This document shows, piece by piece, positions 1 to 64,000 of a stretch of DNA of 64,000 nt. Each line of letters opens with the position of its first letter. Position 1 is the first letter of the stretch. The DNA comes from Paramagnetospirillum magnetotacticum MS-1. GTDB taxonomy: Bacteria; Pseudomonadota; Alphaproteobacteria; Rhodospirillales; Magnetospirillaceae. Location of the stretch: contig NZ_JXSL01000020.1 of assembly GCF_000829825.1 (NCBI RefSeq), forward strand, positions 124,001 to 188,000. The letters are read 5' to 3'. The position numbers and the translations under genes are program-made. Below the pieces are notes generated by a model that was not told the DNA's origin, did not search any database, and saw nothing but the letters and a program-made list of their open reading frames with translations.

Positions 1-985
1 GCTCCTTGCGGGAGGCGTCGGGAGACGCGATCAGGCCCTTGTCGGCCAGATAGCCTTCCTTGCCCCAGGCCTTGTCCGAGGTGAACTCGGCCACGTATTC
101 CTTGACGCCGGGGATCATGCCCACATGCTGCTTCTTGATGTAGAAGAACAGCGGACGCGACACCGGATATTTGTTGGTGGCGATGGCGTCATAGGTGGCG
201 ATCACGCCGTCCACCGGGGCGGCCTTCACCTTGTCGCGGTTCTGGTCCAGATAGCTGAAGGTGATGACGCCCAGCGCGGCCGGGTTCGAGGTCACCTTCT
301 GCTGGATGACGGTGTAGTTCTCCGACACCTCGACCCAGGCGCCGTCTTCGCGAACGGTGCGGCAGGCTTTCTTGCCCGCGTCCTTGTCCATGGCCTTGAT
401 CTCGGGCTGCTTGCCGCAGGCGGGGTCGAGGACCAGTTCCACATAGGCGTCGCGGGTGCCGTGGTTCGGGGCCGGGCCATAGACCAGGATCGGCTCCTTG
501 GGCAGCGACGGATCGATGTCGCTCCAGTTCTTGTAAGGATTGGGCACCAGCTTGCCGCCCACCACCACGTCCTTGGCGGTGGCCTTGTACATCTGCTCGC
601 GGGTCAGCGCGAAGTCGGGACCGGCCTTGGAATTCATGAACACGATGCCGTCATAGCCGATCACCACTTCGGTGATGCCGGTGACGCCGTTCTTGGTGCA
701 GAACTCAACCTCGGACGGCTCGATGCGGCGAGACGCGTTGGTGATGTCGGGGAAGGTCTCGCCCACGCCCGAACAGAACAGGCGCATGCCGCCGCCGGTG
801 CCGGTGCTCTCGACCACCGGGGTCTTGAACTTGCCGGTCTTGCCGAAGGCTTCGGCCACGGCGGTGGAGAAGGGATAGACGGTGGAGGACCCGACGATGC
901 GGATCTGATCGCGGGCCTGCGCGGCACCGGCGGTGGCGATGACGGCCAGGGCGGCTGCGGCGACGGCCAGGGTCTTGGTGGACAT
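1..985 (-). CDS. pstS: Phosphate ABC transporter substrate-binding protein PstS (3' end outside window)
   Basis: Reading leftward from ATG at 985, the frame stays open to the window edge (about 328 codons). It begins with a Sec signal peptide (MSTKTLAVAAAALAVIATAG, cleavage near AQA-RD). The mature part has the PstS phosphate-binding signature VGSSTVYPFS, then STGTGGGMRLFC, SRRIEPSE and PNHGTRDAYVEL, the segments that contact phosphate in this family. A GGAGG ribosome binding site lies about 8 bases upstream. The protein binds inorganic phosphate in the periplasm and passes it to PstCAB, whose genes would be expected beyond the left edge. The stop codon is not visible. A Pho box candidate about 95 bases upstream suggests PhoB control. 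Confidence 0.93.
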   Translation of the reverse strand, partial: MSTKTLAVAAAALAVIATAGAAQARDQIRIVGSSTVYPFSTAVAEAFGKTGKFKTPVVESTGTGGGMRLFCSGVGETFPDITNASRRIEPSEVEFCTKNGVTGITEVVIGYDGIVFMNSKAGPDFALTREQMYKATAKDVVVGGKLVPNPYKNWSDIDPSLPKEPILVYGPAPNHGTRDAYVELVLDPACGKQPEIKAMDKDAGKKACRTVREDGAWVEVSENYTVIQQKVTSNPAALGVITFSYLDQNRDKVKAAPVDGVIATYDAIATNKYPVSRPLFFYIKKQHVGMIPGVKEYVAEFTSDKAWGKEGYLADKGLIASPDASRKE

Positions 986-1078
986 GAAACCTCCGAGGGG
1001 AGTGCAATCGGGAGCGGGAGGCAAGGCTCCCACGGCCGGCATCCTATCGGCGCTTTGTTACAACCCCGAGACACATGC

Positions 1079-1096
1079 GTGAAGCTTTTGTGACGG
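1079..1096 (-). promoter_or_regulatory. Putative Pho box upstream of pstS
   Basis: On the minus strand the sequence reads CCGTCACAAAAGCTTCAC: two 7-base units (CCGTCAC and GCTTCAC) separated by AAAA, an 11-base period. This matches the tandem CTGTCAT-type PhoB-binding repeat with substitutions. It lies between the stop codon of the upstream regulator gene (1102) and the pstS start (985). The motif is visible; PhoB binding is inferred from the motif and from the target gene. Confidence 0.5.
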
Positions 1097-1101
1097 AAAT
1101 A

Positions 1102-2550
1102 TTAAGCGTGCTGAATCAAGGGGATAATGGCTGATTCGAGGCGCGTGAGGGCCTCAATCAGACTCCATCCGGCCAGGTTTCCATAGCCCAGAATCAGGCC
1201 CGGAGGTCCTTTTGTGACACAATGGACGCTGAGCGGCGTGGGGGCCAGTCCCTGGGCGCGGGCGGCCTCCGCAGCCCTGATGTCGTCGGTTCCCTCGGGC
1301 AGCCAGAGGATGGCGTGCAGACCCGCCTCACCGGCGGTGACGGGCAGATGGGGGCCCAGGATGCGGGCCGCCGCCGCCAGCAGATCGCGCCGCCGCTTAC
1401 CGTAAACGGCGCGCATGCGCCGCAGATGGGCGCCGAAATGCCCTTCCTCCATGAAGGCGGCCATGGCGGCCTGGGTCAGCCCAGCGGGCGCCATGTCGGC
1501 GACGCGCCGGGCCGTGACGAAGGCGGGGATCAAGGGGGGCGGCAGGACCAGCCAGCCCAGGCGCAGGCCGGGAAACATGCTCTTGGAGAAGGTGCCGAGA
1601 TACACAGTGCGTCCCGCCCGGTCCAGCCCCTGCAACGAAGCGGTGGGCGGCCCGGCATGGCGGAAATCGCTGTCGTAATCGTCCTCGATGATCCAGCCGC
1701 CTTTGCGCGCGGCCCAATCAATCAGGGCAAGTCGGCGCGGCAGCGGCATGGTGGCACCGGTGGGAAATTGGTGCGACGGCGTGACGAAAGCCATTTTGGA
1801 CTGGGGGCAGATTCGCTCCGCCCGTTCCGGATCGAAGCCCTCGGCATCGACGGCCACCGGGATGCCCACCGCTCCGGCGGCACGCAGCACACCGGCCTGC
1901 CCGCCATAGCAGGGATCTTCCACCAAGACCCGGTCGCCCGGTTCCAGCAGGACGCGGGCCACCAGATCCAGGGCCTGCTGCGAACCTCCGACGATCATCA
2001 CCTGATCGGCGGTGCAGCGTACCGCCCGGTGGCGGCCCAGATGGGCGGCAATGGCCCGGCGCAGCGGCAGATAGCCCAGAGGATCGATGCCGCACATCAG
2101 CTCCACCGGCGCGCGCCGCCACAACCGGCCCAGGACCCTGCGCCACTCGGCATGGGGAAAGGCCGCCAGATCGGGCACGCCGGGGGCGAAGGGCCGCGAC
2201 GGGTCGCGCCCCTGGGTCGGCGGTGGGGCAGCGCTCCACTCCACGGTGCGGGAAGGCAGGGCAGAGGGCGGGGCGGCAGCATCCGCAGAGGGGGCTCCCA
2301 CCGGCCTTTGCCGGGCCGACACCCTGGTGGCCGAACCCCGGCGCGCTTCGGTAAAGCCCTCGGCGGCCAGTTGGTCATAGGCGGCCAAAACGGTGTTGCG
2401 CGCTAGCCCCAGATGCAGAGCCAGGGCGCGCGACGACGGCAGGGCCGAACCTTCGCCCAGCCGCCCGTCCAGGATGGCGTCGCGCAAGCCGAGGTAAAGC
2501 CTGCGATGCAAGGGATGATCACCGTCGGGCAGAGCCAGGGTCAGGGGCAT
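1102..2550 (-). CDS. MocR-family regulator (GntR winged helix fused to aminotransferase-fold domain)
   Basis: This 482-residue protein has an N-terminal GntR-type winged helix (about residues 10-75, with LPSSRALALHLGLARNTV) joined by an Ala/Pro-rich linker to a class I aminotransferase-fold domain (from about residue 125). The PLP lysine is in GTFSKSMFPGLRLGW (about K323) and the cofactor aspartate in IIEDDYDSDFR. MocR proteins are PLP-sensing regulators, commonly of vitamin B6 or amine metabolism. I chose ATG at 2550. An in-frame GTG at 2577 is possible, but it would place operator-like repeats inside the gene. It is divergent from a flavin-reductase-fold gene at 2647, the usual arrangement for a regulator and its target. 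PdxR is one possibility but there is no pdxST here. Confidence 0.85.
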   Translation of the reverse strand: MPLTLALPDGDHPLHRRLYLGLRDAILDGRLGEGSALPSSRALALHLGLARNTVLAAYDQLAAEGFTEARRGSATRVSARQRPVGAPSADAAAPPSALPSRTVEWSAAPPPTQGRDPSRPFAPGVPDLAAFPHAEWRRVLGRLWRRAPVELMCGIDPLGYLPLRRAIAAHLGRHRAVRCTADQVMIVGGSQQALDLVARVLLEPGDRVLVEDPCYGGQAGVLRAAGAVGIPVAVDAEGFDPERAERICPQSKMAFVTPSHQFPTGATMPLPRRLALIDWAARKGGWIIEDDYDSDFRHAGPPTASLQGLDRAGRTVYLGTFSKSMFPGLRLGWLVLPPPLIPAFVTARRVADMAPAGLTQAAMAAFMEEGHFGAHLRRMRAVYGKRRRDLLAAAARILGPHLPVTAGEAGLHAILWLPEGTDDIRAAEAARAQGLAPTPLSVHCVTKGPPGLILGYGNLAGWSLIEALTRLESAIIPLIQHA

Positions 2551-2566
2551 GGCGGTCTCGCAAAGT

Positions 2567-2597
2567 GGCTCTATCACTATATAAAAACTGGGCCTTA
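2567..2597. promoter_or_regulatory. Direct repeats in the divergent promoter region, possible MocR operator
   Basis: Two similar heptamers, GGCTCTA (2567-2573) and GGCCTTA (2591-2597), lie 24 bases apart in direct orientation between the divergent MocR gene and the gene at 2647. MocR/PdxR proteins commonly bind direct repeats spaced by about two helical turns. The repeats are short and not identical, so this is only a suggestion. Confidence 0.25.
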
Positions 2598-2646
2598 CTA
2601 TGGAACCGCTTGTTGGACAGTATGGCGGGGATCAGGAGAGCCCATC

Positions 2647-3237
2647 ATGCTGACCAAGACCGACCGTACCACGTTGCGCCAACGGCCCCACCGGGGCAGC
2701 CATGATTTCGAGGCCATGGCCGCCATTCTCGACGAGGCCCTGGCCTGTACGATCTCCTTCGTGGATGAAGGTAGACCGGTCAGTATCCCAACCACACATT
2801 GGCGCATGGGCGGCCAAGTGCTGTTCCACGGCGGCCAGGGTTCGCGCCTTGCAAAGGTGATGGCGGCGGGGGCTGAACTCTGCGTGACCGTGACCCTGGT
2901 GGATGGTTTGGTGCTGGCCCGATCGGCCTTTCACCATTCTATGAATTACCGGTCGGTCATATTGTTTGGTCAGGCGGTGGAAGTCACCGACCCGGTCGAG
3001 AAGGCAGCCGCCTTCGCCGCCCTGATCGAGAAGCTGTCGCCCGGACGCTATTCGCAGGTGCGACCGCCTACGGATAAGGAGCTGGCGGCGACCAAACTCC
3101 TGGCGCTGTCCATGACCGAAGGCTCGGCCAAAATGCGCTCCGGCCCGCCAGTGGATGACGAGGCGGACTTGTCCTGGCCAGTCTGGGCGGGGGTGGTGCC
3201 GGTGAGGATGATTAGGGGCAAGCCGGTGGCGGAGTAG
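2647..3237 (+). CDS. Pyridoxamine 5'-phosphate oxidase-like flavin-binding protein
   Basis: The 196-residue protein starts at ATG 2647 behind an AGGAGAG ribosome binding site. An upstream extension of the same frame is antisense to the regulator gene and is not used. The sequence fits the Pyridox_ox_2 type of FMN-binding split barrel: RGSHDFEAMAAILDEAL, CTISFVDEGRPVSIPT, WRMGGQVLFHG, LCVTVTLVDGLVLARSAFHHSMNYRSV. These proteins resemble PNPOx but are usually of unknown substrate; some bind FMN, F420 or heme. Divergence from a MocR regulator suggests a role in B6 or amine chemistry under that regulator. It is not a canonical PdxH. Confidence 0.75.
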   Translation: MLTKTDRTTLRQRPHRGSHDFEAMAAILDEALACTISFVDEGRPVSIPTTHWRMGGQVLFHGGQGSRLAKVMAAGAELCVTVTLVDGLVLARSAFHHSMNYRSVILFGQAVEVTDPVEKAAAFAALIEKLSPGRYSQVRPPTDKELAATKLLALSMTEGSAKMRSGPPVDDEADLSWPVWAGVVPVRMIRGKPVAE

Positions 3238-3243
3238 GGGGCC

Positions 3244-3885
3244 CTAACGCCGCAACGCCGCGATATTAGCAGCATAGTCCTTGGTCTTGAACACCGCCGA
3301 ACCGGCCACCAGGACGTTGGCGCCTGCGGCTGCCACGCGGTGGGCGTTGTCGGCGGTGACGCCGCCGTCCACTTCCAGGTCGATCATGCGGTGGCCGATC
3401 ATCTTCTTGATGCGGGTGATCTTGTCCAACTGGGCTTCGATGAAGCTTTGGCCGCCGAAGCCGGGATTGACGCTCATCACCAAGACGAGGTCCAGCTTGT
3501 CCATCACGTATTCGATGACGCTTTCCGGGGTGGCCGGATTGAGCGACACGCCCGCCTTTTTGCCCAAAGAGCGGATGAGTTGGAGCGAGCGGTCCAGATG
3601 CTTGTCGGCCTCGGCATGGACCACGATGATATCGGCCCCGGCCTTGGCGTAGTCCTCGATATAGGGCTGGGCCGGGTCGATCATCAGATGGACGTCGAAG
3701 ACCTTGGTGGTATAGGGCCGGATGGCCTTGATGATCGCCGGGCCGAAGGTGAGGTTCGGCACGAAATGGCCGTCCATGACGTCGATATGCACCCAGTCGC
3801 AACCGGCCTCGTCGATGGCCTTGACCTCTTCGCCCAGGCGGGCGAAATCGGCGGAGAGGATGCTTGGTGCGATCTTGACGGTCAT
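3244..3885 (-). CDS. rpe: Ribulose-phosphate 3-epimerase
   Basis: At 213 residues it has the normal family length. It interconverts ribulose 5-phosphate and xylulose 5-phosphate in the pentose phosphate and Calvin cycles. Visible signatures are [14 protein letters not shown], the metal-binding [38 protein letters not shown] and DGGV near the phosphate-binding C-terminus. It is the last gene of the run glpX-tkt-fba-rpe, but 151 bases with a palindromic repeat separate it from fba, so it may be read at lower level or have its own promoter. Confidence 0.95.
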
Positions 3886-3911
3886 GTCTTCTGCTCTCGG
3901 TCGTAGGGTTC

Positions 3912-3985
3912 ACCACGAAGGCACGAAGACACGAAGGTTAGGGAAGAAATCTTCGTGTTCCTTCCCGCCTTCGCGCCTTCGTGGT
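3912..3985. repeat. Dispersed palindromic repeat, CCACGAAGG family, copy 1
   Basis: The left arm begins ACCACGAAGGCACGAAGAC and the right arm ends CGCGCCTTCGTGGT, giving a long imperfect inverted repeat built from CACGAAG units. A second copy with near-identical arms is at 22438-22519. It lies between fba and rpe and could form a large hairpin in the operon transcript. Confidence 0.7.
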
Positions 3986-4036
3986 TCATCGGTGGATGCC
4001 GTTCCCGCTGACGCGGGAGGGTGGGCAGACTAGGCC

Positions 4037-5101
4037 TCAGTTCACCTTGGGCGCCAGGGCGCCCTTGGCATAGAGCGCGCTCATGTCCTCAAGACCAATG
4101 ACCTTGATCTTGGAGGCCTGACCGGCGGTGCCGAAGGCGTCGTAGCGGCTCTTGCAGACCTCGACCATGGCGGCGATGGAGGGCTTCAGGTAGTCGCGCG
4201 GATCGAACTTCTTGGGGTTGTCGTGGAAGTATTTGCGGATGCAGCCGGTGACGGCCAGACGCAGATCGGTGTCGATATTGACCTTGCGCACGCCGTGCTT
4301 GATGCCTTCGACGATTTCCTCGACCGGCACGCCGTAGGTCTGGCCCAAAGCGCCGCCGTAATCGTTGACGATCTTCAGCAGATCCTGGGGCACCGAGGAG
4401 GAGCCGTGCATCACCAGATGGGTGTTGGGGATGCGGGCGTGGATTTCCTTGATGCGCTTGATGGCCAGCACTTCGCCCGTCGGGGGACGGGTGAACTTAT
4501 AGGCGCCGTGGCTGGTGCCAATGGCGATGGCCAGGGCGTCCACCTTGGTGGCCTTGACGAATTCGGCGGCCTCGTCCGGGTCGGTCAGCAGCTGGGAATG
4601 GTCCAGCTTGCCCTCGGCGCCGACGCCGTCTTCCTTGCCGGCGGTGCCGGTTTCCAGCGAGCCGAGACAGCCCAGCTCACCTTCGACCGAGACGCCGCAG
4701 GCATGGGCGATATCGACCACCTGCTTGGTGACGGCCACGTTGTAATCCCAATCGGACGGGGTCTTGCCGTCTTCCTTGAGCGATCCGTCCATCATGACCG
4801 ACGAGAAGCCGGACTGGATGGCGCGCACATTGATGGCCGGGCTGGTGCCGTGATCCTGGTGCATGCAGACCGGGATCTGGGGATAGGTCTCGATGGCGGC
4901 CAGGATCAGGTGGCGCAGGAAGGCTTCGCCGGCATATTTGCGCGCGCCCGCCGAGGCCTGGAGGATGACGGGGGCGTCACAGGCCGACGCCGCCTCCATG
5001 ATCGCCTTGACCTGCTCCATGTTGTTCACGTTGAAGGCGGGGATGCCATAGCCGTTCTCGGCAGCGTGGTCGAGGAGCTGGCGCATGGAAACAAGGGACA
5101 T
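4037..5101 (-). CDS. fba: Fructose-bisphosphate aldolase class II, Calvin-cycle subtype
   Basis: The 354-residue length matches the CbbA-type class II aldolases. It condenses or cleaves fructose 1,6-bisphosphate (and sedoheptulose bisphosphate in the Calvin cycle) using Zn2+. The sequence shows [11 protein letters not shown], the metal and catalytic region [21 protein letters not shown], the glycine-rich [20 protein letters not shown] and [14 protein letters not shown]. An AAGGAG ribosome binding site precedes ATG 5101. It lies 42 bases downstream of tkt on the same strand and is very likely cotranscribed. Confidence 0.95.
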
Positions 5102-5143
5102 CTACTTCATCTCCTTCCTGGCGTTTTTCCGGTCCGGTCCGTC

Positions 5144-7117
5144 TTAAAGGCGAACCATGGCCGCTTCGGCAACCTTCTCAGCGGTGATGCCGAAATGCTC
5201 GTAGAGCTTCTCGGCGGGGGCCGAGGCTCCGAATCCGTTCATGCCGATGACGGCGCCGTTCTCGCCGACCCAGCGCTCCCACCCGAAGGTGCCCAGCGCC
5301 TCGACGGCGACCCGCACGGTGCCCTCACCCAGCACCTTGCTACGATACTCCTTCGGCTGGCGTTCGAACAGTTCCCAGCAGGGCATGGATACCACGCATG
5401 CGGCGATACCCTTGTCGGCCAGCAGCTTCCTCGCCTCCATGGCCAGGCTGACCTCGGAGCCGGTGGCGATCAGGGTGACCTGACGCTTCTTTCCTTCCGC
5501 CTCGGCCAGGACATAAGCGCCCTTGGCCGTCAGGTTCTCGTCCGTGTGGGTGGTGCGCAGCGTCGGCAGGTTCTGGCGCGACAGGGCGAAGACCGAGGGC
5601 CCCGTGGCGTTGTCGAGCGCGGCCTCGTAGGCCTCCATGGTCTCCACCGGATCGGCGGGGCGGAACACCAGCACATTGGGGGTGGCGCGCAGAGCGGACA
5701 GGGTCTCGATGGGCTGGTGGGTAGGGCCGTCCTCGCCCAGGCCGATGGAATCGTGGGTCAGCACGTAAAGCACCCGCTGGTCCATCATGGCGCTCATGCG
5801 CAGCGCCGGCCAAAGATAGTTGGCGAAAATCAGAAAGGTGCCGCCATAGGGGATGAAGCCGCCATGCAAGCTGAGGCCGTTCATGATGGCGGCCATGCCG
5901 TGCTCGCGCACGCCGTAATGGATGTAGCGGCCCGAGAAGTCACGGGGGGTGACCGGCTTGGTGGCCTTGGTGATGGTGAGGTTGGAATGCGTCAGGTCGG
6001 CCGAGCCGCCGATCATGGCGGGGATGACGGGAGTCAGGGCCTCGAGCACTTCCTGGCTGGCCTTGCGGGTGGCCCATTTGGGCTGTTCGGCCGAGACCTT
6101 CTTCTTGAAATCCGACACCGCCTGCTTCCAGACGGCGGGCAGGATACCGGCATTGGTGCTCTCGAACTCTGCCTTGTTGCCATAGGCGGCGAAGCGCTTT
6201 TCCCAGGTGGCGCGGGCTTCCGAGCCTTTGCTCCCAGCGGCGCGCCAGGCGCTCAGCACGTCGGCGGGAATCTCGAAAGGCGCATGCGGCCAGTTCAGCT
6301 TGGCGCGTGCCCCGGCGATTTCTTCGGCGCCCAGGGGGGCGCCGTGGGTCTTCTCGCTGCCCGCCTTGGTGGGCGCGCCATAGCCGATGGTGGTCTTGCA
6401 GGCGATCAGGCTGGGCTGGCCGGACTTTTGCGCCGCCGCGATGGCGGTGGCGATGGTCTCGGGGTCATGGCCGTCGACGCGGCACACATCCCAGTTGGAC
6501 GCCTGGAAGCGGGCCAACTGGTCGTCGGAGGTGGAAATGGCGGTGTCGCCGTCGATGCAGATATGGTTGTCGTCCCACAGCACGATCAGCTTGGACAGGT
6601 TCCACACCCCGGCCAGGGAAATGGCCTCCTGGCTGATGCCCTCCATCAGGCAGCCGTCACCGGCGATGACATAGGTGTAGTGGTCGACGATCTCCGCACC
6701 GTGGCGGGCGGCGGCCATCTTTTCGCCCAAAGCGAAGCCCACCGCATTGGCGATGCCCTGACCCAGGGGGCCGGTGGTGGTCTCGGCGATGGCGACATGG
6801 CCGAATTCCGGGTGACCGGCGGTGCGGTAGCCCATCTGGCGGAAGTTCTTGATCTGCTCGATATCGGAAAGATCTTCGAACCCGGTCAGATAGCCCAGCG
6901 CGTAAAGCAGCATGGAGCCGTGACCGGCCGAGAGGATGAAGCGGTCGCGGTCGGCCCATTTGGGGGCCTTGGCATCGTATTTGAGGAAGCGGGTGAACAG
7001 CACGGTGGCCACATCGGCCATGCCCATGGGCATTCCCGGATGGCCCGACTTGGACTTCTCGATGGCGTCCATGGTGAGAAAGCGGATGGCATTGGCCATT
7101 GCGGCGTGGGTGGTCAT
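5144..7117 (-). CDS. tkt: Transketolase
   Basis: This full-length transketolase has 657 residues and transfers two-carbon ketol units between sugar phosphates with thiamine diphosphate. The N-terminus has KSGHPGMPMGMADV. The thiamine diphosphate/metal motif runs from GDGCLMEGISQEA to VLWDDNH. The pyrimidine domain has HDSIGLGEDGPTHQPIE, and the C-terminal domain has ATGSEVSLAMEA. A GAGG site precedes ATG 7117. It is preceded by glpX (30-base gap) and followed by fba, consistent with a Calvin-cycle regeneration operon. Confidence 0.96.
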   Translation of the reverse strand: MTTHAAMANAIRFLTMDAIEKSKSGHPGMPMGMADVATVLFTRFLKYDAKAPKWADRDRFILSAGHGSMLLYALGYLTGFEDLSDIEQIKNFRQMGYRTAGHPEFGHVAIAETTTGPLGQGIANAVGFALGEKMAAARHGAEIVDHYTYVIAGDGCLMEGISQEAISLAGVWNLSKLIVLWDDNHICIDGDTAISTSDDQLARFQASNWDVCRVDGHDPETIATAIAAAQKSGQPSLIACKTTIGYGAPTKAGSEKTHGAPLGAEEIAGARAKLNWPHAPFEIPADVLSAWRAAGSKGSEARATWEKRFAAYGNKAEFESTNAGILPAVWKQAVSDFKKKVSAEQPKWATRKASQEVLEALTPVIPAMIGGSADLTHSNLTITKATKPVTPRDFSGRYIHYGVREHGMAAIMNGLSLHGGFIPYGGTFLIFANYLWPALRMSAMMDQRVLYVLTHDSIGLGEDGPTHQPIETLSALRATPNVLVFRPADPVETMEAYEAALDNATGPSVFALSRQNLPTLRTTHTDENLTAKGAYVLAEAEGKKRQVTLIATGSEVSLAMEARKLLADKGIAACVVSMPCWELFERQPKEYRSKVLGEGTVRVAVEALGTFGWERWVGENGAVIGMNGFGASAPAEKLYEHFGITAEKVAEAAMVRL

Positions 7118-7147
7118 CGAGCAAACCTCAAGGGTGAAGGGTTCAAA

Positions 7148-8104
7148 TCAGGCGCGGCGGTGCCACGAGGTCAACATCTGGCGCGGCCCGGCGGCCCCGC
7201 CGATCATCAATGTCTGAGTCTTTTCCTGGTCGCGGGTGCGTTCCACCCCGTCCAGCAACAGGCCGGTGGTGATGCCGGTGGCGCAGAACACCACCTTGTC
7301 CGAGCGCACCATCTCGTCCAACTGGTACCAGTGGTTCAGGTCCATCCCGGCCTCTTCCACGGCGGCGGCCTCGGTGGCCAGCTGCGGGTCGATGCGGCCC
7401 AGGAACTCGCCGCCCATGGCGCGGATGGCCATGGCCGAGAGCAGGCCTTCGGGCGTGCCGCCGGTGCCCATCAATGCGTCGATGCCGGAACCGGGGATGG
7501 CCGCCATCAAGGCGCCCGCCACATCACCCGCCGGATAGAGGGCGACACGGGCTCCGGCATTGTGGATGGCGTTGACCAGGGCCTTGTGGCGGGGCTTCTC
7601 GATGACATAGACGGTGATGTCCTCGATGGGCTTGTTCAGGGCGGCGGACAATTGCGCCAAGCGCTCGGCCACCGGGGCCTTGGGATCGATTTTGCCTTTG
7701 GCGGCGGGCGGCGCGGCCAGTTTTTCCATATAGCGGGCAGGCGCCGGGTCGAACAGGGTGCCGTGGGGCGCCATGGCCACCACCGCCATGGCATTGGTCA
7801 TGCCCTTGGCCAGGAAGGAGGTGCCTTCCAGCGGATCGACCACCAGATCCCAGGCGGGCTCTGCCGTCGCCGCGCCGAAGCGCTGGCCGTGATAGAGCAT
7901 GCCGATCTCGTCCTTGGGGCCTTCGCCGATGAGCATCAGCCCGTTGAGGTCGAGGCCGTCCAGTTCGGTCTGCATGGCCGCCACGGCGGCATCGTCGGCC
8001 AGGGCCTTGTCGCCGCGTCCGATCCAGGCATAGGCGGCCCGTGCCGCTGCCTCGGTGGCGCGGCGCAGTTCGTAGGCTCCGACGGTCTTGGAACGCTCGG
8101 ACAT
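7148..8104 (-). CDS. glpX: Fructose-1,6-bisphosphatase class II (GlpX type)
   Basis: The 318-residue protein matches GlpX-type phosphatases: RAAYAWIGRGDKALADDAAV, the metal-binding VDPLEGTSFLAKGM, GTGGTPEGLLSAMA and VFCATGITTG. It removes the 1-phosphate of fructose bisphosphate, in gluconeogenesis or, given the neighbours, in Calvin-cycle regeneration (often also sedoheptulose bisphosphate). It is the first gene of the minus-strand operon, with a GGGGAGGG ribosome binding site upstream of ATG 8104. RuBisCO, phosphoribulokinase and cbbR are not in the window. Confidence 0.94.
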   Translation of the reverse strand: MSERSKTVGAYELRRATEAAARAAYAWIGRGDKALADDAAVAAMQTELDGLDLNGLMLIGEGPKDEIGMLYHGQRFGAATAEPAWDLVVDPLEGTSFLAKGMTNAMAVVAMAPHGTLFDPAPARYMEKLAAPPAAKGKIDPKAPVAERLAQLSAALNKPIEDITVYVIEKPRHKALVNAIHNAGARVALYPAGDVAGALMAAIPGSGIDALMGTGGTPEGLLSAMAIRAMGGEFLGRIDPQLATEAAAVEEAGMDLNHWYQLDEMVRSDKVVFCATGITTGLLLDGVERTRDQEKTQTLMIGGAAGPRQMLTSWHRRA

Positions 8105-8330
8105 GCCCTGTGACCCTCCCCAAAGATCCCCTGGTTCAGTGGGACGTGTTTTGGCCGATAGTGGGGGGGCAGGTCAAGCAAAGGAACACCCGTTCGGGGC
8201 CTTCCGTAAAAATCTTGTGGATAGGTGCTCCGCCGTCCGAAGGGGTGGGGGGAGGGCGGGGTGTTTGGAAATCGGATTCGTCACCCCTGCGCTTTAGAGT
8301 CTGTCCGCCTTAAGGCTAACCAATGTGCCT
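8105..8330 (-). other. Intergenic region upstream of the glpX operon
   Basis: With the adjoining repeat this forms a 328-base gap without a gene. Reading the minus strand, a TTGACC hexamer (8172-8177) is a possible -35 element for glpX, but the matching -10 is poor. I found no convincing CbbR operator. The remainder shows no coding signal. Confidence 0.3.
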
Positions 8331-8422
8331 CGTCGTCCCGGGCTCGACCCGGGACCCAGGAGTCGCAAGCGGTAACGCCTGATGTTGCTCCTCCTGGATC
8401 CCGGCTCGGGGCCGGGATGACG
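8331..8422. repeat. Dispersed inverted repeat, CGTCRTCCCGG family, copy 1
   Basis: About 92 bases bounded by CGTCGTCCCGG and CCGGGATGACG, with inner arms CCCAGGAG and CTCCTGG. Two further copies are at 31449-31543 and 50798-50885. The outer parts are conserved and the centre differs. This type of GC-rich palindrome is widespread in alphaproteobacterial intergenic DNA. It sits 10 bases past the stop codon of the CoA-transferase gene. Confidence 0.75.
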
Positions 8423-8432
8423 ATTGTGGTCG

Positions 8433-9941
8433 TTATTCCGCCGCCTTGGCCAGGGGCAGCATGGAGCCGCTTTGCTGGAAGGCCAGATGCCATTCAAAGG
8501 CGCGCTCCATGACGTGGGGCGTGTGGCCGCCGCGCGCCAAGGCGTCCTTGAGGTAGTCCCTGGCCAGGTCCTGATAGTCGGGATGCATGCAGTGGTTAAT
8601 GACCAGATGGGCCCGTTCGCGGGGCGCCAGGCCGCGCAGATCGGCCAGGCCGCGTTCGGTGACGATGATGTCCACGTCGTGTTCGCAGTGATCCACATGG
8701 GTGACCATGGGGACGATGGAGGAGATGCGGCCGTCCTTGGCCACCGACTTGGTGACGAACACCGACAGATAGGCGTTGCGGGCGAAGTCGCCCGAACCGC
8801 CGATGCCGTTCATCATCATGGAGGCATTCACATGGGTGGAGTTGACGTTGCCGTAGATATCGGCTTCCAGCGCTGTGTTGATGGCGATGATGCCGAGGCG
8901 GCGGATGACTTCGGGGTGGTTGCTGATCTCCTGGGGCCGCAGAACCAGCCGGTCCTTGTAGCGGTTGATGTCGGCGAACACCTCCTTGCCCTTGGGACCC
9001 GAGAGCGTCATGGACGAACCCGAGGCGAAGGCCAGCTTATCGGCGTCGAACAGCTCGAAGGTGGAATCCTGCAAGACCTCGGAATACATGGTGAGGTCGT
9101 GGAAGGGCGAGTCGATGAAGCCGTGCAGCACGGCATTGGCGATGGAGCCGATACCCGCCTGAAGCGGCAGGAGCGAGGTGCCGATGCGGCCCTTCCTCAC
9201 CTCGCCCCGGAAGAACTGCACGAGATGATCGGCGATGGCCGAGGTCTCGGCATCGGGCGGCGCGATATTGGCCGAGCTGTCCAGCTTCTCGGTGATGACG
9301 ATGGCGGCGATCTTGGACGGGTCCACCGGAATATAGGGCAGCCCCACCCGATCGCTGGGCGAGGTGATGGGGATGGCCTCGCGGTGCGGCCGCCGCGTCG
9401 GGATATAGACGTCGTGCAGGCCGATCAGGTCCAGGCTCTGATGCAGGTTGATCTCGACGATGATCTTTTCGGCCAGGATGGCGAAGGAGGCCGAATTGCC
9501 GATGGAGGTGGTGGGGATGATGCCGCCTTCCGGGGTGATGGCCACCGCCTCGATCACCGCCACGTCGATGGGTGCCATCTGGCGCGAGCGCAGCATCTCC
9601 ACCGTCTCGGACAGATGCTGGTCGACGAACATCACCTCGCCCGCATTGATGGATTTGCGCAAGGTGGGATCGGCCTGGAAGGGGATGCGGCGCGACAGGC
9701 AGCCCGCCTGGGCCAGGGTGCGGTCGATGTCGCTGCCCAGGCTTGCGCCGGTCATCAGGGTGATCTTCAGCTTTTCCTCGGTGGCCCGCTCGGCCAGGGC
9801 CATGGGCACTACCTTGGCGTCTCCGGCGCGGGTGAAGCCGCTCATGCCCACCACCATGCCGTCCTTGATATGCATGGCCGCCTCTTCGGCGCCCACCACC
9901 TTGCCCCACAGGGAGGTCAGTCCGATTCTGTCCCGATACAT
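8433..9941 (-). CDS. Acetyl-CoA hydrolase/transferase family protein, succinate:acetate CoA-transferase type
   Basis: The 502-residue protein belongs to the class I CoA-transferases of the succinate CoA-transferase (YgfH/AarC/ScpC) subgroup. Supporting segments are GMSGFTRAGDAKVVP near the N-terminus, the probable catalytic glutamate in MYSEVLQDS (about E288), and the CoA-binding GIGGSGDFARNAYLS. It would move CoA between succinyl-CoA and acetate, propionate or a similar acid in the cytoplasm. Substrate choice cannot be read from sequence alone. It appears monocistronic, with a strong terminator-like hairpin of the preceding operon upstream. Confidence 0.85.
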   Translation of the reverse strand: MYRDRIGLTSLWGKVVGAEEAAMHIKDGMVVGMSGFTRAGDAKVVPMALAERATEEKLKITLMTGASLGSDIDRTLAQAGCLSRRIPFQADPTLRKSINAGEVMFVDQHLSETVEMLRSRQMAPIDVAVIEAVAITPEGGIIPTTSIGNSASFAILAEKIIVEINLHQSLDLIGLHDVYIPTRRPHREAIPITSPSDRVGLPYIPVDPSKIAAIVITEKLDSSANIAPPDAETSAIADHLVQFFRGEVRKGRIGTSLLPLQAGIGSIANAVLHGFIDSPFHDLTMYSEVLQDSTFELFDADKLAFASGSSMTLSGPKGKEVFADINRYKDRLVLRPQEISNHPEVIRRLGIIAINTALEADIYGNVNSTHVNASMMMNGIGGSGDFARNAYLSVFVTKSVAKDGRISSIVPMVTHVDHCEHDVDIIVTERGLADLRGLAPRERAHLVINHCMHPDYQDLARDYLKDALARGGHTPHVMERAFEWHLAFQQSGSMLPLAKAAE

Positions 9942-10083
9942 GCCCGTTTCCTTATCCCATGCCGCGTCTTAATGACGCATTCCGTAGATCGGTAATGGAC
10001 GGAAGAGCGGGATAAGGCGAAATGCAGAGTTTGCACGGCCCCATGCATGCCTGGGACGCAGGGCCGCATGCGCCAGATGGACG

Positions 10084-10115
10084 AAAAGCGGCAGATCCTG
10101 GTCAGGATTTGCCGC
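10084..10115 (-). terminator. Rho-independent terminator after the Lrp-like gene
   Basis: On the minus strand GCGGCA pairs with TGCCGC (extended by an inner ATCC/GGAT pairing) and is followed by TTTT. It begins 23 bases after the stop codon of the Lrp-like gene and would end the helicase/Lrp-like transcript. Confidence 0.65.
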
Positions 10116-10137
10116 TTTCGTCAGGCATTCGAATGAG

Positions 10138-10377
10138 TCAGGAAAACGCCTTGAAGGCGATCAGGGTGAAGGTGTCCTTGACGCCGTCCAGACGCTGGAT
10201 GGTATCGACGACGAACTGACCGATATCGGCGGAATCGTCGAGAAAGCATTTCAGCATCAGGTCGTACTGGCCGGAGATGGAATGAACCTCCGAGACCTGC
10301 TCGATATCGACGGCGGAATCGGCGACCTGATAGGCCAGCCCCAGCTCGCACTTCACCTGGACGAAGATGGTCTGCAT
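10138..10377 (-). CDS. Lrp/AsnC ligand-binding-domain protein without DNA-binding domain
   Basis: The 79-residue protein consists of only the Lrp/AsnC effector-binding (RAM) domain: IFVQVKCELGLAYQVADSAV, VSEVHSISGQYDLMLKCFL, FTLIAFKAF. I use ATG 10377 because upstream codons run into the helicase coding strand without homology. Stand-alone RAM proteins bind amino acids and assemble with themselves or with full Lrp proteins. It lies 13 bases downstream of the DEAD-box helicase gene, so the two are cotranscribed. Confidence 0.85.
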   Translation of the reverse strand: MQTIFVQVKCELGLAYQVADSAVDIEQVSEVHSISGQYDLMLKCFLDDSADIGQFVVDTIQRLDGVKDTFTLIAFKAFS

Positions 10378-10390
10378 GGGAGGTCTCCCG

Positions 10391-12094
10391 TCACTCTTCG
10401 GAATCGGAATCCAAATCCGCGTCGCTGTCGCTGTCCTCGGCGGATTTGGCCGACTTGACCGGCAGCGGCACGGCGGCTGCGATGAAGTCGGGCATATGAT
10501 CGCCAAAGCCGATCACGCCGTCGGGATGCAGCATCTCGCCGATGCCCAATTCGTCGATGCGGCCACGGCGGCGGCCACCGCGATCATCCCGGCCGCGCGA
10601 CGGGCGGCGGTCTTCGCGGGGGGCGGCATCGCGCCGGGGCTCGTCACGGTCACGGTCGCGGCCGCGTCCACGCGGACGCTCGGCGCGTTCGGGACGCTCC
10701 TCGCGCGGCTGTTCGATGGCTTCCACGGCTACGGCTTCGACCGGAAGGGCCTCGACCTCGGAGGGAGCGGGAGTCTCGTCGCGGCGCGGGCGGCGCTCGC
10801 GGCGCGGACGGGCCTCGTCGCGGCCTTCTTCCTTGGCCCTGGCCGGGCGCTTGCCATCCTTGGCGCCGCCGCTGCTGCGGCCACCACGGCCCTTGCGCGC
10901 CGTCATGTCCAGTTCCAGGGCGGGGACGCCCTCGACCTCGATGCGGGGAATGGTGGTGCCGATCATCGCCTCGATGGCGCCGACAAAGCGGCCGTCATCG
11001 GGGCTTGCGATGGTGAAGGCGTGGCCTTCCATGCCAGCGCGGCCAGTGCGGCCGATGCGGTGGACGTAGTCCTCGGCATGGATGGGAACGTCGAAATTGA
11101 AGACGTGGCTGACCGCCGAGATGTCGATGCCGCGCGCCGCCACGTCGGAGCAGACCATCAGGCGGGCTTCGCCCTTCTTGAACTTCTCCAGGGTCTCGCC
11201 GCGTGCGCTTTGCGCCATGTCGCCATGCAGCTGCACCACGTCGAAGCCGTGCTTCTTCAACGAGCGGAACAGCACGTCCACGTCGCGCTTCCTGTTGCAG
11301 AAGATGAAGGCGTTCTTCACTTCCTCGACGCGGATCAGGTGGCGCAGCGTCTCGCGCTTGTCGATTTCCTCGACCACGGCCATGGCCTGGACCACGGTGG
11401 TGGCGGCGGACGCGCCGGTGGAGACCTTCACTTCCTTGGGGTTCATCAGGAAGGCGTCGGCCAGGCGGCGGATCTCAGGCCCCATGGTGGCCGAGAAGAA
11501 CAGGGTCTGGCGGATCTTGGGCAGCAGGCCGACGATCTTTTCCACGTCGGGGATGAAGCCCATGTCCAGCATGCGGTCGGCTTCGTCGATGACCAGCACC
11601 TTGACGTCGTTCAAGAGGATGCGGCCGCGCTCGAACATGTCGAGCAGGCGGCCCGGCGTGGCGATCAGCACGTCGACGCCGCGGTCCAGCAGGGCGACCT
11701 GATCGCTCATGGATTCGCCGCCGATGATCAGCGCCTTCTTGAGCGGATGGTACTTGCCGTATTTGTCGAAGTTCTCCGCCACCTGGGCGGCCAGTTCGCG
11801 GGTGGGTGCCAGGATCAGCGAGCGCGGCATGCGCGCCTTGGCGCGTCCGGCTGCCAGGATCTCGATCATGGGCAGCGTGAAGGACGCCGTCTTGCCGGTG
11901 CCGGTCTGGGCGCAGCCCAAAACGTCGCGGCCCATGAGCACCACAGGGATCGCCTGGGCCTGGATGGGGGTGGGGTGGGTATACCCCGATTCGGCGAGCG
12001 CCTTCAGGATCTCCGGCCCAAGGCCGAGGTCTTCGAAGGTGGTCTCCGTGGTTTCCGGGCCGTCTTCGCGGCCGATGTCTTGATGGGTCGTCAT
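10391..12094 (-). CDS. DEAD-box ATP-dependent RNA helicase (RhlE-like)
   Basis: The 567-residue protein has all helicase motifs: Q motif TPIQ, Walker A AQTGTGKT, PTRELA, VIDEADRMLDMG, SAT, and the C-terminal HRIGRTGRAG. The core ends near residue 375. An Arg-rich tail with RGG/RD-type repeats follows, and the protein ends in an acidic Asp/Ser stretch. It unwinds short RNA duplexes, probably in ribosome assembly or RNA decay. The basic then acidic tail is unusual and could modulate RNA binding. The start ATG 12094 lies in a 118-base region shared with the divergent isochorismatase gene. Confidence 0.92.
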   Translation of the reverse strand: MTTHQDIGREDGPETTETTFEDLGLGPEILKALAESGYTHPTPIQAQAIPVVLMGRDVLGCAQTGTGKTASFTLPMIEILAAGRAKARMPRSLILAPTRELAAQVAENFDKYGKYHPLKKALIIGGESMSDQVALLDRGVDVLIATPGRLLDMFERGRILLNDVKVLVIDEADRMLDMGFIPDVEKIVGLLPKIRQTLFFSATMGPEIRRLADAFLMNPKEVKVSTGASAATTVVQAMAVVEEIDKRETLRHLIRVEEVKNAFIFCNRKRDVDVLFRSLKKHGFDVVQLHGDMAQSARGETLEKFKKGEARLMVCSDVAARGIDISAVSHVFNFDVPIHAEDYVHRIGRTGRAGMEGHAFTIASPDDGRFVGAIEAMIGTTIPRIEVEGVPALELDMTARKGRGGRSSGGAKDGKRPARAKEEGRDEARPRRERRPRRDETPAPSEVEALPVEAVAVEAIEQPREERPERAERPRGRGRDRDRDEPRRDAAPREDRRPSRGRDDRGGRRRGRIDELGIGEMLHPDGVIGFGDHMPDFIAAAVPLPVKSAKSAEDSDSDADLDSDSEE

Positions 12095-12212
12095 GTGGGG
12101 GCGGATAATTATGGTTTCCCGGCCTTAAGTCAATGACGGAACACGGTTTCCCCATTGTAACGCTCATTAAGGCGGTATTACGCTTGATTCCGGCCATCGG
12201 AGTAGTGTCGCC

Positions 12213-12755
12213 ATGCTGTTGGAAGCCCCCCGTTCCAGTCTGTTGATCGTCGATGTGCAACAAGGTCTGGCGCCAGTGACCAGCGATCCCCGCCGGGTGT
12301 ATCGCGGCTGTATCTTGCTGCTGCGCGCCGCCACCCGCCTGGGTCTGCCGGTGGTGATCAGCGAGCAGTATCCCAAAGGCCTGGGCGCCACGGTCGGCGA
12401 GGTGATGGAATGGGCACCCGATGGGGCTGTCATGGAAAAGCTGCATTTTTCCTGTGCCGCCGACGAGGCGATCCTGGCACGGTTCAAGGAGACGGGGCGC
12501 GATCAGATCGTCCTCGCGGGCATTGAATCCCATGTCTGCGTTTTGCAAAGCGCGCTGGGCTTCAAGGAGGCGGGGTTCAGGCCGGTAGTGGTGGCCGATG
12601 CCTGTGCCTCGCGCGATCCCGCCAATTATCAGGCGGCCATGGCACGTCTGGCGGCCAAGGGCATCGAAATCGTCACGGTGGAGATGGTCATTTTCGAATG
12701 GCTGCACCGGGCGGGGACGCCGGAATTCAAGGAACTCTCCGCCCTGATCAAATGA
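12213..12755 (+). CDS. Isochorismatase-family cysteine hydrolase
   Basis: The 180-residue protein has the complete catalytic triad of this family: D14 in LLIVDVQQGL, K76 in MEKLHFSC and C109 in LAGIESHVCVLQSA. The ESHVC segment also carries the usual cis-peptide. The family hydrolyses amides or vinyl ethers (nicotinamidase, isochorismatase, ureidoacrylate hydrolase). No siderophore or pyrimidine genes are nearby to specify the substrate. It resembles the YcaC/hydrolase 2 branch that lacks an assigned role. It is divergent from the DEAD-box helicase. Confidence 0.82.
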   Translation: MLLEAPRSSLLIVDVQQGLAPVTSDPRRVYRGCILLLRAATRLGLPVVISEQYPKGLGATVGEVMEWAPDGAVMEKLHFSCAADEAILARFKETGRDQIVLAGIESHVCVLQSALGFKEAGFRPVVVADACASRDPANYQAAMARLAAKGIEIVTVEMVIFEWLHRAGTPEFKELSALIK

Positions 12756-12898
12756 TGGTGCGGGCCCTGTGGCTTCTTGCGCTATAGGTGGGGAAAGAGG
12801 CCTGGGGAAACGGTCTCCCGTTCCCATGCTAAGGTGCTGAATTCACACAATTAAGCTCTGGACGAATATGAAAATTTCGCAGGAGGGATATTTTTCCC

Positions 12899-12926
12899 TT
12901 TTCATCGACCGAAAACGGCGTATATA
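12899..12926 (+). promoter_or_regulatory. Possible sigma-70-type promoter of the ornithine decarboxylase leader
   Basis: TTTTCA (12899-12904) and TATATA (12921-12926) are separated by 16 bases in an AT-rich patch. A start near 12933 would give a leader of roughly 360 bases before the decarboxylase ATG. The -35 match is only partial. Confidence 0.35.
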
Positions 12927-12929
12927 GCG

Positions 12930-13285
12930 GTTTCAGGTGAGACGTACAGCGCACGTGCCTCTGGCCCCCAAGGGGGTTTAAGTAACGACGTCCAAGGCGT
13001 CTTCTGGGTGCAAGCGGGGTGAAAGCCCCCGGTGCTTGGAGGAAGTAGCTATGAACGTGGTGACTCGGCACTCGCTGTCGATTGACTCGCATCCCCTCTT
13101 CGCGGAAAGCGGTTTCCGTCCCCGGCAGGCATGGGCCCTGCTGTGGGTCGATACGCGAAGTACCTCCCGGCGGATCTGACGGCTTCCCGAATTGCCGTCA
13201 CTGAAACGTCGTCTCGCCGTTTGAATGCGGTGGGCCGAACAGAGAGAGTTTTCGGGTCTTTTCCATGACCCGGCCGTTCGAGAGG
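12930..13285 (+). ncRNA. speF-type leader RNA upstream of ornithine decarboxylase
   Basis: This 538-base gap has no ordinary gene but is full of paired segments. CCAAG pairs with CTTGG around a GGGGTGAAAGCCCC hairpin (12990-13040) immediately before an upstream ORF. TGACGGC (13177-13183) pairs with GCCGTCA (13194-13200). CGGGTC (13253-13258) pairs with GACCCG (13267-13272), just before the decarboxylase ribosome binding site. A long conserved leader (speF motif) upstream of ornithine decarboxylase is established in alphaproteobacteria. Position, length and downstream gene fit it. Boundaries are approximate and a covariance search was not possible. Confidence 0.7.
13051..13179 (+). CDS. Upstream ORF (leader peptide, 42 aa) in the speF leader
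   Basis: An ATG at 13051 is preceded by a near-perfect TTGGAGGAAG ribosome binding site. The frame encodes 42 residues starting MNVVTRHSLSIDSHPLFAES and rich in Arg near the end. The TGA at 13177 is the first base triplet of a 7-bp hairpin. The ORF is too short to be an ordinary gene, but the strong initiation signal in an otherwise structured leader argues that it is translated. The E. coli speF gene is controlled by an ornithine-sensing leader peptide of similar length. The two peptides show at most faint similarity (Arg-x-Ser, Asp-x-His). A role in attenuation is inferred. Confidence 0.55.
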   Translation: MNVVTRHSLSIDSHPLFAESGFRPRQAWALLWVDTRSTSRRI

Positions 13286-13293
13286 ATTTCGCG

Positions 13294-14424
13294 ATGACCG
13301 CGAAGATCGCCCGTTTCCTTGAGGAAGTCCGCCCCCAGACCCCCTGCGTGGTGGTCGATCTTGACGTGGTGCGCGACAATTATCACAGCCTGCGACGTTG
13401 GCTGCCGCTGGCCGAGGTCTATTACGCGGTCAAGGCCAATCCGGCGCCCGAGATCGTGCGTATGCTGACCGAGGAAGGCTCGCGCTTCGACGTGGCGTCG
13501 CGCGGCGAAATCGATCTGTGCCTGTCCAACGGCACCCCGGCCGAGCGCATCTCGTTCGGCAACACCATCAAGAAGCAGTCGGACATTGCCTATGCCTATG
13601 CCAAGGGCGTCCGGCTATATGCCTTCGATTCCGAGGCCGAGCTGGAGAAGCTGGCCCTGGCCGCGCCCGGCTCGCGCGTGTTCTGCCGCATCCTGATGAC
13701 CTGCGACGGCGCCGAATGGCCGCTGTCGCGCAAGTTCGGCTGCGAGATCGACATGGCCAAGGACCTGCTGGTCAAGGCCCGCGACCTGGGGCTCGACCCC
13801 TACGGCGTGTCCTTCCATGTGGGCAGCCAGCAGACCGATCTGAAGCAGTGGGACATCGCGGTGGGCAAGGCCGCCATGCTGTTCTCGGCGCTGGACGCCG
13901 CTGGCATCGATCTGCGCATGGTCAATCTGGGCGGCGGCTTCCCGGCCCGCTACCGCAAGGAAGTGGACGGCATCGAGCGCTATGCCGAGGCGGTCATGGA
14001 CGCCATGACCAAGCATTTCGGCAACAATATCCCCGCCATGATCATCGAGCCCGGCCGCTCCCTGGTGGGCGATGCCGGTATCTTGGAGACCGAGGTGGTG
14101 CTGATCAGCCGCAAGGGCTATGAGGACGACACGCGTTGGGTCTATCTGGACGTGGGCAAGTTCGGCGGTCTGGCCGAGACCATGGACGAGGCCATCAAGT
14201 ACCGCATCGTCACCGGCCGCGACGGCGAGGATACCGCGCCGGTGATCCTGGCTGGTCCTACTTGCGATTCCGCCGACATCCTCTATGAGAAGGCCGGATA
14301 CGAGATGCCGGTCAGCCTCAAGGTGGGCGACAAGGTGCGGATTCTCTCCACCGGGGCCTACACCACCTCCTACTCGGCGGTGAACTTCAACGGCTTCGAG
14401 CCCTTGAAGGCCTACTTCATCTAG
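13294..14424 (+). CDS. speF: Ornithine decarboxylase (fold III PLP-dependent)
   Basis: The 376-residue protein is a eukaryotic-like alanine-racemase-fold decarboxylase. It has the PLP lysine K47 in VYYAVKANP, the phosphate-binding glycine segment VNLGGGFPARY, IIEPGRSLVGDAG and the active-site cysteine C324 in AGPTCDSADILYE. It makes putrescine from ornithine; some alphaproteobacterial members also accept lysine. ATG 13294 follows a GAGAGGA site. An ORF extension upstream lies in the structured leader and is not used. A strong terminator follows at 14455. Expression is probably controlled through the long leader RNA. Confidence 0.93.
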   Translation: MTAKIARFLEEVRPQTPCVVVDLDVVRDNYHSLRRWLPLAEVYYAVKANPAPEIVRMLTEEGSRFDVASRGEIDLCLSNGTPAERISFGNTIKKQSDIAYAYAKGVRLYAFDSEAELEKLALAAPGSRVFCRILMTCDGAEWPLSRKFGCEIDMAKDLLVKARDLGLDPYGVSFHVGSQQTDLKQWDIAVGKAAMLFSALDAAGIDLRMVNLGGGFPARYRKEVDGIERYAEAVMDAMTKHFGNNIPAMIIEPGRSLVGDAGILETEVVLISRKGYEDDTRWVYLDVGKFGGLAETMDEAIKYRIVTGRDGEDTAPVILAGPTCDSADILYEKAGYEMPVSLKVGDKVRILSTGAYTTSYSAVNFNGFEPLKAYFI

Positions 14425-14454
14425 GCCTCTCCTCTTCGAGGATGGAAGGCCAGG

Positions 14455-14489
14455 GCCCGCCCGGCAAGTTCTGCCGGGCGGGCTTTTTT
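14455..14489 (+). terminator. Rho-independent terminator after ornithine decarboxylase
   Basis: A perfect 12-bp stem (GCCCGCCCGGCA with TGCCGGGCGGGC) with a five-base loop is followed by six T residues. It lies 30 bases after the stop codon. Confidence 0.95.
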
Positions 14490-14559
14490 GCGCCCCCGAT
14501 CCGGCAGGTTCTGCCGCGCATACTGTAACTAATGCATTGAAATTTATGTGTATCGCAAG

Positions 14560-14575
14560 TGGCACCCTCCTTGCA
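14560..14575 (+). promoter_or_regulatory. Sigma-54 (RpoN) promoter of flgE
   Basis: TGGCACCCTCCTTGCA has the invariant GG and GC dinucleotides at canonical 10-base separation (14561-14562 and 14573-14574). Transcription would start near 14586, about 32 bases before the flgE ATG. Sigma-54 control of hook genes is usual in alphaproteobacteria. Confidence 0.85.
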
Positions 14576-14617
14576 GATCCTTTAGCGGATCAATGCCCGT
14601 CGTGAACGGAGGCGACG

Positions 14618-16258
14618 ATGCTCTGGGGTGCTTTTGCGAATTCTGTCCAAGCGATGCAGTCGATGGATTGGGCCATGGGCTCGATCTCGCAGAACATCGC
14701 CAACGTCAATACGACCGGATACAAGGAAAAGGACACCCTTTTCAAGACGGTGCTGTCGGAGTCCCACACCGCTCCGGCCAGTACGCAGAACTCGCCGAAC
14801 AAGAACACCGCCACCACCGGCCTGGACATTTTCGGCGTGCGCGCGGTGGATCGCAACCTGATCACCAAGTCGGGCACCATCACCTCGTCCACGACCTGGA
14901 GCGATATGGCCATCAATGGCCGTGGCTTCTTTATCGTGACCCAGCCCGACAGTACCGGCGCGCCCGGGGCCGGGGGGACATCCGGCACGCTGTATACCCG
15001 TGCTGGCGACTTCACCCAGAGGGCGGTGAACGGCAACAACTATTTTACCACCGCTGATGGCAACTACCTCATGGGATGGGCCGCCGACAGCAAGGGCGTC
15101 ATCTCCGCCACCTCCACGTTGACGCCGGTCTACGCCAATATCGGTCAGACCGTGAACGGCAATGCCACGACCTCCATCCAGACGGTCGCCAATGTGCCGT
15201 CCAACGCGACCCAAACCGGTTCGACGCAGACTTTTACCGATACCAGCAGCATTACCGACGGCTTCGGCACGACCCAGACCCTGACCATGAACTGGACGAG
15301 GACGGGCGGCGATACATGGCAAGTGGATTTCTCATTGCCAGCCAACCCGGCCAGCGGCAGCGTCGGCACCATTACCGGGTCGCCGGTGACGGTAACCATG
15401 GACGCCAACGGGGCTATCACCGCGCCCACCACCTCGGCCTCGGGCACCGGATTTGCGGATCTGACCGTGGACTGGTCGGCTGGCCCCACGGCGCAATCCA
15501 CAGCCAGCATCAATCTCAGTTCCAACAAGCCGACCCTGAGCACGGTGGATGAGACCATCGCGGTCTATGACAACGCCTATAACTCCCATAATCTGGGCCT
15601 GAGTTTCGAGCATGCCTCCAACGGCCAATGGTATCTGCGGATGAAGCCGGTCGCCGCCGAGGGCACGGTCACCGCTTTGATGGCGGACGGCACCAATTAT
15701 ACCTCATCCATTCCCATTACGTTCGACGGCGCGGGAAAGATACTGACGCCTGCCAAGGCCTCATTCACCGTGGGCTGGACGGCGGCCAATGCCGGGTCGA
15801 GCACCATCTCCCTGGATTTGGCGAAACTTACCCAGTTTTCCGGCGATACCTCCACGAAGATGAGCGTCAAGAACATCGACCAGGACGGTTATGCCAGCGG
15901 CACCATGGATCAGGTGGAGATCGACACGGCGGGAAAGGTGGTTGCCCATTTCGACAATGGCAAGAGCCGCACCATCTTCCAGATTCCCGTGGCGACCTTT
16001 GTTTCGGCGGACCAGTTGGATCCCATTTCCGGCACGGTGTTCCGCGCCACCGAACAGGCGGGCGACATCACCATCGCCGCCATTTCCGCCCAGGGCAGCG
16101 GTGCGAGCATCGTCGCGTCATCGCTGGAAGCCTCCAACGTGGCACTGGAGGATCAGTTCTCAAAGATGATCGTCACCCAGAAGGCCTATTCCACCAACGC
16201 CAATGTCTTCAAGACCGCCGACGAGATGACGCAGACGGTGCGTGATCTGATCACCTGA
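14618..16258 (+). CDS. flgE: Flagellar hook protein FlgE
   Basis: The 546-residue protein has the rod/hook family ends: N-terminal SQNIANVNTTGYKEKDTLF and C-terminal SLEASNVALEDQF with MIVTQKAYSTNANVFKTADE. The middle is a long Thr/Ser/Gly-rich region typical of the variable, surface-exposed hook domains. It assembles into the hook outside the cell and is exported by the flagellar type III system without a signal peptide. A GGAGG site precedes ATG 14618. It stands alone: no flgD, fliK or other flagellar gene is nearby, so it could be a second hook protein or a displaced gene. Confidence 0.85.
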   Translation: MLWGAFANSVQAMQSMDWAMGSISQNIANVNTTGYKEKDTLFKTVLSESHTAPASTQNSPNKNTATTGLDIFGVRAVDRNLITKSGTITSSTTWSDMAINGRGFFIVTQPDSTGAPGAGGTSGTLYTRAGDFTQRAVNGNNYFTTADGNYLMGWAADSKGVISATSTLTPVYANIGQTVNGNATTSIQTVANVPSNATQTGSTQTFTDTSSITDGFGTTQTLTMNWTRTGGDTWQVDFSLPANPASGSVGTITGSPVTVTMDANGAITAPTTSASGTGFADLTVDWSAGPTAQSTASINLSSNKPTLSTVDETIAVYDNAYNSHNLGLSFEHASNGQWYLRMKPVAAEGTVTALMADGTNYTSSIPITFDGAGKILTPAKASFTVGWTAANAGSSTISLDLAKLTQFSGDTSTKMSVKNIDQDGYASGTMDQVEIDTAGKVVAHFDNGKSRTIFQIPVATFVSADQLDPISGTVFRATEQAGDITIAAISAQGSGASIVASSLEASNVALEDQFSKMIVTQKAYSTNANVFKTADEMTQTVRDLIT

Positions 16259-16265
16259 TTGGATA

Positions 16266-17420
16266 TCACGTCTTCCACGCCTTAAGCCGTTTGGCCGCCT
16301 CGGCCATGTGTTCGGCCGATCCGGCATAGGAAAAGCGCAGCGTGCGGCGTCCCTCCAGGGGGTCGAAATCCACGCCGGGCGTGCAGGCCACCCCGGTTTC
16401 GGCCAGCATGCGGGCGCAGAACTCGCGGCTGTCCTCGGTCCGTTCCGACACATCGGCGTAAAGATAGAAAGCGCCGTCCGAGGGCGCCAGCCGATCGAAG
16501 CCCGCTTCCGGCAACGCGTTCAGCAGAATGTCGCGGTTGGCGCGGTAGGCGGCGACCCTGGCCTCCAATTCGTCCAGGCAGTCGAACACCGCCTCGGCCG
16601 CCACCTGGGACAGGGTGGGGGGCGAGATATAGAGATTCTGGGCCAGGCATTCCACCGAACGGGCCAGATCCTCGGGCAGCACCATCCAGCCCAGGCGCCA
16701 GCCGGTCATGGCGTAGTATTTGGAAAAACTGTTGATCACCACGGCGTGGGGGCTGGTGGCCATTCCGGCCACGGTGGCGGCGGCGCGGCCATAGGTGATG
16801 CCGTGATAGATCTCGTCGGAGATCAACCGCACGCCGTTCGACTCGCACCACGCCGCCAGTTCCGCCACTTCCGCCGCCGACAGCATGGAGCCGGTGGGAT
16901 TGGAAGGTGACGCCACCACCACGCCGTCCAGTTTGCCCTCGATCCGTGCCAGCACTTGGGCGGTAATCTGCCAGCGGCTGTCGGGGCCCACCGGCACCAG
17001 AACGCAGTCCACGCCCAAGGCCTGAAGGATGTTGCGATAGGCGGGATAGCCGGGCGCGGCCACCGCCACCCGGTCGCCGGGCGCGAAGGCGGCCAGGAAG
17101 GCCAACAGGAAGCCCGCCGAAGACCCGGTGGTGACGCAGATGCGCTCGGGCGCCACCGACCTGCCATAGGCCTGCCGGTAATGCCGGGCGATGGCCTCGC
17201 GCAAGGAATCACGGCCCAGAGCCAGGGTATAGCCCAAAGGCTCGGCCCCGACGGCGCGGGCCGCCGCTTCCCGAACCCCGGACGGAGCCTGACCCGAGGG
17301 CTGGCCCACTTCCAGATGGATGATGTCGGCGCCCTGGGCCTCGCGCGCGGCGGCCGCCCGCATCACGTCCATGACGATGAAGGGGGCGATGGCGCCGCGT
17401 TCGGCCGCCTTGAAGCTCAT
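16266..17420 (-). CDS. Class I/II pyridoxal-phosphate-dependent aminotransferase
   Basis: The 384-residue protein has the aspartate aminotransferase fold: LEVGQPSGQAP, YTLALGRDSLREAIA, ASPSNPTGSML, the PLP-phenol-binding SDEIYHGITY, and the Schiff-base lysine K234 in SFSKYYAMTGWRLGW. It transfers amino groups between an amino acid and 2-oxoglutarate or pyruvate. The substrate is not evident. Its 3' end converges on flgE with only seven bases between the stop codons. It begins 28 bases from the stop codon of the upstream minus-strand lipoprotein gene, with which it may be cotranscribed. Confidence 0.9.
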   Translation of the reverse strand: MSFKAAERGAIAPFIVMDVMRAAAAREAQGADIIHLEVGQPSGQAPSGVREAAARAVGAEPLGYTLALGRDSLREAIARHYRQAYGRSVAPERICVTTGSSAGFLLAFLAAFAPGDRVAVAAPGYPAYRNILQALGVDCVLVPVGPDSRWQITAQVLARIEGKLDGVVVASPSNPTGSMLSAAEVAELAAWCESNGVRLISDEIYHGITYGRAAATVAGMATSPHAVVINSFSKYYAMTGWRLGWMVLPEDLARSVECLAQNLYISPPTLSQVAAEAVFDCLDELEARVAAYRANRDILLNALPEAGFDRLAPSDGAFYLYADVSERTEDSREFCARMLAETGVACTPGVDFDPLEGRRTLRFSYAGSAEHMAEAAKRLKAWKT

Positions 17421-17448
17421 ATTTGCAGCCCCTCAGGCGCCTCGCTCA

Positions 17449-19077
17449 TTACTTCTTACCCGCCACGGCGGCCAAGCCGAAGCCGCGCGGATCGGTGGCC
17501 ATGTCGCAACCCTCTTCGGCCTTGTAGCCGAGCGGGCAGTAGATGGCTTCCACCCGGCTGGGCATGGGGGTGGCGCTGATCTGATGTCCACGGCTGGCCA
17601 GAGATGCGGGGTCCAAGGTGATGGCGCCGGTTTCGACGAAGACGGCGTCGGGTTTGCCCGCCTGGACCAGACGAGGCTGAGCCAGGGCTTCCGACAGCGG
17701 CTTGTTGTCCTTGACGGCGGCCAGGAAGCTTTGGGTCAGGCCCATGGCGGCGGTGCCGCCGCCCGAGGCGGCGCCGATGAAATGGACGGCTGCGTTGTGG
17801 TTGTTATAGGTGACCATGACGGCGGTCGACGGCGGGCCGTTGGGGCCAGGAACGCCCGACAGCATGATGCCGGTGCCGGGCGCCATGCGGCCATTGCCGA
17901 ACAGGCCGTGGCTGGTAACGGCGCAGGCCACGCCCAGGCCACTGGAATCCAGAACGGCAAAGCCGGTTCCCGACTGGCTTTCGGTGGGCGGCGAGGTGAC
18001 GCCGCTTACCGGCTGGTGGCGGTCGGCGGCATAGCCGGCCATCATGGCGTTGATGCGCGCATCGCTGACCAGGGAGTCGGGGGCTTCGTCGGTCCAGCCG
18101 GTGGGGCGCATCCAGCGGGCGCGTTCGGCGAAGGCCCGTGCCGAGGTCTCGGCCAGCAGATGGGGCCGTTCGGCCTCGTCCGCGCTGCTCCAGCGCGGCC
18201 ACAAGGCGGCCACCAGCTGCGCCGTCATGGCGCTGCCCACCGAAGGCGGGGGGGAAAAGGCGGCGGTCTCGAAATCGGTCTTTACCGTGATGGCGTCGCG
18301 CCAGACGGGGCGGATGTCGCGCAGATCCTCCAGCGACAAGGTGCCGCCTGCCGCCTGCACCCCCTTGATCAGATCACGGGCCTGGGGGCCGGTGTAGAAA
18401 TTTCCCGTCTGGTGGCGCAGCGTCGAGATCATTGCGGCCAGTTGGGGCTGCGCTATCAGGTCGCCTTCGCGCGGCACCGAACCGTCGGGCCGCATGAAGA
18501 CGGCGCGGGCCACCGGATCGCGGCCGATGATGGGCAGGCTGCGGGCCAGATCATTGGCCAGGGCGCGCGACACGGGCGCGCCCTCGCGGGCCAGGCGCTC
18601 GGGCTCGACCAGCAGGCTTTCCCAGCGCAGACGGCCGTATTTGGCGTGCAGAGCATAGAAGCCGCGCGGATTGGCGGGCACCGCCGAAGGCGCCGGACCC
18701 GACATGTTCGAGGCGATGGCGGGGAAATCGATGACTTCCGTCTTCTTTTTGCCGCTATCGTGTACTATGCAGGTGCCACCGCCGCCCAGGCTGGCGGTGG
18801 ACGGATAGGTCACCGCCAGGGTGAAATAGATGGCGGCGGCCGCATCGGCGGCGGTGCCGCCCGCCGACAGCACGTCGCGGCCCAGAATTGCGGCGCGGGG
18901 CTCGTCGACGGCGACCATGCCGCCAAAGCCGGTGATGTGGCCGATCTGGCCGACGGGCCGGGCGGGATCGCCGCAGGCCGAAAGTACCAGCAGCGCCGTC
19001 CCGGTGGCGGCGGCAAGTGCGGATTTGTAGCCGCGCAACGAATTGACCGATGAGGAGAGATCCTTGCTCACGCGCAT
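17449..19077 (-). CDS. Gamma-glutamyltransferase-like lipoprotein
   Basis: The 542-residue protein carries a lipoprotein signal (ALLVLSACGD), so it is probably anchored in the membrane with the enzyme in the periplasm. The Ntn-hydrolase body matches the gamma-glutamyltransferase family: GGTAADAAAA, PSTASLGGGG, a candidate nucleophile Thr in SGTGFAVLDSSG after which the precursor would self-cleave, and a final GAASGGGTAAM. Standard GGTs are about 580 residues and carry the THLSVVD motif; here it is altered to TGFAVLD, so substrate range may differ. The annotated ATG 19077 overlaps the divergent protease gene by 14 bases. A TTG further in (about 19035) would avoid this. Confidence 0.75.
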   Translation of the reverse strand: MRVSKDLSSSVNSLRGYKSALAAATGTALLVLSACGDPARPVGQIGHITGFGGMVAVDEPRAAILGRDVLSAGGTAADAAAAIYFTLAVTYPSTASLGGGGTCIVHDSGKKKTEVIDFPAIASNMSGPAPSAVPANPRGFYALHAKYGRLRWESLLVEPERLAREGAPVSRALANDLARSLPIIGRDPVARAVFMRPDGSVPREGDLIAQPQLAAMISTLRHQTGNFYTGPQARDLIKGVQAAGGTLSLEDLRDIRPVWRDAITVKTDFETAAFSPPPSVGSAMTAQLVAALWPRWSSADEAERPHLLAETSARAFAERARWMRPTGWTDEAPDSLVSDARINAMMAGYAADRHQPVSGVTSPPTESQSGTGFAVLDSSGLGVACAVTSHGLFGNGRMAPGTGIMLSGVPGPNGPPSTAVMVTYNNHNAAVHFIGAASGGGTAAMGLTQSFLAAVKDNKPLSEALAQPRLVQAGKPDAVFVETGAITLDPASLASRGHQISATPMPSRVEAIYCPLGYKAEEGCDMATDPRGFGLAAVAGKK

Positions 19078-20434
19078 TATCCTTCTGGTGACGTTCCTGT
19101 TGGTCGCTTCGATGCCGCAGGCTTGGGCGCAGGCTCAGCCGAAACGGCAGTTCATCCGTGATGCGGAAGTGGAAAATACCATCCGGACTTTCGGGACGCC
19201 AATTTTTCAGGCGGCGGGTCTGGATCCGGCGGCGGTGCGCATCAATCTGATCATCGATCCGACCTTGAACGCCTTCGTGGCGGGCGGCCAGAACATTTTC
19301 TTCCACACCGGCCTGCTGATCCGTTCCGAGCATCCCGGACAGCTGATCGGCGTGATGGCGCACGAAACCGGCCACATCGCCGGTGGCCATTTGATTCGCG
19401 GCAACGACGCCATGGCCAATGCCTCTACCGAGGCCATCATCGCCACCTTGCTGGCCGCGGCGGCGGGGGCGGCCACTGGCCGGGGCGACGTGGCCATGGC
19501 CGGAGCCCTGGGCGGCACCGAACTGGCCATGCGCAATCTGCTGGCCTTCTCGCGCAGTCAGGAGAGCCAGGCCGATCAGATGGCCATGCGCTTTCTCGAC
19601 ACCACTCATCAGTCAGGCAGGGGACTCCTGGAATTCTTCGATATCCTGGGAGATCAGGAGGCGCTGGTCTCGTCGCGCCAGGACCCCTATGTGCGCACCC
19701 ACCCCCTCACCCGTGACCGCGTGGCCTTCGTCCGCACCCAGGTCGAGGCCTCGCCCTGGAGCAAGACCCCTTGGCCCGCTGAATGGGTCGAGATGCACAA
19801 GCGTATGAAGGCCAAGCTGTTCGCCTTCATCGAGCCGCCCATCCGCACTTTTCAGCGCTACAAGGAAGCCGACACCAGCATCGAGGGGCGCTATGCGCGC
19901 GCCGTGGCCGCCTATCGCAAGCCGGACATTCCCATGGCGCTGGGGCTGATCGACGGCCTGCTGAAAGAACGGCCCAACGATCCCTATTTCTGGGAACTCA
20001 AAGGTCAGATGCTGTTCGAGAACGCCCGTGGCGCCGAAGCCATCGAACCTTATCGCAAGGCGGTCAAGCTGCTGCCCGACAGCGCCCTGCTGCGCATCGC
20101 CCTGGGCCAGGTGCTGATCGAGGCGGAAGACCCGGCCCTGCTGGCCGAGGCCGAAACCCATCTGACCGCCGCCGTCAACCGCGAGCCCGAGGATGTTTTC
20201 GCCTGGCAGCAACTGTCCATCGCCTTTGCCCGTGACGATAAGGAGGGCATGGCCTCCTATGCCCTGGCCGAGCACTACATGCTGGTCGGCAAGCTCTCCG
20301 AGGCCCTGTTCCACGCCAACAAGGCGGAGCAGTTGCTGGGCAAGCAGGGATCGGTGTGGCTACGCATCCAAGACATCAAGGAGAGGGCTTCGCAGGTCAA
20401 GGCCGACCGCGACCGCTCCCGCAAGTGGTGGTAG
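19064..20434 (+). CDS. M48-family metalloprotease with C-terminal TPR-like region (BepA/YfgC-like)
   Basis: The 456-residue precursor starts at TTG 19064 behind GAGGAGAG, which gives a clean signal peptide ending MPQAWAQ. The zinc motif is HETGH (H100, E101, H104) followed by IAGGH, with the third ligand glutamate in SQESQADQMAMRFLD. The C-terminal half (about residues 270-450) is built of repeated helical pairs like tetratricopeptide repeats. BepA-type proteins act in the periplasm in outer-membrane protein quality control. An earlier TTG at 19043 lacks a ribosome binding site. It is followed by a DsbA-like gene on the same strand, fitting an envelope protein-folding theme. Confidence 0.88.
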   Translation: MLTRIILLVTFLLVASMPQAWAQAQPKRQFIRDAEVENTIRTFGTPIFQAAGLDPAAVRINLIIDPTLNAFVAGGQNIFFHTGLLIRSEHPGQLIGVMAHETGHIAGGHLIRGNDAMANASTEAIIATLLAAAAGAATGRGDVAMAGALGGTELAMRNLLAFSRSQESQADQMAMRFLDTTHQSGRGLLEFFDILGDQEALVSSRQDPYVRTHPLTRDRVAFVRTQVEASPWSKTPWPAEWVEMHKRMKAKLFAFIEPPIRTFQRYKEADTSIEGRYARAVAAYRKPDIPMALGLIDGLLKERPNDPYFWELKGQMLFENARGAEAIEPYRKAVKLLPDSALLRIALGQVLIEAEDPALLAEAETHLTAAVNREPEDVFAWQQLSIAFARDDKEGMASYALAEHYMLVGKLSEALFHANKAEQLLGKQGSVWLRIQDIKERASQVKADRDRSRKWW

Positions 20435-20512
20435 CGTGGCAAGCCCTTGCTACGGGCTGCCGCTTCCGCCAATATGCCGCCATCATTTCCGCCTCTTGAG
20501 GTAGTTTCGCCG

Positions 20513-21283
20513 ATGATCGCCAAGACTTTCGCCGCCGCCCTGATGGTGTCCGGCCTTGCCCTCGCTTCCCTGCCCGCCGCCGCCCAGGAGGCTCCGCTGA
20601 CCCCCAAGCAGGCCGAGGCGGTCAAGAAGGTGGTGCGCGACTATCTGATGGAGCATCCCGAGGTGCTGGGCGAGGCCCTGGAGGCGCTGCGCGAGAAGAT
20701 GCGCGCCCAGGCCGAGGCCGACGCCCACAAGATGCTCGAAGCCCGCAAGGACGAGATCTTGAAGAACCCCGATGATCCCCAGGGCGGCAATCTCAAGGGC
20801 GATCTCACCGTGGTCGAGTTCATGGATTACAATTGCGGCTTCTGCAAGCAGGCCTTCGAGCCTTTGTGGGAAGCGGTCAAGGCCGACGGCAAGGTCCGGG
20901 TGGTGATCAAGGAATACCCGATCCTCGGCCCCGATTCGGTGCTGGCGTCCCGCATCGCCCTGGTGGCCAAGGCCCAGAGCCAGGCCAAGTATGACGACGT
21001 TCACCGCGCCTTCATGAAGTTCCGCGGCCGTCTGGACGAAAAGGCCATCTACAAGATCGCCGCCGATCAGGGCCTGAACGTGGAGCAGTTGAAGAAGGAC
21101 ATCAACGCGCCTGAGATCGAGAAGCAGCTGAAGAAGAACATGGATCTGGCCCGCGCCCTGGATATCGGCGGCACGCCCACCTTCATCGTCGGCGACCGCA
21201 TCATCTCCAGCGCCCTGGACCAGCCGACCTTGAAGCAGCTGATGGATGCGGCGCGCCGCTCCGCCGCCAAGCAGGGCGGTTGA
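20513..21283 (+). CDS. DsbA-family thiol:disulfide oxidoreductase
   Basis: The 256-residue precursor has a signal peptide (cleavage near AAAQ at 25), a helical N-terminal extension of about 60 residues (EHPEVLGEALEALREKM), then a thioredoxin-fold domain. The active site is CGFC (C108, C111) in FMDYNCGFCKQ, and the cis-proline loop is GGTPTF. The helical extension recalls the ScsC/Com1 group, which can oligomerise and isomerise disulfides, rather than plain E. coli DsbA. It acts in the periplasm. It follows the M48 protease gene by 78 bases and is closed by a terminator. Confidence 0.9.
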   Translation: MIAKTFAAALMVSGLALASLPAAAQEAPLTPKQAEAVKKVVRDYLMEHPEVLGEALEALREKMRAQAEADAHKMLEARKDEILKNPDDPQGGNLKGDLTVVEFMDYNCGFCKQAFEPLWEAVKADGKVRVVIKEYPILGPDSVLASRIALVAKAQSQAKYDDVHRAFMKFRGRLDEKAIYKIAADQGLNVEQLKKDINAPEIEKQLKKNMDLARALDIGGTPTFIVGDRIISSALDQPTLKQLMDAARRSAAKQGG

Positions 21284-21308
21284 TCCTCATCATTCCGTCG
21301 AAACGGAG

Positions 21309-21340
21309 AAAGCCCCCGGTCAATCGGCCGGGGGCTTTTT
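21309..21340 (+). terminator. Rho-independent terminator between dsbA-like gene and epmA
   Basis: GCCCCCGG pairs with CCGGGGGC around an 8-base loop, followed by five T residues on the plus strand. The minus strand has a weaker T-rich run (CTTTCTC), so it may act in both directions. It abuts the epmA stop codon at 21340. Confidence 0.9.
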
Positions 21341-22386
21341 CATTGCGCCACCGGCGCCCACAGAATCTCGTCGATGCTCTGGGCCCCGGCCAGCAGCATG
21401 ACCAGCCGGTCGAAGCCCAAGGCGATGCCCGCCGAATCCGGCATGCCGAGGTCCAGGGCGGCCAGAAAGTCCTCGTCCAGGGGATAGCGCTCGCCATAGA
21501 GCCGTTCCTTCAGATCCATGTCAGCGGTGAAGCGGCGGCGCTGCTCGGCCGCATCGGTCAGTTCCCCGAAGGCGTTGCACAATTCCACCCCCAGGGCATA
21601 GGCCTCGAAGCGCTCGGCCACCCTTGGATCGGCGGGGCTGGGCCGCGACAGGGCGGCCATGGAGACGGGATAGGAATGAAGGATGACCGGTCGGTCGAAG
21701 CCCAGATGGGGCTCGATACGGTCGAGCATCACCTTGAAGAAAATATCCTCCCATGTGTCCGAAGGGCTGACGGAAATGCCGATGCGCGTGGCCTCGGCGG
21801 CCAATGCCGACCGGTCGGGCGAAGTTGGATCGGGGGCGGTCGCCAGCACGTCCATATGGGCATATTCGCCGAAGGCCTCGGCCACCGAGAGACGCCGCCA
21901 GGGGACGAAGGGATCGCAGTCCTTGTCTTCACGCCGCAACAGCTTGGTCCCCGCGGCGCGGGCGCATTCTTGGACCAGGGCCTCGGTATCGTCCATCAGA
22001 TCATCCAGAGAGGCCCCGGCCCGATACCATTCCAGCATGGTGAATTCCGGGTGATGGGTGGCCGAGCGCTCGGCGTTGCGGAAGACCTTGGCCAACTGAT
22101 AAAGGCGCGGCATGCCCGCCACCAGCAGCTTCTTCATGGCGAATTCGGGGCTGGTATGGAGATAAAGCGGACGGTCGGGACCGCCATAGGGATCGGTGAG
22201 TGCGGTGGCGAAGGCCTTGAGATGGGGTTCGAGGCCGGGCGACACCTGAAGGCAGGGGGTTTCCACCTCGGCGAAACCGCGCGCGGCGAAGAAGGCGCGG
22301 GTGGCGTTGACCGCCCGCGAGCGCAGATCCAGATTCGCCCGGCGCGCCGCGAACACTTCGGGCCGCCACCATTCTTTACCTGCCAT
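21340..22386 (-). CDS. epmA: EF-P--(R)-beta-lysine ligase EpmA (PoxA/GenX)
   Basis: The 348-residue protein is a truncated class II lysyl-tRNA synthetase core without the anticodon-binding domain. It has VETPCLQVSPGLEPHL, LHTSPEFAMKKLL, FRNAERSATHHPEFTMLEWY and the C-terminal GIALGFDRLVMLL. EpmA activates (R)-beta-lysine and attaches it to the conserved lysine of elongation factor P. I use ATG 22386, which has an AAAGGAAA site; an ATG at 22410 is weaker. It is divergent from epmB across a palindromic repeat, with efp 2 kb away, so the whole modification pathway is local. Confidence 0.94.
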   Translation of the reverse strand: MAGKEWWRPEVFAARRANLDLRSRAVNATRAFFAARGFAEVETPCLQVSPGLEPHLKAFATALTDPYGGPDRPLYLHTSPEFAMKKLLVAGMPRLYQLAKVFRNAERSATHHPEFTMLEWYRAGASLDDLMDDTEALVQECARAAGTKLLRREDKDCDPFVPWRRLSVAEAFGEYAHMDVLATAPDPTSPDRSALAAEATRIGISVSPSDTWEDIFFKVMLDRIEPHLGFDRPVILHSYPVSMAALSRPSPADPRVAERFEAYALGVELCNAFGELTDAAEQRRRFTADMDLKERLYGERYPLDEDFLAALDLGMPDSAGIALGFDRLVMLLAGAQSIDEILWAPVAQ

Positions 22387-22437
22387 GGCCTTTTCCTTTA
22401 GAACCGGCATCTCGTCGTGTGCGTCGGCCTTTGGTTA

Positions 22438-22519
22438 ACCACGAAGGCACGAAGACACGAAGAGAAAAGAAGGATTCTTGAAATCTTCGTGGTCCTTCGT
22501 GTCTTCGCGCCTTCGTGGT
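22438..22519. repeat. Dispersed palindromic repeat, CCACGAAGG family, copy 2
   Basis: Begins ACCACGAAGGCACGAAGAC and ends CGCGCCTTCGTGGT like copy 1 at 3912-3985, with a different centre. It fills most of the 144-base divergent region between epmA and epmB and ends 11 bases before the epmB ATG, so it could affect expression of either gene. Confidence 0.75.
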
Positions 22520-22530
22520 GAATCCGCCTC

Positions 22531-23562
22531 ATGACCGCTGTCCGCCGCCACACCCTTCGCACCGCCCAAGACCTGCTTGACGCCGGACTGATCCGCGACG
22601 CGGCGGCGGTGGAGCAGGTCGCGCGCACCTATGCCGTGGGCCTGACGCCTGCCGTGGTGGATCTGATCGACCCCGCCGACCCCGCCGATCCCATCGCCCG
22701 GCAATATGTCCCGTCGCCCGAGGAGCTGACCACCACGGCGGAGGAACGCGCCGACCCCATCGGTGACGCAGCCTACAGCCCGGTGAAGGGCCTCGTTCAC
22801 CGCTACCCCGACCGGGTGCTGTTGACGCCCTTGCTGGTCTGCCCGGTCTATTGCCGCTTCTGCTTTCGCCGTGCCAGGGTGGGCGATGGCGAGGCCACCA
22901 TGACCGAGGCGGAGATCGAGGCCGCGCTGGCCTATGTGGCCTGTCGCCCCGACATCCGCGAGGTGATCCTGACCGGCGGCGATCCGCTGATGCTGCCCGC
23001 GCCACGGCTGGGCGCGCTGCTGGACCGTATCGGCGCCATCGGCCATGTGGAGCTGATCCGCATCCATTCGCGCGTGCCGGTCAGCGATCCCGGCCGCATC
23101 ACCCCCGATCTCGCCACCGTTCTGGGCGGAGGCGATAAGCCGGTCTGGCTGGCGGTGCATGTCAATCATCCGCGCGAGGTGTCGCCCCTGGCTTCGGCGG
23201 GGCTGAGTATGCTGGCCCGCGCCGGTGTGCCGCTTCTCTCCCAGACCGTGCTGCTGAAGGGGGTCAATGACCGGGCCGATGTGCTCGATGACCTGTTCCG
23301 CGCCCTGATCCGCAACCGGGTGCGGCCCTATTACCTGCACCACCCCGATCTGGCCCCTGGCACCAGCCATTTCCGCCCCAGCATCAAGGAGGGCCAGGCC
23401 CTGATGCGGGTCTTGCGCGGCCGTCTGTCCGGCATTGCACAGCCCACCTATGTGCTCGACATCCCCGGCGGCGCGGGCAAGGTGCCGGTGGGGCCGGGCT
23501 ATTGGGATGGGGAGGAGGGGGTGGTCATCGATCCCAATGACGCGGAACACTCTTATCCCTAA
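22531..23562 (+). CDS. epmB: EF-P beta-lysylation protein EpmB (lysine 2,3-aminomutase family)
   Basis: The 343-residue radical SAM enzyme has the cluster motif C104-x3-C108-x2-C111 in VCPVYCRFC, the GGDPL segment, and the PLP lysine (K317) in PGGAGKVPV. It converts (S)-alpha-lysine to (R)-beta-lysine for EpmA. It is shorter than catabolic lysine 2,3-aminomutases (about 415 residues) and has the compact EpmB size. No clear ribosome binding site precedes the ATG, which lies just past a palindromic repeat. Its stop overlaps the convergent methyltransferase stop by a few bases. Confidence 0.93.
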   Translation: MTAVRRHTLRTAQDLLDAGLIRDAAAVEQVARTYAVGLTPAVVDLIDPADPADPIARQYVPSPEELTTTAEERADPIGDAAYSPVKGLVHRYPDRVLLTPLLVCPVYCRFCFRRARVGDGEATMTEAEIEAALAYVACRPDIREVILTGGDPLMLPAPRLGALLDRIGAIGHVELIRIHSRVPVSDPGRITPDLATVLGGGDKPVWLAVHVNHPREVSPLASAGLSMLARAGVPLLSQTVLLKGVNDRADVLDDLFRALIRNRVRPYYLHHPDLAPGTSHFRPSIKEGQALMRVLRGRLSGIAQPTYVLDIPGGAGKVPVGPGYWDGEEGVVIDPNDAEHSYP

Positions 23563-24185
23563 TCCCGCCGCCAAAGGGTGGCCAGCCAGGGCTGTTGCTC
23601 TCGCGGCAACCCTTTGGGCCGGAAATAGCGGTGGATTTCGCAAAACCCGGCCTGGGTGACCAGTTCGGCCCAGCGTTCCGGCGTGTGATAGGCGCCGAAC
23701 CGCCCGCCGCTGTAACCTTCCTGATCGCGGCCATGGGGATTGGAACTGAACAGCACGCCGCACGGCTTGAGGCTGTCGCGCAGGATGCCGAGGACCTGGG
23801 GCAGGGCCTTGACCGGCACATGGAACAGCGAGGCATTGGCGAAGATGCCGTCGAAATGGCTCTGCGGCAAATCGAGATCCAGGAAGTTCTGGTGCCAGAC
23901 CGGACAGCCGCTGTACTCCGCCGCCATTCGCACGAAATTGGCCGCGCCGTCCAGGCCGATGGGCTTGTGGCCGCGCTGGGCGAAGGCCTTGAGATCGCGC
24001 CCCGGCCCGCAGCCGAAATCCAAGATGGTGAAGGGCGGCGGCCCCGATAGCCGGGTCAGAAGCGCATCGATGTTCTGAGTGACGTCGTGGTCGCGGGTGC
24101 CCTGCCAGAACTGTTCCGCCCGGCTGTCGTAATAGTCCAGGGTAGGGGCTGACGGATCGTCTTGTATGATATCGGGCCGGACCAT
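23559..24185 (-). CDS. SAM-dependent methyltransferase (class I)
   Basis: The 208-residue protein has motif I ILDFGCGPGRDLKAFA, an acidic motif II end at IGLDGA, and FDGIFANASLFHVP as the post-II region. These mark a Rossmann-fold methyltransferase of the type 11/23 group. The substrate is unknown. I use ATG 24185; the frame runs back to a TTG at 24248 with no ribosome binding site for either. It sits between epmB and efp in the opposite orientation, so a link to EF-P modification is possible but only positional. Confidence 0.75.
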   Translation of the reverse strand: MVRPDIIQDDPSAPTLDYYDSRAEQFWQGTRDHDVTQNIDALLTRLSGPPPFTILDFGCGPGRDLKAFAQRGHKPIGLDGAANFVRMAAEYSGCPVWHQNFLDLDLPQSHFDGIFANASLFHVPVKALPQVLGILRDSLKPCGVLFSSNPHGRDQEGYSGGRFGAYHTPERWAELVTQAGFCEIHRYFRPKGLPREQQPWLATLWRRD

Positions 24186-24316
24186 GGCGAGTAGATTGGG
24201 TCCTTTGCCGTCCAGGTCAATGGGCAAGGCTCTCGATCGGGACGGCAATTGTTGCCTTCCCCAAGGCGACCTGATAGGGTCCGCGCCAAATTTCCTTAAG
24301 CCCTGTTGGAACTCCC

Positions 24317-24883
24317 ATGAAGATCAATGCCAACCTGATTCGTCCCGGCAACATCCTGGAACACAATGGCCGCCAGTATGCGGTGCTGAAGACTCAGATC
24401 GTCCAGCCCGGCAAGGGCGGCGCCTTCATCACCGTCGAGATGCGCGACATCCGCACCGGCAACAAGACCAACGAGCGTTGGCGCACCGCCGATACCATCG
24501 AGAAGTGCAACGTGGAGGCCAAGGAGTGCACGTTCCTGTTCAAGGACGACTCCAACATGACCTTCATGGACTCGGAAAGCTTCGAGCAGTTCACCATGCC
24601 CAACGACACGTTGGGTGACACGATCGGCTTCCTGCAGGACGGCATGGTGGTCGAGGTTGACTTCGTCGAGGGTTCGCCAGTCTCCATCACGCTGCCGGAA
24701 AAGGTGGTGATGAAGGTGGTCGAGGCCGATCCGGTGGTGAAGGGACAGACCGCGTCGTCGTCCTACAAGCCCGCCAAGCTGGAAAACGGCATGAAGATCC
24801 TGGTTCCCCCCTTCCTGGAAGAGGGTGAGGTGATCATCGTCAACACCACCGATTGCTCGTATGTCGAGCGGTTCAAGGGCTAG
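24317..24883 (+). CDS. efp: Translation elongation factor P
   Basis: The 188-residue protein has full EF-P length with three beta-barrel domains. The modified lysine is K33 at the loop tip in QPGKGGAF, the lysine-type loop expected for beta-lysylation by EpmA/EpmB (present here). The C-terminal domain ends DCSYVERFKG, matching the EF-P signature. EF-P relieves ribosome stalling at polyproline. That is relevant locally because the neighbouring OmpA-like protein is very proline-rich. It is followed three bases later by suhB. Confidence 0.96.
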   Translation: MKINANLIRPGNILEHNGRQYAVLKTQIVQPGKGGAFITVEMRDIRTGNKTNERWRTADTIEKCNVEAKECTFLFKDDSNMTFMDSESFEQFTMPNDTLGDTIGFLQDGMVVEVDFVEGSPVSITLPEKVVMKVVEADPVVKGQTASSSYKPAKLENGMKILVPPFLEEGEVIIVNTTDCSYVERFKG

Positions 24884-24886
24884 CCG

Positions 24887-25684
24887 GTGATCATTCGCTC
24901 CGCACTTCTGAATGTCATGATGGGGGCGGCCCGCAAGGCGTCGCGCAACCTTGTGCGTGATTACGGCGAGGTCGAACATCTGCAGGTGTCCAAGAAGGGC
25001 CCCGCCGATTTCGTCTCTTCGGCCGATCTCAAGACCGAGAAGGCCCTGCGGGCCGAGCTGAAGAAGGCCCGGCCCGGTTTCGGCTTCCTGCTGGAAGAAG
25101 GTGGCGAGATCGCGGGCGACGACACCAGCCATCGCTGGATCATCGACCCCATCGACGGCACCACCAACTTCCTGCACGGCATCCCCAATTTCTGCATCTC
25201 CATCGCGCTGGAGCGTGATGGCGAGCTGATCGCCGGTGTGGTCTACCAGCCGCTGGGCGACGAGATGTTCCATGCGGAAAAGGGCGCCGGAGCGTTCTTG
25301 AACGAGCGGCGTCTGCGCGTCTCGGCCCGGCGCAAGCTGGAAGACACCCTGATCGCCACCGGCATTCCCTTCATCGGGCGGCCGGGCCACGAGACCTTCT
25401 TGAAGGAATTGGCCGCCGTGATGCCCCAAGTGGCGGGCATCCGCCGTTTCGGCTCGGCGGCCCTCGATCTGGCTTATGTGGCGGCGGGGCGCTGCGACGG
25501 CTATTGGGAAACCGGGATCAAGCCGTGGGATATCGCCGCGGGCATCGTGCTGGTCAAGGAAGCGGGCGGCTATGTCACCGATTTCCAGGGCGGCTCCAAG
25601 ATGCTGGACAATGGCGAAATTCTGGCTGCCAATGACCATCTGCATCAGCCGTTGTTGAAACTGCTGCGGACGGCGCGGGGATAG
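24887..25684 (+). CDS. suhB: Inositol monophosphatase family protein (SuhB-like)
   Basis: The 265-residue protein has the Mg2+-dependent phosphatase motifs: FVSSADLKTE, LLEEGGE, IIDPIDGTTNFLHG and GYWETGIKPWDIAAG. It hydrolyses inositol 1-phosphate and related sugar phosphates; E. coli SuhB also acts with NusA in rRNA antitermination. The start is GTG 24887, three bases after the efp stop, so translation is probably coupled. Alphaproteobacterial genomes commonly pair efp with this gene. Confidence 0.92.
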   Translation: MIIRSALLNVMMGAARKASRNLVRDYGEVEHLQVSKKGPADFVSSADLKTEKALRAELKKARPGFGFLLEEGGEIAGDDTSHRWIIDPIDGTTNFLHGIPNFCISIALERDGELIAGVVYQPLGDEMFHAEKGAGAFLNERRLRVSARRKLEDTLIATGIPFIGRPGHETFLKELAAVMPQVAGIRRFGSAALDLAYVAAGRCDGYWETGIKPWDIAAGIVLVKEAGGYVTDFQGGSKMLDNGEILAANDHLHQPLLKLLRTARG

Positions 25685-25760
25685 GGTTGTGGCCGGACAT
25701 CCGTTCGGCTAGATTCTTGACCACAAGAATACCGAGGGAATTCAGCCGGGAGAGGGCGTG

Positions 25761-26966
25761 ATGAGCAGGGGGAGAAAGGTCGCGTTACTGGCGCTGGGAG
25801 CGCTCGTCGCCGTCGCGGCCCAGCCCGCATCCGCCCAGGTGGTGGTGGGGGAATATCGCTCCAGCGTCGACGTCAACTGGGACGTGTTGGACCGGCTTGG
25901 GCCGGAACCGACCCTGCCCGGCCTGATCACCCGCCCGCCCTCGGCCGCCACGCCCGCCGCCCCGCGTCCGGTGGCGCGGCCCGTAACGCCCAAATCCTCG
26001 GGTTTCAAGCCCTATGCCGAGGCGCCCGCGGCCCCCAAGGTCGCGGCCAAGCCCAGGCCGGAGAAGGTGGCCGCCGCTCCCAAGGTGGACATCCCCGCCG
26101 CCGAACCGCCCAAGGCCCCCGAGCCCGTCGCGGCTCCCGAGCCGGTCAAGGCTTCGGCCCCGGTCTCCAAGCCGTCCAAGCCTGATATCGCTGCCGAGGT
26201 TCCCGTTCCGGCCAAGGTCGAGCCTCCCAAGGCCCCCGCCAAGGCCAATGAAACCCCCAAGGCCCCCGAGCCGGTCAAGGTGGCCGAGCCGGTCAAAGCG
26301 CCAGAGCCGCCCAAGGTGGTCGAGCCGCCCAAGGTGGTCGAGCCGCCCAAGGTGGTCGAGGCGCCCAAGGCTCCCGAACCCGTCAAGATCCCCGAACCGC
26401 CCAAGGTGGTCGAGGCGCCCAAGGCCCCCGAACCGCCTTCCGCCGTTCAGTTCGTCAAGGCACCTCCGCCTGCCGCCCCGACTCCCGTGGCCCCGACTCC
26501 CGTGGCCCCGGCTCCCGTGGTCGCCGCTCCTCCGGTAGCTCCGCCTCTGCCGGTGGCGCCGCCGCCTGTGGTCGCGCCCGCACCGGCGCCCCAGATCGCC
26601 GCCGTGGCCCCGATTGCCCCCGCGCCCGCCCCGGTTGCCGCGCCCGTGCGCAAGGGCGACAATCTGACGGTGCCGTTTGCCACCGACAGCTCCCATCTGC
26701 CCGACACGGTGCGCATGGAACTGGACCGTCTGGCCCAGCGCATGGACAAGGACGAGAACCTGAATCTCCAGCTTCTGGCCTATGCCGCCGGTGACGAGGC
26801 CAATGCCAGCAAGGCGCGGCGCCTGTCGCTGTCGCGGGCGTTGGAAGTGCGCAAATACCTGATGGAGATGGGCGTCCGCTCCACCCGCATCGAGGTCCGC
26901 GCCCTTGGCAACAAGGTGGAAAGCGGCTCGCCCGATCGCGTCGACGCCATGTTGGTGGCGCGCTGA
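25761..26966 (+). CDS. OmpA-family protein with long Pro/Lys/Val-rich linker
   Basis: The 401-residue precursor has a signal peptide (cleavage near PASA-Q, residue 25). A low-complexity linker (about residues 70-295) is built of repeats such as PPKVVE, PKAPEP and later APTPV/APPPV units. A C-terminal OmpA-like peptidoglycan-binding domain follows (LTVPFATDSSHLP, ASKARRLSLSRALEVRKYL, VEVRALGNK-like end). The linker could span the periplasm much like TonB. A GGGAGAGGG site precedes ATG 25761. It is followed by MotA/ExbB-like and MotB-like genes, so the three may form one envelope system. The domain ends abruptly near the C-terminus. Confidence 0.82.
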   Translation: MSRGRKVALLALGALVAVAAQPASAQVVVGEYRSSVDVNWDVLDRLGPEPTLPGLITRPPSAATPAAPRPVARPVTPKSSGFKPYAEAPAAPKVAAKPRPEKVAAAPKVDIPAAEPPKAPEPVAAPEPVKASAPVSKPSKPDIAAEVPVPAKVEPPKAPAKANETPKAPEPVKVAEPVKAPEPPKVVEPPKVVEPPKVVEAPKAPEPVKIPEPPKVVEAPKAPEPPSAVQFVKAPPPAAPTPVAPTPVAPAPVVAAPPVAPPLPVAPPPVVAPAPAPQIAAVAPIAPAPAPVAAPVRKGDNLTVPFATDSSHLPDTVRMELDRLAQRMDKDENLNLQLLAYAAGDEANASKARRLSLSRALEVRKYLMEMGVRSTRIEVRALGNKVESGSPDRVDAMLVAR

Positions 26967-27061
26967 GGCTCTTGGGGCGCTCGCCCTATTTCGGACATGA
27001 TCGCGCGCCAGGATAAATGGTGCGCGCGTTTCGCCGCCCGCAGTGTGATCGAGTGCCGCCC

Positions 27062-28210
27062 ATGATCCGTCCCACCCGCTATCTCTTGCGCATGGCCGCC
27101 TTCCTGGTGCTGGTGGCTGCCCTGGCGGCGCTGCTGAATGAGGGGCTGGTGGCGGCCTTTTCCCACAATCCGGCTCTCAACGGATTGCTGCTGGGCGTCT
27201 TCGTGGCCGGGATCGTGCTCAATTTCCGCCAGGTGATGCTGCTGACCCCCGAAGTGGAGTGGCTGGACAACTGGCGCAAGGGCCAGCCGACCCTGTCCGG
27301 GCGCTTGCGCCTGCTGGCCCCCATGGCGGGCATGCTGGGCGAGCGCCAGGGACGGGTCAGCCTGTCGGCCATGGCGCTGCGCTCGGTGCTGGATTCCATC
27401 GCGGCCCGGTTGGAGGAACAGCGCGACCTGTCGCGCTATGTGGTGGGCCTGATGATCTTCCTGGGCCTGTTGGGCACCTTCTGGGGCCTGTCCCAGACCG
27501 TGGGCTCGGTGGGTGAGGTGATCGCCTCCCTGGCCATGGGGGGCGCCGATCCGGCCGCCGCCTTCGAAGGCCTCAAGGCTGGCATGGCAAAGCCCCTGGC
27601 CGGAATGGGCACCGCCTTTTCCACCTCGCTGTTCGGTCTGGCCGGTTCGCTGGCGCTGGGCTTTCTCGACCTCAATGCGGGCCAGGCGCAGAACGCCTTT
27701 TACAACGAGCTTGAGGAATGGCTGGCCGGGCAGACCCGGCTGGGCACCGGCGGGCCGCTGACCTCGGCCGAGGATGGCGGCGCGGGACAATCGGTGCCCG
27801 CCTATATCCAGGCCCTGCTGGAACAGACCGCCGACAGCCTGGACAATCTCCAGCGGGTCATTGCCAGGGGCGAGGATAACCGGGGCAGCGTCAATGCCTC
27901 GCTGACCCAGTTGACCGAGAAGCTGTCGACGCTCACCGACCACATGAAGGTGGAGCAATCCTTGCTGCTCAAACTGGGCGAGGGGCAGCTTGAAACCCGC
28001 GCCTTGATGGCCCGCATGGTGGAAGGCGGCACCGGCGGCGGCATGGACGACGCCAGCCGCAACCATCTGCGCAGCCTGGACGGCACCATGAAGCGTCTGG
28101 TGGACGAGACGGTGGCCAGCCGCGACCAACTGACGACGGAACTGCGCTCGGAAATCCGGCTGCTGGCGCGCACCATCGCCGCCATCGCCGAGGAACCACT
28201 GGAGCGCTGA
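27062..28210 (+). CDS. MotA/TolQ/ExbB-like proton channel protein
   Basis: The 382-residue membrane protein has transmembrane segments near residues 10-32 and 38-55, and a pair around residues 130-150 and 180-205 (VVGLMIFLGLLGTFWGLSQT; AFSTSLFGLAGSLALGFLDL), the MotA/ExbB channel helices. A long cytoplasmic helical tail follows, probably coiled coil. The next gene encodes a MotB-like partner four bases downstream. This pair is a distinct alphaproteobacterial family and is not clearly the flagellar motor itself. ATG 27062 is chosen by similarity of the MIRPTRYLLRM start; ATG 27017 is an alternative. Confidence 0.8.
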   Translation: MIRPTRYLLRMAAFLVLVAALAALLNEGLVAAFSHNPALNGLLLGVFVAGIVLNFRQVMLLTPEVEWLDNWRKGQPTLSGRLRLLAPMAGMLGERQGRVSLSAMALRSVLDSIAARLEEQRDLSRYVVGLMIFLGLLGTFWGLSQTVGSVGEVIASLAMGGADPAAAFEGLKAGMAKPLAGMGTAFSTSLFGLAGSLALGFLDLNAGQAQNAFYNELEEWLAGQTRLGTGGPLTSAEDGGAGQSVPAYIQALLEQTADSLDNLQRVIARGEDNRGSVNASLTQLTEKLSTLTDHMKVEQSLLLKLGEGQLETRALMARMVEGGTGGGMDDASRNHLRSLDGTMKRLVDETVASRDQLTTELRSEIRLLARTIAAIAEEPLER

Positions 28211-28213
28211 TCC

Positions 28214-29212
28214 ATGGCCCTGCGCCGCGCCCGCCGTTCCATCGATATCTGGCCCGGCTTCGTCGATGCCCTGGCTACCCTGATCATGGTGGTGGTTTTC
28301 CTGCTGATGATCTTCGTGCTGGCCCAGTTCTTTCTGGGCCAGGCCCTGTCGGGCCGCCAAAAGGCCCTGGACGATCTGGGCCGCGAGATGGCGGCGCTGG
28401 CCGAGAAGCTCAATCTTCAGACCAAGGCCAATGCCGCCCTGGAAGCCGAACTGATGAGCAGCCGGGCGGAAAAGGAAAAGATGGAGGCCTGGGCGGCGGG
28501 CGTACATCAGGACATGGCGGCGCTGCTGGCCTTGAAGGATGAGAAAGAGGCGGAACTGGCCGCCGAGAAGAAGATTTCCGACGAGGGCCGCGCGCAACTC
28601 GCTCTGCTTAACCAGCAGATTGCGGCCATGCGCGAGGAATTGGCCCGCGTCACCGCCGCTCTGGACGCCTCCGAGGCCCGCGATAAGGAACAGAAGGCCC
28701 AGATCGCCGATCTGGGCAAGCGCCTCAACGTCGCCCTGGCGGGCAAGGTGGAGGAGCTTCAGAAATACCGTTCTGAATTCTTCGGTCGCCTGCGCAAGGT
28801 GCTGGGCGACCATCCCGGCATCCGAATCGAGGGCGACCGCTTCATATTTCAGTCGGAATTGCTGTTCGCCACCGGCTCGGCCGATCTGGGGCCGGAGGGC
28901 GTCGAGCAGGTGGGCCGTCTGGCCGCCACGCTCAAGGATATCGCCAAGACCATGCCCAAGGGCGTCAACTGGGTGCTGCGCATCGACGGCCATACCGACC
29001 GGCGGCCCATGGTTTCAGGCCGCTATCCCTCGAACTGGGAGCTTTCCACGGCGCGCGCCATTACCGTGCTGCGCACCCTGGCCGCCAACGGGGTGCCAAA
29101 GGACCGGCTGGCGGCGGCGGGCTTCGGCGAGTTCCAGCCGGTGGACCCGGCCGACAATGAGGCCGCCTACGCCAAGAACCGCCGCATCGAGATCAGGTTC
29201 GATCAGCGGTAG
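28214..29212 (+). CDS. MotB-like OmpA-domain protein, partner of the MotA/ExbB-like channel
   Basis: The 332-residue protein has one N-terminal membrane helix (about residues 17-42) preceded by WPGFVDAL, where D18 is in the position of the proton-binding aspartate of MotB. A long coiled coil follows (about 45-185, very rich in Ala, Glu, Lys). The C-terminal OmpA/MotB peptidoglycan-binding domain has LLFATGSADLGPEG, RIDGHTDRRP, NWELSTARAITVLR and KNRRIEIRF. It would anchor the channel to the cell wall. It starts four bases after the MotA/ExbB-like gene. The coiled coil is longer than in flagellar MotB. Confidence 0.85.
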   Translation: MALRRARRSIDIWPGFVDALATLIMVVVFLLMIFVLAQFFLGQALSGRQKALDDLGREMAALAEKLNLQTKANAALEAELMSSRAEKEKMEAWAAGVHQDMAALLALKDEKEAELAAEKKISDEGRAQLALLNQQIAAMREELARVTAALDASEARDKEQKAQIADLGKRLNVALAGKVEELQKYRSEFFGRLRKVLGDHPGIRIEGDRFIFQSELLFATGSADLGPEGVEQVGRLAATLKDIAKTMPKGVNWVLRIDGHTDRRPMVSGRYPSNWELSTARAITVLRTLAANGVPKDRLAAAGFGEFQPVDPADNEAAYAKNRRIEIRFDQR

Positions 29213-29222
29213 GGGGGGCGTC

Positions 29223-29525
29223 GTGGGCGAGATGACCTTCGAGTTCGAGGCCCAATTGTGGCTCTATCCCGGTGATGCGGCTTGGCACTTCATCACACTT
29301 CCCCGCGAAATCGCCGAGGAAATCCGGTTCTTCTGTCCGCGGCGCGGTGCGGGGTGGGGCTCGGTCCGGGTGGAGGCGTGCATCGGCGCCAGCCGATGGA
29401 GGACGTCGGTCTTTCCCGATAAGCAAAGCGCAAGCTTCGTGCTTCCGGTGAAGGCCGAGATTCGCAAGCGGGAGAAACTGGCCGCCGGGCAGACCTGCCG
29501 CCTGTCCATTTTCTTCGAGGCCTAG
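29223..29525 (+). CDS. DUF1905 domain protein
   Basis: The protein has about 100 residues. It matches the small beta-barrel DUF1905 pattern: FEFEAQLWLYPGDAAWHFI, LPREIAEEIR, WGSVRVEACIGASRWRTSVF and VKAEIRKREKLAAGQTCRL. Function is unknown. The start is GTG 29223 behind a G-rich site next to the stop of the MotB-like gene; ATG 29232 is equally possible. It converges on the gene at 29527 with one base between the stop codons. Confidence 0.7.
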   Translation: MGEMTFEFEAQLWLYPGDAAWHFITLPREIAEEIRFFCPRRGAGWGSVRVEACIGASRWRTSVFPDKQSASFVLPVKAEIRKREKLAAGQTCRLSIFFEA

Positions 29526-29526
29526 C

Positions 29527-30261
29527 TCAATCCTCTTCCACCGTGAAGGCGTCCATGATGTCTTCGAAGCCGCCGTCGATATTGTCAGGCGCGATCTGGG
29601 CGAAGAGATCCAGGATGATCACCGCGTTGAGCAGGGCGTCGCGGCTGACCGAGTTGCGCATGCGCTCGGCCAGATGGGAATTCATCACCGATAGATTCTG
29701 ATAATGCTCTTTCAGCCCGTCCAAGGTGACCGGCGTTTCCGCCCCGGTCATGCGCTGCTGCACGATGGCCGAGAGCAGCCAGGACGAGAACGACCGGAAC
29801 AGGGTCTCCTGCTCGTCGGCGAAGGGCAGGTGGAAGCGGGCCATGGGCCGCAAGAAACGGGTCAAGGGGCAGCCCGACGTGGCGCAGACCAGACCGATCA
29901 GCGAGCCCAGGCCCGATTGCATGGTGGTCTTGGCGACGATGGTGCGGTTGTCCGTATCCACCTCGACCACCGCCTTGGCATGGGAGACGGAATCCTTGAA
30001 GTGGGGCAGGAACATGGCGATGCCGAGCGCGGCCGGGCAATAGGCGCAATCATCGGACAGGGTGCAGTTGGGGCATTGGCGATGGCTGAGCTTGGCCCAT
30101 TCGGGCTTGGGCGCTTCGGGCGGAATATCGAGCCGGAAGGTCTTGCGGTCGAAATGCAGGTCGATGGCCAGGGGCGCCTGAGCCCCGGAGAAGAAGCGGT
30201 AGGCGATCTTCTTCAGGTTCTGCTTCGATGCTTGATCCATCGTGCAATCCAAGGGGGCCAT
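29527..30261 (-). CDS. Conserved hypothetical protein with a CxxC-x5-CxxC cluster
   Basis: I do not recognise this 244-residue family. It has no signal peptide or membrane segment. A cysteine cluster CPNCTLSDDCAYC (about residues 62-74) followed by a further pair of cysteines (CATSGC, about 126-131) suggests bound zinc or an iron-sulfur cluster. The middle (TMQSGLGSLIGLVCATSGCP) and the acidic C-terminus (FEDIMDAFTVEED) are distinctive. ATG 30261 has a GGAGA site. A 260-base AT-rich region upstream (30262-30521) probably holds its promoter; I saw no other feature in it. Confidence 0.6.
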   Translation of the reverse strand: MAPLDCTMDQASKQNLKKIAYRFFSGAQAPLAIDLHFDRKTFRLDIPPEAPKPEWAKLSHRQCPNCTLSDDCAYCPAALGIAMFLPHFKDSVSHAKAVVEVDTDNRTIVAKTTMQSGLGSLIGLVCATSGCPLTRFLRPMARFHLPFADEQETLFRSFSSWLLSAIVQQRMTGAETPVTLDGLKEHYQNLSVMNSHLAERMRNSVSRDALLNAVIILDLFAQIAPDNIDGGFEDIMDAFTVEED

Positions 30262-30521
30262 GGCCGTCTCCAATCGCAAGTGAACCCTGGTGCGATGGAG
30301 GTGATTCTAGGCTGGGGATCGGGCGCTAAACAATCAGGCGCCCCCCTTAGTCCCAATGGGATATCTCCAAGGCAAAGGTATCCGATTGACGGATCAAAAG
30401 ATATAAGGAAAAAGAATCAATAATAATAGCGCATTGAAATTCAATAAATATAAGGCTGCTCTTATTTGCGGGCGGCGGTTCCGTGAATGATTTATGTCGA
30501 TTTTGACGAAATCTGGAAATT

Positions 30522-31565
30522 CTAGCCGGTTGGTGTCGGACCGTTGACAAGTGCGCCGATCAGCATCACCAAACCCAGGATCGTGATGGAGAGCGAGCCC
30601 GCCAAGGCCATGCCGGTGCGCAGGCGTCCGGCCAGACTGGAATTGCCCATTCCCTTTTCCACCAGCCGGTTGAGGCCCAGGGCCCCGAGGCCGATACCCG
30701 CCACCGTCACCGCCACGCCGATCCCCATGGCCAAGGTGGCCAGAACGCCGATCAGGATCATGCCATTGGCGAAGCAGAACAGCAGCACCAGGATGGCGCC
30801 CGAGCAGGGGCGGAAACCCACGGCGGCGGCCATGGTGAACAGGGCGTTGCGTTCGGTCTTTTCATGGGCGTGATGATGATCATGGTGGTCGTGATGGCCG
30901 CAGCACTCGCCCTCATGATGGTGGTGTCCGTGATCGTGGCCGCAGCCCCTGCCGGTCAGCGTCCTCCAGGTCATCAGCGCGCCGATGACGGCAATCATGG
31001 CGAATGAGCCCAGTTCCAGCCAGGCGGCGCCCGCGGTGATGTCGCGCGGTGCCAGACTGAGGAGGCCAGCCAGCAGCCCAACCGCGGCGATGGCCGAGCC
31101 CGCCTGGACCATGGCTGCGATCAGACTGGCGGCCAGACCGTGGGTGATGCGGGCGCGGCGCGTGGCGAACCATCCGCCGATCACCACCTTGCCATGGCCC
31201 GGCCCCACGGCATGAAACACGCCATAGAGGAAGGCGGCCAGGATGATGGCGGCGGCGGGCTCCCACGAGCCGGTCTCTTTCATCACCGCCAATTGTTCGC
31301 GCAACTGCCCGGTCAGCTGCCTTTGCAGGGCGAAGCCCCAGGCGGCGATGCTGCGCAACGGCTCGGGCAGATCGGTGCCGGGGGTGGGGCTTCCTCCGCC
31401 TGGAACCAGGGCGGCCCAGGCCGATCCGGGCAGCATCAGCCACAATGCCGTCATCCCGGCCTTGAGCCAGGATCCAGGAGCCGCTCCCCCCGGATTTTGG
31501 CCCTCCTGGCCCCCGGATCTCGCGATGCTCGTCCTGGGTGACGAATTCATGAGGGTCACTCGCAT
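30522..31565 (-). CDS. NicO/RcnA-type nickel/cobalt exporter
   Basis: This membrane protein has the NicO transporter signature FHAVGPGHGKVVIGGWF, a His-rich cytoplasmic loop (HDHGHHHHEGECCGHHDHHD region, metal binding), GFRPCSGAILVLLF, and six or seven predicted membrane helices. It moves Ni2+ or Co2+, usually outward. The start is uncertain. ATG 31565 lies six bases after the upstream stop, but residues from there to about 37 are encoded by a dispersed repeat. ATG 31454 at the inner end of the repeat gives a 310-residue protein starting with a signal-like MTALWLMLPGSAWA. It forms an operon with metC and a DUF1007 gene. Confidence 0.85.
   Translation of the reverse strand: MRVTLMNSSPRTSIARSGGQEGQNPGGAAPGSWLKAGMTALWLMLPGSAWAALVPGGGSPTPGTDLPEPLRSIAAWGFALQRQLTGQLREQLAVMKETGSWEPAAAIILAAFLYGVFHAVGPGHGKVVIGGWFATRRARITHGLAASLIAAMVQAGSAIAAVGLLAGLLSLAPRDITAGAAWLELGSFAMIAVIGALMTWRTLTGRGCGHDHGHHHHEGECCGHHDHHDHHHAHEKTERNALFTMAAAVGFRPCSGAILVLLFCFANGMILIGVLATLAMGIGVAVTVAGIGLGALGLNRLVEKGMGNSSLAGRLRTGMALAGSLSITILGLVMLIGALVNGPTPTG
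31449..31543. repeat. Dispersed inverted repeat, CGTCRTCCCGG family, copy 2 (inside a coding region)
   Basis: About 95 bases bounded by CGTCATCCCGGCC and GGGTGACG. It shares its arms with copies at 8331 and 50798. It overlaps the 5' end of the nickel exporter gene, keeps the reading frame open, and its terminal GGGATGACG (minus strand) carries a candidate start codon at 31454. Confidence 0.7.
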
Positions 31566-31570
31566 AGGCC

Positions 31571-32149
31571 CTACTCGCATGTGATGGTGGCCCGTTTGGG
31601 CGTCACCGCGCCCCCGAAGATGGTGTTGCCGGTATCGGGCGCGATACTCGCCTTGCACCCGGCCGAGCCCTCGCCATTGAGGGTGACGGCGTTGCCGGTG
31701 GGAAAGTCCATGTCGATATAGAAGGTCTCTTCATAGGTGGTGAAGCTGAACGCTTCCTTGCGCGGGTCCACCGGACGGGGCAGGGGCAGGCGGAAAGCGT
31801 ACATCAGCGTGTCCTTGACGGCGATCACCTTGAAGTCGGTGGCGTCCTTCCAAACGACAGGCTCCGCCCCTATACGGGCGTAGGTGAAATGAGCCTGCTC
31901 CTTGGTGTCGCGGAAGGCTTCGCGCTCCAGATCCTTCATCTCGTCGGGATCCAGGCGATGGTTCTTGTTCTTGTCGAAATCGTTGAGCAGCGAAGCGCTG
32001 AAGACGGGATCGAACTTCCAGCCCATGAACAGGCTGACGATCTTGCCGTCCTTGAACTCCACCAGCGCATGGACATCCACCAGCACATGGGGATGGGCCA
32101 GGGCCGGGATGGGCAGGATCAGGAAAAGGGCGGTCAGGAACCGGCGCAT
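31571..32149 (-). CDS. DUF1007 family periplasmic protein associated with NicO transporter
   Basis: The 192-residue precursor has a signal peptide (MRRFLTALFLILPIPALAHP) and starts its mature part HPHVLVDVHALVEF, characteristic of DUF1007. An EF-hand-like loop DFDKNKNHRLDPDEM lies near residues 58-71. DUF1007 proteins are nearly always encoded next to NicO nickel/cobalt transporters and may deliver or bind the metal. The start ATG 32149 overlaps the end of metC by 16 bases, and the exporter gene follows, so the three are one operon. Confidence 0.85.
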   Translation of the reverse strand: MRRFLTALFLILPIPALAHPHVLVDVHALVEFKDGKIVSLFMGWKFDPVFSASLLNDFDKNKNHRLDPDEMKDLEREAFRDTKEQAHFTYARIGAEPVVWKDATDFKVIAVKDTLMYAFRLPLPRPVDPRKEAFSFTTYEETFYIDMDFPTGNAVTLNGEGSAGCKASIAPDTGNTIFGGAVTPKRATITCE

Positions 32150-33306
32150 GCCAGCCGCCCGAAGCCGCGCTCCAGATCCTCCATCAGGTCGTCGGCATCC
32201 TCGAGACCCGCATGGAACCGGAGCGAGGGCCCTTTGGGCGCCCAGGAGGTAGCGGTGCGGATGATGGAATGGCCCGAAGTAGGGATCACCAGGCTCTCGA
32301 AGCCACCCCAGGAAAAGCCCAGCTTGAAATGGGAATAGCCGTCCAGCATGGCATCCACCGCCGCCTTGGACGCGGGTTTGAGGATCACCCCGAACAGGCC
32401 GCAGCCGCCTGTGAAGTCCCGCTTCCACAGGGCATGGCCGGGATCGGAGGCCAGCGGCGGATACAGAATGCTCTCAACCTCGGGCCGGGTCTCCAGCCAT
32501 TGGGTCAGGCGCAGCGCCGTCTCGGCATGCTGGCGCAGGCGGACGGCCAGGGTGCGCAGGCCGCGCAGGCCCAGATACATCTCCTCCGTCCCCGGCGAGG
32601 CGCCGAAGGCGGCCAGGGAGGTCTTGACCTTGAGCCACAGTTCCGGCGTGGCGGCGGTGATGGTGCCCAACATGGCGTCGGCATGGCCGACGATATACTT
32701 GGTGGCGGCCTGAATGGAGACGTCCACGCCCTTGGTGAAGGGCTGGAAATGCAGCACGCCCCAGGTGTTGTCCATCATGACGATGGCGCCAGCCGCGTGG
32801 GCGGCCTCGGCGATGGCCGGGATGTCCTGGACCTCGAAGGTCAGCGAGCCGGGGCTTTCGGTGAACACCACCTTGGTGTTGGGCCGCATCAGCGCCTTGA
32901 TTCCGGCGCCTGCCAGCGGGTCATAATAGGTAATCTCGATGCCCAGACCGCTGAGGACCGTGTCGCAGAACTTCCGCGTGGGGAAATAGGCGGTATCGAC
33001 CATCAGCAGATGGTCGCCCGCCTTGAGGAAGGCCAGCAGCGCGCCGGTGATGGCGGCCAGTCCCGACGAGGTGGCGACGGTGCGGTGCCCGCCTTCCAAC
33101 TCGGCCACCGCCTCTTCCAGGGCGAAGGTGGTCGGCGTGCCAAAGCGGCCGTAGCGCACGCCCTCGAACGGATTTCGGCCGCTTTTCTCCATGGCCTCCA
33201 CCGATGGGTGGAGAATGGTCGAGGCATGGTAGACCGGCGGATTGACCGCGCCGTGGAACTGTTCCGGCTTGCGACCGGCATGGAGGATGCGGGTGGATTT
33301 CTTCAT
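32134..33306 (-). CDS. metC: Cystathionine beta-lyase (Cys/Met metabolism PLP enzyme)
   Basis: The 390-residue protein has the family motifs YGRFGTPTTFALEEAVAELE, ATSSGLAAI, VMMDNTW and the PLP lysine K203 in QAATKYIVGHADAMLG, and it ends near GFESLVIPTSG. It cleaves cystathionine to homocysteine, pyruvate and ammonia in methionine synthesis. The GGFESL/SHFKLGFSWGG signature favours MetC over cystathionine gamma-synthase. Its end overlaps the DUF1007 gene, linking sulfur amino acid and nickel genes in one transcript for no obvious reason. Confidence 0.9.
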   Translation of the reverse strand: MKKSTRILHAGRKPEQFHGAVNPPVYHASTILHPSVEAMEKSGRNPFEGVRYGRFGTPTTFALEEAVAELEGGHRTVATSSGLAAITGALLAFLKAGDHLLMVDTAYFPTRKFCDTVLSGLGIEITYYDPLAGAGIKALMRPNTKVVFTESPGSLTFEVQDIPAIAEAAHAAGAIVMMDNTWGVLHFQPFTKGVDVSIQAATKYIVGHADAMLGTITAATPELWLKVKTSLAAFGASPGTEEMYLGLRGLRTLAVRLRQHAETALRLTQWLETRPEVESILYPPLASDPGHALWKRDFTGGCGLFGVILKPASKAAVDAMLDGYSHFKLGFSWGGFESLVIPTSGHSIIRTATSWAPKGPSLRFHAGLEDADDLMEDLERGFGRLACAGS

Positions 33307-33379
33307 GGCGCCCTGGACAGCAGTTTCAGGCCGGGCATGGTGCCCCGGCCAGGGCCGTTACGCCAAGGACTTTTGCGCG

Positions 33380-33493
33380 TCAGAACGAGAAGATGGCGGC
33401 GGCGGCAAGCACCACAAGGGCGGCGGCGGCGGCGAGGATGAAGCCGGAATTGTCCTGGGCGGCAACGCGGGCACGGGCCTTACGGTTACGCAT
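33380..33493 (-). CDS. Small single-pass membrane protein (37 aa)
   Basis: The short ORF starts at ATG 33493 with a GGAGAGG site seven bases upstream. It encodes a basic N-terminus (MRNRKARARVAAQ) followed by one Ala/Val/Leu-rich helix (about residues 17-37) ending FSF. The topology is that of a small inner-membrane protein with its positive end inside. It lies 73 bases upstream of metC on the same strand and might be cotranscribed. Support is the ribosome binding site and the amphipathic layout; no homology was checked. Confidence 0.5.
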   Translation of the reverse strand: MRNRKARARVAAQDNSGFILAAAAALVVLAAAAIFSF

Positions 33494-33683
33494 GGAACCT
33501 CTCCTCTTCTTCCTACTCTTCAAATATGGACGTGTTTCTTCTCGGCATCAATACGTGATCGGCAGGCAATTGTCGCGGCCATCCCCGATGGGTCTATGCC
33601 ATGGTATAGGCTGGTTGAATGGGGTGGTGACATGACCTAAGTTATAGTCGGTTGGGGCCGCTCCTCTTCGTGGGAGACTTGAA

Positions 33684-34085
33684 ATGATCCGGATTCATGT
33701 TCTGTCGGCAGCGTTCATCGCCGCCGTGATGGTGTTGGTCGGCGTATCTCCCGTCATGGCTGGCGATGCCCGGCAGCAAGTCGCCACGGCCGCCGCCCAT
33801 GCCGGCATGGCCGCCGCCGCCGCCGATGACAAGATGGTGCGGGGCCATCTCCAGCATGTGGTCAATTGTCTGGTGGGGCCGGCGGGTGAAGGGTTCGATG
33901 CCGCCCAGGCCAATCCCTGCAAGGATCAGGGCTTTGGAGCCATTCAGGACGCCCCCATGGACAAAATCCCGGCCCTGCAGGCAGCGCTGAAGATGGCCAG
34001 GGAGGGAGCCGCCGAATCTGACGGCGTCAAGGCGCGGGAGAAGGCCGTGGCCACCCAATCCGCTTTGAGCAAGTTGTCAATGTAG
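33684..34085 (+). CDS. Hypothetical periplasmic protein with two conserved-looking cysteines
   Basis: I do not recognise this 133-residue family. A signal peptide ends near PVMAG (residue 26). The mature part is Ala-rich and helical, with VRGHLQHVVNCLVGPAGEGF and ANPCKDQGFGAI. The two cysteines (about 62 and 79) could form a disulfide, and the His/Cys arrangement could bind a metal or heme-like ligand. ATG 33684 follows a GGGAGA site. It is divergent from the small membrane protein gene and followed by a long AT-rich gap. Confidence 0.6.
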   Translation: MIRIHVLSAAFIAAVMVLVGVSPVMAGDARQQVATAAAHAGMAAAAADDKMVRGHLQHVVNCLVGPAGEGFDAAQANPCKDQGFGAIQDAPMDKIPALQAALKMAREGAAESDGVKAREKAVATQSALSKLSM

Positions 34086-34428
34086 CTGGTCTGACCACTA
34101 CTGTCGTTGACGGACCAGACTCATCCCATGATTTTAACGCCGGTCATAATATTATGACTGGATGGATTATATCGCCTATAAGTTATCGCCTATTTCAATC
34201 GGCAAAACCCAGGGTTGATGATAGCCCGTGGCCTGCGAACGCCGTGTGGTTGATAAAAACATGATATAAATCAATACAATGCGATTGGTGTTGCCTACTT
34301 GAGACATAGCACGCTTTTCTAATATGATGCCGTTTGTCTAGGCGTGTTTGATGTAAAAACACTGCCATTTATGAAATCGATGTGTATTGTTGCAACCATT
34401 CAAGGAGATGCATTTCCGGGGCATCTGT
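34086..34428. other. AT-rich intergenic region with a palindrome
   Basis: This 343-base gap is noticeably richer in A and T than its surroundings. It holds the 16-base palindrome listed separately and several TAATAT/TTGAT words that could be promoter parts for the downstream GGDEF gene. None is convincing. I saw no coding signal or terminator hairpin with a T run. Confidence 0.4.
34143..34158. promoter_or_regulatory. Perfect 16-bp palindrome, possible operator
   Basis: GTCATAATATTATGAC is its own reverse complement with no interruption. It lies about 285 bases before the GGDEF gene and 58 bases past the preceding gene. Dyads of this size typically bind a dimeric regulator. The regulator is unknown. 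Confidence 0.4.
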
Positions 34429-36132
34429 ATGTTTTTCGATTTGCGCATCGGTGTCCGTCTCTCCCTGATCGTCGTCATCTTGCTGGCGGCGCTGGCGGGG
34501 GTTTCGGTTTACGCCTTGCACGAGATCAAGGGCCGCCTGCTGGCCGAACGGCAAAGCCAGAGCCGGATCATGGTCCAGGGCGCCCTGGCCCAGATCGCCC
34601 GGTTCCATACCATGGAACAAGATGGACGCGTGACGCGCGAGGCGGCGCAGAAGATGGCTCTGCAGGCCGTGGACACGTTGCGCTATGGTCCGGATCAGTA
34701 TGTCTGGGTCAATGACTCGCGCCCCGTCGTATTGTCTCACCCCATCGCGGCCATGATCGGCCGGAATGTGGACGACATCATCGACGCGGACGGGCGGCCC
34801 CTTTTCCGTGAATTCCTCCGAATCAGCGCGGGCAGCGGCAATGGTACGCTCAGTTACCGTTGGCCGCGTATGAACGACGATGTCCCCCATCTGAAGATTT
34901 CCTATGTGGAGGGGTTTGCGCCTTGGGAGTGGACGGTCGGCTCTGGCGTCTATGTGGACGATATCGACGCCGCCTATGAGGACGTGGCCCGGCGCTTCGG
35001 CTTGTTCGCCCTGTTGGCCGGTCTGGCCAGCGCCTTGGTGGTGGGGCTGGTGGCGCTGGGCATCACCCGTCCGCTGGGCCAGATCACCCGCTGCATGACG
35101 CGGCTTGCGGCGGGCGAGGATGTAATGGTGCCCGAATACGCGCGCGGCGACGAACTGGGCGACCTGATGCGGGCCATGGGCAGTTTCAAACGGCATCTGA
35201 CGGAGAAGAAGCAATTCAGCGAGGCGCACGACGCGGTTTTGCGCGAGGCGGCGACTGTCTTCAATCTGATCACCGACGCGGTGATGGTCACCGATGCCCG
35301 CAATCACATCAAACTGGTCAATCCGGCTTTCTCGCGGATCACGGGCTTTGGTCCCGACGAGGTGATCGGCCGATCGCCGTCCATCCTGTCCTCGGGACGC
35401 CATGACGAATCGTTTTATGGGGGCATGTGGGCGCGATTGACTTCGGAGGGGAACTGGAGCGGCGAAATCTGGAACCGGGCCAAGAGCGGGGAGGTTTATC
35501 CCGAATGGCTGTCCATCACCGCCATCCGCGACCGCGGCGGCGAGACCCACGGCTATGTGGCGACCTTCAGCAATATCGCCGAGCGCAAGCGCAGCGAAAC
35601 CCGCATGCGCTGGCAGGCGGAGCACGATGCCCTGACCGGCTTGGCCAACCGACCTTATTTCGAGACCGCCTTGGCTGTGGCCCTGTCCCAGGCCCGCGAG
35701 AACGATGACGATCTCGGTCTCCTGTTCATCGATCTGGACGGCTTCAAGGAGATCAACGACAGCCTGGGCCATGCGGCGGGCGATAGCGTTCTGGCTGCGG
35801 TGGCCAAGCGTTTGCAGCAGGTGGTGCGGTCCGACGATCTGGTGGCCAGGATGGGCGGTGACGAGTTTGCCGTGGTGATTCCCAAACTGCACCGCGAGGC
35901 GGATGCGCAGCATATCGCCGAGAAGATCGTTTCGCGCCTGTCGGAGCCCTTCGCGGTCGGCGGTGTGCAGGCCCGTATCGGGGCCAGCATCGGAATCGCC
36001 CTTTATCCCCATCACGGTACCTCGCCCGAGCAACTGACCTCGGCCGCGGACGGCGCCATGTACCGCCGCAAACAGAAGGGCCGCAACGGTGTCAGCCTGG
36101 CGGGCAACTCCTCCGAGGCCACGGTTTCCTGA
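34429..36132 (+). CDS. Cache-HAMP-PAS-GGDEF diguanylate cyclase
   Basis: The 567-residue sensor has membrane helices near residues 11-31 and 190-211. They flank a periplasmic single Cache domain (LRYGPDQYVWVND, GFAPWEWTVGSGVYVDDI). A HAMP-like linker follows, then a PAS domain (about 275-385) and a GGDEF domain with an intact GGDEF motif (476-480) and an RSDD inhibitory site five residues earlier (467-470). It should make cyclic di-GMP and be inhibited by its product. No EAL domain is present. I use ATG 34429; the frame opens at a TTG (34387). Ligand sensed by the Cache domain is unknown. Confidence 0.9.
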   Translation: MFFDLRIGVRLSLIVVILLAALAGVSVYALHEIKGRLLAERQSQSRIMVQGALAQIARFHTMEQDGRVTREAAQKMALQAVDTLRYGPDQYVWVNDSRPVVLSHPIAAMIGRNVDDIIDADGRPLFREFLRISAGSGNGTLSYRWPRMNDDVPHLKISYVEGFAPWEWTVGSGVYVDDIDAAYEDVARRFGLFALLAGLASALVVGLVALGITRPLGQITRCMTRLAAGEDVMVPEYARGDELGDLMRAMGSFKRHLTEKKQFSEAHDAVLREAATVFNLITDAVMVTDARNHIKLVNPAFSRITGFGPDEVIGRSPSILSSGRHDESFYGGMWARLTSEGNWSGEIWNRAKSGEVYPEWLSITAIRDRGGETHGYVATFSNIAERKRSETRMRWQAEHDALTGLANRPYFETALAVALSQARENDDDLGLLFIDLDGFKEINDSLGHAAGDSVLAAVAKRLQQVVRSDDLVARMGGDEFAVVIPKLHREADAQHIAEKIVSRLSEPFAVGGVQARIGASIGIALYPHHGTSPEQLTSAADGAMYRRKQKGRNGVSLAGNSSEATVS

Positions 36133-36135
36133 ACG

Positions 36136-36162
36136 AAAAACCCCCGCCGGTGAGGGCGGGGG
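36136..36162 (-). terminator. Rho-independent terminator after sseA
   Basis: CCCCCGCC pairs with GGCGGGGG around a six-base loop. On the minus strand the stem is followed by TTTTT. It lies 29 bases past the sseA stop and also follows the convergent GGDEF gene, where the plus strand lacks a T run. Confidence 0.85.
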
Positions 36163-36190
36163 CATGGTTCGCATCGTCGCCGCGAAGGGC

Positions 36191-37045
36191 TTACTTCTCG
36201 ATGGGCGTGTCGTCCCGATTGCCCCATTCGGCCCAGGAACCGTCGTAGATCGCCACATTCTCGTGGCCCACCAGATGCAGGGCCAGGGCCACGGTACAGG
36301 CGGTGACGCCCGAACCGCAGGAGATGGCCACCGGCTGCTTGCTATCGATGCCAGCGGCGTCGAAACGGGCCTTGAGCTGGTCGGTGGGCAGCATACAGCG
36401 GGTGCGGTCGTCGATCAGATCGGCGAAGGGCACGTTGATGGAACCGGGAATGTGGCCCTGATGCTTGGTGGGGCGGGGCTCGGCCGCCTCGCCCTTGAAG
36501 CGGGCGGGGGCGCGGGCGTCGATCACCAATTCGCGCTTGCTCTCCAGATTGGCCTTCATGTGGTCCAGATCGCGGACCAGCAGGTGGTTATAGTGGCTGA
36601 TGAAATGCCGCGTGCGGGGCACCGGGGGCAGGTCCTCGACGGGAAGGCCTTCGCGCAGCCACTTGGGGAAGCCGCCGTCCAGCACCGAGACGTCGCGGTG
36701 GCCGAAGGTGCGGAACATCCACCAGACCCGTGCGGCGGCGCTGGTAAAGCCCGATCCATCATAGACCACGACCTTGTTGCCGTTGCCCAGGCCCAGCTTG
36801 CGCACCTTGCTGGAGAACTTCTCCGCCGGGGGCAGCATGTGCGGCAGGGTGGAGTCCGTATCGGCGATCTCGTCGATGTCGAAGAAAACGGCGCCGGGGA
36901 TATGTTCGGCGTCGTATTCCTCCCGCGCATTGCGGTTCTGGCCCGGAGTATACCAGCTGGCATCCACGACGCGCACATCGGGCGCGCTGAGGTGGGAAGC
37001 CAGCCACTCGGTGCTGACGAGGGCGTCCGAATTGGGATGATTCAT
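36191..37045 (-). CDS. sseA: 3-mercaptopyruvate sulfurtransferase
   Basis: The 284-residue protein has two rhodanese domains. The active-site loop in the second is CGSGVTA (C243), the form typical of mercaptopyruvate sulfurtransferase rather than thiosulfate rhodanese (CRKGVT). The first domain has the inactive remnant YDGSGFTSAAR. It moves sulfur from 3-mercaptopyruvate to thiols or cyanide. It lies 44 bases downstream of the cysteine synthase gene on the same strand, so cysteine formation and sulfur transfer are probably coexpressed. Confidence 0.93.
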   Translation of the reverse strand: MNHPNSDALVSTEWLASHLSAPDVRVVDASWYTPGQNRNAREEYDAEHIPGAVFFDIDEIADTDSTLPHMLPPAEKFSSKVRKLGLGNGNKVVVYDGSGFTSAAARVWWMFRTFGHRDVSVLDGGFPKWLREGLPVEDLPPVPRTRHFISHYNHLLVRDLDHMKANLESKRELVIDARAPARFKGEAAEPRPTKHQGHIPGSINVPFADLIDDRTRCMLPTDQLKARFDAAGIDSKQPVAISCGSGVTACTVALALHLVGHENVAIYDGSWAEWGNRDDTPIEK

Positions 37046-37089
37046 GCTCTATGTCCCCCCTTGCGGGTTTGCTTTTGTTGGGTCGCCGT

Positions 37090-38094
37090 TCACTCCAGCC
37101 AATGAGGCACCGGCAGATCGCGTTCCTTCAGGAAGGCCGGATTGAACAGCTTGCTTTGATAGCGGGTACCATAATCGCAGAGCACTGTCACCACTGTGTG
37201 TCCGGGTCCTAATATGCGCGCCACCTTGATGGCGGCCATCACATTGATTCCACTCGATCCTCCCAACACCAATCCTTCCTGCTTCACCAGATCGAAAATC
37301 AGCGGCAGGGCCTCGTGGTCGGTGACCTGGACCTGATCGTCGATGGGGGCGTCCTCCAGGTTCTTGGTGATGCGGCCCTGGCCGATGCCTTCGGTGATGG
37401 AGGTGCCCTCGGCCTTCAGCTCGCCATGGGCATAGTAATTGTAGAGGGCCGAGCCCAGGGGATCGGCCAGAACCACCTTGATATTCTTGTTGTGCTCCTT
37501 CAGCGCCATGCCGGTCCCGGCCAAGGTGCCGCCCGTGCCCACCGCGCAGGTGAAAGCGTCCACCGTGCCGTCGGTCTGGCGCCAGATCTCCTGGCCGGTG
37601 GTGTTGAAATGGCCCATGCGGTTGGCGGTGTTGTCGAACTGGTTGGCCCACAGCACGCCATTGGGTTCGGTCTTGGCCAGCTCGTTGGCCAGGGTCTCGG
37701 AATAGCGCACGTAATTGCCGGGATTGGCGTAAGGAACGGCAGGCACCAGGCGCAGATCGGCGCCGACCAGGCGCAGCATATCCTTCTTTTCCTGGCTCTG
37801 GGTCTCGGGCATGACGATGACGGTCTTGTAGCCGAGCGCATTGGCCACCAGGGCCAGACCGATGCCGGTATTGCCCGCCGTGCCCTCGACGATCACGCCG
37901 CCGGGTTTCAACAGGCCCTTCTTCTCCGCATCCTGGATGATGGCCAGGGCGGCGCGGTCCTTGACCGATCCGCCGGGATTGAGGAACTCGGCCTTGCCCA
38001 GGATGGTACAGCCGGTTTCCTCCGACGCCCGCTTCAGGCGAATCAGGGGGGTGTTGCCGATGGAGTCGAGGAAGCCGTCGCGAATGTCCGTCAT
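37090..38094 (-). CDS. cysK: Cysteine synthase A
   Basis: The 334-residue PLP enzyme has the Schiff-base lysine K45 in NPGGSVKDRAAL, the cofactor loop VEGTAGNTGIGLA, VGTGGTLAGTG and GLVLGGSSGINVMAA. It makes cysteine from O-acetylserine and sulfide. The TAGNTG loop (instead of TSGNTG) and the length place it in a subgroup slightly different from E. coli CysK, so a related beta-replacement activity cannot be excluded. It is followed by sseA. Confidence 0.88.
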   Translation of the reverse strand: MTDIRDGFLDSIGNTPLIRLKRASEETGCTILGKAEFLNPGGSVKDRAALAIIQDAEKKGLLKPGGVIVEGTAGNTGIGLALVANALGYKTVIVMPETQSQEKKDMLRLVGADLRLVPAVPYANPGNYVRYSETLANELAKTEPNGVLWANQFDNTANRMGHFNTTGQEIWRQTDGTVDAFTCAVGTGGTLAGTGMALKEHNKNIKVVLADPLGSALYNYYAHGELKAEGTSITEGIGQGRITKNLEDAPIDDQVQVTDHEALPLIFDLVKQEGLVLGGSSGINVMAAIKVARILGPGHTVVTVLCDYGTRYQSKLFNPAFLKERDLPVPHWLE

Positions 38095-38152
38095 GGTTGG
38101 TGTAGTTTCCGTCTAATTACCATTTGAATAATGTAGCTAGTCGGATCGGGGA

Positions 38153-40327
38153 CTACAAGGCTTGTAAAGCCTCCTTGACCCGCTCTGGCGTGAAGGGAAC
38201 CGTCCGCAGCCGCACTCCCACCGCATCGAACACCGCATTGGCCAAGGCGGCGGGGACCGGGGTGCAGGCCGCCTCGCCGCCGCCCATGGGGGGCTGATCG
38301 GGGCGGTCCAGAAGCTCGATGGTGAGGTCGGGCACGGCGCCGAAGCCCAAGATGGGGTAGGTCGACTGGTCGGTCGAGGTGACGCGCTCGCTATCGAAGG
38401 TCACTTCCTCGAGCAAGGTGCGCGACAGGGTTTGAAGGATACAGCCTTCGATCTGCATTTTCAGAGCGTCCGGGTTGATCACCTGCCCGCAATCATGGGC
38501 GCAGGTCACCCGTTTGACGACGATGCGCCCGGTCTCGCGCTCGACCGCGACCTCCATGGCCATGGCCACATAGGTTTCCGAGTGCTTGTAATGCACATAG
38601 GCGATGCCGCGCCCGGTGCCGTCACCTTTGGGATTGGGGCTGGGGCGCGGCGCCCAGGCCATCATGGAGGCCGCCTTGGTCAGAACGGCGATGCCCCGGA
38701 AATCCCGCAGGCCGATCAGGCGGGTGACCAGCGGGTCCAGATTCTGGCCCGCGCATAATTCATCGAAATAGCTTTCCACGGCGAAGACATTGGCGATCTT
38801 GCCGGGCGCGCGGATATTGCTGGGGCGAAGGGGGGATTCGGCCTGCCAGTGGACCTTGACCTCCAGATCGGCGACGGCATAGGGCGGGTCGCCGTTCTGG
38901 GAAATCAGGCCGGTGATCAGGCCCTGGGGCTGATCGATCCCTGCCGCCTCGGGGGCCAGGAGCGGCACATTGACCAGATTGGCGGTGGCCTTGGGCACCC
39001 ACATCTCGGTGCTCCAGCCGGTCAGCAGGCCCGACGACGCCATGGCGCCCCGGATGGACAGCAATTGCGGCGGTCCCTTGGGGTCCCAGCCCAGTTCGTC
39101 GTCGCGGCTCCAGGCGACGCGCACCGGCTTGCCCAGGACCTTGGCCAGCAAGGCGGCGTCGGCCGCCGCGTCGTCATGGCCGTTCATGCCATAGCAGCCT
39201 GAACCGTCCAGATAGATCAGCCGCACCTTGTCGGCGGGCAGGCCCAACAGGGCGGCGAAAGCGGGGCGGAATTTGTGGGTGGCCTGGGACGCGGTCCAGA
39301 TGGTGGCGGCGCCATCCTTGACCTGGGCCACGGCGCAGCTTGGCCCCAGCGAGCCGTGGGACTGCACCGGCCAGTAATATTCCACGGCGGGTGGCGCACC
39401 GGACAGGCGGGCACTGGCGTCGCCCCTGGTCTTCAGCACCTCTTCGGACACGAAGGGCGGGATCTTCAGCCAGTCGCGCACTGTCTGATGACCGATAAGA
39501 TTGGTGGACTCCGACCATTCGGCCTTCAACAGGCGGGCGGCGCGGACCGCATCCCATTCCCGGCCCGCCACCACCGCCAGGAAATTCTTGATGCGGATCA
39601 CGCGGGCGGACTTGACGGCGCGGATGGAGGATTCGTCCACCCGAAGAAGATGAGCGCCGACGCTGGGCGGGCGGATGACGCGGCCATGCAGCATGCCCGG
39701 CAGCTTGAAGTCATGGACATAGACATGGGTGCCGCAAACCTTGGCCGGAATGTCGGGACGTGGCAGCGGCTTGCCCACCACCCGGTATTCGGCCGGGCGG
39801 CGCAAGGGGGCCTTGGGGTCCAGCTTCAGGGAAAATCCGCTTTCGCCAATCAGGTCGCCCAGGGCGATGGAGCGCCCGCCGGTCTTGGACACCACCGCGC
39901 CGTCAAGCAGGTCCAGTTCCTCGGGGGCAAGCTCCAACCGGGGCGCGGCGAGACTGATCAGGGCCTGGCGCGCCGTGGCGGCGGCCTGACGGATCTGCAT
40001 CCCACCCTTGGCGACACCGGTAGAACCGGCTGTAGGGCCTTGATCGGGGGTAAGGGCGGTATCGCCCTCGATCAGCGTGATGGATTCGGCGGCGATGCCC
40101 AGTTCCTCGGCGGCCATCTGGCGGATGGCGATGCGCAGGCCCTGGCCCAGATCCACCTTGCCGCAATAGATGGTGACCCGGCCATCGGCGCCGATGGCGA
40201 TGAAGCCGTCCACCTCGGCGGGATCATTGGTCCGGGGGGCGGATCGGGCCGCGCGGGGCAAGGCGAAGGCCACGGAAAGCGCCGCCATGGAGCCCAGAAG
40301 AGCGCGACGGGAAAGGTGAAGGCTCAT
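38153..40327 (-). CDS. iorB: Molybdenum hydroxylase large subunit (isoquinoline 1-oxidoreductase beta-like)
   Basis: The 724-residue protein begins with a twin-arginine signal (SRRALLGSMAALSVAFALP), so it is exported folded to the periplasm. The body matches the xanthine oxidase-family molybdopterin-binding subunit of IorB type: DLGQGLRIAIRQMAAEELG, TAGSTGVAKGGMQIR, IKNFLAVVAGREWDAV, and a catalytic glutamate in MGGGEAACTPVPAALANAV. It should hydroxylate an N-heterocycle or oxidise an aldehyde. The substrate is unknown. ATG 40327 overlaps the small-subunit stop (ATGA). A longer frame upstream is antisense noise. Confidence 0.88.
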   Translation of the reverse strand: MSLHLSRRALLGSMAALSVAFALPRAARSAPRTNDPAEVDGFIAIGADGRVTIYCGKVDLGQGLRIAIRQMAAEELGIAAESITLIEGDTALTPDQGPTAGSTGVAKGGMQIRQAAATARQALISLAAPRLELAPEELDLLDGAVVSKTGGRSIALGDLIGESGFSLKLDPKAPLRRPAEYRVVGKPLPRPDIPAKVCGTHVYVHDFKLPGMLHGRVIRPPSVGAHLLRVDESSIRAVKSARVIRIKNFLAVVAGREWDAVRAARLLKAEWSESTNLIGHQTVRDWLKIPPFVSEEVLKTRGDASARLSGAPPAVEYYWPVQSHGSLGPSCAVAQVKDGAATIWTASQATHKFRPAFAALLGLPADKVRLIYLDGSGCYGMNGHDDAAADAALLAKVLGKPVRVAWSRDDELGWDPKGPPQLLSIRGAMASSGLLTGWSTEMWVPKATANLVNVPLLAPEAAGIDQPQGLITGLISQNGDPPYAVADLEVKVHWQAESPLRPSNIRAPGKIANVFAVESYFDELCAGQNLDPLVTRLIGLRDFRGIAVLTKAASMMAWAPRPSPNPKGDGTGRGIAYVHYKHSETYVAMAMEVAVERETGRIVVKRVTCAHDCGQVINPDALKMQIEGCILQTLSRTLLEEVTFDSERVTSTDQSTYPILGFGAVPDLTIELLDRPDQPPMGGGEAACTPVPAALANAVFDAVGVRLRTVPFTPERVKEALQAL

Positions 40328-40815
40328 GACTTGTCCCTCCCGCCCAGGCTCATCACGGCGCGCAGGACCCGGTGATGGCTGCCGCAGCGGCACAGATGGC
40401 CGTCCAGCGCCGTCTTGACCTCGTCCCGGTCGGGCTGGGCGTTGCGGGCCAGCAGGGCGGCGCTTTCCACCACCATGCCGGGCGTGCAAAAGCCGCATTG
40501 GGCCGCCTGTTCCGCCACGAAGGCCGCCTGCACCGGATGGGGGGCTTCGGGGCTGCCCAGGCCCTCGATGGTGGTGATCTCCTTTCCCGCCGCCTCGGCC
40601 AAAGTGGTCTGGCAGGAGCGGACGGGCTGGCCGTCCACCAGCACTGTACAGGCCCCGCATTCGCCCTTGCCGCAGCCCAGATGGGTCCCGGCAAGGCCCA
40701 GATCGTCGCGCAGCCAGAAGATCAGGGGCATGTCGCCATCGGCGGGAAGCGCCTGGCGCAGGGTGCCGTTGACGGTGAGGGAGAGTTTCCGGGGGGACGC
40801 GGGTTTTCCGGGCAT
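40324..40815 (-). CDS. iorA: Molybdenum hydroxylase iron-sulfur subunit (isoquinoline 1-oxidoreductase alpha-like)
   Basis: The 163-residue protein has the plant-type 2Fe-2S cluster GCGKGECGACTVLVDG with a later RSC cysteine, and the helical second 2Fe-2S domain CGFCTPGM and DGHLCRCG. It passes electrons from the molybdenum subunit to an acceptor. Here it lacks its own signal and is probably exported with IorB. No cytochrome c subunit or molybdenum insertion factor (XdhC) is next to it. Confidence 0.9.
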   Translation of the reverse strand: MPGKPASPRKLSLTVNGTLRQALPADGDMPLIFWLRDDLGLAGTHLGCGKGECGACTVLVDGQPVRSCQTTLAEAAGKEITTIEGLGSPEAPHPVQAAFVAEQAAQCGFCTPGMVVESAALLARNAQPDRDEVKTALDGHLCRCGSHHRVLRAVMSLGGRDKS

Positions 40816-40920
40816 TGGGGGCCTCGCGCGTTATGGGTTGGGCAGTATAAGGGGAAATCGCCCGCTTGCCCAAGGCCGCCTTGATCCGCTACACCCAAAG
40901 CATCAACAGGGGAGGCCGGT

Positions 40921-41613
40921 TTGAACCAGCGCGCGCCGGGATTCTACGGCACCTATGCCAGCCATAAGGGCTATGCCACGCCGCAATTGGGGCATAAGCA
41001 GATGGCGCGCTTCGACGCCGAGATATGGGAGCCCGCCCAGTGCAGTCCGTCCCATTCCTTTCTCGAGATCGGCTGCGGCACCGGCGCCTTTCTCGGCTAT
41101 CTGCGCAAGAAGGGGGTGACGCGGCTGTTGGGCATCGATCACGATTCGGCCCTGGCCTCGGTCATTCCCGATACGGCGCGCCACGATTTCGTCTGCCGCG
41201 ACGTGTGGGAGGTCGCCTCTGACGAATCCCTGGGGCGTTTCGACCGCATCGTCTTGCTGGACGTGCTGGAGCATTTCGAGGCCTCGGACGCGCTGCGTCT
41301 GCTGCAATCCCTGCGCGGGCGTCTGGCCGAGGGTGGGCGTGTGGTGATCAAGGTGCCCAATGCCGGATCGCCCTGGGGCCTTCCCTACCAGTATGGCGAT
41401 CTCACCCACCGCACCGCCTTCGCGCCCATCTCGGTGCGCCAGTTGGCCGATGCCGCCGGCTTTGCTCCGCCCTTGCTCTATGGCCAGCGTCAGGGTTCGG
41501 CGCGGCGGCGTATCACCGACGCCCTGGTGGGCAGATTCTTGTCCTGGGCCCTGCTCAATCCGCCTGAGATCTGGGCGGCCAATCTCTATGCCGTCCTGCA
41601 GGTGAAGCCGTGA
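40921..41613 (+). CDS. SAM-dependent methyltransferase
   Basis: The 230-residue protein starts at TTG 40921 behind a GGGGAGG site. Motif I is FLEIGCGTGAFLGYL, the acidic end of motif II is LGIDHDSA, and DRIVLLDVLEHFEASDAL plus VVIKVPNAGSP follow, a pattern of type 11/12 methyltransferases common in polysaccharide and lipid-carrier gene sets. It overlaps the next gene, a membrane glycosyltransferase, by four bases, so they are translated together and probably act on the same glycan. Confidence 0.8.
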   Translation: MNQRAPGFYGTYASHKGYATPQLGHKQMARFDAEIWEPAQCSPSHSFLEIGCGTGAFLGYLRKKGVTRLLGIDHDSALASVIPDTARHDFVCRDVWEVASDESLGRFDRIVLLDVLEHFEASDALRLLQSLRGRLAEGGRVVIKVPNAGSPWGLPYQYGDLTHRTAFAPISVRQLADAAGFAPPLLYGQRQGSARRRITDALVGRFLSWALLNPPEIWAANLYAVLQVKP

Positions 41614-43241
41614 AGCGTAACCTTATCCTTCTCATTCTTCCGGCCCTGTTCACCGCCCTGCTGTTCGCCATGGGCGCGGCGTCCCAGCCGTTCTGGCAGG
41701 TGTTCAACCTGGACCCCGATTACTATTACCTGACCAACGGCCTGCTGCTGGTGGAAGGCTTGGCGCCCACCGATATGGGCCATCCCGGCACGCCGGTTCA
41801 TGTGTTCATCGCCGTCGTCTACCGGCTGATGCATCTGGGCGAGCCCACCGGGGCCATTGTCGATGCGGTCCTGCGCGAGCCTGAGCATCATCTGAGGGTC
41901 GTCACCTGGGTGATGTATCCACTGATCGGCCTGTCCCTGGTGGCTTTGGGCCGCGCCTTCCTGACGACCACCGGGCGGCTGGCGCCCGCTATGCTGGCTC
42001 AGGGCGCGCCGTTCCTGTCCATGATTATCCCCAAATTCGGCCTGCATCCCAAGCCGGAGGGCTTTTTGATCATCGCCGTGGCCTGGGTGCTGATCGCGGC
42101 GCTGCGCATCGTGCGGACCGAGACCTTGACCGACCGGCAGGTGGGGTGGCTGGGTCTGGCGCTCGGCTTCGGCATCGCCTGCAAGATCCAGTTCGTGGCC
42201 CTTGGCCTGATCCCGTTGTTCATTCTGGACCGCCGCCGCCTGTTCCTGGTGTTGCCGCTGGCCACCGTGGCGGGGTTCTTCGTCTTCTTCTCGCCCGCTT
42301 TGCCGTCGCTCGACATCTTCCTGGGCTGGTGGGTCAAAGTGCTGACTCATAGCGGGGCCTATGGCCAGGGCGAGGTAGCCGTGGTGCAGCCGGGCCGGTA
42401 CCCCAAGGCGATCATCGGCCTGTTCGGCTCCAAGATCATCTTCACCATCGGTGTGGTGCTGTCGCTTTTCGCTCTGGCCGGTTATGTGCGCCTGCGCCGC
42501 CGGGGCCTGATCGCGGCGGACAGGCTGGCCGGGCTGCTGGCCGGTCTGGTGGCCGCCGAAGTCTTCACCATCCTGGCCGTGGCCAAGCAGCCCGCCGCCC
42601 ATTATCTGGTGCCCGCCTTGCTGCTGACCGGGCCCAGCCTCGCCATTCTTTTCGTGCTGTCGGCCAAGGTCTTCGCGCCCCATTCCCATCTCAGGGCGTG
42701 GAGCGTGCTGGGGCTGGCCCTGGTGGTACTCAGCGCCCAGGCGTCGTGGAAGCAATATGCCGAGCTGGCCCGCTGGACCCATGAGGCGCAGGCCTTCGAC
42801 ATGGGCCGGTTCAAGGCCTGCGCCAAGATCGACTTCGATTCCGCCTCGACGCTTCCCTATGCGCTTCAGCGCGGCGACATGAACTCCCAGGGCCGCTATT
42901 CGCCCAAGCTGGCCGAGTTCATGCCAAAGGATCACTACACCTGGTTCATCAATGAGCATTCGTGGTGGCATGCGGGCTTCATGCAATGGAACAAGCCCAT
43001 GGTGGTCGCTGAGGTGGTGGCCGCCTATCCCTGCACGGTGTTTCGCGGCAATCAGGCCAACAACCTGCCCATCTGGGCGGGCAAGGCCCTGGGGACGTTC
43101 AAGCCCGATGAAGTCTGCGAAGTGGGGGAGGAGACCATCTACACATTCGGAATCCGCTGTGATGGCGGAGCGGTGAATTCCGTTGGGGTAAATCAGTCGA
43201 TGAGCCCCTCAAGCGCCGGGCGGGTTTCTCCGAAACCCTAG
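41610..43241 (+). CDS. Multi-pass membrane glycosyltransferase-like protein (GT-C type)
   Basis: The 543-residue protein begins at GTG 41610 and has about ten hydrophobic segments over residues 5-385, then a soluble C-terminal part. The first loop has acidic residues followed by DPDYYYLTNGLLLVEG and MGHPGTPVH, resembling the loop of GT-C glycosyltransferases that use polyprenyl-phosphate sugars (ArnT/GT39 style). No exact family is certain. The last 13 codons (MSPSSAGRVSPKP) and the stop are contributed by a dispersed structured element, so the native C-terminus may have been altered. Confidence 0.6.
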   Translation: MKRNLILLILPALFTALLFAMGAASQPFWQVFNLDPDYYYLTNGLLLVEGLAPTDMGHPGTPVHVFIAVVYRLMHLGEPTGAIVDAVLREPEHHLRVVTWVMYPLIGLSLVALGRAFLTTTGRLAPAMLAQGAPFLSMIIPKFGLHPKPEGFLIIAVAWVLIAALRIVRTETLTDRQVGWLGLALGFGIACKIQFVALGLIPLFILDRRRLFLVLPLATVAGFFVFFSPALPSLDIFLGWWVKVLTHSGAYGQGEVAVVQPGRYPKAIIGLFGSKIIFTIGVVLSLFALAGYVRLRRRGLIAADRLAGLLAGLVAAEVFTILAVAKQPAAHYLVPALLLTGPSLAILFVLSAKVFAPHSHLRAWSVLGLALVVLSAQASWKQYAELARWTHEAQAFDMGRFKACAKIDFDSASTLPYALQRGDMNSQGRYSPKLAEFMPKDHYTWFINEHSWWHAGFMQWNKPMVVAEVVAAYPCTVFRGNQANNLPIWAGKALGTFKPDEVCEVGEETIYTFGIRCDGGAVNSVGVNQSMSPSSAGRVSPKP

Positions 43242-43315
43242 GCTTCCACGCCATAAGGCGCGCGGCCCCTTGGGCCTAACAAGCTCTCCATGAGACGCTC
43301 TCATGGCGAGCTTGT
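43204..43315 (-). repeat. Dispersed structured element, copy 1
   Basis: Read on the minus strand it consists of hairpin A (43315-43279; 8 + 8 bp stem with one mismatch), a 30-base box (43278-43249) identical to that of copy 2, and hairpin B (GGGTTTC-GGA-GAAACCC, 43238-43222) followed by a GC-rich tail. It covers the end of the glycosyltransferase gene and most of the gap before ParA. Confidence 0.7.
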
Positions 43316-43384
43316 ATCAACCCCTCTTGCAAAATGAGGCCAAAGGGATAGCCTTCTGCTCAGCAATCTGACGAGGGGGACATC

Positions 43385-44029
43385 ATGGCGGCCAAGGCCG
43401 TAACCATCGCCCAGCAAAAGGGTGGCGCCGGAAAAACCACCATCGCCGCGCAACTGGCCGTGGCCTTTGCCAAGGGCGGCTTGCGCGTCGGCCTGCTCGA
43501 CATCGATCCGCAAGGCTCGCTGGCGGCCTGGTACGATATCCGCAAGGCCCTGGTCGAGGAAGAGGGCGGCGGCATCACCTTCGTCCAGGCCTCCGGCTGG
43601 CGCCTGTCCACGGAACTGGACCGCCTGAAGCGCGATGTCGACGTGGTGCTGATCGATTCCCCGCCCCATGCCGAGACCGAAGTGCGCATCGCGGTGCGCG
43701 CCGCCGACCTGATCTTGGTGCCCATGCAGCCCTCGCCCATGGATCTGTGGGCCACCGGGCCGACGCTGGACATGGCGCGCAAGGAAAAGTCGCCCGCTCT
43801 GATGGTGTTCAACCGCACGCCGTCTCGGGGCAAGCTGGTGGACGCGGTGCGCAAGAAGATCAAGGACTCAGAGGTACCCGTGGCTCAGACCGTGCTGGGC
43901 AACCGGGTGGCCTTCGCCGCCTCCATGATGGAGGGCAAGGGCGTGGTGGAAAGCAATCCCCGCCACACCGCTACCAAGGAAATCAATGCGTTGGCCGCGG
44001 AAATCGCCGCCATCCTGGGGCTGGACTAA
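43385..44029 (+). CDS. Orphan ParA/Soj-family ATPase
   Basis: The 214-residue protein has the deviant Walker A QQKGGAGKTT (signature lysine KGG), the LLDIDPQGS motif, and VLIDSPPHAETEV as Walker B. It lacks an N-terminal DNA-binding extension and no ParB gene is adjacent, so it is probably not the chromosome partition ParA. Small orphan ParA proteins position other cargos such as chemosensory arrays or carboxysomes, or act like MipZ. ATG follows a GAGGGGG site. The next gene starts five bases after its stop. Confidence 0.85.
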   Translation: MAAKAVTIAQQKGGAGKTTIAAQLAVAFAKGGLRVGLLDIDPQGSLAAWYDIRKALVEEEGGGITFVQASGWRLSTELDRLKRDVDVVLIDSPPHAETEVRIAVRAADLILVPMQPSPMDLWATGPTLDMARKEKSPALMVFNRTPSRGKLVDAVRKKIKDSEVPVAQTVLGNRVAFAASMMEGKGVVESNPRHTATKEINALAAEIAAILGLD

Positions 44030-44033
44030 GATT

Positions 44034-44519
44034 ATGGAGATGTTCTTCGACCACGCCTATGCCATTGCCATGGCGCTGCACACTCTGGCGGCGGTGGTCT
44101 GGGTGGGCGGCATGTTCTTCGCCCATCTGATCTTGCGTCCCGTCCTGGCCGAGCGTCAGGCGCCCGAGCGCCTTGCCGTGTGGCGCGAGGTTTTTCCCCG
44201 TTTCTTCTTCTGGGTGTGGATCAGCATTCTGGTCCTTTTGGTCACCGGCTATTCCACCTTGCTGCTGGGCTTCAAGGCGGGCTTCACCGGCGGACCCAGC
44301 CATGTGGACATCATGCAGCTCATCGGGCTGGTGATGATGGCCCTTTATTTTCAGCTGTTCTTCGGCCCCTGGCAGGGTTTCAAGCGGGCCTTCGCCGCCG
44401 AGGACTATCCCAAGGCGGCGGAGTATCAGATCCGCATCCGCCATATCGTCACCGTCAACCTGATCCTTGGCATGATCAGCATCGTGGTGGGCGTCGCTGG
44501 CTCCCTGCTCGGAGCCTGA
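44034..44519 (+). CDS. CopD-family/DUF4149-like integral membrane protein
   Basis: The 161-residue protein has four hydrophobic segments. HTLAAVVWVGGMFFAHLILRP, with a buried histidine, is the pattern of CopD-type copper resistance and related membrane proteins that may bind heme or copper. Other histidines sit in HIVTVNLILG. The ATG lies five bases after the parA stop and the NUDIX gene follows six bases later, so all three form one operon without an obvious common role. Confidence 0.7.
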   Translation: MEMFFDHAYAIAMALHTLAAVVWVGGMFFAHLILRPVLAERQAPERLAVWREVFPRFFFWVWISILVLLVTGYSTLLLGFKAGFTGGPSHVDIMQLIGLVMMALYFQLFFGPWQGFKRAFAAEDYPKAAEYQIRIRHIVTVNLILGMISIVVGVAGSLLGA

Positions 44520-44524
44520 GAGAG

Positions 44525-45130
44525 ATGGATAAGGACAAGGACGTCGAGATCCTTTCCAAGGAGACGGTCTTCAAGGGCTTTTTCCAGGTGGACCGCTATC
44601 GTCTGCGCCACCGCACCTTCGCTGGCGGCTGGACCGAGGAAATGGTGCGCGAAGTGTTCGAGCGCGGTCATGCGGTGGTGGTTCTGCTGTATGATCCCGA
44701 CCGCGACAAGATCGCCATGATCGAGCAGTTCCGCCCCGGCGCCTATGCCGCGGGCTGGCATCCCTGGCTGATCGAATGCGTGGCGGGCATGATCGAGGAG
44801 GGCGAGCATCCCGACGACGTCGCTCGGCGCGAAACCCGCGAGGAGGCGGGTTCGGAGCCCTCCGACATGGTCCATGTGGGCGACTATCTGGTGACCGCGG
44901 GCGGGTCGTCGGAAACCTGCAAACTCTATTGCGCCCGCGTGGATTCCTCGGCCATGGGCGGCACCCACGGCCTGGTTCACGAGGGCGAGGATATCCGGGT
45001 GTTCGTCATCGATCCGGCCGAGGCTCTGGCCATGTGCCGCGACGGGCGCATCAACAACGCCATGGCGGTTCTGGCCATTCAGTGGCTGATCATGGAAAAG
45101 GACGCGCTTCGCGCCAAATGGCTGGGCTAG
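44525..45130 (+). CDS. nudF: NUDIX hydrolase, ADP-ribose pyrophosphatase type
   Basis: The 201-residue protein has the complete Nudix box (from GMIEEGEHPDDVARRE through TREEAG), preceded by MIEQFRPGAYAAGWHPWLIE and followed by the SSETCKLYCARVD segment characteristic of the NudF/TrgB ADP-ribose subgroup. It hydrolyses ADP-ribose to AMP and ribose 5-phosphate with Mg2+. It starts six bases after the CopD-like gene and converges on terC. Confidence 0.88.
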   Translation: MDKDKDVEILSKETVFKGFFQVDRYRLRHRTFAGGWTEEMVREVFERGHAVVVLLYDPDRDKIAMIEQFRPGAYAAGWHPWLIECVAGMIEEGEHPDDVARRETREEAGSEPSDMVHVGDYLVTAGGSSETCKLYCARVDSSAMGGTHGLVHEGEDIRVFVIDPAEALAMCRDGRINNAMAVLAIQWLIMEKDALRAKWLG

Positions 45131-45134
45131 GTTT

Positions 45135-45743
45135 TTAGATATTACCGGCCAGGACCAGCAGCGGCTGGGCGCCGTCCCAGATCATGCGCAGCGCCACGAT
45201 CACGATGATGCCGAGGCCCACATAGGCGATCCAGTGCCAGCGCTTGAGGACGCGCGCCACCGTTTCGGCCGCCGCTCCGGTCAGCGCCACGGACAGAGCC
45301 AGCCCCGCCACCATGATCCACACATGCTCGCGCGCCGCTCCCGCCACCGCCAGCACGTTGTCCAAGGACATGGAGACGTCGGCCAGCACGATCTGCTTGA
45401 CCGCCTCGGAGAATTTCTTGGGCTGGGGCGAGGCGTCCTCGGTGGTTGCCTCGTCGTCATGGCATGCGTCGCGCAACTCGCGCCACAGCTTCCACGACAC
45501 CCATAGCAGCAGCAATCCACCGGCGAACAGCAGGCCGATGACGCCCAGAAGCTGGACGGCGAAGACCGAGAACAGGATGCGCAGACAGGCCGCCGCCGTG
45601 ATGCCCCACAAAATGGCCTTGCGCCGCTGCTCGGGCGCCAGGCCTGCGGCGGCGATGCCGATCACCACGGCATTGTCGCCCGCCAGGGTGATGTCGATGG
45701 CGACCACCGAGGCCAATGCGGTCAGTTCGGACGCGAAATCCAT
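45135..45743 (-). CDS. TerC family membrane protein (YjbE type)
   Basis: The 202-residue protein has six or seven membrane segments and the two conserved acidic motifs ITLAGDNAVVIG and ADVSMSLDNVLAVAG. TerC/YjbE/Alx proteins are associated with Mn2+ efflux or metal loading of exported proteins. The central acidic/His loop (ACHDDEATTEDASPQP) faces the cytoplasm. Its ATG overlaps the stop of the upstream SpmA/B-like gene (ATGA), indicating coupled translation. Confidence 0.88.
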   Translation of the reverse strand: MDFASELTALASVVAIDITLAGDNAVVIGIAAAGLAPEQRRKAILWGITAAACLRILFSVFAVQLLGVIGLLFAGGLLLLWVSWKLWRELRDACHDDEATTEDASPQPKKFSEAVKQIVLADVSMSLDNVLAVAGAAREHVWIMVAGLALSVALTGAAAETVARVLKRWHWIAYVGLGIIVIVALRMIWDGAQPLLVLAGNI

Positions 45744-46975
45744 CAGGCTCCTCCAAACAGAAGGCGGCAGACCACGATTGCGGTAACCAGGGCGGCCAGA
45801 TCGGCCAGCAGCCCCACCGCCAGGGCATGGCGGATGCGGCGCACCTGCACCGCCCCGAAATAGACGGCCAACACATAAAAGGTGGTTTCGGTCGAGCCGT
45901 AAAGGGTCGATAGCAACACGCCCAGATAGGAATCCGGGCCGATGGCCGGGTCCTTCAGGCTAACGGCCAGCATGCCGTAGGAGCCTGAACCCGAAAGCGT
46001 GCGCATGACCGCCATCATCAGCGCCTCGGCGGGCAGGCCCAGGCCCTCGGTCAGCCGTCCCAACGGGCGGATCAGGAGATCCATGGCGCCAGAGGCCCGC
46101 ACCATGCCGATGGCCGCCAGAATGGCCACCAGATAGGGGATGATGCGCACCGCCACCTGAAAGCCTTCCCTGGCGCCTTCGACAAAGCTTTCGTAAAGGC
46201 GCACGCCCCGCACCGCGCCGAACAGCAGCAGCCCCACCACCAGGCCGGGCAGAATCCACGGCCCCAAAATCTTGCCCCAGACCAGCAGAGCGGCGGACGC
46301 CGCCAGCAGCCCAGCCAGGGCGAGAAGGCAGGGCCACAAGGGGCCGGGAGCGGCATGATCCGGCTCCGCCTCGATCAGGCGGGGTTGCCATACCCCTTGC
46401 AGACCGCGCGCCGCCAGCACGCCCACCAGGGCGGCCACCAGACCGGCGACCAGGGTGGGGGCGACGATGGCGGCGGGCTCGGCCGAGCCGGTGGCGGCGC
46501 GCAGCGCGATGACCTTGGTGGGCAGCAGGGTCAGACCGGCGGTGTTGAGGCCCAGGAACAGCACCTGGGCATTGCTGGCGGTGCCCTTGTCGCGGTTAAG
46601 GCTCTCCAGATGCTCCATGGCGCGGATGCCGAACGGCGTGGCGGCATTGCCCAGGCCCAGCAGATTGGCCGCCACATTCATCACCATGGCGCCCATGGCC
46701 GGATGGCCGGGAGGAATCTCGGGAAACAGGCGTCGCAGCAGGGGTTCCAGCAGACGGGCCATGGCGTCGAGAAGGCCGCCCGCCTCGGCCACCTTCATCA
46801 GGCCGAGAAACAGCGCCATGATGCCGACAAGTCCCAGGGCCAGGGGCACGGCGCCCGCCACCGCATCCACCAGTCCGGCCGACAGCGCCTCCATGGCGCC
46901 CGCTCCTCCCGATAGTTCGGTGAAGGCGGCCACCAGAAACGACACTAGCACCAGGATCAGGAATACGGCGTTCAA
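45743..46975 (-). CDS. Fused SpmA/SpmB-like nucleoside-recognition (Gate) domain membrane protein
   Basis: The 410-residue protein contains two nucleoside-recognition/Gate domains in tandem. The first has MNVAANLLGLGNAATPFGI and LNTAGLTLLPTKVIALRA, the SpmA pattern. The second has IPYLVAILAAIGMVRASGA, MRTLSGSGSYGML and YGSTETTFYVLAVYFGAV, the SpmB pattern. In Bacillus these act in spore-core dehydration. In proteobacteria the fused form has unknown transport function. It is translationally coupled to terC. Confidence 0.85.
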   Translation of the reverse strand: MNAVFLILVLVSFLVAAFTELSGGAGAMEALSAGLVDAVAGAVPLALGLVGIMALFLGLMKVAEAGGLLDAMARLLEPLLRRLFPEIPPGHPAMGAMVMNVAANLLGLGNAATPFGIRAMEHLESLNRDKGTASNAQVLFLGLNTAGLTLLPTKVIALRAATGSAEPAAIVAPTLVAGLVAALVGVLAARGLQGVWQPRLIEAEPDHAAPGPLWPCLLALAGLLAASAALLVWGKILGPWILPGLVVGLLLFGAVRGVRLYESFVEGAREGFQVAVRIIPYLVAILAAIGMVRASGAMDLLIRPLGRLTEGLGLPAEALMMAVMRTLSGSGSYGMLAVSLKDPAIGPDSYLGVLLSTLYGSTETTFYVLAVYFGAVQVRRIRHALAVGLLADLAALVTAIVVCRLLFGGA

Positions 46976-47094
46976 CAGGCACTTCCCCCCAATTGCGCAA
47001 GAATCTATCAGAAGCCGGGGCGCCGCGCATCCTTGCCGCCCGCCCTTTCCCGTTGTAAAGCATCAGAAGAAACATGCGGGAGACATCGTCCATC

Positions 47095-47676
47095 ATGCGC
47101 CGTGCCGCGCTTCTTCTCGGCCTTGCCGCCCTGTGGGTCTGTCCCGCCCTGGCCGCCGATACCGTTCCTGTCCGCCTCGATGCCGCCCGCGCCGCCCATG
47201 CCAAGGGCGATCTGGCCCGCGCCGCCATTGAGTTGGAGGCGGCGGTGGCCGAATTGCAAAGCCGTCTGGGCAAGATGCTGGGCGACTTCCTGCCGCCGCC
47301 CCCCACTGGCTGGCAGGCCGAGCCGGTGGAAATCCAGTCCCTGTCGGGCAGCGGCGGAGGTCTGGCGGTGACGCGGGCCTATGCCCGCGACGACAACACG
47401 CTGAATGTTTCGCTGATCATCGATAGCCCGGCGGTGGCCGCGGCGGCGGCCCAACTGGCCAACTCGGCCCAGCCCAATACCCGCAAGGTGAAGGTCGGCG
47501 GCGAGGACGCGGTGCTGCGCTGGGATTCCCAGGGCCGCAACGGTGAAGTTCTGCTGGTGCCGGGCCCGCGCATCCTGCTGCAGATCGAAGGCGACAATCT
47601 GGGCAGCGCCGACGTGCTGAGCGAGGCCGCCAAGGGCTGGAACCTGGCCGGGATCAAGAAGGCCCTACCGCAGTAA
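47095..47676 (+). CDS. Hypothetical periplasmic protein
   Basis: This 193-residue precursor (ATG 47095; an ATG at 47074 is also possible) has a signal peptide ending CPALAAD. The first mature helices (ARAAHAKGDLARAAIELEAAVAELQ) look TPR-like. The rest is a beta-rich domain (YARDDNTLNVSLIID, KVKVGGEDAVLRW, VPGPRILLQIEGDN). I do not recognise a named family. It is divergent from the SpmA/B-like gene and converges on lrgB with overlapping ends. Confidence 0.65.
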   Translation: MRRAALLLGLAALWVCPALAADTVPVRLDAARAAHAKGDLARAAIELEAAVAELQSRLGKMLGDFLPPPPTGWQAEPVEIQSLSGSGGGLAVTRAYARDDNTLNVSLIIDSPAVAAAAAQLANSAQPNTRKVKVGGEDAVLRWDSQGRNGEVLLVPGPRILLQIEGDNLGSADVLSEAAKGWNLAGIKKALPQ

Positions 47677-48384
47677 CCCCACCAGAAGCGGAACCAGGAT
47701 TGCCGTGACCAGACCGGTCAGTCCGATGGCTAGGCCGCCGAAGGCGCCCGCCGTTTCGCTCATCTGAAGGGCGCGCACCGTGCCGATGCCGTGGGACGCG
47801 ATGCCCAAGGCCAGGCCGCGCGCCGCCTGATCCTTGATGCGGAACAGATCGAGGATCCAGCCGCCGCACACCGCTCCGAAAATACCGGTCAGCATGACCA
47901 TGACGGCGGTCAGCGAAGGAATGCCGCCAATCCGCTCGGTGATGCCCATGGCGATGGGGATGGTCACCGATTTTGAGGCCAGCGACAGCAGCACCTTTTC
48001 CGATCCGCCCAGCGCCCAGGCCAGGACCACGGCGCTTGCCCCCGCCATGACCGCGCCCACGCCGATCACCAGCAAGATGGCGGGCCAGGCCCGGCGCAGA
48101 ATGGGCATCTGGTTGTAAAGCGGCACCGCCAGAGCGACGGTGGCCGGACCCAGCAGGAAATGGACGAACTGGGCGCCGTCGAAATAGGTGCGGTACTCGG
48201 TCCCCGTGGCCATCAGAAAGCCCACGATGATCGCCACCGAGACCAGGATGGGATTGAGCATCGGCGACCGCCCGCCCTTCTCGAACAGCCACATGGCCGC
48301 CTGATAGGCGATCAGCGTCGAGGTCAGTCCCAATAGCGGCGAGGTGGAAAGGTAGACCCAGATGCTGGCGAGGTCGCCATTCAT
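47665..48384 (-). CDS. lrgB: LrgB/CidB family protein
   Basis: The 239-residue membrane protein has seven or eight helices and LrgB signatures PLLGLTSTLIAYQAA-like start, VLLSLASKSVTIPIAMGI and ASHGIGTVRALQMSE. LrgAB/CidAB act in murein hydrolase control or in export of small metabolites such as pyruvate or glycolate. It overlaps lrgA by four bases and is cotranscribed. Its 3' end overlaps the convergent periplasmic protein gene by 12 bases. Confidence 0.9.
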   Translation of the reverse strand: MNGDLASIWVYLSTSPLLGLTSTLIAYQAAMWLFEKGGRSPMLNPILVSVAIIVGFLMATGTEYRTYFDGAQFVHFLLGPATVALAVPLYNQMPILRRAWPAILLVIGVGAVMAGASAVVLAWALGGSEKVLLSLASKSVTIPIAMGITERIGGIPSLTAVMVMLTGIFGAVCGGWILDLFRIKDQAARGLALGIASHGIGTVRALQMSETAGAFGGLAIGLTGLVTAILVPLLVGLLR

Positions 48385-48737
48385 GGCTCGCCCCCCGTCT
48401 TGGGCCGCTTGGTCAGGGCCTGCATCAGCAGCCCGGACACCACGATGGTGGCAAACGTGCTGCCCAGCACCGCCGCCGCGATGGGCAGCGCCTCCTCGGC
48501 GATCAGCTTCAGGTGGACCATGACGCCGACGCTGGCCGGAATGAACAGCAAGGCGAAGTTGGACAGGATGGCCTTGACCGCCAGATCCAGGCCGGACGGA
48601 ATCCGGCCCCGGATCACCAGGCCGGTGAACAGCAAGACCATGCCCACCACCGGGCCGGGCAGGGGCCAGCCGGAAAGGCGGACCAGCACTTCACCGGCAA
48701 GCTGGCAGAGCAGTAGAACCGTGATATAGGGAAGCAC
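48381..48737 (-). CDS. lrgA: LrgA/CidA family holin-like protein
   Basis: The 118-residue protein has four membrane helices and the family motifs LLLCQLAGEVLVRL, GWPLPGPVVGMVLL and LFIPASVGVM. I use GTG 48737, which has AAGGAAA upstream and gives the normal family N-terminus; the frame extends to a GTG at 48761. It works with LrgB. The divergent SemiSWEET gene starts only 27 bases away. Confidence 0.88.
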   Translation of the reverse strand: MLPYITVLLLCQLAGEVLVRLSGWPLPGPVVGMVLLFTGLVIRGRIPSGLDLAVKAILSNFALLFIPASVGVMVHLKLIAEEALPIAAAVLGSTFATIVVSGLLMQALTKRPKTGGEP

Positions 48738-48764
48738 GATCCGTTTCCTTTCAGGCTGCACCCA

Positions 48765-49061
48765 ATGGACTGGCTTTCACCCACCGACCTGCTAGGTAGC
48801 ATCGCGGGGATCCTTACGACCATCTCCTTCGTGCCCCAGGTGGTCAAGACCCTGCGTAGCCGTCAGACCAGGGATATATCCCTGGCCATGTGGATTTGCT
48901 TCGTCGCCGGTGTGGCGTTGTGGACGGTCTACGGCCTGTTGCTGGGAGCCTGGCCCATCGTGGCGTCCAATCTGCCGACCCTGGCCCTGGCCGGAACCAT
49001 CCTGGTGGTCAAGCTTCGCAACATGGGTAAGGAAACGGAGGGCGACAAGCCCCCCGTTTGA
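48765..49061 (+). CDS. SemiSWEET sugar transporter
   Basis: The 98-residue protein has three membrane helices with the PQ-loop TISFVPQVVKTLRSRQTRDIS and the MWICFVAGVALWTVYGLLLG segment, the single triple-helix bundle of bacterial SemiSWEETs. They dimerise to pass small sugars. It is encoded divergently from lrgA with almost no space for a separate promoter. Confidence 0.88.
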   Translation: MDWLSPTDLLGSIAGILTTISFVPQVVKTLRSRQTRDISLAMWICFVAGVALWTVYGLLLGAWPIVASNLPTLALAGTILVVKLRNMGKETEGDKPPV

Positions 49062-49089
49062 ATGTTTGCCCGGTATGATTCGCTCACCG

Positions 49090-49191
49090 CCAAGCCTCGA
49101 TGATGTCGAGGCTTGGCTAGGCCCAAGGGGCCGCGCGCCTTATGGCGCGGGAGCCAGGCGGGCGGAGGCCCGCGCCCGGCGATTGAGGGGC
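49090..49191 (+). repeat. Dispersed structured element, copy 2
   Basis: It consists of a perfect 11-bp hairpin A (CCAAGCCTCGA/TCGAGGCTTGG, 49090-49116), the 30-base box (49118-49147) identical to copy 1 in reverse orientation, hairpin B (GCGGGC-GGAG-GCCCGC, 49158-49173) and a tail ending GATTGAGGGGC. It lies between the SemiSWEET stop and the pyrE stop. Confidence 0.75.
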
Positions 49192-49196
49192 CTGTA

Positions 49197-49889
49197 TCAG
49201 GCGTTACGGCCGCCGTGCAGGCCGGACCAGCCCACGGGATCGTGGAGGAAGGAGCGCACGGCCTCGACGGCCTTCTTGTCGAACTGGCCTTCTTCCTCGA
49301 CCACTTCCAAAACGTCCCACCAATTGCACAGATAGCCGAGATCGACGCCGATCTCCTCCAGGCTCTTCATGGCGCCGGGGAAGACGCCGTAGAAGAACAC
49401 CACGAAGGAGTGGTCGACCTTGGCGCCCGCCTCGCGCAGCGCATTGACGAAATTGACCTTGGAGGCGCCGTCGGAGGCCAGATCTTCGACCAGCACCACC
49501 CGGTCGCCGTCCTTGAAATCGCCCTCGATCTGGGCGTTACGACCGAAACCCTTGGGCTTCTTGCGGATGTAGAGCATGGGAAGGCCCATGCGGTCGGAAA
49601 TCCAGGCCGCGTAGGGAATGCCCGCCGTCTCGCCGCCAGCGATGGCCTCGGTGGATTCATAGCCCACTTCGCGCATGATGGCCTTGGTCATCAGTTCGCA
49701 GATCTTGGTCCGCGCACGTGGGAACGAGATCACCTTGCGGCAATCCACATAGACCGGGCTGGCCCAGCCCGAGGTCAGGATATAGGGCTCTTCCGGGCGG
49801 AAATTGATCGCCTTGATCTCCAGCAGGATGCGCGCGGTGGTCAGCGCCGCCTGCTTCTGTTCCGGGGTACGCGAAACGGTGGTTGCCAT
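49197..49889 (-). CDS. pyrE: Orotate phosphoribosyltransferase
   Basis: The 230-residue protein has the OPRT layout: YILTSGWASPVYVDCRKVIS, AGGETAGIPYAAWI, MLYIRKKPKGFGRNAQIEG and the PRPP-binding RVVLVEDLASDGASK. It makes orotidine 5'-phosphate in pyrimidine synthesis. The PRPP loop LASDGAS differs from the enterobacterial TTG form. ATG 49889 is chosen from homology; an upstream extension is antisense to the hydratase gene. It is divergent from the enoyl-CoA hydratase. Confidence 0.92.
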   Translation of the reverse strand: MATTVSRTPEQKQAALTTARILLEIKAINFRPEEPYILTSGWASPVYVDCRKVISFPRARTKICELMTKAIMREVGYESTEAIAGGETAGIPYAAWISDRMGLPMLYIRKKPKGFGRNAQIEGDFKDGDRVVLVEDLASDGASKVNFVNALREAGAKVDHSFVVFFYGVFPGAMKSLEEIGVDLGYLCNWWDVLEVVEEEGQFDKKAVEAVRSFLHDPVGWSGLHGGRNA

Positions 49890-49973
49890 GTGAGGAGCCC
49901 TCTTGCCTTGCCGATAAGGGGCTCTATAGGCACAATCGCGCCTTCCTGCAAGAAGACAGAATAGGGAAATGAA

Positions 49974-50753
49974 ATGTCCGACGTGATCCAGCTGGTCCGA
50001 GACGGCGCCATCGCCACCGTGACCCTGAACCGCCCCGACCGCATGAACGCCCTGAACCTGCCCATGTGGCGCGGTTTGGCCGAGGCTTTCGAGGCCATTT
50101 CGGCGGACAAGTCCATCCATGTGGTCATCTTGCGGGGCGCCGGAACCAAGGCCTTCGCGCCCGGTGCCGATATCGAGGAATTCGACACGCTGCGCGCCAC
50201 CCCCGATCAGGCCAAGGCCTATGATCTGGTCATGCGCAAGGCGTTGGATACGGTGCGCGCCTGTCCCCAGCCGGTGATCGCCGCCATCTGGGGGCCCTGC
50301 GTCGGCGGCGGGCTGGAACTGGCGTGCTGCTGCGACATCCGGCTGTCGGCCAAATCGGGCAAGTTCGGTGTTCCCATCAACAAGATCTCGGTGGTGATGG
50401 CCTATCCTGAACTGGCCCAGATCCGCCGGGTGGCCGGTCCGGCCGCCGCCTTGGAGATCTTACTGGAAGGCCGGATCATGGAGGCCGAGGAGGCGCTTTC
50501 CAAGCGTCTGGTCAACCGGGTGGTCGACGACGAGGCGCTGGAGGCTGAACTGGCCGCCACCGCCAAGCGCATCGCGGCTGGCGCGCCGCTGGCCAATCGC
50601 TGGCACAAGGCCTTCATCGCGCGCCTGGACGATCCGACTCCGGTCTCCGAGGCGGAACTGGACGAGTGCTATCGATTCTTGGACACCAAGGATTACGCCG
50701 AGGGCCTTGCCGCCTTCCGCGCCAAGCGCAAGCCGGTCTTCACGGCGGAGTAG
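49974..50753 (+). CDS. Enoyl-CoA hydratase/isomerase family protein
   Basis: The 259-residue crotonase-fold protein has LNRPDRMNALNLPMWRGL, the CoA oxyanion segments GAGTKAFAPGADIEEF and IWGPCVGGGLELACCCDI, and an ordinary C-terminal helix domain. It probably acts on a short acyl-CoA. The second catalytic glutamate usually after FGVPE is replaced by FGVPINK, so it may be an isomerase, decarboxylase or other crotonase rather than a hydratase. It is divergent from pyrE and followed by a dispersed repeat. Confidence 0.85.
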   Translation: MSDVIQLVRDGAIATVTLNRPDRMNALNLPMWRGLAEAFEAISADKSIHVVILRGAGTKAFAPGADIEEFDTLRATPDQAKAYDLVMRKALDTVRACPQPVIAAIWGPCVGGGLELACCCDIRLSAKSGKFGVPINKISVVMAYPELAQIRRVAGPAAALEILLEGRIMEAEEALSKRLVNRVVDDEALEAELAATAKRIAAGAPLANRWHKAFIARLDDPTPVSEAELDECYRFLDTKDYAEGLAAFRAKRKPVFTAE

Positions 50754-50797
50754 GGAACGGCAGACGGTCCATAGGTTCCAACCTAATCTCACAGATC

Positions 50798-50885
50798 CGT
50801 CACCCCGGCCTCGAGCCGGGGCCCAGGAGTCGCGAAAACGGCTGGAGGTGCACTCCCTGGATCCCGGCTCAAGGCCGGGATGACG
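50798..50885. repeat. Dispersed inverted repeat, CGTCRTCCCGG family, copy 3
   Basis: About 88 bases bounded by CGTCACCCCGGCC and GGCCGGGATGACG, with inner CCCAGGAG and CTCCCTGG arms. It matches copies at 8331 and 31449. It lies between the convergent ends of the hydratase and the hypothetical gene. Confidence 0.78.
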
Positions 50886-50915
50886 ATGGGAAGCTTAAGC
50901 GAGCGCTTCGTGGCC

Positions 50916-51899
50916 TTACCCCCGCAAGGCCGCTTCCATCAACTGGGGCATGGCTTTGAGGTCGGTGTGGGAGCCGACCTCGCGCTTGTCCAGGCGCAAG
51001 GCGATGGCGGCGACCACGGCGGGCTTGCCGGGAATGCCGAACTGGGTGCGGAAACCGGCCCGGCCCAGCAGCTTGTAGGCGGTGACCATGGCGATGGCCG
51101 CCTGGAAGGTGCTGAGGTTCAGGCGGGCGAACAGGTCGGCATGGACCAGATCGTTGATTTCGCCCAGGGCGGCGACCAGTTCGCGGGTCTCGGATTCGGG
51201 GCGGGTGCCCAGCACCTTGATCACGGCGGTATCGTTCAGAGCCGTCCACCAGAGCTGTTCGCGCTGAGGCAGGTCGGGCTGCGACGGCGGGCGCGGGGCG
51301 TGGAGGGGGATCAGGGAGGGCGCCGCGGCGGCGGCGGTGATGGAATCCAGGATTTCCGCCTCGCGGATGTCAAGCAGGCGCGGGCCCATCTCCTGCACCT
51401 TGGCCAAGGGCAGCGGGGCGTAATGGGGAACCAGCGGCACCTGCCAGTCATGGATCAGATATTCGTTGATGGCCTTGTACATGGCGCCCGCCTTCGACTT
51501 GGGATCGTTGGGGTCGCCGCCCAGGGTGGCCTTGAAGTGGCGCTTGGCATGGGTGCGCACGATCATGGCGATGACGTCGTGCACCGACCGGCCGCAGCGC
51601 AGCGCCACGAAGTCGTCATTGACCGGCCGCCCGCGCGCATCCACCAGCAGATTGCGGAAGGCCGAGCGGTTGCGGCGGAAGATGGAGATACAGCCGTGCA
51701 GCATCTCGGAATTGGCCATGACCAGATCGTAGAACTCTTCCCCCGAAGTGCCTTCGAAGGCGGGGATCAGCGCGCGGAAGACCTCGGCCACGCGGCCTTT
51801 CAGCGTATCGTTGATGACGCGGACGGCATCATTGTGGCTGTGGGGCAGCTTTGCGGCGGCTCCTGCAGTCCTTTTCACACTGATATCGTCCCGTGGCAT
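50916..51899 (-). CDS. Conserved hypothetical protein (327 aa)
   Basis: I do not recognise this family. There is no signal peptide or membrane segment. The N-terminal half is basic and contains VFRALIPAFEGTSGEEFYDL, IFRRNRSAFRNLLVD and IAMIVRTHAKRHFKA. A Pro-rich hinge (HAPRPPSQPDLP, about residues 203-214) joins it to a helical C-terminal half (ELVAALGEINDLVHADLFAR). The layout suggests a two-domain soluble protein. It is transcribed alone. Confidence 0.6.
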   Translation of the reverse strand: MPRDDISVKRTAGAAAKLPHSHNDAVRVINDTLKGRVAEVFRALIPAFEGTSGEEFYDLVMANSEMLHGCISIFRRNRSAFRNLLVDARGRPVNDDFVALRCGRSVHDVIAMIVRTHAKRHFKATLGGDPNDPKSKAGAMYKAINEYLIHDWQVPLVPHYAPLPLAKVQEMGPRLLDIREAEILDSITAAAAAPSLIPLHAPRPPSQPDLPQREQLWWTALNDTAVIKVLGTRPESETRELVAALGEINDLVHADLFARLNLSTFQAAIAMVTAYKLLGRAGFRTQFGIPGKPAVVAAIALRLDKREVGSHTDLKAMPQLMEAALRG

Positions 51900-52021
51900 T
51901 TACATCTGCCCCTGGCGGCAGGAAATCCGACGCCAGTTTTAGGTTATCGGGACTTTACCTGTGCTGCAAAGCACAAATTATGGTTCTTTGTAGCGCTATG
52001 CTATTGAATAGGCTTAATACT

Positions 52022-54964
52022 TTATCCTTTCGCATAGTCCGAAAGGAGGTTTGTCAGGGCTTCCTGCAATTGGGGGAGTTCCACCGGCTTGGACAGATAG
52101 GAGTCCATTCCGGCCTCAAGGCAGCGTTCAGCCTCGCCCGCTAAGGCGTTGGCGGTGAGCGCCAGGATGGGCGTATGGCGGCCTTTTCCCTCCTCTTCGG
52201 CCCGGATGGCGGCGGTGAGCTGAAACCCGTCCATGATGGGCATGTGGCAGTCGGTGAGGACCAAGGAATAGGGCCTGGCCCGCCAGGCGGCCAGGGCCGC
52301 CGAACCGTCGGGAAAAACCTCGGCGGCGAAACCCAGCAGATGCAACTGGCGGCGGATCACCTGCTGGTTCACCGGGTGGTCCTCGGCCACCAGGATGGGG
52401 GCGCCGGTCCAGGAGGTGGGGCGCGGAGCCGGAGGCGGCTGCGGGGGGCTGGCGGGACGCGGCTGAGCCGATGGCCCCACCACCCGTGTCACCGCCGCGA
52501 CGATCTGGGCGCGGCTGAGCGGACGGCCGAGGAATCCCAGGCAGTTGGGCAGTCGTTCCAATTGAAACCGTTCCGCTCCATCCCGTCCCCCGATGAACAG
52601 CAAGGGGGTCGTGCCCATGGGAGCCAATTGGCCGGGCGAGAGCGAATCGGCGGCGATCAGGGCGAGGTCGAAGGGCGCCTGGGTGGCGGTGGCCTTGGCG
52701 GAGGCGGCTTCGGCCTCCCTGGGGCCGGGAACGCGGACCACGGCGGCGCCGCCTTGCTCGGTGACCAGGGCGGCCAGGGTCCGCTCCTCGGTATCGGGAT
52801 CGACGATCAGAATGCGCAGCCCCATGAAGGCGGCCTCTGTTTGCTCGGCGAGATTGTCGGGCGCGGCATCCTCGGCGGTGGGCAGGGGCAGGCGGCACCA
52901 GAAGGACGAGCCCACATTCGGTTCGGATTCGAAGCCAGCTGTTCCATCCATCAGGTCCACCAGACGCCGGGTAATGGACAGGCCCAGCCCTGTCCCGCCG
53001 AAGCGCCTTGTGGTCGAGCTTTCCGCCTGGGTAAAGGGCTGGAACAGGCGGTCGCGCAGGGCATCTTCGATGCCGATACCGGTATCGACCACCCGAATGG
53101 AAACCATGACCCGGCCCTGTTCGTCCGTGCCGCACCGGCCCACATGGATGGCGACCAGCCCCTGGGCGGTGAACTTCACCGCATTGCCAGCCAGGTTGAA
53201 CAGAATCTGGCGCAGCCGCACCGGATCGGCCAGCACCAGGGGCGGCAGGCCAGGATCGACGAAGGTTGAGATGGAAAGCGACTTGGCCGCCGCCGCAGGG
53301 CTGATGGTCTGGACGACGCTATCGACCATGCGGTCGAGACGGACGGGTTCTTGTTCCAGTTCCAGGCGTCCGGCCTCGATCTTCGAGAAATCCAGCACAT
53401 CGTCAAGAATACGCAGCAGCGCCAACCCGGAATCGCGGGTGGTGGAGACCAGATCGCGCTGATCACTGTCCAGTTCGGTGTGGTCCAGAAGTTCGATCAT
53501 GCCGATCACCCCATTCATGGGGGTGCGTATTTCGTGGCTCATGGCGGCGAGAAAGGCCGATTTGGCCACATTGGCCGCTTCGGCGCTTTCCTTGGCGATG
53601 GTCAGGGCCTGGATGGCCGAATCGCGGCCGCGATTGGCCTCGTGGAACTTGGCCAGGACACGATTGAAGGCGGCGGCGATCTCGGCGGCCTCGGTCTCCG
53701 GGGCGGCGGCCACCGGCTGGGCGAAGGAGGAGGAGTGTTCGTGGGCCTCCATCTGGGCCAGCAGGTCTTGAAGGGTGCTGCGGTTGGCCTCCTCGGCGCG
53801 GCGTCCGGCCTCGGCCCGTTCGGCCTCGAGGCGTTGCTTTTCCATGGAGTTGCGCTTGAACACCTCGACGGTACGGGCCATGGCCGCCAGTTCGTCCTGC
53901 AGCTCGCGGCCTTCCACCTCGCGCGACCAGTCGCCGCCCGCCCCGGCCTCCATGGTCTCGCGCAGGCGCTGGAGCGGCGAGCGGATGGATTGCCCGATCA
54001 TCCAGCTGACCCAGGCGCCGACCAGCAGCAGGACCAGCGCGGCCCCGGCTCCCGCCACGGCGAGGCGCAGCAACTGATGCCGCGAACGGCGCTGCAGCTT
54101 TTCCTCGCGGTCACGGCCCTGGATGGTCAGCCGGTCGATGGCCGCCGACATGACCGCCTGACTGGCGTCCACCTCATCGGTGAGGATGCGCGAGCGCTCG
54201 TCAAAGCCGCGCGCGATGGCGTCGATGGCTGCCGACAGGGTGCGCGCCCTTGTGCCGATCACCGCCAGGGCGTCGCGCTGCAGGTCGCTGCTGGCCAGTT
54301 GGGTCAGGGCGGGGACGGTATCGGTCACCCGTTGCAGGCTGGCATGGGCGTTGATGGCGCCCGCCCCCACGCCGTTGAAGTAGAAGGCGTTGATGGAAAT
54401 CAGGGCTTCGACGAAATTCTCGTGGGATTTGACCAGGGCCGGGCTCAAGGGGTCGTTGCCACGTGAACGGGCGGTGGAGTTGAGAATGGCGTAAAGGCCG
54501 GACATCTCGCTGGTCGATTGCAGCACGTCGCTTTCATATAGGCGCAAGATGTCGGCGTTGATGGCCTTCAGCGTCTGGAAACCCGACACGAAGCGCCGCG
54601 CCGCCTGATGCATGGCGCTGGCATCCTCGGACAGCGGCTTTTCATGGGCGGTGGCGTCGCCCATGGCCACGAACAGCTCTTCCGAGCGGCGCATGGCGTC
54701 CTTCAAAAGGTCGTCGGTGGGATTGGCCAGATACTGGCGGATCATGCCCTGGAGGCGCGAGGCGCGGATGTCGATCTCGGCCAGGGCGCTGGTGCGGTGC
54801 TGGACGGTCCGCAACTCGTCCAGGTCGGAATCCATGACCGAGGCGGCGTGCCAGCCCAGGCCGCCCACCGCCAGGGCCACGCAAACATTGAGAGCCACCA
54901 CCAGCGGAATACGCCAGGCGATGGGCAATACTCTGATCCAACCAACGAAGCGCGCATACGCCAT
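52022..54964 (-). CDS. Membrane hybrid sensor histidine kinase
   Basis: The 980-residue protein has membrane helices near residues 17-38 and 299-323 around a large helical periplasmic domain, then a HAMP region and a coiled coil. The HisKA domain has H477 in [12 protein letters not shown] and the ATPase domain has [10 protein letters not shown] and GGTGLGLSI. Two receiver regions follow. The first ([16 protein letters not shown]) is degenerate; the second ([37 protein letters not shown]) is intact. It should autophosphorylate and pass phosphate to its own receiver, then to an Hpt protein elsewhere. ATG 54964 is chosen; earlier ATGs lack better ribosome binding sites. Confidence 0.88.
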
Positions 54965-55100
54965 GACCGGCGGGTCCCATCCTTGGTCACCTCGACCCAT
55001 GGTACAAGCGGAGGGGGGGCGGGGGAAGGGCGGTAGCCGCCAAACCACTTAAAAAGCTGACGATTTCAGTTCGGCATGGGCCCCATGCCTTCAGGCTGGC

Positions 55101-55114
55101 TTGACCGAAATCAA
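55101..55114 (+). promoter_or_regulatory. FNR/Dnr-type box upstream of the NsrR-like gene
   Basis: TTGACCGAAATCAA fits the TTGA-N6-TCAA inverted repeat of FNR-family regulators at correct spacing. It lies 55 bases before the Rrf2 gene ATG and suggests anaerobic or nitric-oxide-linked expression. Confidence 0.5.
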
Positions 55115-55169
55115 AGATTACCCCAGCATGTTCTGAGTTCACCCAATTTTAATGTGGATATTCCCTGCC

Positions 55170-55592
55170 ATGCGTCTCACCCTGCATACGGATTATGCCC
55201 TGCGTGTTCTCGTCCATGTGGGGCGGCAGAATGGCGATCTGGTCACCATCAACGAGATCGCCGAGCGCTACGGCATTTCCAAGAACCACCTGACCAAGGT
55301 TGTGCACCAGCTGGGGCGCTCGGGATATCTGGAGACTGTGCGGGGCAAGTATGGCGGTGTCCGCCTGCTGCGCCAGCCCGAGGATGTGAAGCTGGGCCAG
55401 TTCATCCGCGAGACCGAGGACGATTTCGCGCTGGTCCGCTGCATGCGCTGCGACTCTCCCGACGAATGCCGCCTGAATGCCGGATGTATCGCCCGTGACG
55501 CGCTGTCGTCGGGTCTGTCGGCCTTCTTCAAGGTTCTGGACGGTTATACCCTGGCAGACATGCTCGATAACGAGCGCCAGGCGGCGGAATAA
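55170..55592 (+). CDS. Rrf2-family regulator, NsrR-like
   Basis: The 140-residue protein has a winged helix (MRLTLHTDYALRVLVHVG, INEIAERYGISKNHLTKVVH, TVRGKYGGVRLL) and a cysteine cluster CMRCDSPDECRLNAGC in the position where NsrR and IscR bind an iron-sulfur cluster. The LHTDYALRVL start and SKNHLTKVV helix favour NsrR, which senses nitric oxide. A fourth cysteine in the cluster is unusual. ATG 55170 is used. An FNR-type box lies upstream. No NO-detoxification gene is adjacent. Confidence 0.85.
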   Translation: MRLTLHTDYALRVLVHVGRQNGDLVTINEIAERYGISKNHLTKVVHQLGRSGYLETVRGKYGGVRLLRQPEDVKLGQFIRETEDDFALVRCMRCDSPDECRLNAGCIARDALSSGLSAFFKVLDGYTLADMLDNERQAAE

Positions 55593-55786
55593 TCCCAGCC
55601 TCTGGATAATCCGGGCACTGTTTCCTTGCTCAGGGCTGCCATCCCCGTGAGAGCGGGAATGATGAAGACGGGTAAGGACGGGGTTCCTTCATCCGATGGC
55701 CTGGGCATTATCCTACGGATGGGTTTTCACTTTGCTGCATCTGGTGTATCCCTTTGCCGTCATAGAGCTTTGGGGGGGAGGGGAAA

Positions 55787-56569
55787 ATGGCCGCCTTTGA
55801 TAACGCCGACAACGAGAACGAGCTTCGGGTCATCAACGAGTTCCTGGAAGAGCTGCGCGACACCGCCAGCCAGCTTCAGGTGCTGGTCGGCAATATGCGG
55901 TCTAAAAGCATCACTCCGGCCGATGGTCTGGCCACCCTGAAGCGCGAGGCCAGCAATCTGCGCAGCACCGCCCAGGGCCTGTCCCTGCCCATGATCAAGC
56001 TGGTCACCCACCGTTTCGACGAATATGTGGGCGAGCTGAAGGAAGCTGGATCGGCCGAACTGGATGAAATCCAGGTTTTCGTCGACAAGATCGAGAAGCT
56101 GGCCGATGGCGAGCAGATCTCCGAGGCCGATGCCCCCGCCGTGGTGCGTTCCCTGCCCGCCAAGCGCACCGCCGACATCGATTTCGGCAAGATCGAGAAA
56201 AAGAACGTCGAGATTTTGCTGGTGGTGCCGGAGAAGGCCATGTCGCGCATCGTCGAGCGCGAACTGGCGGCCTGCGGCTATCGCACATCCACCATCCGCG
56301 ACGGCTTTTCCGCCATGGAGACCGTGGTGCGGACCCGCCCAGACATGGTGATCGCCTCGGTGGAACTGGGCCTGCTGTCGGGCGTCGATCTGGGCTGTGC
56401 GCTAGGCGCCATGCCGGTGACCGAGAGCATTCCCTTCGCCCTGTTCACCAGCTATGAATGGGGCAATCCCAAGCTGAAGGGCCTGCCGCCCAGGGCGTCG
56501 CTGATCCGCAAGGGGGCTAAGTTCGGCGACGATCTGGCCGAAACCCTGGCGCGGTTCAACATCACCTAA
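55787..56569 (+). CDS. Helical domain plus degenerate receiver domain protein
   Basis: This 260-residue protein has an all-helical N-terminal half (about residues 10-105, VINEFLEELRDTASQLQVLV and following) and a C-terminal domain with receiver-like order (VEILLVVPEKAMSRIVEREL, SAMETVVRTRPDMVIASVEL, RASLIRKGAKF). The phosphoacceptor aspartate is replaced: RPDMVIASVEL has Ser where Asp is expected, and the acidic pair near the first strand is absent. It probably works as a phosphorylation-independent adaptor. It lies between an Rrf2 regulator and a hydrolase gene, with no cognate kinase adjacent. Confidence 0.65.
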   Translation: MAAFDNADNENELRVINEFLEELRDTASQLQVLVGNMRSKSITPADGLATLKREASNLRSTAQGLSLPMIKLVTHRFDEYVGELKEAGSAELDEIQVFVDKIEKLADGEQISEADAPAVVRSLPAKRTADIDFGKIEKKNVEILLVVPEKAMSRIVERELAACGYRTSTIRDGFSAMETVVRTRPDMVIASVELGLLSGVDLGCALGAMPVTESIPFALFTSYEWGNPKLKGLPPRASLIRKGAKFGDDLAETLARFNIT

Positions 56570-56580
56570 AGACAGCCGCC

Positions 56581-57417
56581 ATGACGTCGTCCCGCTCCCG
56601 CTATCTTTCCGTCATGGGGCGGGAACTTCATGTCACCGAATGGGGGGATGAGGCCGCGCCCGCCCTGGTCATGTGGCACGGCCTGGCCCGGACCGGACGG
56701 GATTTCGACACCCTGGCGGCCCATTTCTGCGACCGCTACCGGGTGGTCTGCCCCGACACATTGGGACGCGGCCTGTCGGGCTGGTCTCGGGTGCCCCGGC
56801 GGGACTACACCCTGGCCGCCTATATGAAGCATGCCTTGGAACTGCTCGGTCTGTTGGGCATCGACCGCGTGACATGGATCGGCACCTCCATGGGGGGCGC
56901 GTTGGGCATGCTGCTGGCGGCGGGTCCCTTGGCCGGGCGCATGGACCGGCTGGTGATGAACGATATCGGCCCCACCCTCAATCCCGTGGCGGTGGAGCGC
57001 ATCCGCAACTACCTCGCCCAGCATCCCAGCTTCCGCACCATGACCGAGTTCGAGGCCTATCTGCGTCAGGTCTACCGGCCTTACGGTTTTCAGACCGACC
57101 TGGAGTGGCGGCGCATGACCGAGACTTCGGCAAGGCGGCGCGGCGACGGGCGCATCACCCCCCATTACGATCCCGCGGTCATGCGGGTCTTCGCCGAAAC
57201 GGCGGGCGATTACGAGGCCTGGGGCGAATACGACCTGATTACATGTCCGACACTGGTGCTGCGTGGCGCCGAATCCGATCTCTTGCTGCCCGAGGTGGCC
57301 CAGGAGATGACCCGGCGCGGTCCCAAGGCAAGGCTGGTGACGGTTGCGGGCTGCGGCCACGCCCCGTCCCTCAATGTGCCCGAGCAGATCGGGGTGATCG
57401 AGGATTTCCTGGCCTGA
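56581..57417 (+). CDS. Alpha/beta hydrolase
   Basis: The 278-residue protein has the oxyanion segment VMWHGLARTGRDFDTLA, the nucleophile elbow IGTSMGGALGMLL (Ser about 103), an acid in VLRGAESDLLL and the catalytic histidine in VAGCGHAPSLN. It resembles esterases and lyases of the haloalkane dehalogenase superfamily. The substrate is unknown. It starts 11 bases after the degenerate receiver gene, so the two are probably cotranscribed. Confidence 0.82.
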   Translation: MTSSRSRYLSVMGRELHVTEWGDEAAPALVMWHGLARTGRDFDTLAAHFCDRYRVVCPDTLGRGLSGWSRVPRRDYTLAAYMKHALELLGLLGIDRVTWIGTSMGGALGMLLAAGPLAGRMDRLVMNDIGPTLNPVAVERIRNYLAQHPSFRTMTEFEAYLRQVYRPYGFQTDLEWRRMTETSARRRGDGRITPHYDPAVMRVFAETAGDYEAWGEYDLITCPTLVLRGAESDLLLPEVAQEMTRRGPKARLVTVAGCGHAPSLNVPEQIGVIEDFLA

Positions 57418-57455
57418 CCGGCCCGCCACGGGCCGAAACCCAAGACAGGCTGTGA

Positions 57456-58217
57456 TCAGTCCCTGATGCCGAACTTGCGCCACAACCGGGTCAGGGTTCC
57501 GTCCAGGTCCATATGGGTCAGCAGGCGGTCGATCTCGTCGGTGGAGATCGGTCCGTTGGTCCGCACCAGGGCACGGTGGGCATAGCGCTGGTCAAAGCGT
57601 TCGGAGACCAGCAACCGGGGGGCGGCATCGGGATGAGTCCGCTGCCAGCGCTTGAGATAGGCGTCGGTGACCACCGCCACGTCGCCCCTCTCCTTGAGGA
57701 TCATTTCGATGCTGGCGGCATTGTCCTTGACCAGAATCATGCGAAAACGGGACGCCAGCACGGCCGGGTCGGCCTCGAATCCAGCGAAACCGTAGTGATA
57801 GCCCAGGATGCCCACCATGCGCTTGCCCGTCAGGTCGGCGAAGTACTCCTGTCCTCTCTCCGGCTTGGCCTGGGCGATGTACAACTCGCCGCCGTCCAGA
57901 TAGACCCGCGAGGGCTGAATCGGCAGCTTGCGCTCGGTCCAGCCCCAATCGGGGCTTTCGAACAAGATGACGTCGAACTGGCCCGCCTCGAAATCCTTGT
58001 AGCGGCGGTTGGGCGAGGTGGGCACGAACTGGAAGACGTAGCGGTCCTGATGGGCGTTCATGGCCTCGATCAGTCCCAGGGCCAGACCCTCGGGTTTGCC
58101 CTGGGCGCCGGCCTCCACGAAGGGGGCGAACTCGTATCCCCCCACCTTGACGATCTGTGCGGCCCAGGCAGGCAGGGCCGACATCAAGCTCAAGATGATG
58201 AGAGCCGCTCTCAGCAT
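57456..58217 (-). CDS. Periplasmic amino-acid-binding-like protein (SBP family 3)
   Basis: The 253-residue precursor has a signal peptide ending LPAWAAQ and a type 3 extracellular solute-binding fold: GYEFAPFVEAGAQGKPEGLALGLIEAMNA, FDVILFESPDWGW, GKRMVGILGYHYGFAGF, GDVAVVTDAYLKRW. No ABC transporter genes are adjacent, so it may be an orphan sensor or capture protein. It converges on the hydrolase gene. Confidence 0.78.
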   Translation of the reverse strand: MLRAALIILSLMSALPAWAAQIVKVGGYEFAPFVEAGAQGKPEGLALGLIEAMNAHQDRYVFQFVPTSPNRRYKDFEAGQFDVILFESPDWGWTERKLPIQPSRVYLDGGELYIAQAKPERGQEYFADLTGKRMVGILGYHYGFAGFEADPAVLASRFRMILVKDNAASIEMILKERGDVAVVTDAYLKRWQRTHPDAAPRLLVSERFDQRYAHRALVRTNGPISTDEIDRLLTHMDLDGTLTRLWRKFGIRD

Positions 58218-58315
58218 CGGCCATCCCCTTCGCTACATTAGGTCACAACTCGCGTACTATGCCCTATGGAGGTGGGATGGGGAAGGGGGGAAGATGCGTG
58301 GAAGGGGTGAGGGGA

Positions 58316-59749
58316 TCAGGCCAGGACGCGGTTGCGGCCTTCGGCCTTGGCACGGTACAGCGCCGTATCGGCGCGGGCCAGGATCTGATCCAGGGATGTC
58401 TCCTCCGCCCTGCGTTCGGCGACGCCCAGGCTGGTGGTGAGGCGAAGCGGTGCCTCATTCTCGCCCAAGGGCAAGACGATGGCCGCCACGGCTTCGCGCA
58501 GGCGTTCCGCGACCAGCAGGGCTCCGGCCAGGGGCGTTTCCGGCAGCATGGCGGCGAATTCCTCGCCCCCCAAACGGCCGAAGGAATCGATTTCGCGCAG
58601 ATTGGCGCGGATGGCGGCGGTGGCGGCTTTCAGCGCCCTGTCCCCCACCGCGTGCCCGTGGCGGTCGTTGACCTGCTTGAAATGGTCGATATCGATCATC
58701 AGCACCGAGACGGAGCCGCCATAGCGGCTGGCCCGTTCAAGCTCCTGTTCAGCCACGACGAAGAAGGCACGGCGGTTGAGGCAGCCGGTCAGTTCGTCGG
58801 TGGTGGCCAGATGGCGCAACTGGCTTTCCATGCGCTTGCGTTCGGTGATGTCGGTGACGATGCCGATAGTGCCCATGGGTTCGTCCGGCATGCCGCGGCA
58901 ATCGCTGATCACCATTGCCTTGTTGACCACCAGGGTGCGCGGATCGCCCGGCCGGTCGAGGGACGCCTCGAAGGCCAGCCCACCCGGCCCGCCCGCTTTA
59001 AGGCTCATATCGGCCAACTGGTCCAGCCCGGCCAGGGGCTGGGGCAGGACCGAATGTGCGGGCTGGCCGTGCCAGTCCGTGCCGTCCACGGCGAACATCT
59101 CGCGGAAGGCGCGGTTGTAAAGTCGCAGCGAGCCGTCGGGATCGGTGAACCACAGGGGATTGGGCAGGGTTTCCACCAGGCTTTCGGCGAAGCGCCGCGC
59201 CTCGTCCAACTGGCAGGTGCGCTCCTCCACCCGGCGTTCCAGATTGGACGCCATCGCCTCGATGGTCGAGAGGTGAATCCAGGAACGCAGCCCGCCGATC
59301 AGCGAGGTGAACAGCTTCTGGGCGGTCAGTTCGGTCTTGGAGCGGTAGTCGTTGATGTCATAGGCCAGCATGACGTCACGCTCGGGCGCTTCGCCCGGCT
59401 GGCCGGTGCGCAGGACGATGGCGAGGCGGCGGTTGCCAAGATCGTCGCGCACATGGCGGATCAGAGACAACCCGGCATCGGGCGTCTCCATCACCACATC
59501 CAGCAGCATCACCGGAATGTCGTCGCGCGTGCTCAGCACGGTGCGGGCCTCGGCGCCCGACATGGCGCTGATCACCTCGAACCCTTTGCCCTGGAAACTG
59601 AAATCGCGCAGCAGAACCCGCGTCATGGAATGAACGTCGGGGTCGTCATCCACAACCAGGACAGGCCAAGTGGCATTTCCGTCGGCCTCGGGGCGGCTTT
59701 CCGCCCGACGCAGGGTAAGTTTGACCTTGTCGTCCGCGCTTTTGCTCAT
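58316..59749 (-). CDS. Receiver-PAS-GGDEF response regulator (diguanylate cyclase)
   Basis: The 477-residue protein has a receiver domain (VLVVDDDPDVHSMTRVLLRD, phospho-Asp D84 in LLDVVMETPDAG) with an extended C-terminal helix (YDINDYRSKTELTAQKLF), a coiled coil, a PAS domain (about 190-305) and a GGDEF domain with GGEEF (394-398) and an REID inhibitory site (385-388). It should make cyclic di-GMP when phosphorylated. Its receiver is closely similar to that of the receiver-kinase at 61925, indicating duplication. It lies downstream of the SiaB/SiaC-like genes, separated from the last kinase by 205 bases containing a repeat. ATG 59749 is used. Confidence 0.9.
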   Translation of the reverse strand: MSKSADDKVKLTLRRAESRPEADGNATWPVLVVDDDPDVHSMTRVLLRDFSFQGKGFEVISAMSGAEARTVLSTRDDIPVMLLDVVMETPDAGLSLIRHVRDDLGNRRLAIVLRTGQPGEAPERDVMLAYDINDYRSKTELTAQKLFTSLIGGLRSWIHLSTIEAMASNLERRVEERTCQLDEARRFAESLVETLPNPLWFTDPDGSLRLYNRAFREMFAVDGTDWHGQPAHSVLPQPLAGLDQLADMSLKAGGPGGLAFEASLDRPGDPRTLVVNKAMVISDCRGMPDEPMGTIGIVTDITERKRMESQLRHLATTDELTGCLNRRAFFVVAEQELERASRYGGSVSVLMIDIDHFKQVNDRHGHAVGDRALKAATAAIRANLREIDSFGRLGGEEFAAMLPETPLAGALLVAERLREAVAAIVLPLGENEAPLRLTTSLGVAERRAEETSLDQILARADTALYRAKAEGRNRVLA

Positions 59750-59819
59750 GGGCTTATGCTCTACCCCTGAGTTGAGCCAAGCCACCCCCGCATTGAACCG
59801 GAGTGTGACGAAGGATTAG

Positions 59820-59908
59820 AGCACCGAGCCTCAAATATGAGGCGCGGTGCTGATGAGAGCATTGAGCGAGCGGCCAAGGGCGCGGAGGCGCCCGCTAAGG
59901 CAGAGGGC
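59820..59908 (+). repeat. Dispersed structured element, divergent copy 3
   Basis: Hairpin A (59820-59851; AGCACCG-a-GCCTCA paired with TGAGGC-g-CGGTGCT) is followed by a shorter spacer and hairpin B (GGGCGC-GGAG-GCGCCC, 59878-59893) and a tail GCTAAGGCAGAGGGC. It shares the layout and the CGGAG hairpin with copies 1 and 2 but lacks most of their 30-base box. Confidence 0.45.
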
Positions 59909-59923
59909 AAAATAAATGAAGCC

Positions 59924-59956
59924 AAAGCGTGATGCATATTTAAGGCATCACGCTTT
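59924..59956 (-). terminator. Perfect 12-bp hairpin at the 3' end of a histidine kinase gene
   Basis: AAAGCGTGATGC pairs with GCATCACGCTTT around a 9-base loop. It overlaps the stop codon of the kinase gene at 59955. On the minus strand the stem is followed by GGCTTCATTTATTTT, a weak T-rich tail, so it may be a terminator or an RNA-stabilising hairpin between the kinase and the GGDEF gene. Confidence 0.45.
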
Positions 59957-60971
59957 AGGGGCTGAGCGGCATGGTCATGGTGAAAACGGTGCCGCCCTCC
60001 TTCGGGGATTCGGCGCTGACGCTGCCGCCCAGCGGGCCTGTCACCAGATTGTATACGATGTGAAGCCCAAGGCCCGACCCGCCGCTGCCCCGCTTGGTCG
60101 TGAAGAAGGGATCGAAGATGCGCCCCAGATTGTCTTCTGGAATTCCCTTGCCGTCATCGGCATAGATCAGCCGCACGCCGCCAGTCCCCTGGCGCTCCAC
60201 CCGGATGGACAAAGTGCCCAGTTCCCCCGGTTCGAAGCCATGGACCAGGGAGTTCATGACGAAATTGCCCAGCACCTGGGATAGGGCGCCGGGATAGCTG
60301 TCCATGATCACGCCTTCGGGGCAGTCCAGGCACACAGAATGGCCCGCTTGCCGCAGATGGGGGCCCAGACTGAACAGGGTCTCGCGGATATAGGTGGCCA
60401 GATCGAAGCGGCGCCGTTCCGACGAGGTGCGGTCCACCGCCACCTGCTTGAAACTGCGGATCAGTTCGGCGGCGCGTTCCACATTGGACAGGATCAGAGA
60501 TGTCGTATCCTTCACCGTGTCCATGAAGCGCTCGAAGTCGTCCACCGAGATATCATCGGCTTCGAACAGTTTGCGCATGGACCCGGTGGAATCGGCCAGA
60601 TGGGAGGCGCAGGACAAGGCGATTCCCACGGGCGTGTTGATCTCATGGGCGACACCGCCCACCAGGGCGCCGAGCGAGGCCAGCTTTTCCGCCTGAACCA
60701 GGGATTCCTGAGCGGCTTTCAGATCTTCCAGGGCACCTTCGGCCTCGGCCTTGCGCTTGCCCAACTCCTGGTTGACCGAGGCCAACTGGGCCTGAAGGCG
60801 GTCGGACACCCGCACGAGGCGGCGTTGTTCGCGCACGCTGCGGCGGTATGCCTCCACCAGGGAGGCAATACCCTCGCGGACGGGTTCGGGGGCACTGTCC
60901 AATTGGCGGCGCAGGTCTTCGGCCTGCTCCAGGCTTTTCTCCTCGGCGTCGAAGAGGTTGAAGCCGCTCAA
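59955..60971 (-). CDS. Soluble sensor histidine kinase
   Basis: The 338-residue protein has no membrane helix. A helical N-terminus and coiled coil (about residues 10-100) lead to HisKA (GGVAHEINTPVGIALS) and a HATPase domain (NFVMNSLVHGFE, DDGKGIP, GSGGSGLGLHIVYN). This is the HisKA class without input domain, so it is probably driven by a partner protein. It starts five bases after the SiaC-like gene stop and is in the same operon. Confidence 0.88.
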   Translation of the reverse strand: MSGFNLFDAEEKSLEQAEDLRRQLDSAPEPVREGIASLVEAYRRSVREQRRLVRVSDRLQAQLASVNQELGKRKAEAEGALEDLKAAQESLVQAEKLASLGALVGGVAHEINTPVGIALSCASHLADSTGSMRKLFEADDISVDDFERFMDTVKDTTSLILSNVERAAELIRSFKQVAVDRTSSERRRFDLATYIRETLFSLGPHLRQAGHSVCLDCPEGVIMDSYPGALSQVLGNFVMNSLVHGFEPGELGTLSIRVERQGTGGVRLIYADDGKGIPEDNLGRIFDPFFTTKRGSGGSGLGLHIVYNLVTGPLGGSVSAESPKEGGTVFTMTMPLSP

Positions 60972-60976
60972 GGGGA

Positions 60977-61360
60977 CTACTCGACCGCCACCAGATTGAA
61001 GGTGACGTGATCCAGATCCTCGCTGAAATCCTCGCCGAACTCCTTCATGGTGTCGTCGTCGGCGGCAAAGAACCAGTTGACGGTGAGCCGGCAGCCGGAG
61101 GCCGCGGCCTGATCGAGCATCTGAAACATGTTCATGAGCGCCTTGGCGCTGGAACTGTTGAAATAGGCCATGTCGAAATCGAAGGTCACCTCGCGGCCCT
61201 CGGTCGCGGCGAAAAAGGTCTCCAGGGCCGAGAAGATGGGGCCGAACACCGCCGATGCGTCTTCGGGATAGGATTCGCCCTTAAGGCTGAGACGCCCGGC
61301 GGCGAAATCGAAATCCACCGCAGGCGAGCGTTCCGTAGCCGCGATCGTCAAGTTATCCAT
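60977..61360 (-). CDS. SiaC-like protein (DUF1987)
   Basis: The 127-residue protein matches DUF1987/SiaC: VDFDFAAGRLSLKGESYPED, FDFDMAYFNSSSAKALMNMF and a central SpoIIAA/STAS-like fold. In Pseudomonas SiaC a threonine in the corresponding YxNTSS segment is phosphorylated by SiaB and switches its interaction with a diguanylate cyclase. Here the position is serine (about S69). ATG 61360 has a GAGG site. It is preceded by a SiaB-like gene (7-base gap). Confidence 0.82.
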   Translation of the reverse strand: MDNLTIAATERSPAVDFDFAAGRLSLKGESYPEDASAVFGPIFSALETFFAATEGREVTFDFDMAYFNSSSAKALMNMFQMLDQAAASGCRLTVNWFFAADDDTMKEFGEDFSEDLDHVTFNLVAVE

Positions 61361-61367
61361 AAGCACC

Positions 61368-61919
61368 TCAGATGGAGACCTTCATACAGAAGAAGAACTT
61401 CTGATCGTCGATGGGGTCGAAATCGAATTCGATGGGTTCGCTGGCGCGCCGGGCGATCTCGATCAGTCCGATGGTGGCGCCCTTGCTCTGCTCTTCCGGC
61501 GCCTCGCGGAGCTGCTCCTTGTAATAGGCCTTGATGGCGTCCCGGTCCATGGAGCGCAGCAGTTCCAGCCTTTGGCGCAGCCGGGGCTCGTCGGTGGCCA
61601 GCACCACATTGGCGCAGACGATGAAGAAACGGTCGTTCTCGGTGCCGATGGTCACCATGCCCGACGACAATTCGATGGTTTGGCCCGCGTCGCCGGACAG
61701 CTTTTCGGCGGAATAGCGGATGATGTTCTGGGCCTGCTCCACGAAGACGGAGAACACCTTCTTCACCGTGGTGATGTTGGCGTCTTCCAAGGTCATCTTC
61801 TGGCGAAGGGCATTGCCCAGGGAATACAAGATCTCCTCGGACAGATAGCCCGAGAACGAGAAGATGATGCCGCGCTGGTCGAGATCGTGTTTGAACGACC
61901 TGTATTGCTTCGCAAGCAT
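61368..61919 (-). CDS. SiaB-like protein kinase (DUF6272)
   Basis: The 183-residue protein matches the SiaB family: GIIFSFSGYLSEEILYSLGN, QNIIRYSAEKL, IELSSGMVTIG, IGLIEIARRAS and IEFDFDPIDDQKFFFCMKV. Its fold is of the HATPase anti-sigma-kinase type, and in Pseudomonas SiaB phosphorylates SiaC. It has no membrane segment. It lies between a receiver-kinase gene and the SiaC-like gene. The membrane phosphatase SiaA of the Pseudomonas system is absent from the window. Confidence 0.78.
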   Translation of the reverse strand: MLAKQYRSFKHDLDQRGIIFSFSGYLSEEILYSLGNALRQKMTLEDANITTVKKVFSVFVEQAQNIIRYSAEKLSGDAGQTIELSSGMVTIGTENDRFFIVCANVVLATDEPRLRQRLELLRSMDRDAIKAYYKEQLREAPEEQSKGATIGLIEIARRASEPIEFDFDPIDDQKFFFCMKVSI

Positions 61920-61924
61920 GCTGG

Positions 61925-63316
61925 CTACCTGTTGCCTTCGCCGAGATCAAGGACGGTATCATCGGGGACGGGGGCGCTCAAGCCGTCTTGCACCGGATCG
62001 ATGCCCTCGGCGCCCGGGCCGGGAGACGGACGCAGCCGCACCGTGAAGCAAGAGCCCCGCTGCAACTGGCTTTGCACCGTGACGGTGCCGCCATGCATTT
62101 CGACAATCTGGCGGACCATGTGCAGACCGATGCCGGAGCCGGGGATGCCCTTGGAATTGGCGGCGCGGTGGAAGCGTTCGAAAATATTGTCCTGATCTTC
62201 CTCGGGAATGCCCATGCCCTGGTCGGTGACGCTGATGGCCACATCGCCGCCATCGGCGGCGGCGGCCACGAAGATGTCGGAGCCCGCGGGGGAGTACTTC
62301 ACCGCATTGCCCACCAGATTGTTGATCACCAGGGCGATCATACCGGGATCGCCCCAGACGGCCAGGCCTGGCGTGAATTGGGCGCAATAGCGATGGGTCG
62401 GCGAGGCCACCCGGTAATGGGACAGCGCCACTTCGATCATGGGACCGATATCGAAGGACTTTTCGTGTAAGACGATGCGGCCGCTTTCCAACTGTTCGTC
62501 GGCCAGACAGGTGTCGATCAGGCCCAAGAGGCGCTGCACGCCGCCCCGGATGGTGTCCAGGCGGGCGACGCCGCCGGGATCGCTCTTCTCCACGCGGATG
62601 CGCAGCATCTGGGCCGAGGAATCGATGATGGCCAGCGGTGTGCGGAATTCGTGGCTGACCATGGACAGGAACTGGCGCAACTGGCCCTTGGCCTCGGTTT
62701 CGCGCAGCAGCGCGGTCTCGGCGCGGGTTTTGGAGCGGTCGAGCGCCAGATTGCTTTCGCGCAGTTCGGCGGTGCGTTCCTCCACCTTGCGCTCCAGCGC
62801 ATTGTTGAGCCCGGCCAGTTCGGCATTGAGCCTTTCGATGGTGGTGATGTCGTTCCAGGCCCGAAGCGCGCCCACCAGGGCGGTGAACATCTTCTGGGCG
62901 GTCAGTTCCGACTTGCTCTTGTAGTCATTGATGTCATAGCCCAGCACCACGTCGCGCTCGGGCGCGTCACCGGGTTGGCCGGTGCGCAAGATGATGCGGA
63001 TGCGGCGGTTGCCCAATTCCTCGCGGATATGGCGGACCAGACGCAGACCGGCATCGGGGGTCTCCATCACCACGTCCAGCAACACCACCGGAATTTCCGG
63101 CTGGAGGTCGAGGATGGCGGCGGCCTCGGCGGCCGAGGTGGCCTCGATGCATTTGAACGGGCGGCCCATATAGGACAGATCGCGCAGAACGACCCTGGTC
63201 ATCTGGTGGACCTGTTCGTCGTCATCGACGATCAGCACCGGCCATGGCGGAGCAGCGGGGGCGTGGGCGGAAGCGTCGCCGCGTGGCTTTAACGAGAGTT
63301 TGCGCGGCTCCGCCAT
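61925..63316 (-). CDS. Receiver-histidine kinase hybrid
   Basis: The 463-residue protein has an N-terminal receiver (VLIVDDDEQVHQMTRVVLRD, phospho-Asp D81 in LLDVVMETPDAG), a coiled coil, HisKA with H221 in SMVSHEFRTPLAII, and a HATPase domain (NNLVGNAVKYSP, GIPGSGIGLHMV). It has no membrane segment. The receiver is a near-duplicate of that in the GGDEF protein at 58316. A kinase with a receiver at its N-terminus is normally controlled by phosphorylation from another kinase. It ends five bases before siaB-like and begins three bases after the OmpR-type gene. Confidence 0.88.
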   Translation of the reverse strand: MAEPRKLSLKPRGDASAHAPAAPPWPVLIVDDDEQVHQMTRVVLRDLSYMGRPFKCIEATSAAEAAAILDLQPEIPVVLLDVVMETPDAGLRLVRHIREELGNRRIRIILRTGQPGDAPERDVVLGYDINDYKSKSELTAQKMFTALVGALRAWNDITTIERLNAELAGLNNALERKVEERTAELRESNLALDRSKTRAETALLRETEAKGQLRQFLSMVSHEFRTPLAIIDSSAQMLRIRVEKSDPGGVARLDTIRGGVQRLLGLIDTCLADEQLESGRIVLHEKSFDIGPMIEVALSHYRVASPTHRYCAQFTPGLAVWGDPGMIALVINNLVGNAVKYSPAGSDIFVAAAADGGDVAISVTDQGMGIPEEDQDNIFERFHRAANSKGIPGSGIGLHMVRQIVEMHGGTVTVQSQLQRGSCFTVRLRPSPGPGAEGIDPVQDGLSAPVPDDTVLDLGEGNR

Positions 63317-63319
63317 CGG

Positions 63320-64000
63320 CTATCGCAGGCCGACGGGCGCCGCGAAGGCGTAACCGACGCTGTGAACCGATTCGATGGGCAGGGGATGGCCGAATGTCTC
63401 GTCTCCCTTGGCCCGCAGGCGCCGGACCATGGAATCCACCGACCGGTCGGCCGGGTCCCAACCGCGTTTGCCCAAGGCCCGAAAGATTTCGTCCCGCGAC
63501 ACCGGCTCGCCCGGACGCGAGACCAGCAGCGAGACGAAGACCCGCTCATTGCCGGTCAGCTTGATGGACTTGCCGTCGGGCGCGATCAGCGTCCAGGTCA
63601 ACTGGTCGTAGATCCATTCGGTGGGAACCGGCGAAGCCGCGGAGGGCTGGGCCGGGGTCTCGTCGGACATACGGGGTTCCGCCTGACTCGGAGCGGGCTG
63701 CGAGACGCGCATGCGCCGGGCCAGGGTGCGGACCTGGGCTTCCAGTTCGCGCAGTTCCACCGGCTTGACCATGTAGACATCGGCGCCGACTTCCAGGCCG
63801 ACCACCCGGTCGACGTTCAAGCCCCGCGCCGTCAGCATGATGATGCCCACGTCGGAATGGGACCGCAGCCGTCCGGCGATGGAAAAACCGCCCTCTCCCG
63901 GCAGATTGATGTCGAGAATGATGATCTCGACGGAACGTTCATCCAGAGCGCGGTCAAGCTCCTTCCCGTCGCCGCAGCCGATGACATCGTGCCCGCACGC
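63320..64000 (-). CDS. OmpR-family response regulator (5' end outside window)
   Basis: About 226 codons are visible from the window edge. The receiver part has the phospho-Asp in IIILDINLPGEGGFS and the conserved lysine in VYMVKPVE. A Pro/Ala-rich linker (about 20 residues) follows, then an OmpR-type winged helix: LTGNERVFVSLLVSRPGEPVSRDEIFRAL, RSVDSMVRRLRAK and HSVGYAFAAP. The start codon is not in the window. It is the first visible gene of the signalling cluster and probably controls its expression or shares a kinase with it. Confidence 0.88.
   Translation of the reverse strand, partial: ACGHDVIGCGDGKELDRALDERSVEIIILDINLPGEGGFSIAGRLRSHSDVGIIMLTARGLNVDRVVGLEVGADVYMVKPVELRELEAQVRTLARRMRVSQPAPSQAEPRMSDETPAQPSAASPVPTEWIYDQLTWTLIAPDGKSIKLTGNERVFVSLLVSRPGEPVSRDEIFRALGKRGWDPADRSVDSMVRRLRAKGDETFGHPLPIESVHSVGYAFAAPVGLR

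Follow-up and report, generated by a model that had tools for sequence, protein, structure and literature searches.

The SpeFL/orf34 system of E. coli and Salmonella speF consists of a leader ORF located before an ornithine decarboxylase gene, with a hairpin after its stop codon, and passages on it describe the ORF as needed for expression of the gene (PMC6386406, PMC8429421). Rho-dependent termination has been shown for Salmonella orf34 (PMC6386406). For the speF RNA of Agrobacterium, binding of neither ornithine nor polyamines was seen, and homospermidine is absent from the compounds listed as tested on this RNA in the 2005 report, which identified the COG0019 genes that follow the speF element as ornithine decarboxylase genes (Corbino et al. 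2005; PMC1273637). Another RNA, ar45, is annotated as an sRNA, with no function given in the passages that mention it (PMC7717549, PMC12403871), and its expression in Bartonella and Sinorhizobium is described as independent of the speF leader that comes directly after it (PMC7717549). The alphaproteobacterial odc1 (uORF-25-1) is described as an 11-residue UUG uORF beside a main UUG start codon (PMC8632094), and the spermidine riboswitch as a variant of SAM-I (PMC10853860).

We analysed a stretch of 64,000 nucleotides from Paramagnetospirillum magnetotacticum MS-1 (hereafter the window) carrying an ornithine decarboxylase gene, the leader of which contains the features collected in Table 1. The best solved relatives of the decarboxylase were the lysine/ornithine decarboxylases 5gjm and 2plj, and none of the NCBIfam models reached its cut-off for this protein; ornithine was taken as the substrate because of these relatives and the assignment by Corbino et al. 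(2005). The 42-codon ORF with its ribosome-binding site and the 7-bp perfect hairpin holding its stop codon were present as a preliminary description of the leader had reported them. The ribosome-binding stretch TTGGAGGAAG (13036-13045) was separated by 5 nt from the ATG of the uORF, and 114 nt lay between the uORF stop and the decarboxylase start. No description of this uORF was found in the open-access literature on the odc1, speF and ar45 leaders. The assignment of the leader to the speF motif, made in the same description, was not borne out: RF00518 matched neither the window at gathering score nor positions 12800-13330 at E up to 10, and a search of the whole MS-1 genome with this model gave three noise-level matches, all elsewhere. 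No Rfam family matched the window at gathering scores, and at E up to 10 positions 12800-13330 gave two chance matches to unrelated families.

Table 1. Features of the decarboxylase leader and gene, in positions of the window
Feature	Position	Strand	Basis
TATATAG, candidate -10 box just 5' of the element	12921-12927	+	named by eye
5' RNA element: P1 GACGT..GGCGTC, inner stem, invariant GCACGUGCC and AACGACG	12941-13005	+	model R1
Pyrimidine tract after P1 (UCUUCU, with GGGUGC), predicted partner of the uORF ribosome-binding site	13000-13011	+	folding
uORF Shine-Dalgarno sequence GGAGGA	13038-13043	+	purine-rich site precedes all 51 family uORF starts, by selection
Leader-peptide uORF, 42 codons and TGA (MNVVTRHSLSIDSHPLFAESGFRPRQAWALLWVDTRSTSRRI)	13051-13179	+	ORF listing, family comparison
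Codons for the conserved segment QAWALLWVDT	13126-13155	+	alignment of 35 sequences
Invariant rare codon pair CGA-AGU (Arg-Ser, R43-S44)	13156-13161	+	35 of 35 aligned, also L020
Small hairpin TCC-CGGC-GGA within the last uORF codons	13165-13174	+	82.4% of cells paired
7-bp perfect hairpin TGACGGC...GCCGTCA, 10-nt loop; stop TGA as its first three bases	13177-13200	+	sequence, covariation
Second hairpin CGGGTC...GACCCG, 6 bp, before the decarboxylase	13253-13272	+	sequence; weakly conserved
Ornithine decarboxylase, Orn/DAP/Arg decarboxylase 2 (COG0019-like) type	13294-14424	+	PF02784 and PF00278

Of 60 relatives, 37 had matches to the leader DNA, and within the family 52 of 55 genomes did, the own genome counted. 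The same decarboxylase lay downstream at the family loci, except at L028, where the contig ended first, and at the extra places L040 and L095. An ATG uORF preceded by a Shine-Dalgarno sequence was located at the corresponding place in 51 of the 52 family loci examined. A peptide pattern taken from the window copy alone had found no relative, because the middle of the peptide varies, whereas anchoring on the start codon and the ribosome-binding site did. The 51 uORFs were thus selected by these two features and not by frame or peptide, and CGAAGT occurred 38 times within 200 nt of their start codons. Thirty-six of these occurrences shared the frame of the uORF, lying 93, 99, 102, 105 or 126 nt from the start codon; the two out of frame were that in L029 and the second one in L079. 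The conservation of the frame, which the preliminary description had proposed to check by alignment across Rhodospirillales, held within this family, and by this comparison the uORF is more than a chance ORF and is conserved as a reading frame.

In 35 of the family uORFs, a single type of peptide (type A) was encoded, starting with MN...AR(H/Q).LS and with QAWALLW.D.RS(T/P) towards its end. Type A leaders were also carried by Magnetospirillum sulfuroxidans (L203) and M. aberrantis (L228), the decarboxylases of which were 84.8% and 85.6% identical to that of the window. Selection of the 35 rows was by the motif [WA].D.RS, so that W, D, R and S are partly set by the selection and their codons are not; L010, truncated at the element by the end of its contig, and L020, which the motif failed to pick up, were left out, the latter being included in the count of 38 occurrences above. 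W and D of LLW.D were invariant in these motif-picked rows, while the codons at D41 were GAC in 18 and GAT in 17 sequences. All four valine codons appeared at V42 and both serine codon families at S40, and silent variation was found at A34 and L38 as well as at D41 and V42.

The coding signal was evaluated by column shuffles in 20 representatives that shared less than 85% identity. Out of 500 shuffles, 17 scored as high as the true frame over the whole ORF; the number was again 17 in the first ten codons, 14 in the core, 15 in the middle and 265 in the last six codons, which showed no coding signal. Differences in the type A core were 0.275, 0.319 and 0.296 at the three codon positions, with no concentration at the third. 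As far as these alignments indicate, the coding signal of the type A uORF is present but moderate, and its last six codons are probably constrained as RNA. The apparent peptide might be a mere by-product of an RNA structure that spans the 3'-terminal half of the uORF, which would fit the missing signal in the last six codons, their folding into hairpins and the invariance of CGAAGU as nucleotides. Such an origin appears very improbable to us, as it agrees poorly with the in-frame spacing of CGAAGT in 36 of 38 occurrences and with the silent variation at D41, V42, A34 and L38.

The codon pair CGA-AGU consists of two very rare codons, since CGA was used once and AGT seven times among the 3097 codons of seven window genes. 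The distance from CGAAGT to the stop codon was exactly 21 nt in 33 of the 35 type A uORFs. One explanation is classical attenuation by aminoacyl-tRNA supply, in the manner proposed for Salmonella orf34 and arginine, with the ribosome waiting at CGA, or at the later CGG-CGG codons present in the window copy, when charged arginine tRNA is short. The invariance of CGA in 35 sequences and its rarity in the window genes agree with this explanation, as does the link between arginine supply and ornithine. However, there is a single CGA and no run, and several peptides outside this type lack CGA-AGT, although the pair recurs in L111, L112, L129 and L154; attenuation of this kind seems quite improbable. 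An in-frame AGT codon was also considered as a universal feature of such uORFs and rejected: it was found within the last 14 codons of 48 of the 51 family uORFs and in only 26 of 66 uORFs of named genomes, and on these counts we claim an AGT codon near the uORF end as a feature of the own family only.

Covariation in the two hairpins around the stop codon was examined in 27 of the 35 type A sequences, leaving out L007 (duplicate stretch), L027, L028 and L033 (divergent), and L016, L017, L019 and L026 (longer loops misaligned by MAFFT). In the hairpin that begins with the stop codon, 95.8% of the cells were paired and four of seven pairs had changed on both sides. The small hairpin had changes on both sides in two of four pairs, its outer pair being broken in 16 of 27 sequences. 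For both hairpins jointly, the observed values of pairing, double changes and covariation score exceeded those of all 500 shuffles, whereas doubly changed pairs were as numerous in 7 shuffles and pair types in 174; every slid version of the pairing scored lower. Minimum-energy folding placed a base of the stop codon in a pair in 48 of 51 leaders (mean z of -1.6), but such pairing is frequent by chance in GC-rich RNA, so the argument rests on the covariation, which indicates that the stop-codon hairpin is kept by compensatory changes. The second hairpin, proposed in the preliminary description as well, was present, although its conservation was weak: the longest perfect stem in this region averaged 4.9 bp, compared with 4.3 bp in shuffled sequences, and 18 of 49 leaders had a stem of 6 bp or more.

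The most conserved DNA of the leader was the 5' RNA element, not the uORF. A covariance model, R1, was built from 29 of 37 trimmed elements, and it matched the own genome at G000:C20:136941-137005 with E of 2.4e-16, relatives from the genus and the family being among its 29 rows. At E up to 0.01, where the weak end includes chance matches, R1 matched at 102 places, distributed over 81 of the 385 alphaproteobacterial genomes searched. With the stricter limit of 1e-4, it matched 12 of 299 genomes of a phylum sample, all 12 alphaproteobacterial, the share of other classes in this sample not being given. The exact pattern GCACGTGCC-N6..36-AAGYAACGACG was present in 21 of the 385 class genomes, and no row matched it in reversed form. 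When the 91 matches were aligned, 97.1% of the cells paired and 7 of 11 pairs had changed on both sides, above all shuffles, in an alignment that was fitted to R1 and is hence biased towards the model. RNAalifold found the inner stem, with no double changes, in the first unrefined alignment of the element, and an automatic count of P1 (139 of 153 with some 5-bp match) was too permissive to serve as evidence. Just upstream of the element, TATATAG may represent a -10 box; a scan for the sigma-70 consensus called no promoter for the leader, TATATAG included. The block 12860-12927 (CTTTTCATCG...GCGTATATAGCG), alike in several family leaders, may be a promoter, and the consensus scan did not call it.

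Genes downstream of the element were assigned at 91 loci, comprising 90 of the 102 R1 places and L043. Ornithine decarboxylase was found at 50, a paralogous decarboxylase at 22 and homospermidine synthase at 4, accounting for 76 of the 91. Among the other 15 loci, four hold 122 nt or less downstream and eight are weak matches below 28 bits; the remaining three are L124 with a glutamine amidotransferase-like ORF, L146 with nothing recognised, and L153, in which the element precedes a pair of spermidine genes encoding S-adenosylmethionine decarboxylase and spermidine synthase. The pattern loci among the matches listed for the named genomes, 118 in number, were followed by ornithine decarboxylase (61), the paralog (29) or homospermidine synthase (14) in 104 cases. 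Of the 14 homospermidine synthase matches, 7 began at a distance of 0.7-1.7 kb, and one decarboxylase match began at position 950 downstream; in 11 of the 14 loci with no such gene, the downstream sequence available is at most 458 nt long. The MS-1 genome itself contained a second copy of the element (L126; contig C27:514635-514694, minus strand), followed by a gene for a protein matching solved homospermidine synthases (5e-175). Its uORF has 17 codons (MFVTCTTGVIPEILHSM) and ends with AGT-ATG-TGA.

Directly after P1, a pyrimidine tract was present, UCUUCU in the window and often CCUUUU elsewhere. Folding predicted base pairing between this tract and the uORF ribosome-binding site, at a probability above 0.5, in 130 of 149 leaders; for the family the figure was 41 of 51, the predicted pairing failing in the other 10. 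When the stretch from the element to the ribosome-binding site was shuffled, the predicted rate was 102 of 745. The start of the uORF is thus predicted to be masked by the tract, and among the present results this modelled pairing points most directly to control of the uORF by the element. In leaders other than that of the window, the tract could also be part of a terminator. Direct masking of the decarboxylase ribosome-binding site was considered as well. In 33 leaders folded with a simulated ribosome, the average openness of the decarboxylase start rose from 0.30 to 0.38 with the ribosome at AGU and to 0.36 at the stop codon, and this modest change leaves direct masking unsupported. No intrinsic terminator-like site was found in the window leader, and Rho-dependent termination, as in Salmonella orf34, is a possibility for it.

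Other clades had other peptides at the same place. The GTVPSP peptide, found in nine members of the own family (L029, L030, L032, L034, L089 and L091-L094), showed differences of 0, 0 and 0.644 at the three codon positions, the rows being motif-chosen and the first two positions thereby forced. The.GR.NP.SS peptide, from six genomes of four families, gave 0.163, 0.074 and 0.541, again with motif-chosen rows and positions 1 and 2 largely forced. Leaders of the decarboxylase paralog encoded peptides starting with MPL (14 sequences, chosen by the start only), with differences of 0.325, 0.23 and 0.473 in the last 14 codons, and nine of them carried AWDGHDLVV near the end. In L209, L210, L211, L214, L223, L237, L242, L268 and L274 this end reads (I/V)AWDGHDLVV, followed by R/K, F and N/D. 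Leaders of homospermidine synthase included uORFs of 14 codons ending with Arg and the stop codon (L096, L097, L098, L244, L258 and L264, e.g. MFGPVLAPPPRIER), and those of L101 and L227 had uORFs without this form. The leader peptides are, as these alignments suggest, conserved within clades and dissimilar between them. No short ATG uORF was found by the rule used in 52 of the 118 listed pattern loci. In several loci of clades with other peptides, the stop codon was again located at the foot of a hairpin, e.g. UAG-ACGGUCGC with GCGAUCGUCUA. Several GTVPSP leaders have a long hairpin starting from the UAG stop, and L030 keeps a similar hairpin with the stop further in.

These peptides bear on an explanation in which the peptide itself does not matter: the element would be a riboswitch or attenuator, and the uORF only a spacer whose translation protects the RNA from Rho. 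Conservation of the element far exceeds that of any peptide, TTTT follows P1 in 41 of the 118 listed pattern loci and 56 of the 91 R1 loci, and the type A core has no concentration of differences at third positions, all of which agree with a spacer, as does the reported independence of ar45 from the downstream speF leader in Bartonella and Sinorhizobium (PMC7717549). Against a spacer, amino acids are kept within clades while third positions vary, GAC and GAT are about equally used at D41, and the frame of the uORF is kept at five start distances. We judge this explanation unlikely.

The reading that we consider reasonably probable is a two-stage control region for polyamine genes, in which the element gates the uORF and a ribosome at CGA-AGU or at the stop codon sets decarboxylase expression. 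It is based on the frame kept at five distances, the silent changes at D41, the invariant CGA-AGU, the fixed stop position and the covarying hairpin, together with the predicted masking by the tract, the peptides of other clades, the polyamine-gene neighbours and the precedent of orf34/SpeFL. The comparisons show that frame, codon pair, stop position, hairpin and element are conserved; we infer that the uORF is translated, that ribosomes pause on it, that ornithine or a polyamine is the ligand, and in which direction control runs. At the first stage, folding of the element would set how often the uORF is translated, through pairing of the tract with the ribosome-binding site. At the second, the nascent QAWALLW.D. 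would fill the exit tunnel while the ribosome meets CGA-AGU, 21 nt before the stop codon at the hairpin base. Pausing there, or slow termination at the stop, would keep the hairpin open and shield the downstream RNA, which may alter transcription into, or translation of, the decarboxylase gene. More tentatively, and with rather less chance of being correct, alphaproteobacteria may employ double sensing, in which a riboswitch-like RNA opens or closes the ribosome-binding site of a clade-specific arrest peptide. Homospermidine is a major polyamine in many alphaproteobacteria, and it is a candidate ligand of such an element. Under the two-stage reading, the uORF, the ar45 'sRNA' and the leader region whose speF RNA bound none of the metabolites tested would unite as one leader system of polyamine genes, and the sensor of alphaproteobacterial polyamine status would become a testable question. 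The occurrence of several dissimilar conserved peptides at one genomic position would also be useful for studying the origin and replacement of arrest peptides.

Among known RNAs, ar45 (RF02347) of Rhizobiales is close to the 5' element, sharing the CGCACGUGCC...AGCAACGACG core, the stems and the place before the decarboxylase. Model R1 recovered four ar45 copies (L042, L043, L045 and L046) with E of 2e-6 to 2e-4. In contrast, Rfam gave no ar45 match at gathering score in the window or in 20 and 14 other loci, and ar45 has a long U-run as its own 3' end. In L042, L043 and L045, ar45 was immediately followed by speF, the two being consecutive pieces of one decarboxylase leader. From these matches, the ar45 'sRNA' looks like the Rhizobiales form of the 5' element, and it may be the attenuated 5' end of the decarboxylase leader transcript. 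The Rfam speF leader itself, matched at E up to 0.01 in 10 of 190 class genomes (4 over the cut-off), precedes the same gene family and directly follows ar45 where both match, but its covariance model had no match at or near the window leader. The part of the preliminary reading that stood was the in-frame uORF, the stop hairpin, which covaries, and, as the better reading, an independent peptide; the part that did not was membership in Rfam speF. The 5' element, its predicted pairing to the ribosome-binding site of the uORF and the second genomic copy ahead of homospermidine synthase had been absent from that reading.

The window leader shares with odc1 a conserved uORF and structured RNA before ornithine decarboxylase (PMC8632094), whereas its uORF has 42 codons, starts with ATG and lies 114 nt off, a distinction drawn from the published description of odc1 and not from peptide letters. 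The spermidine riboswitch is likewise RNA control of polyamine genes, but is a SAM-I variant (PMC10853860), while the window had no Rfam match. As to a classical amino-acid attenuator, with its run of regulatory codons and its terminator/antiterminator, the window leader has one invariant CGA and, in this copy, a later CGG-CGG; no terminator-like site was found in it. Enterobacterial SpeF is a decarboxylase of another type than the PF02784/PF00278 enzyme of the window. A resemblance of the window peptide to SpeFL, seen by eye, was rejected, as it rests on S.D.H, which is not kept in the relatives. Three leader peptides including that of the window matched no Pfam family at E up to 10, PF10940 (DUF2618) included, in a search with short queries of limited sensitivity; this agrees with the earlier view of the peptide as not clearly resembling SpeFL and perhaps an independent solution. 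The short ORF in an ornithine decarboxylase leader is common to SpeFL/orf34 and the window, and the passages on the former describe no 5' RNA element (PMC6386406, PMC8429421), whereas the uORF of the window is preceded by one. By analogy, the window leader would work like that of E. coli SpeFL and, with homology not found, an independent solution is the better reading.
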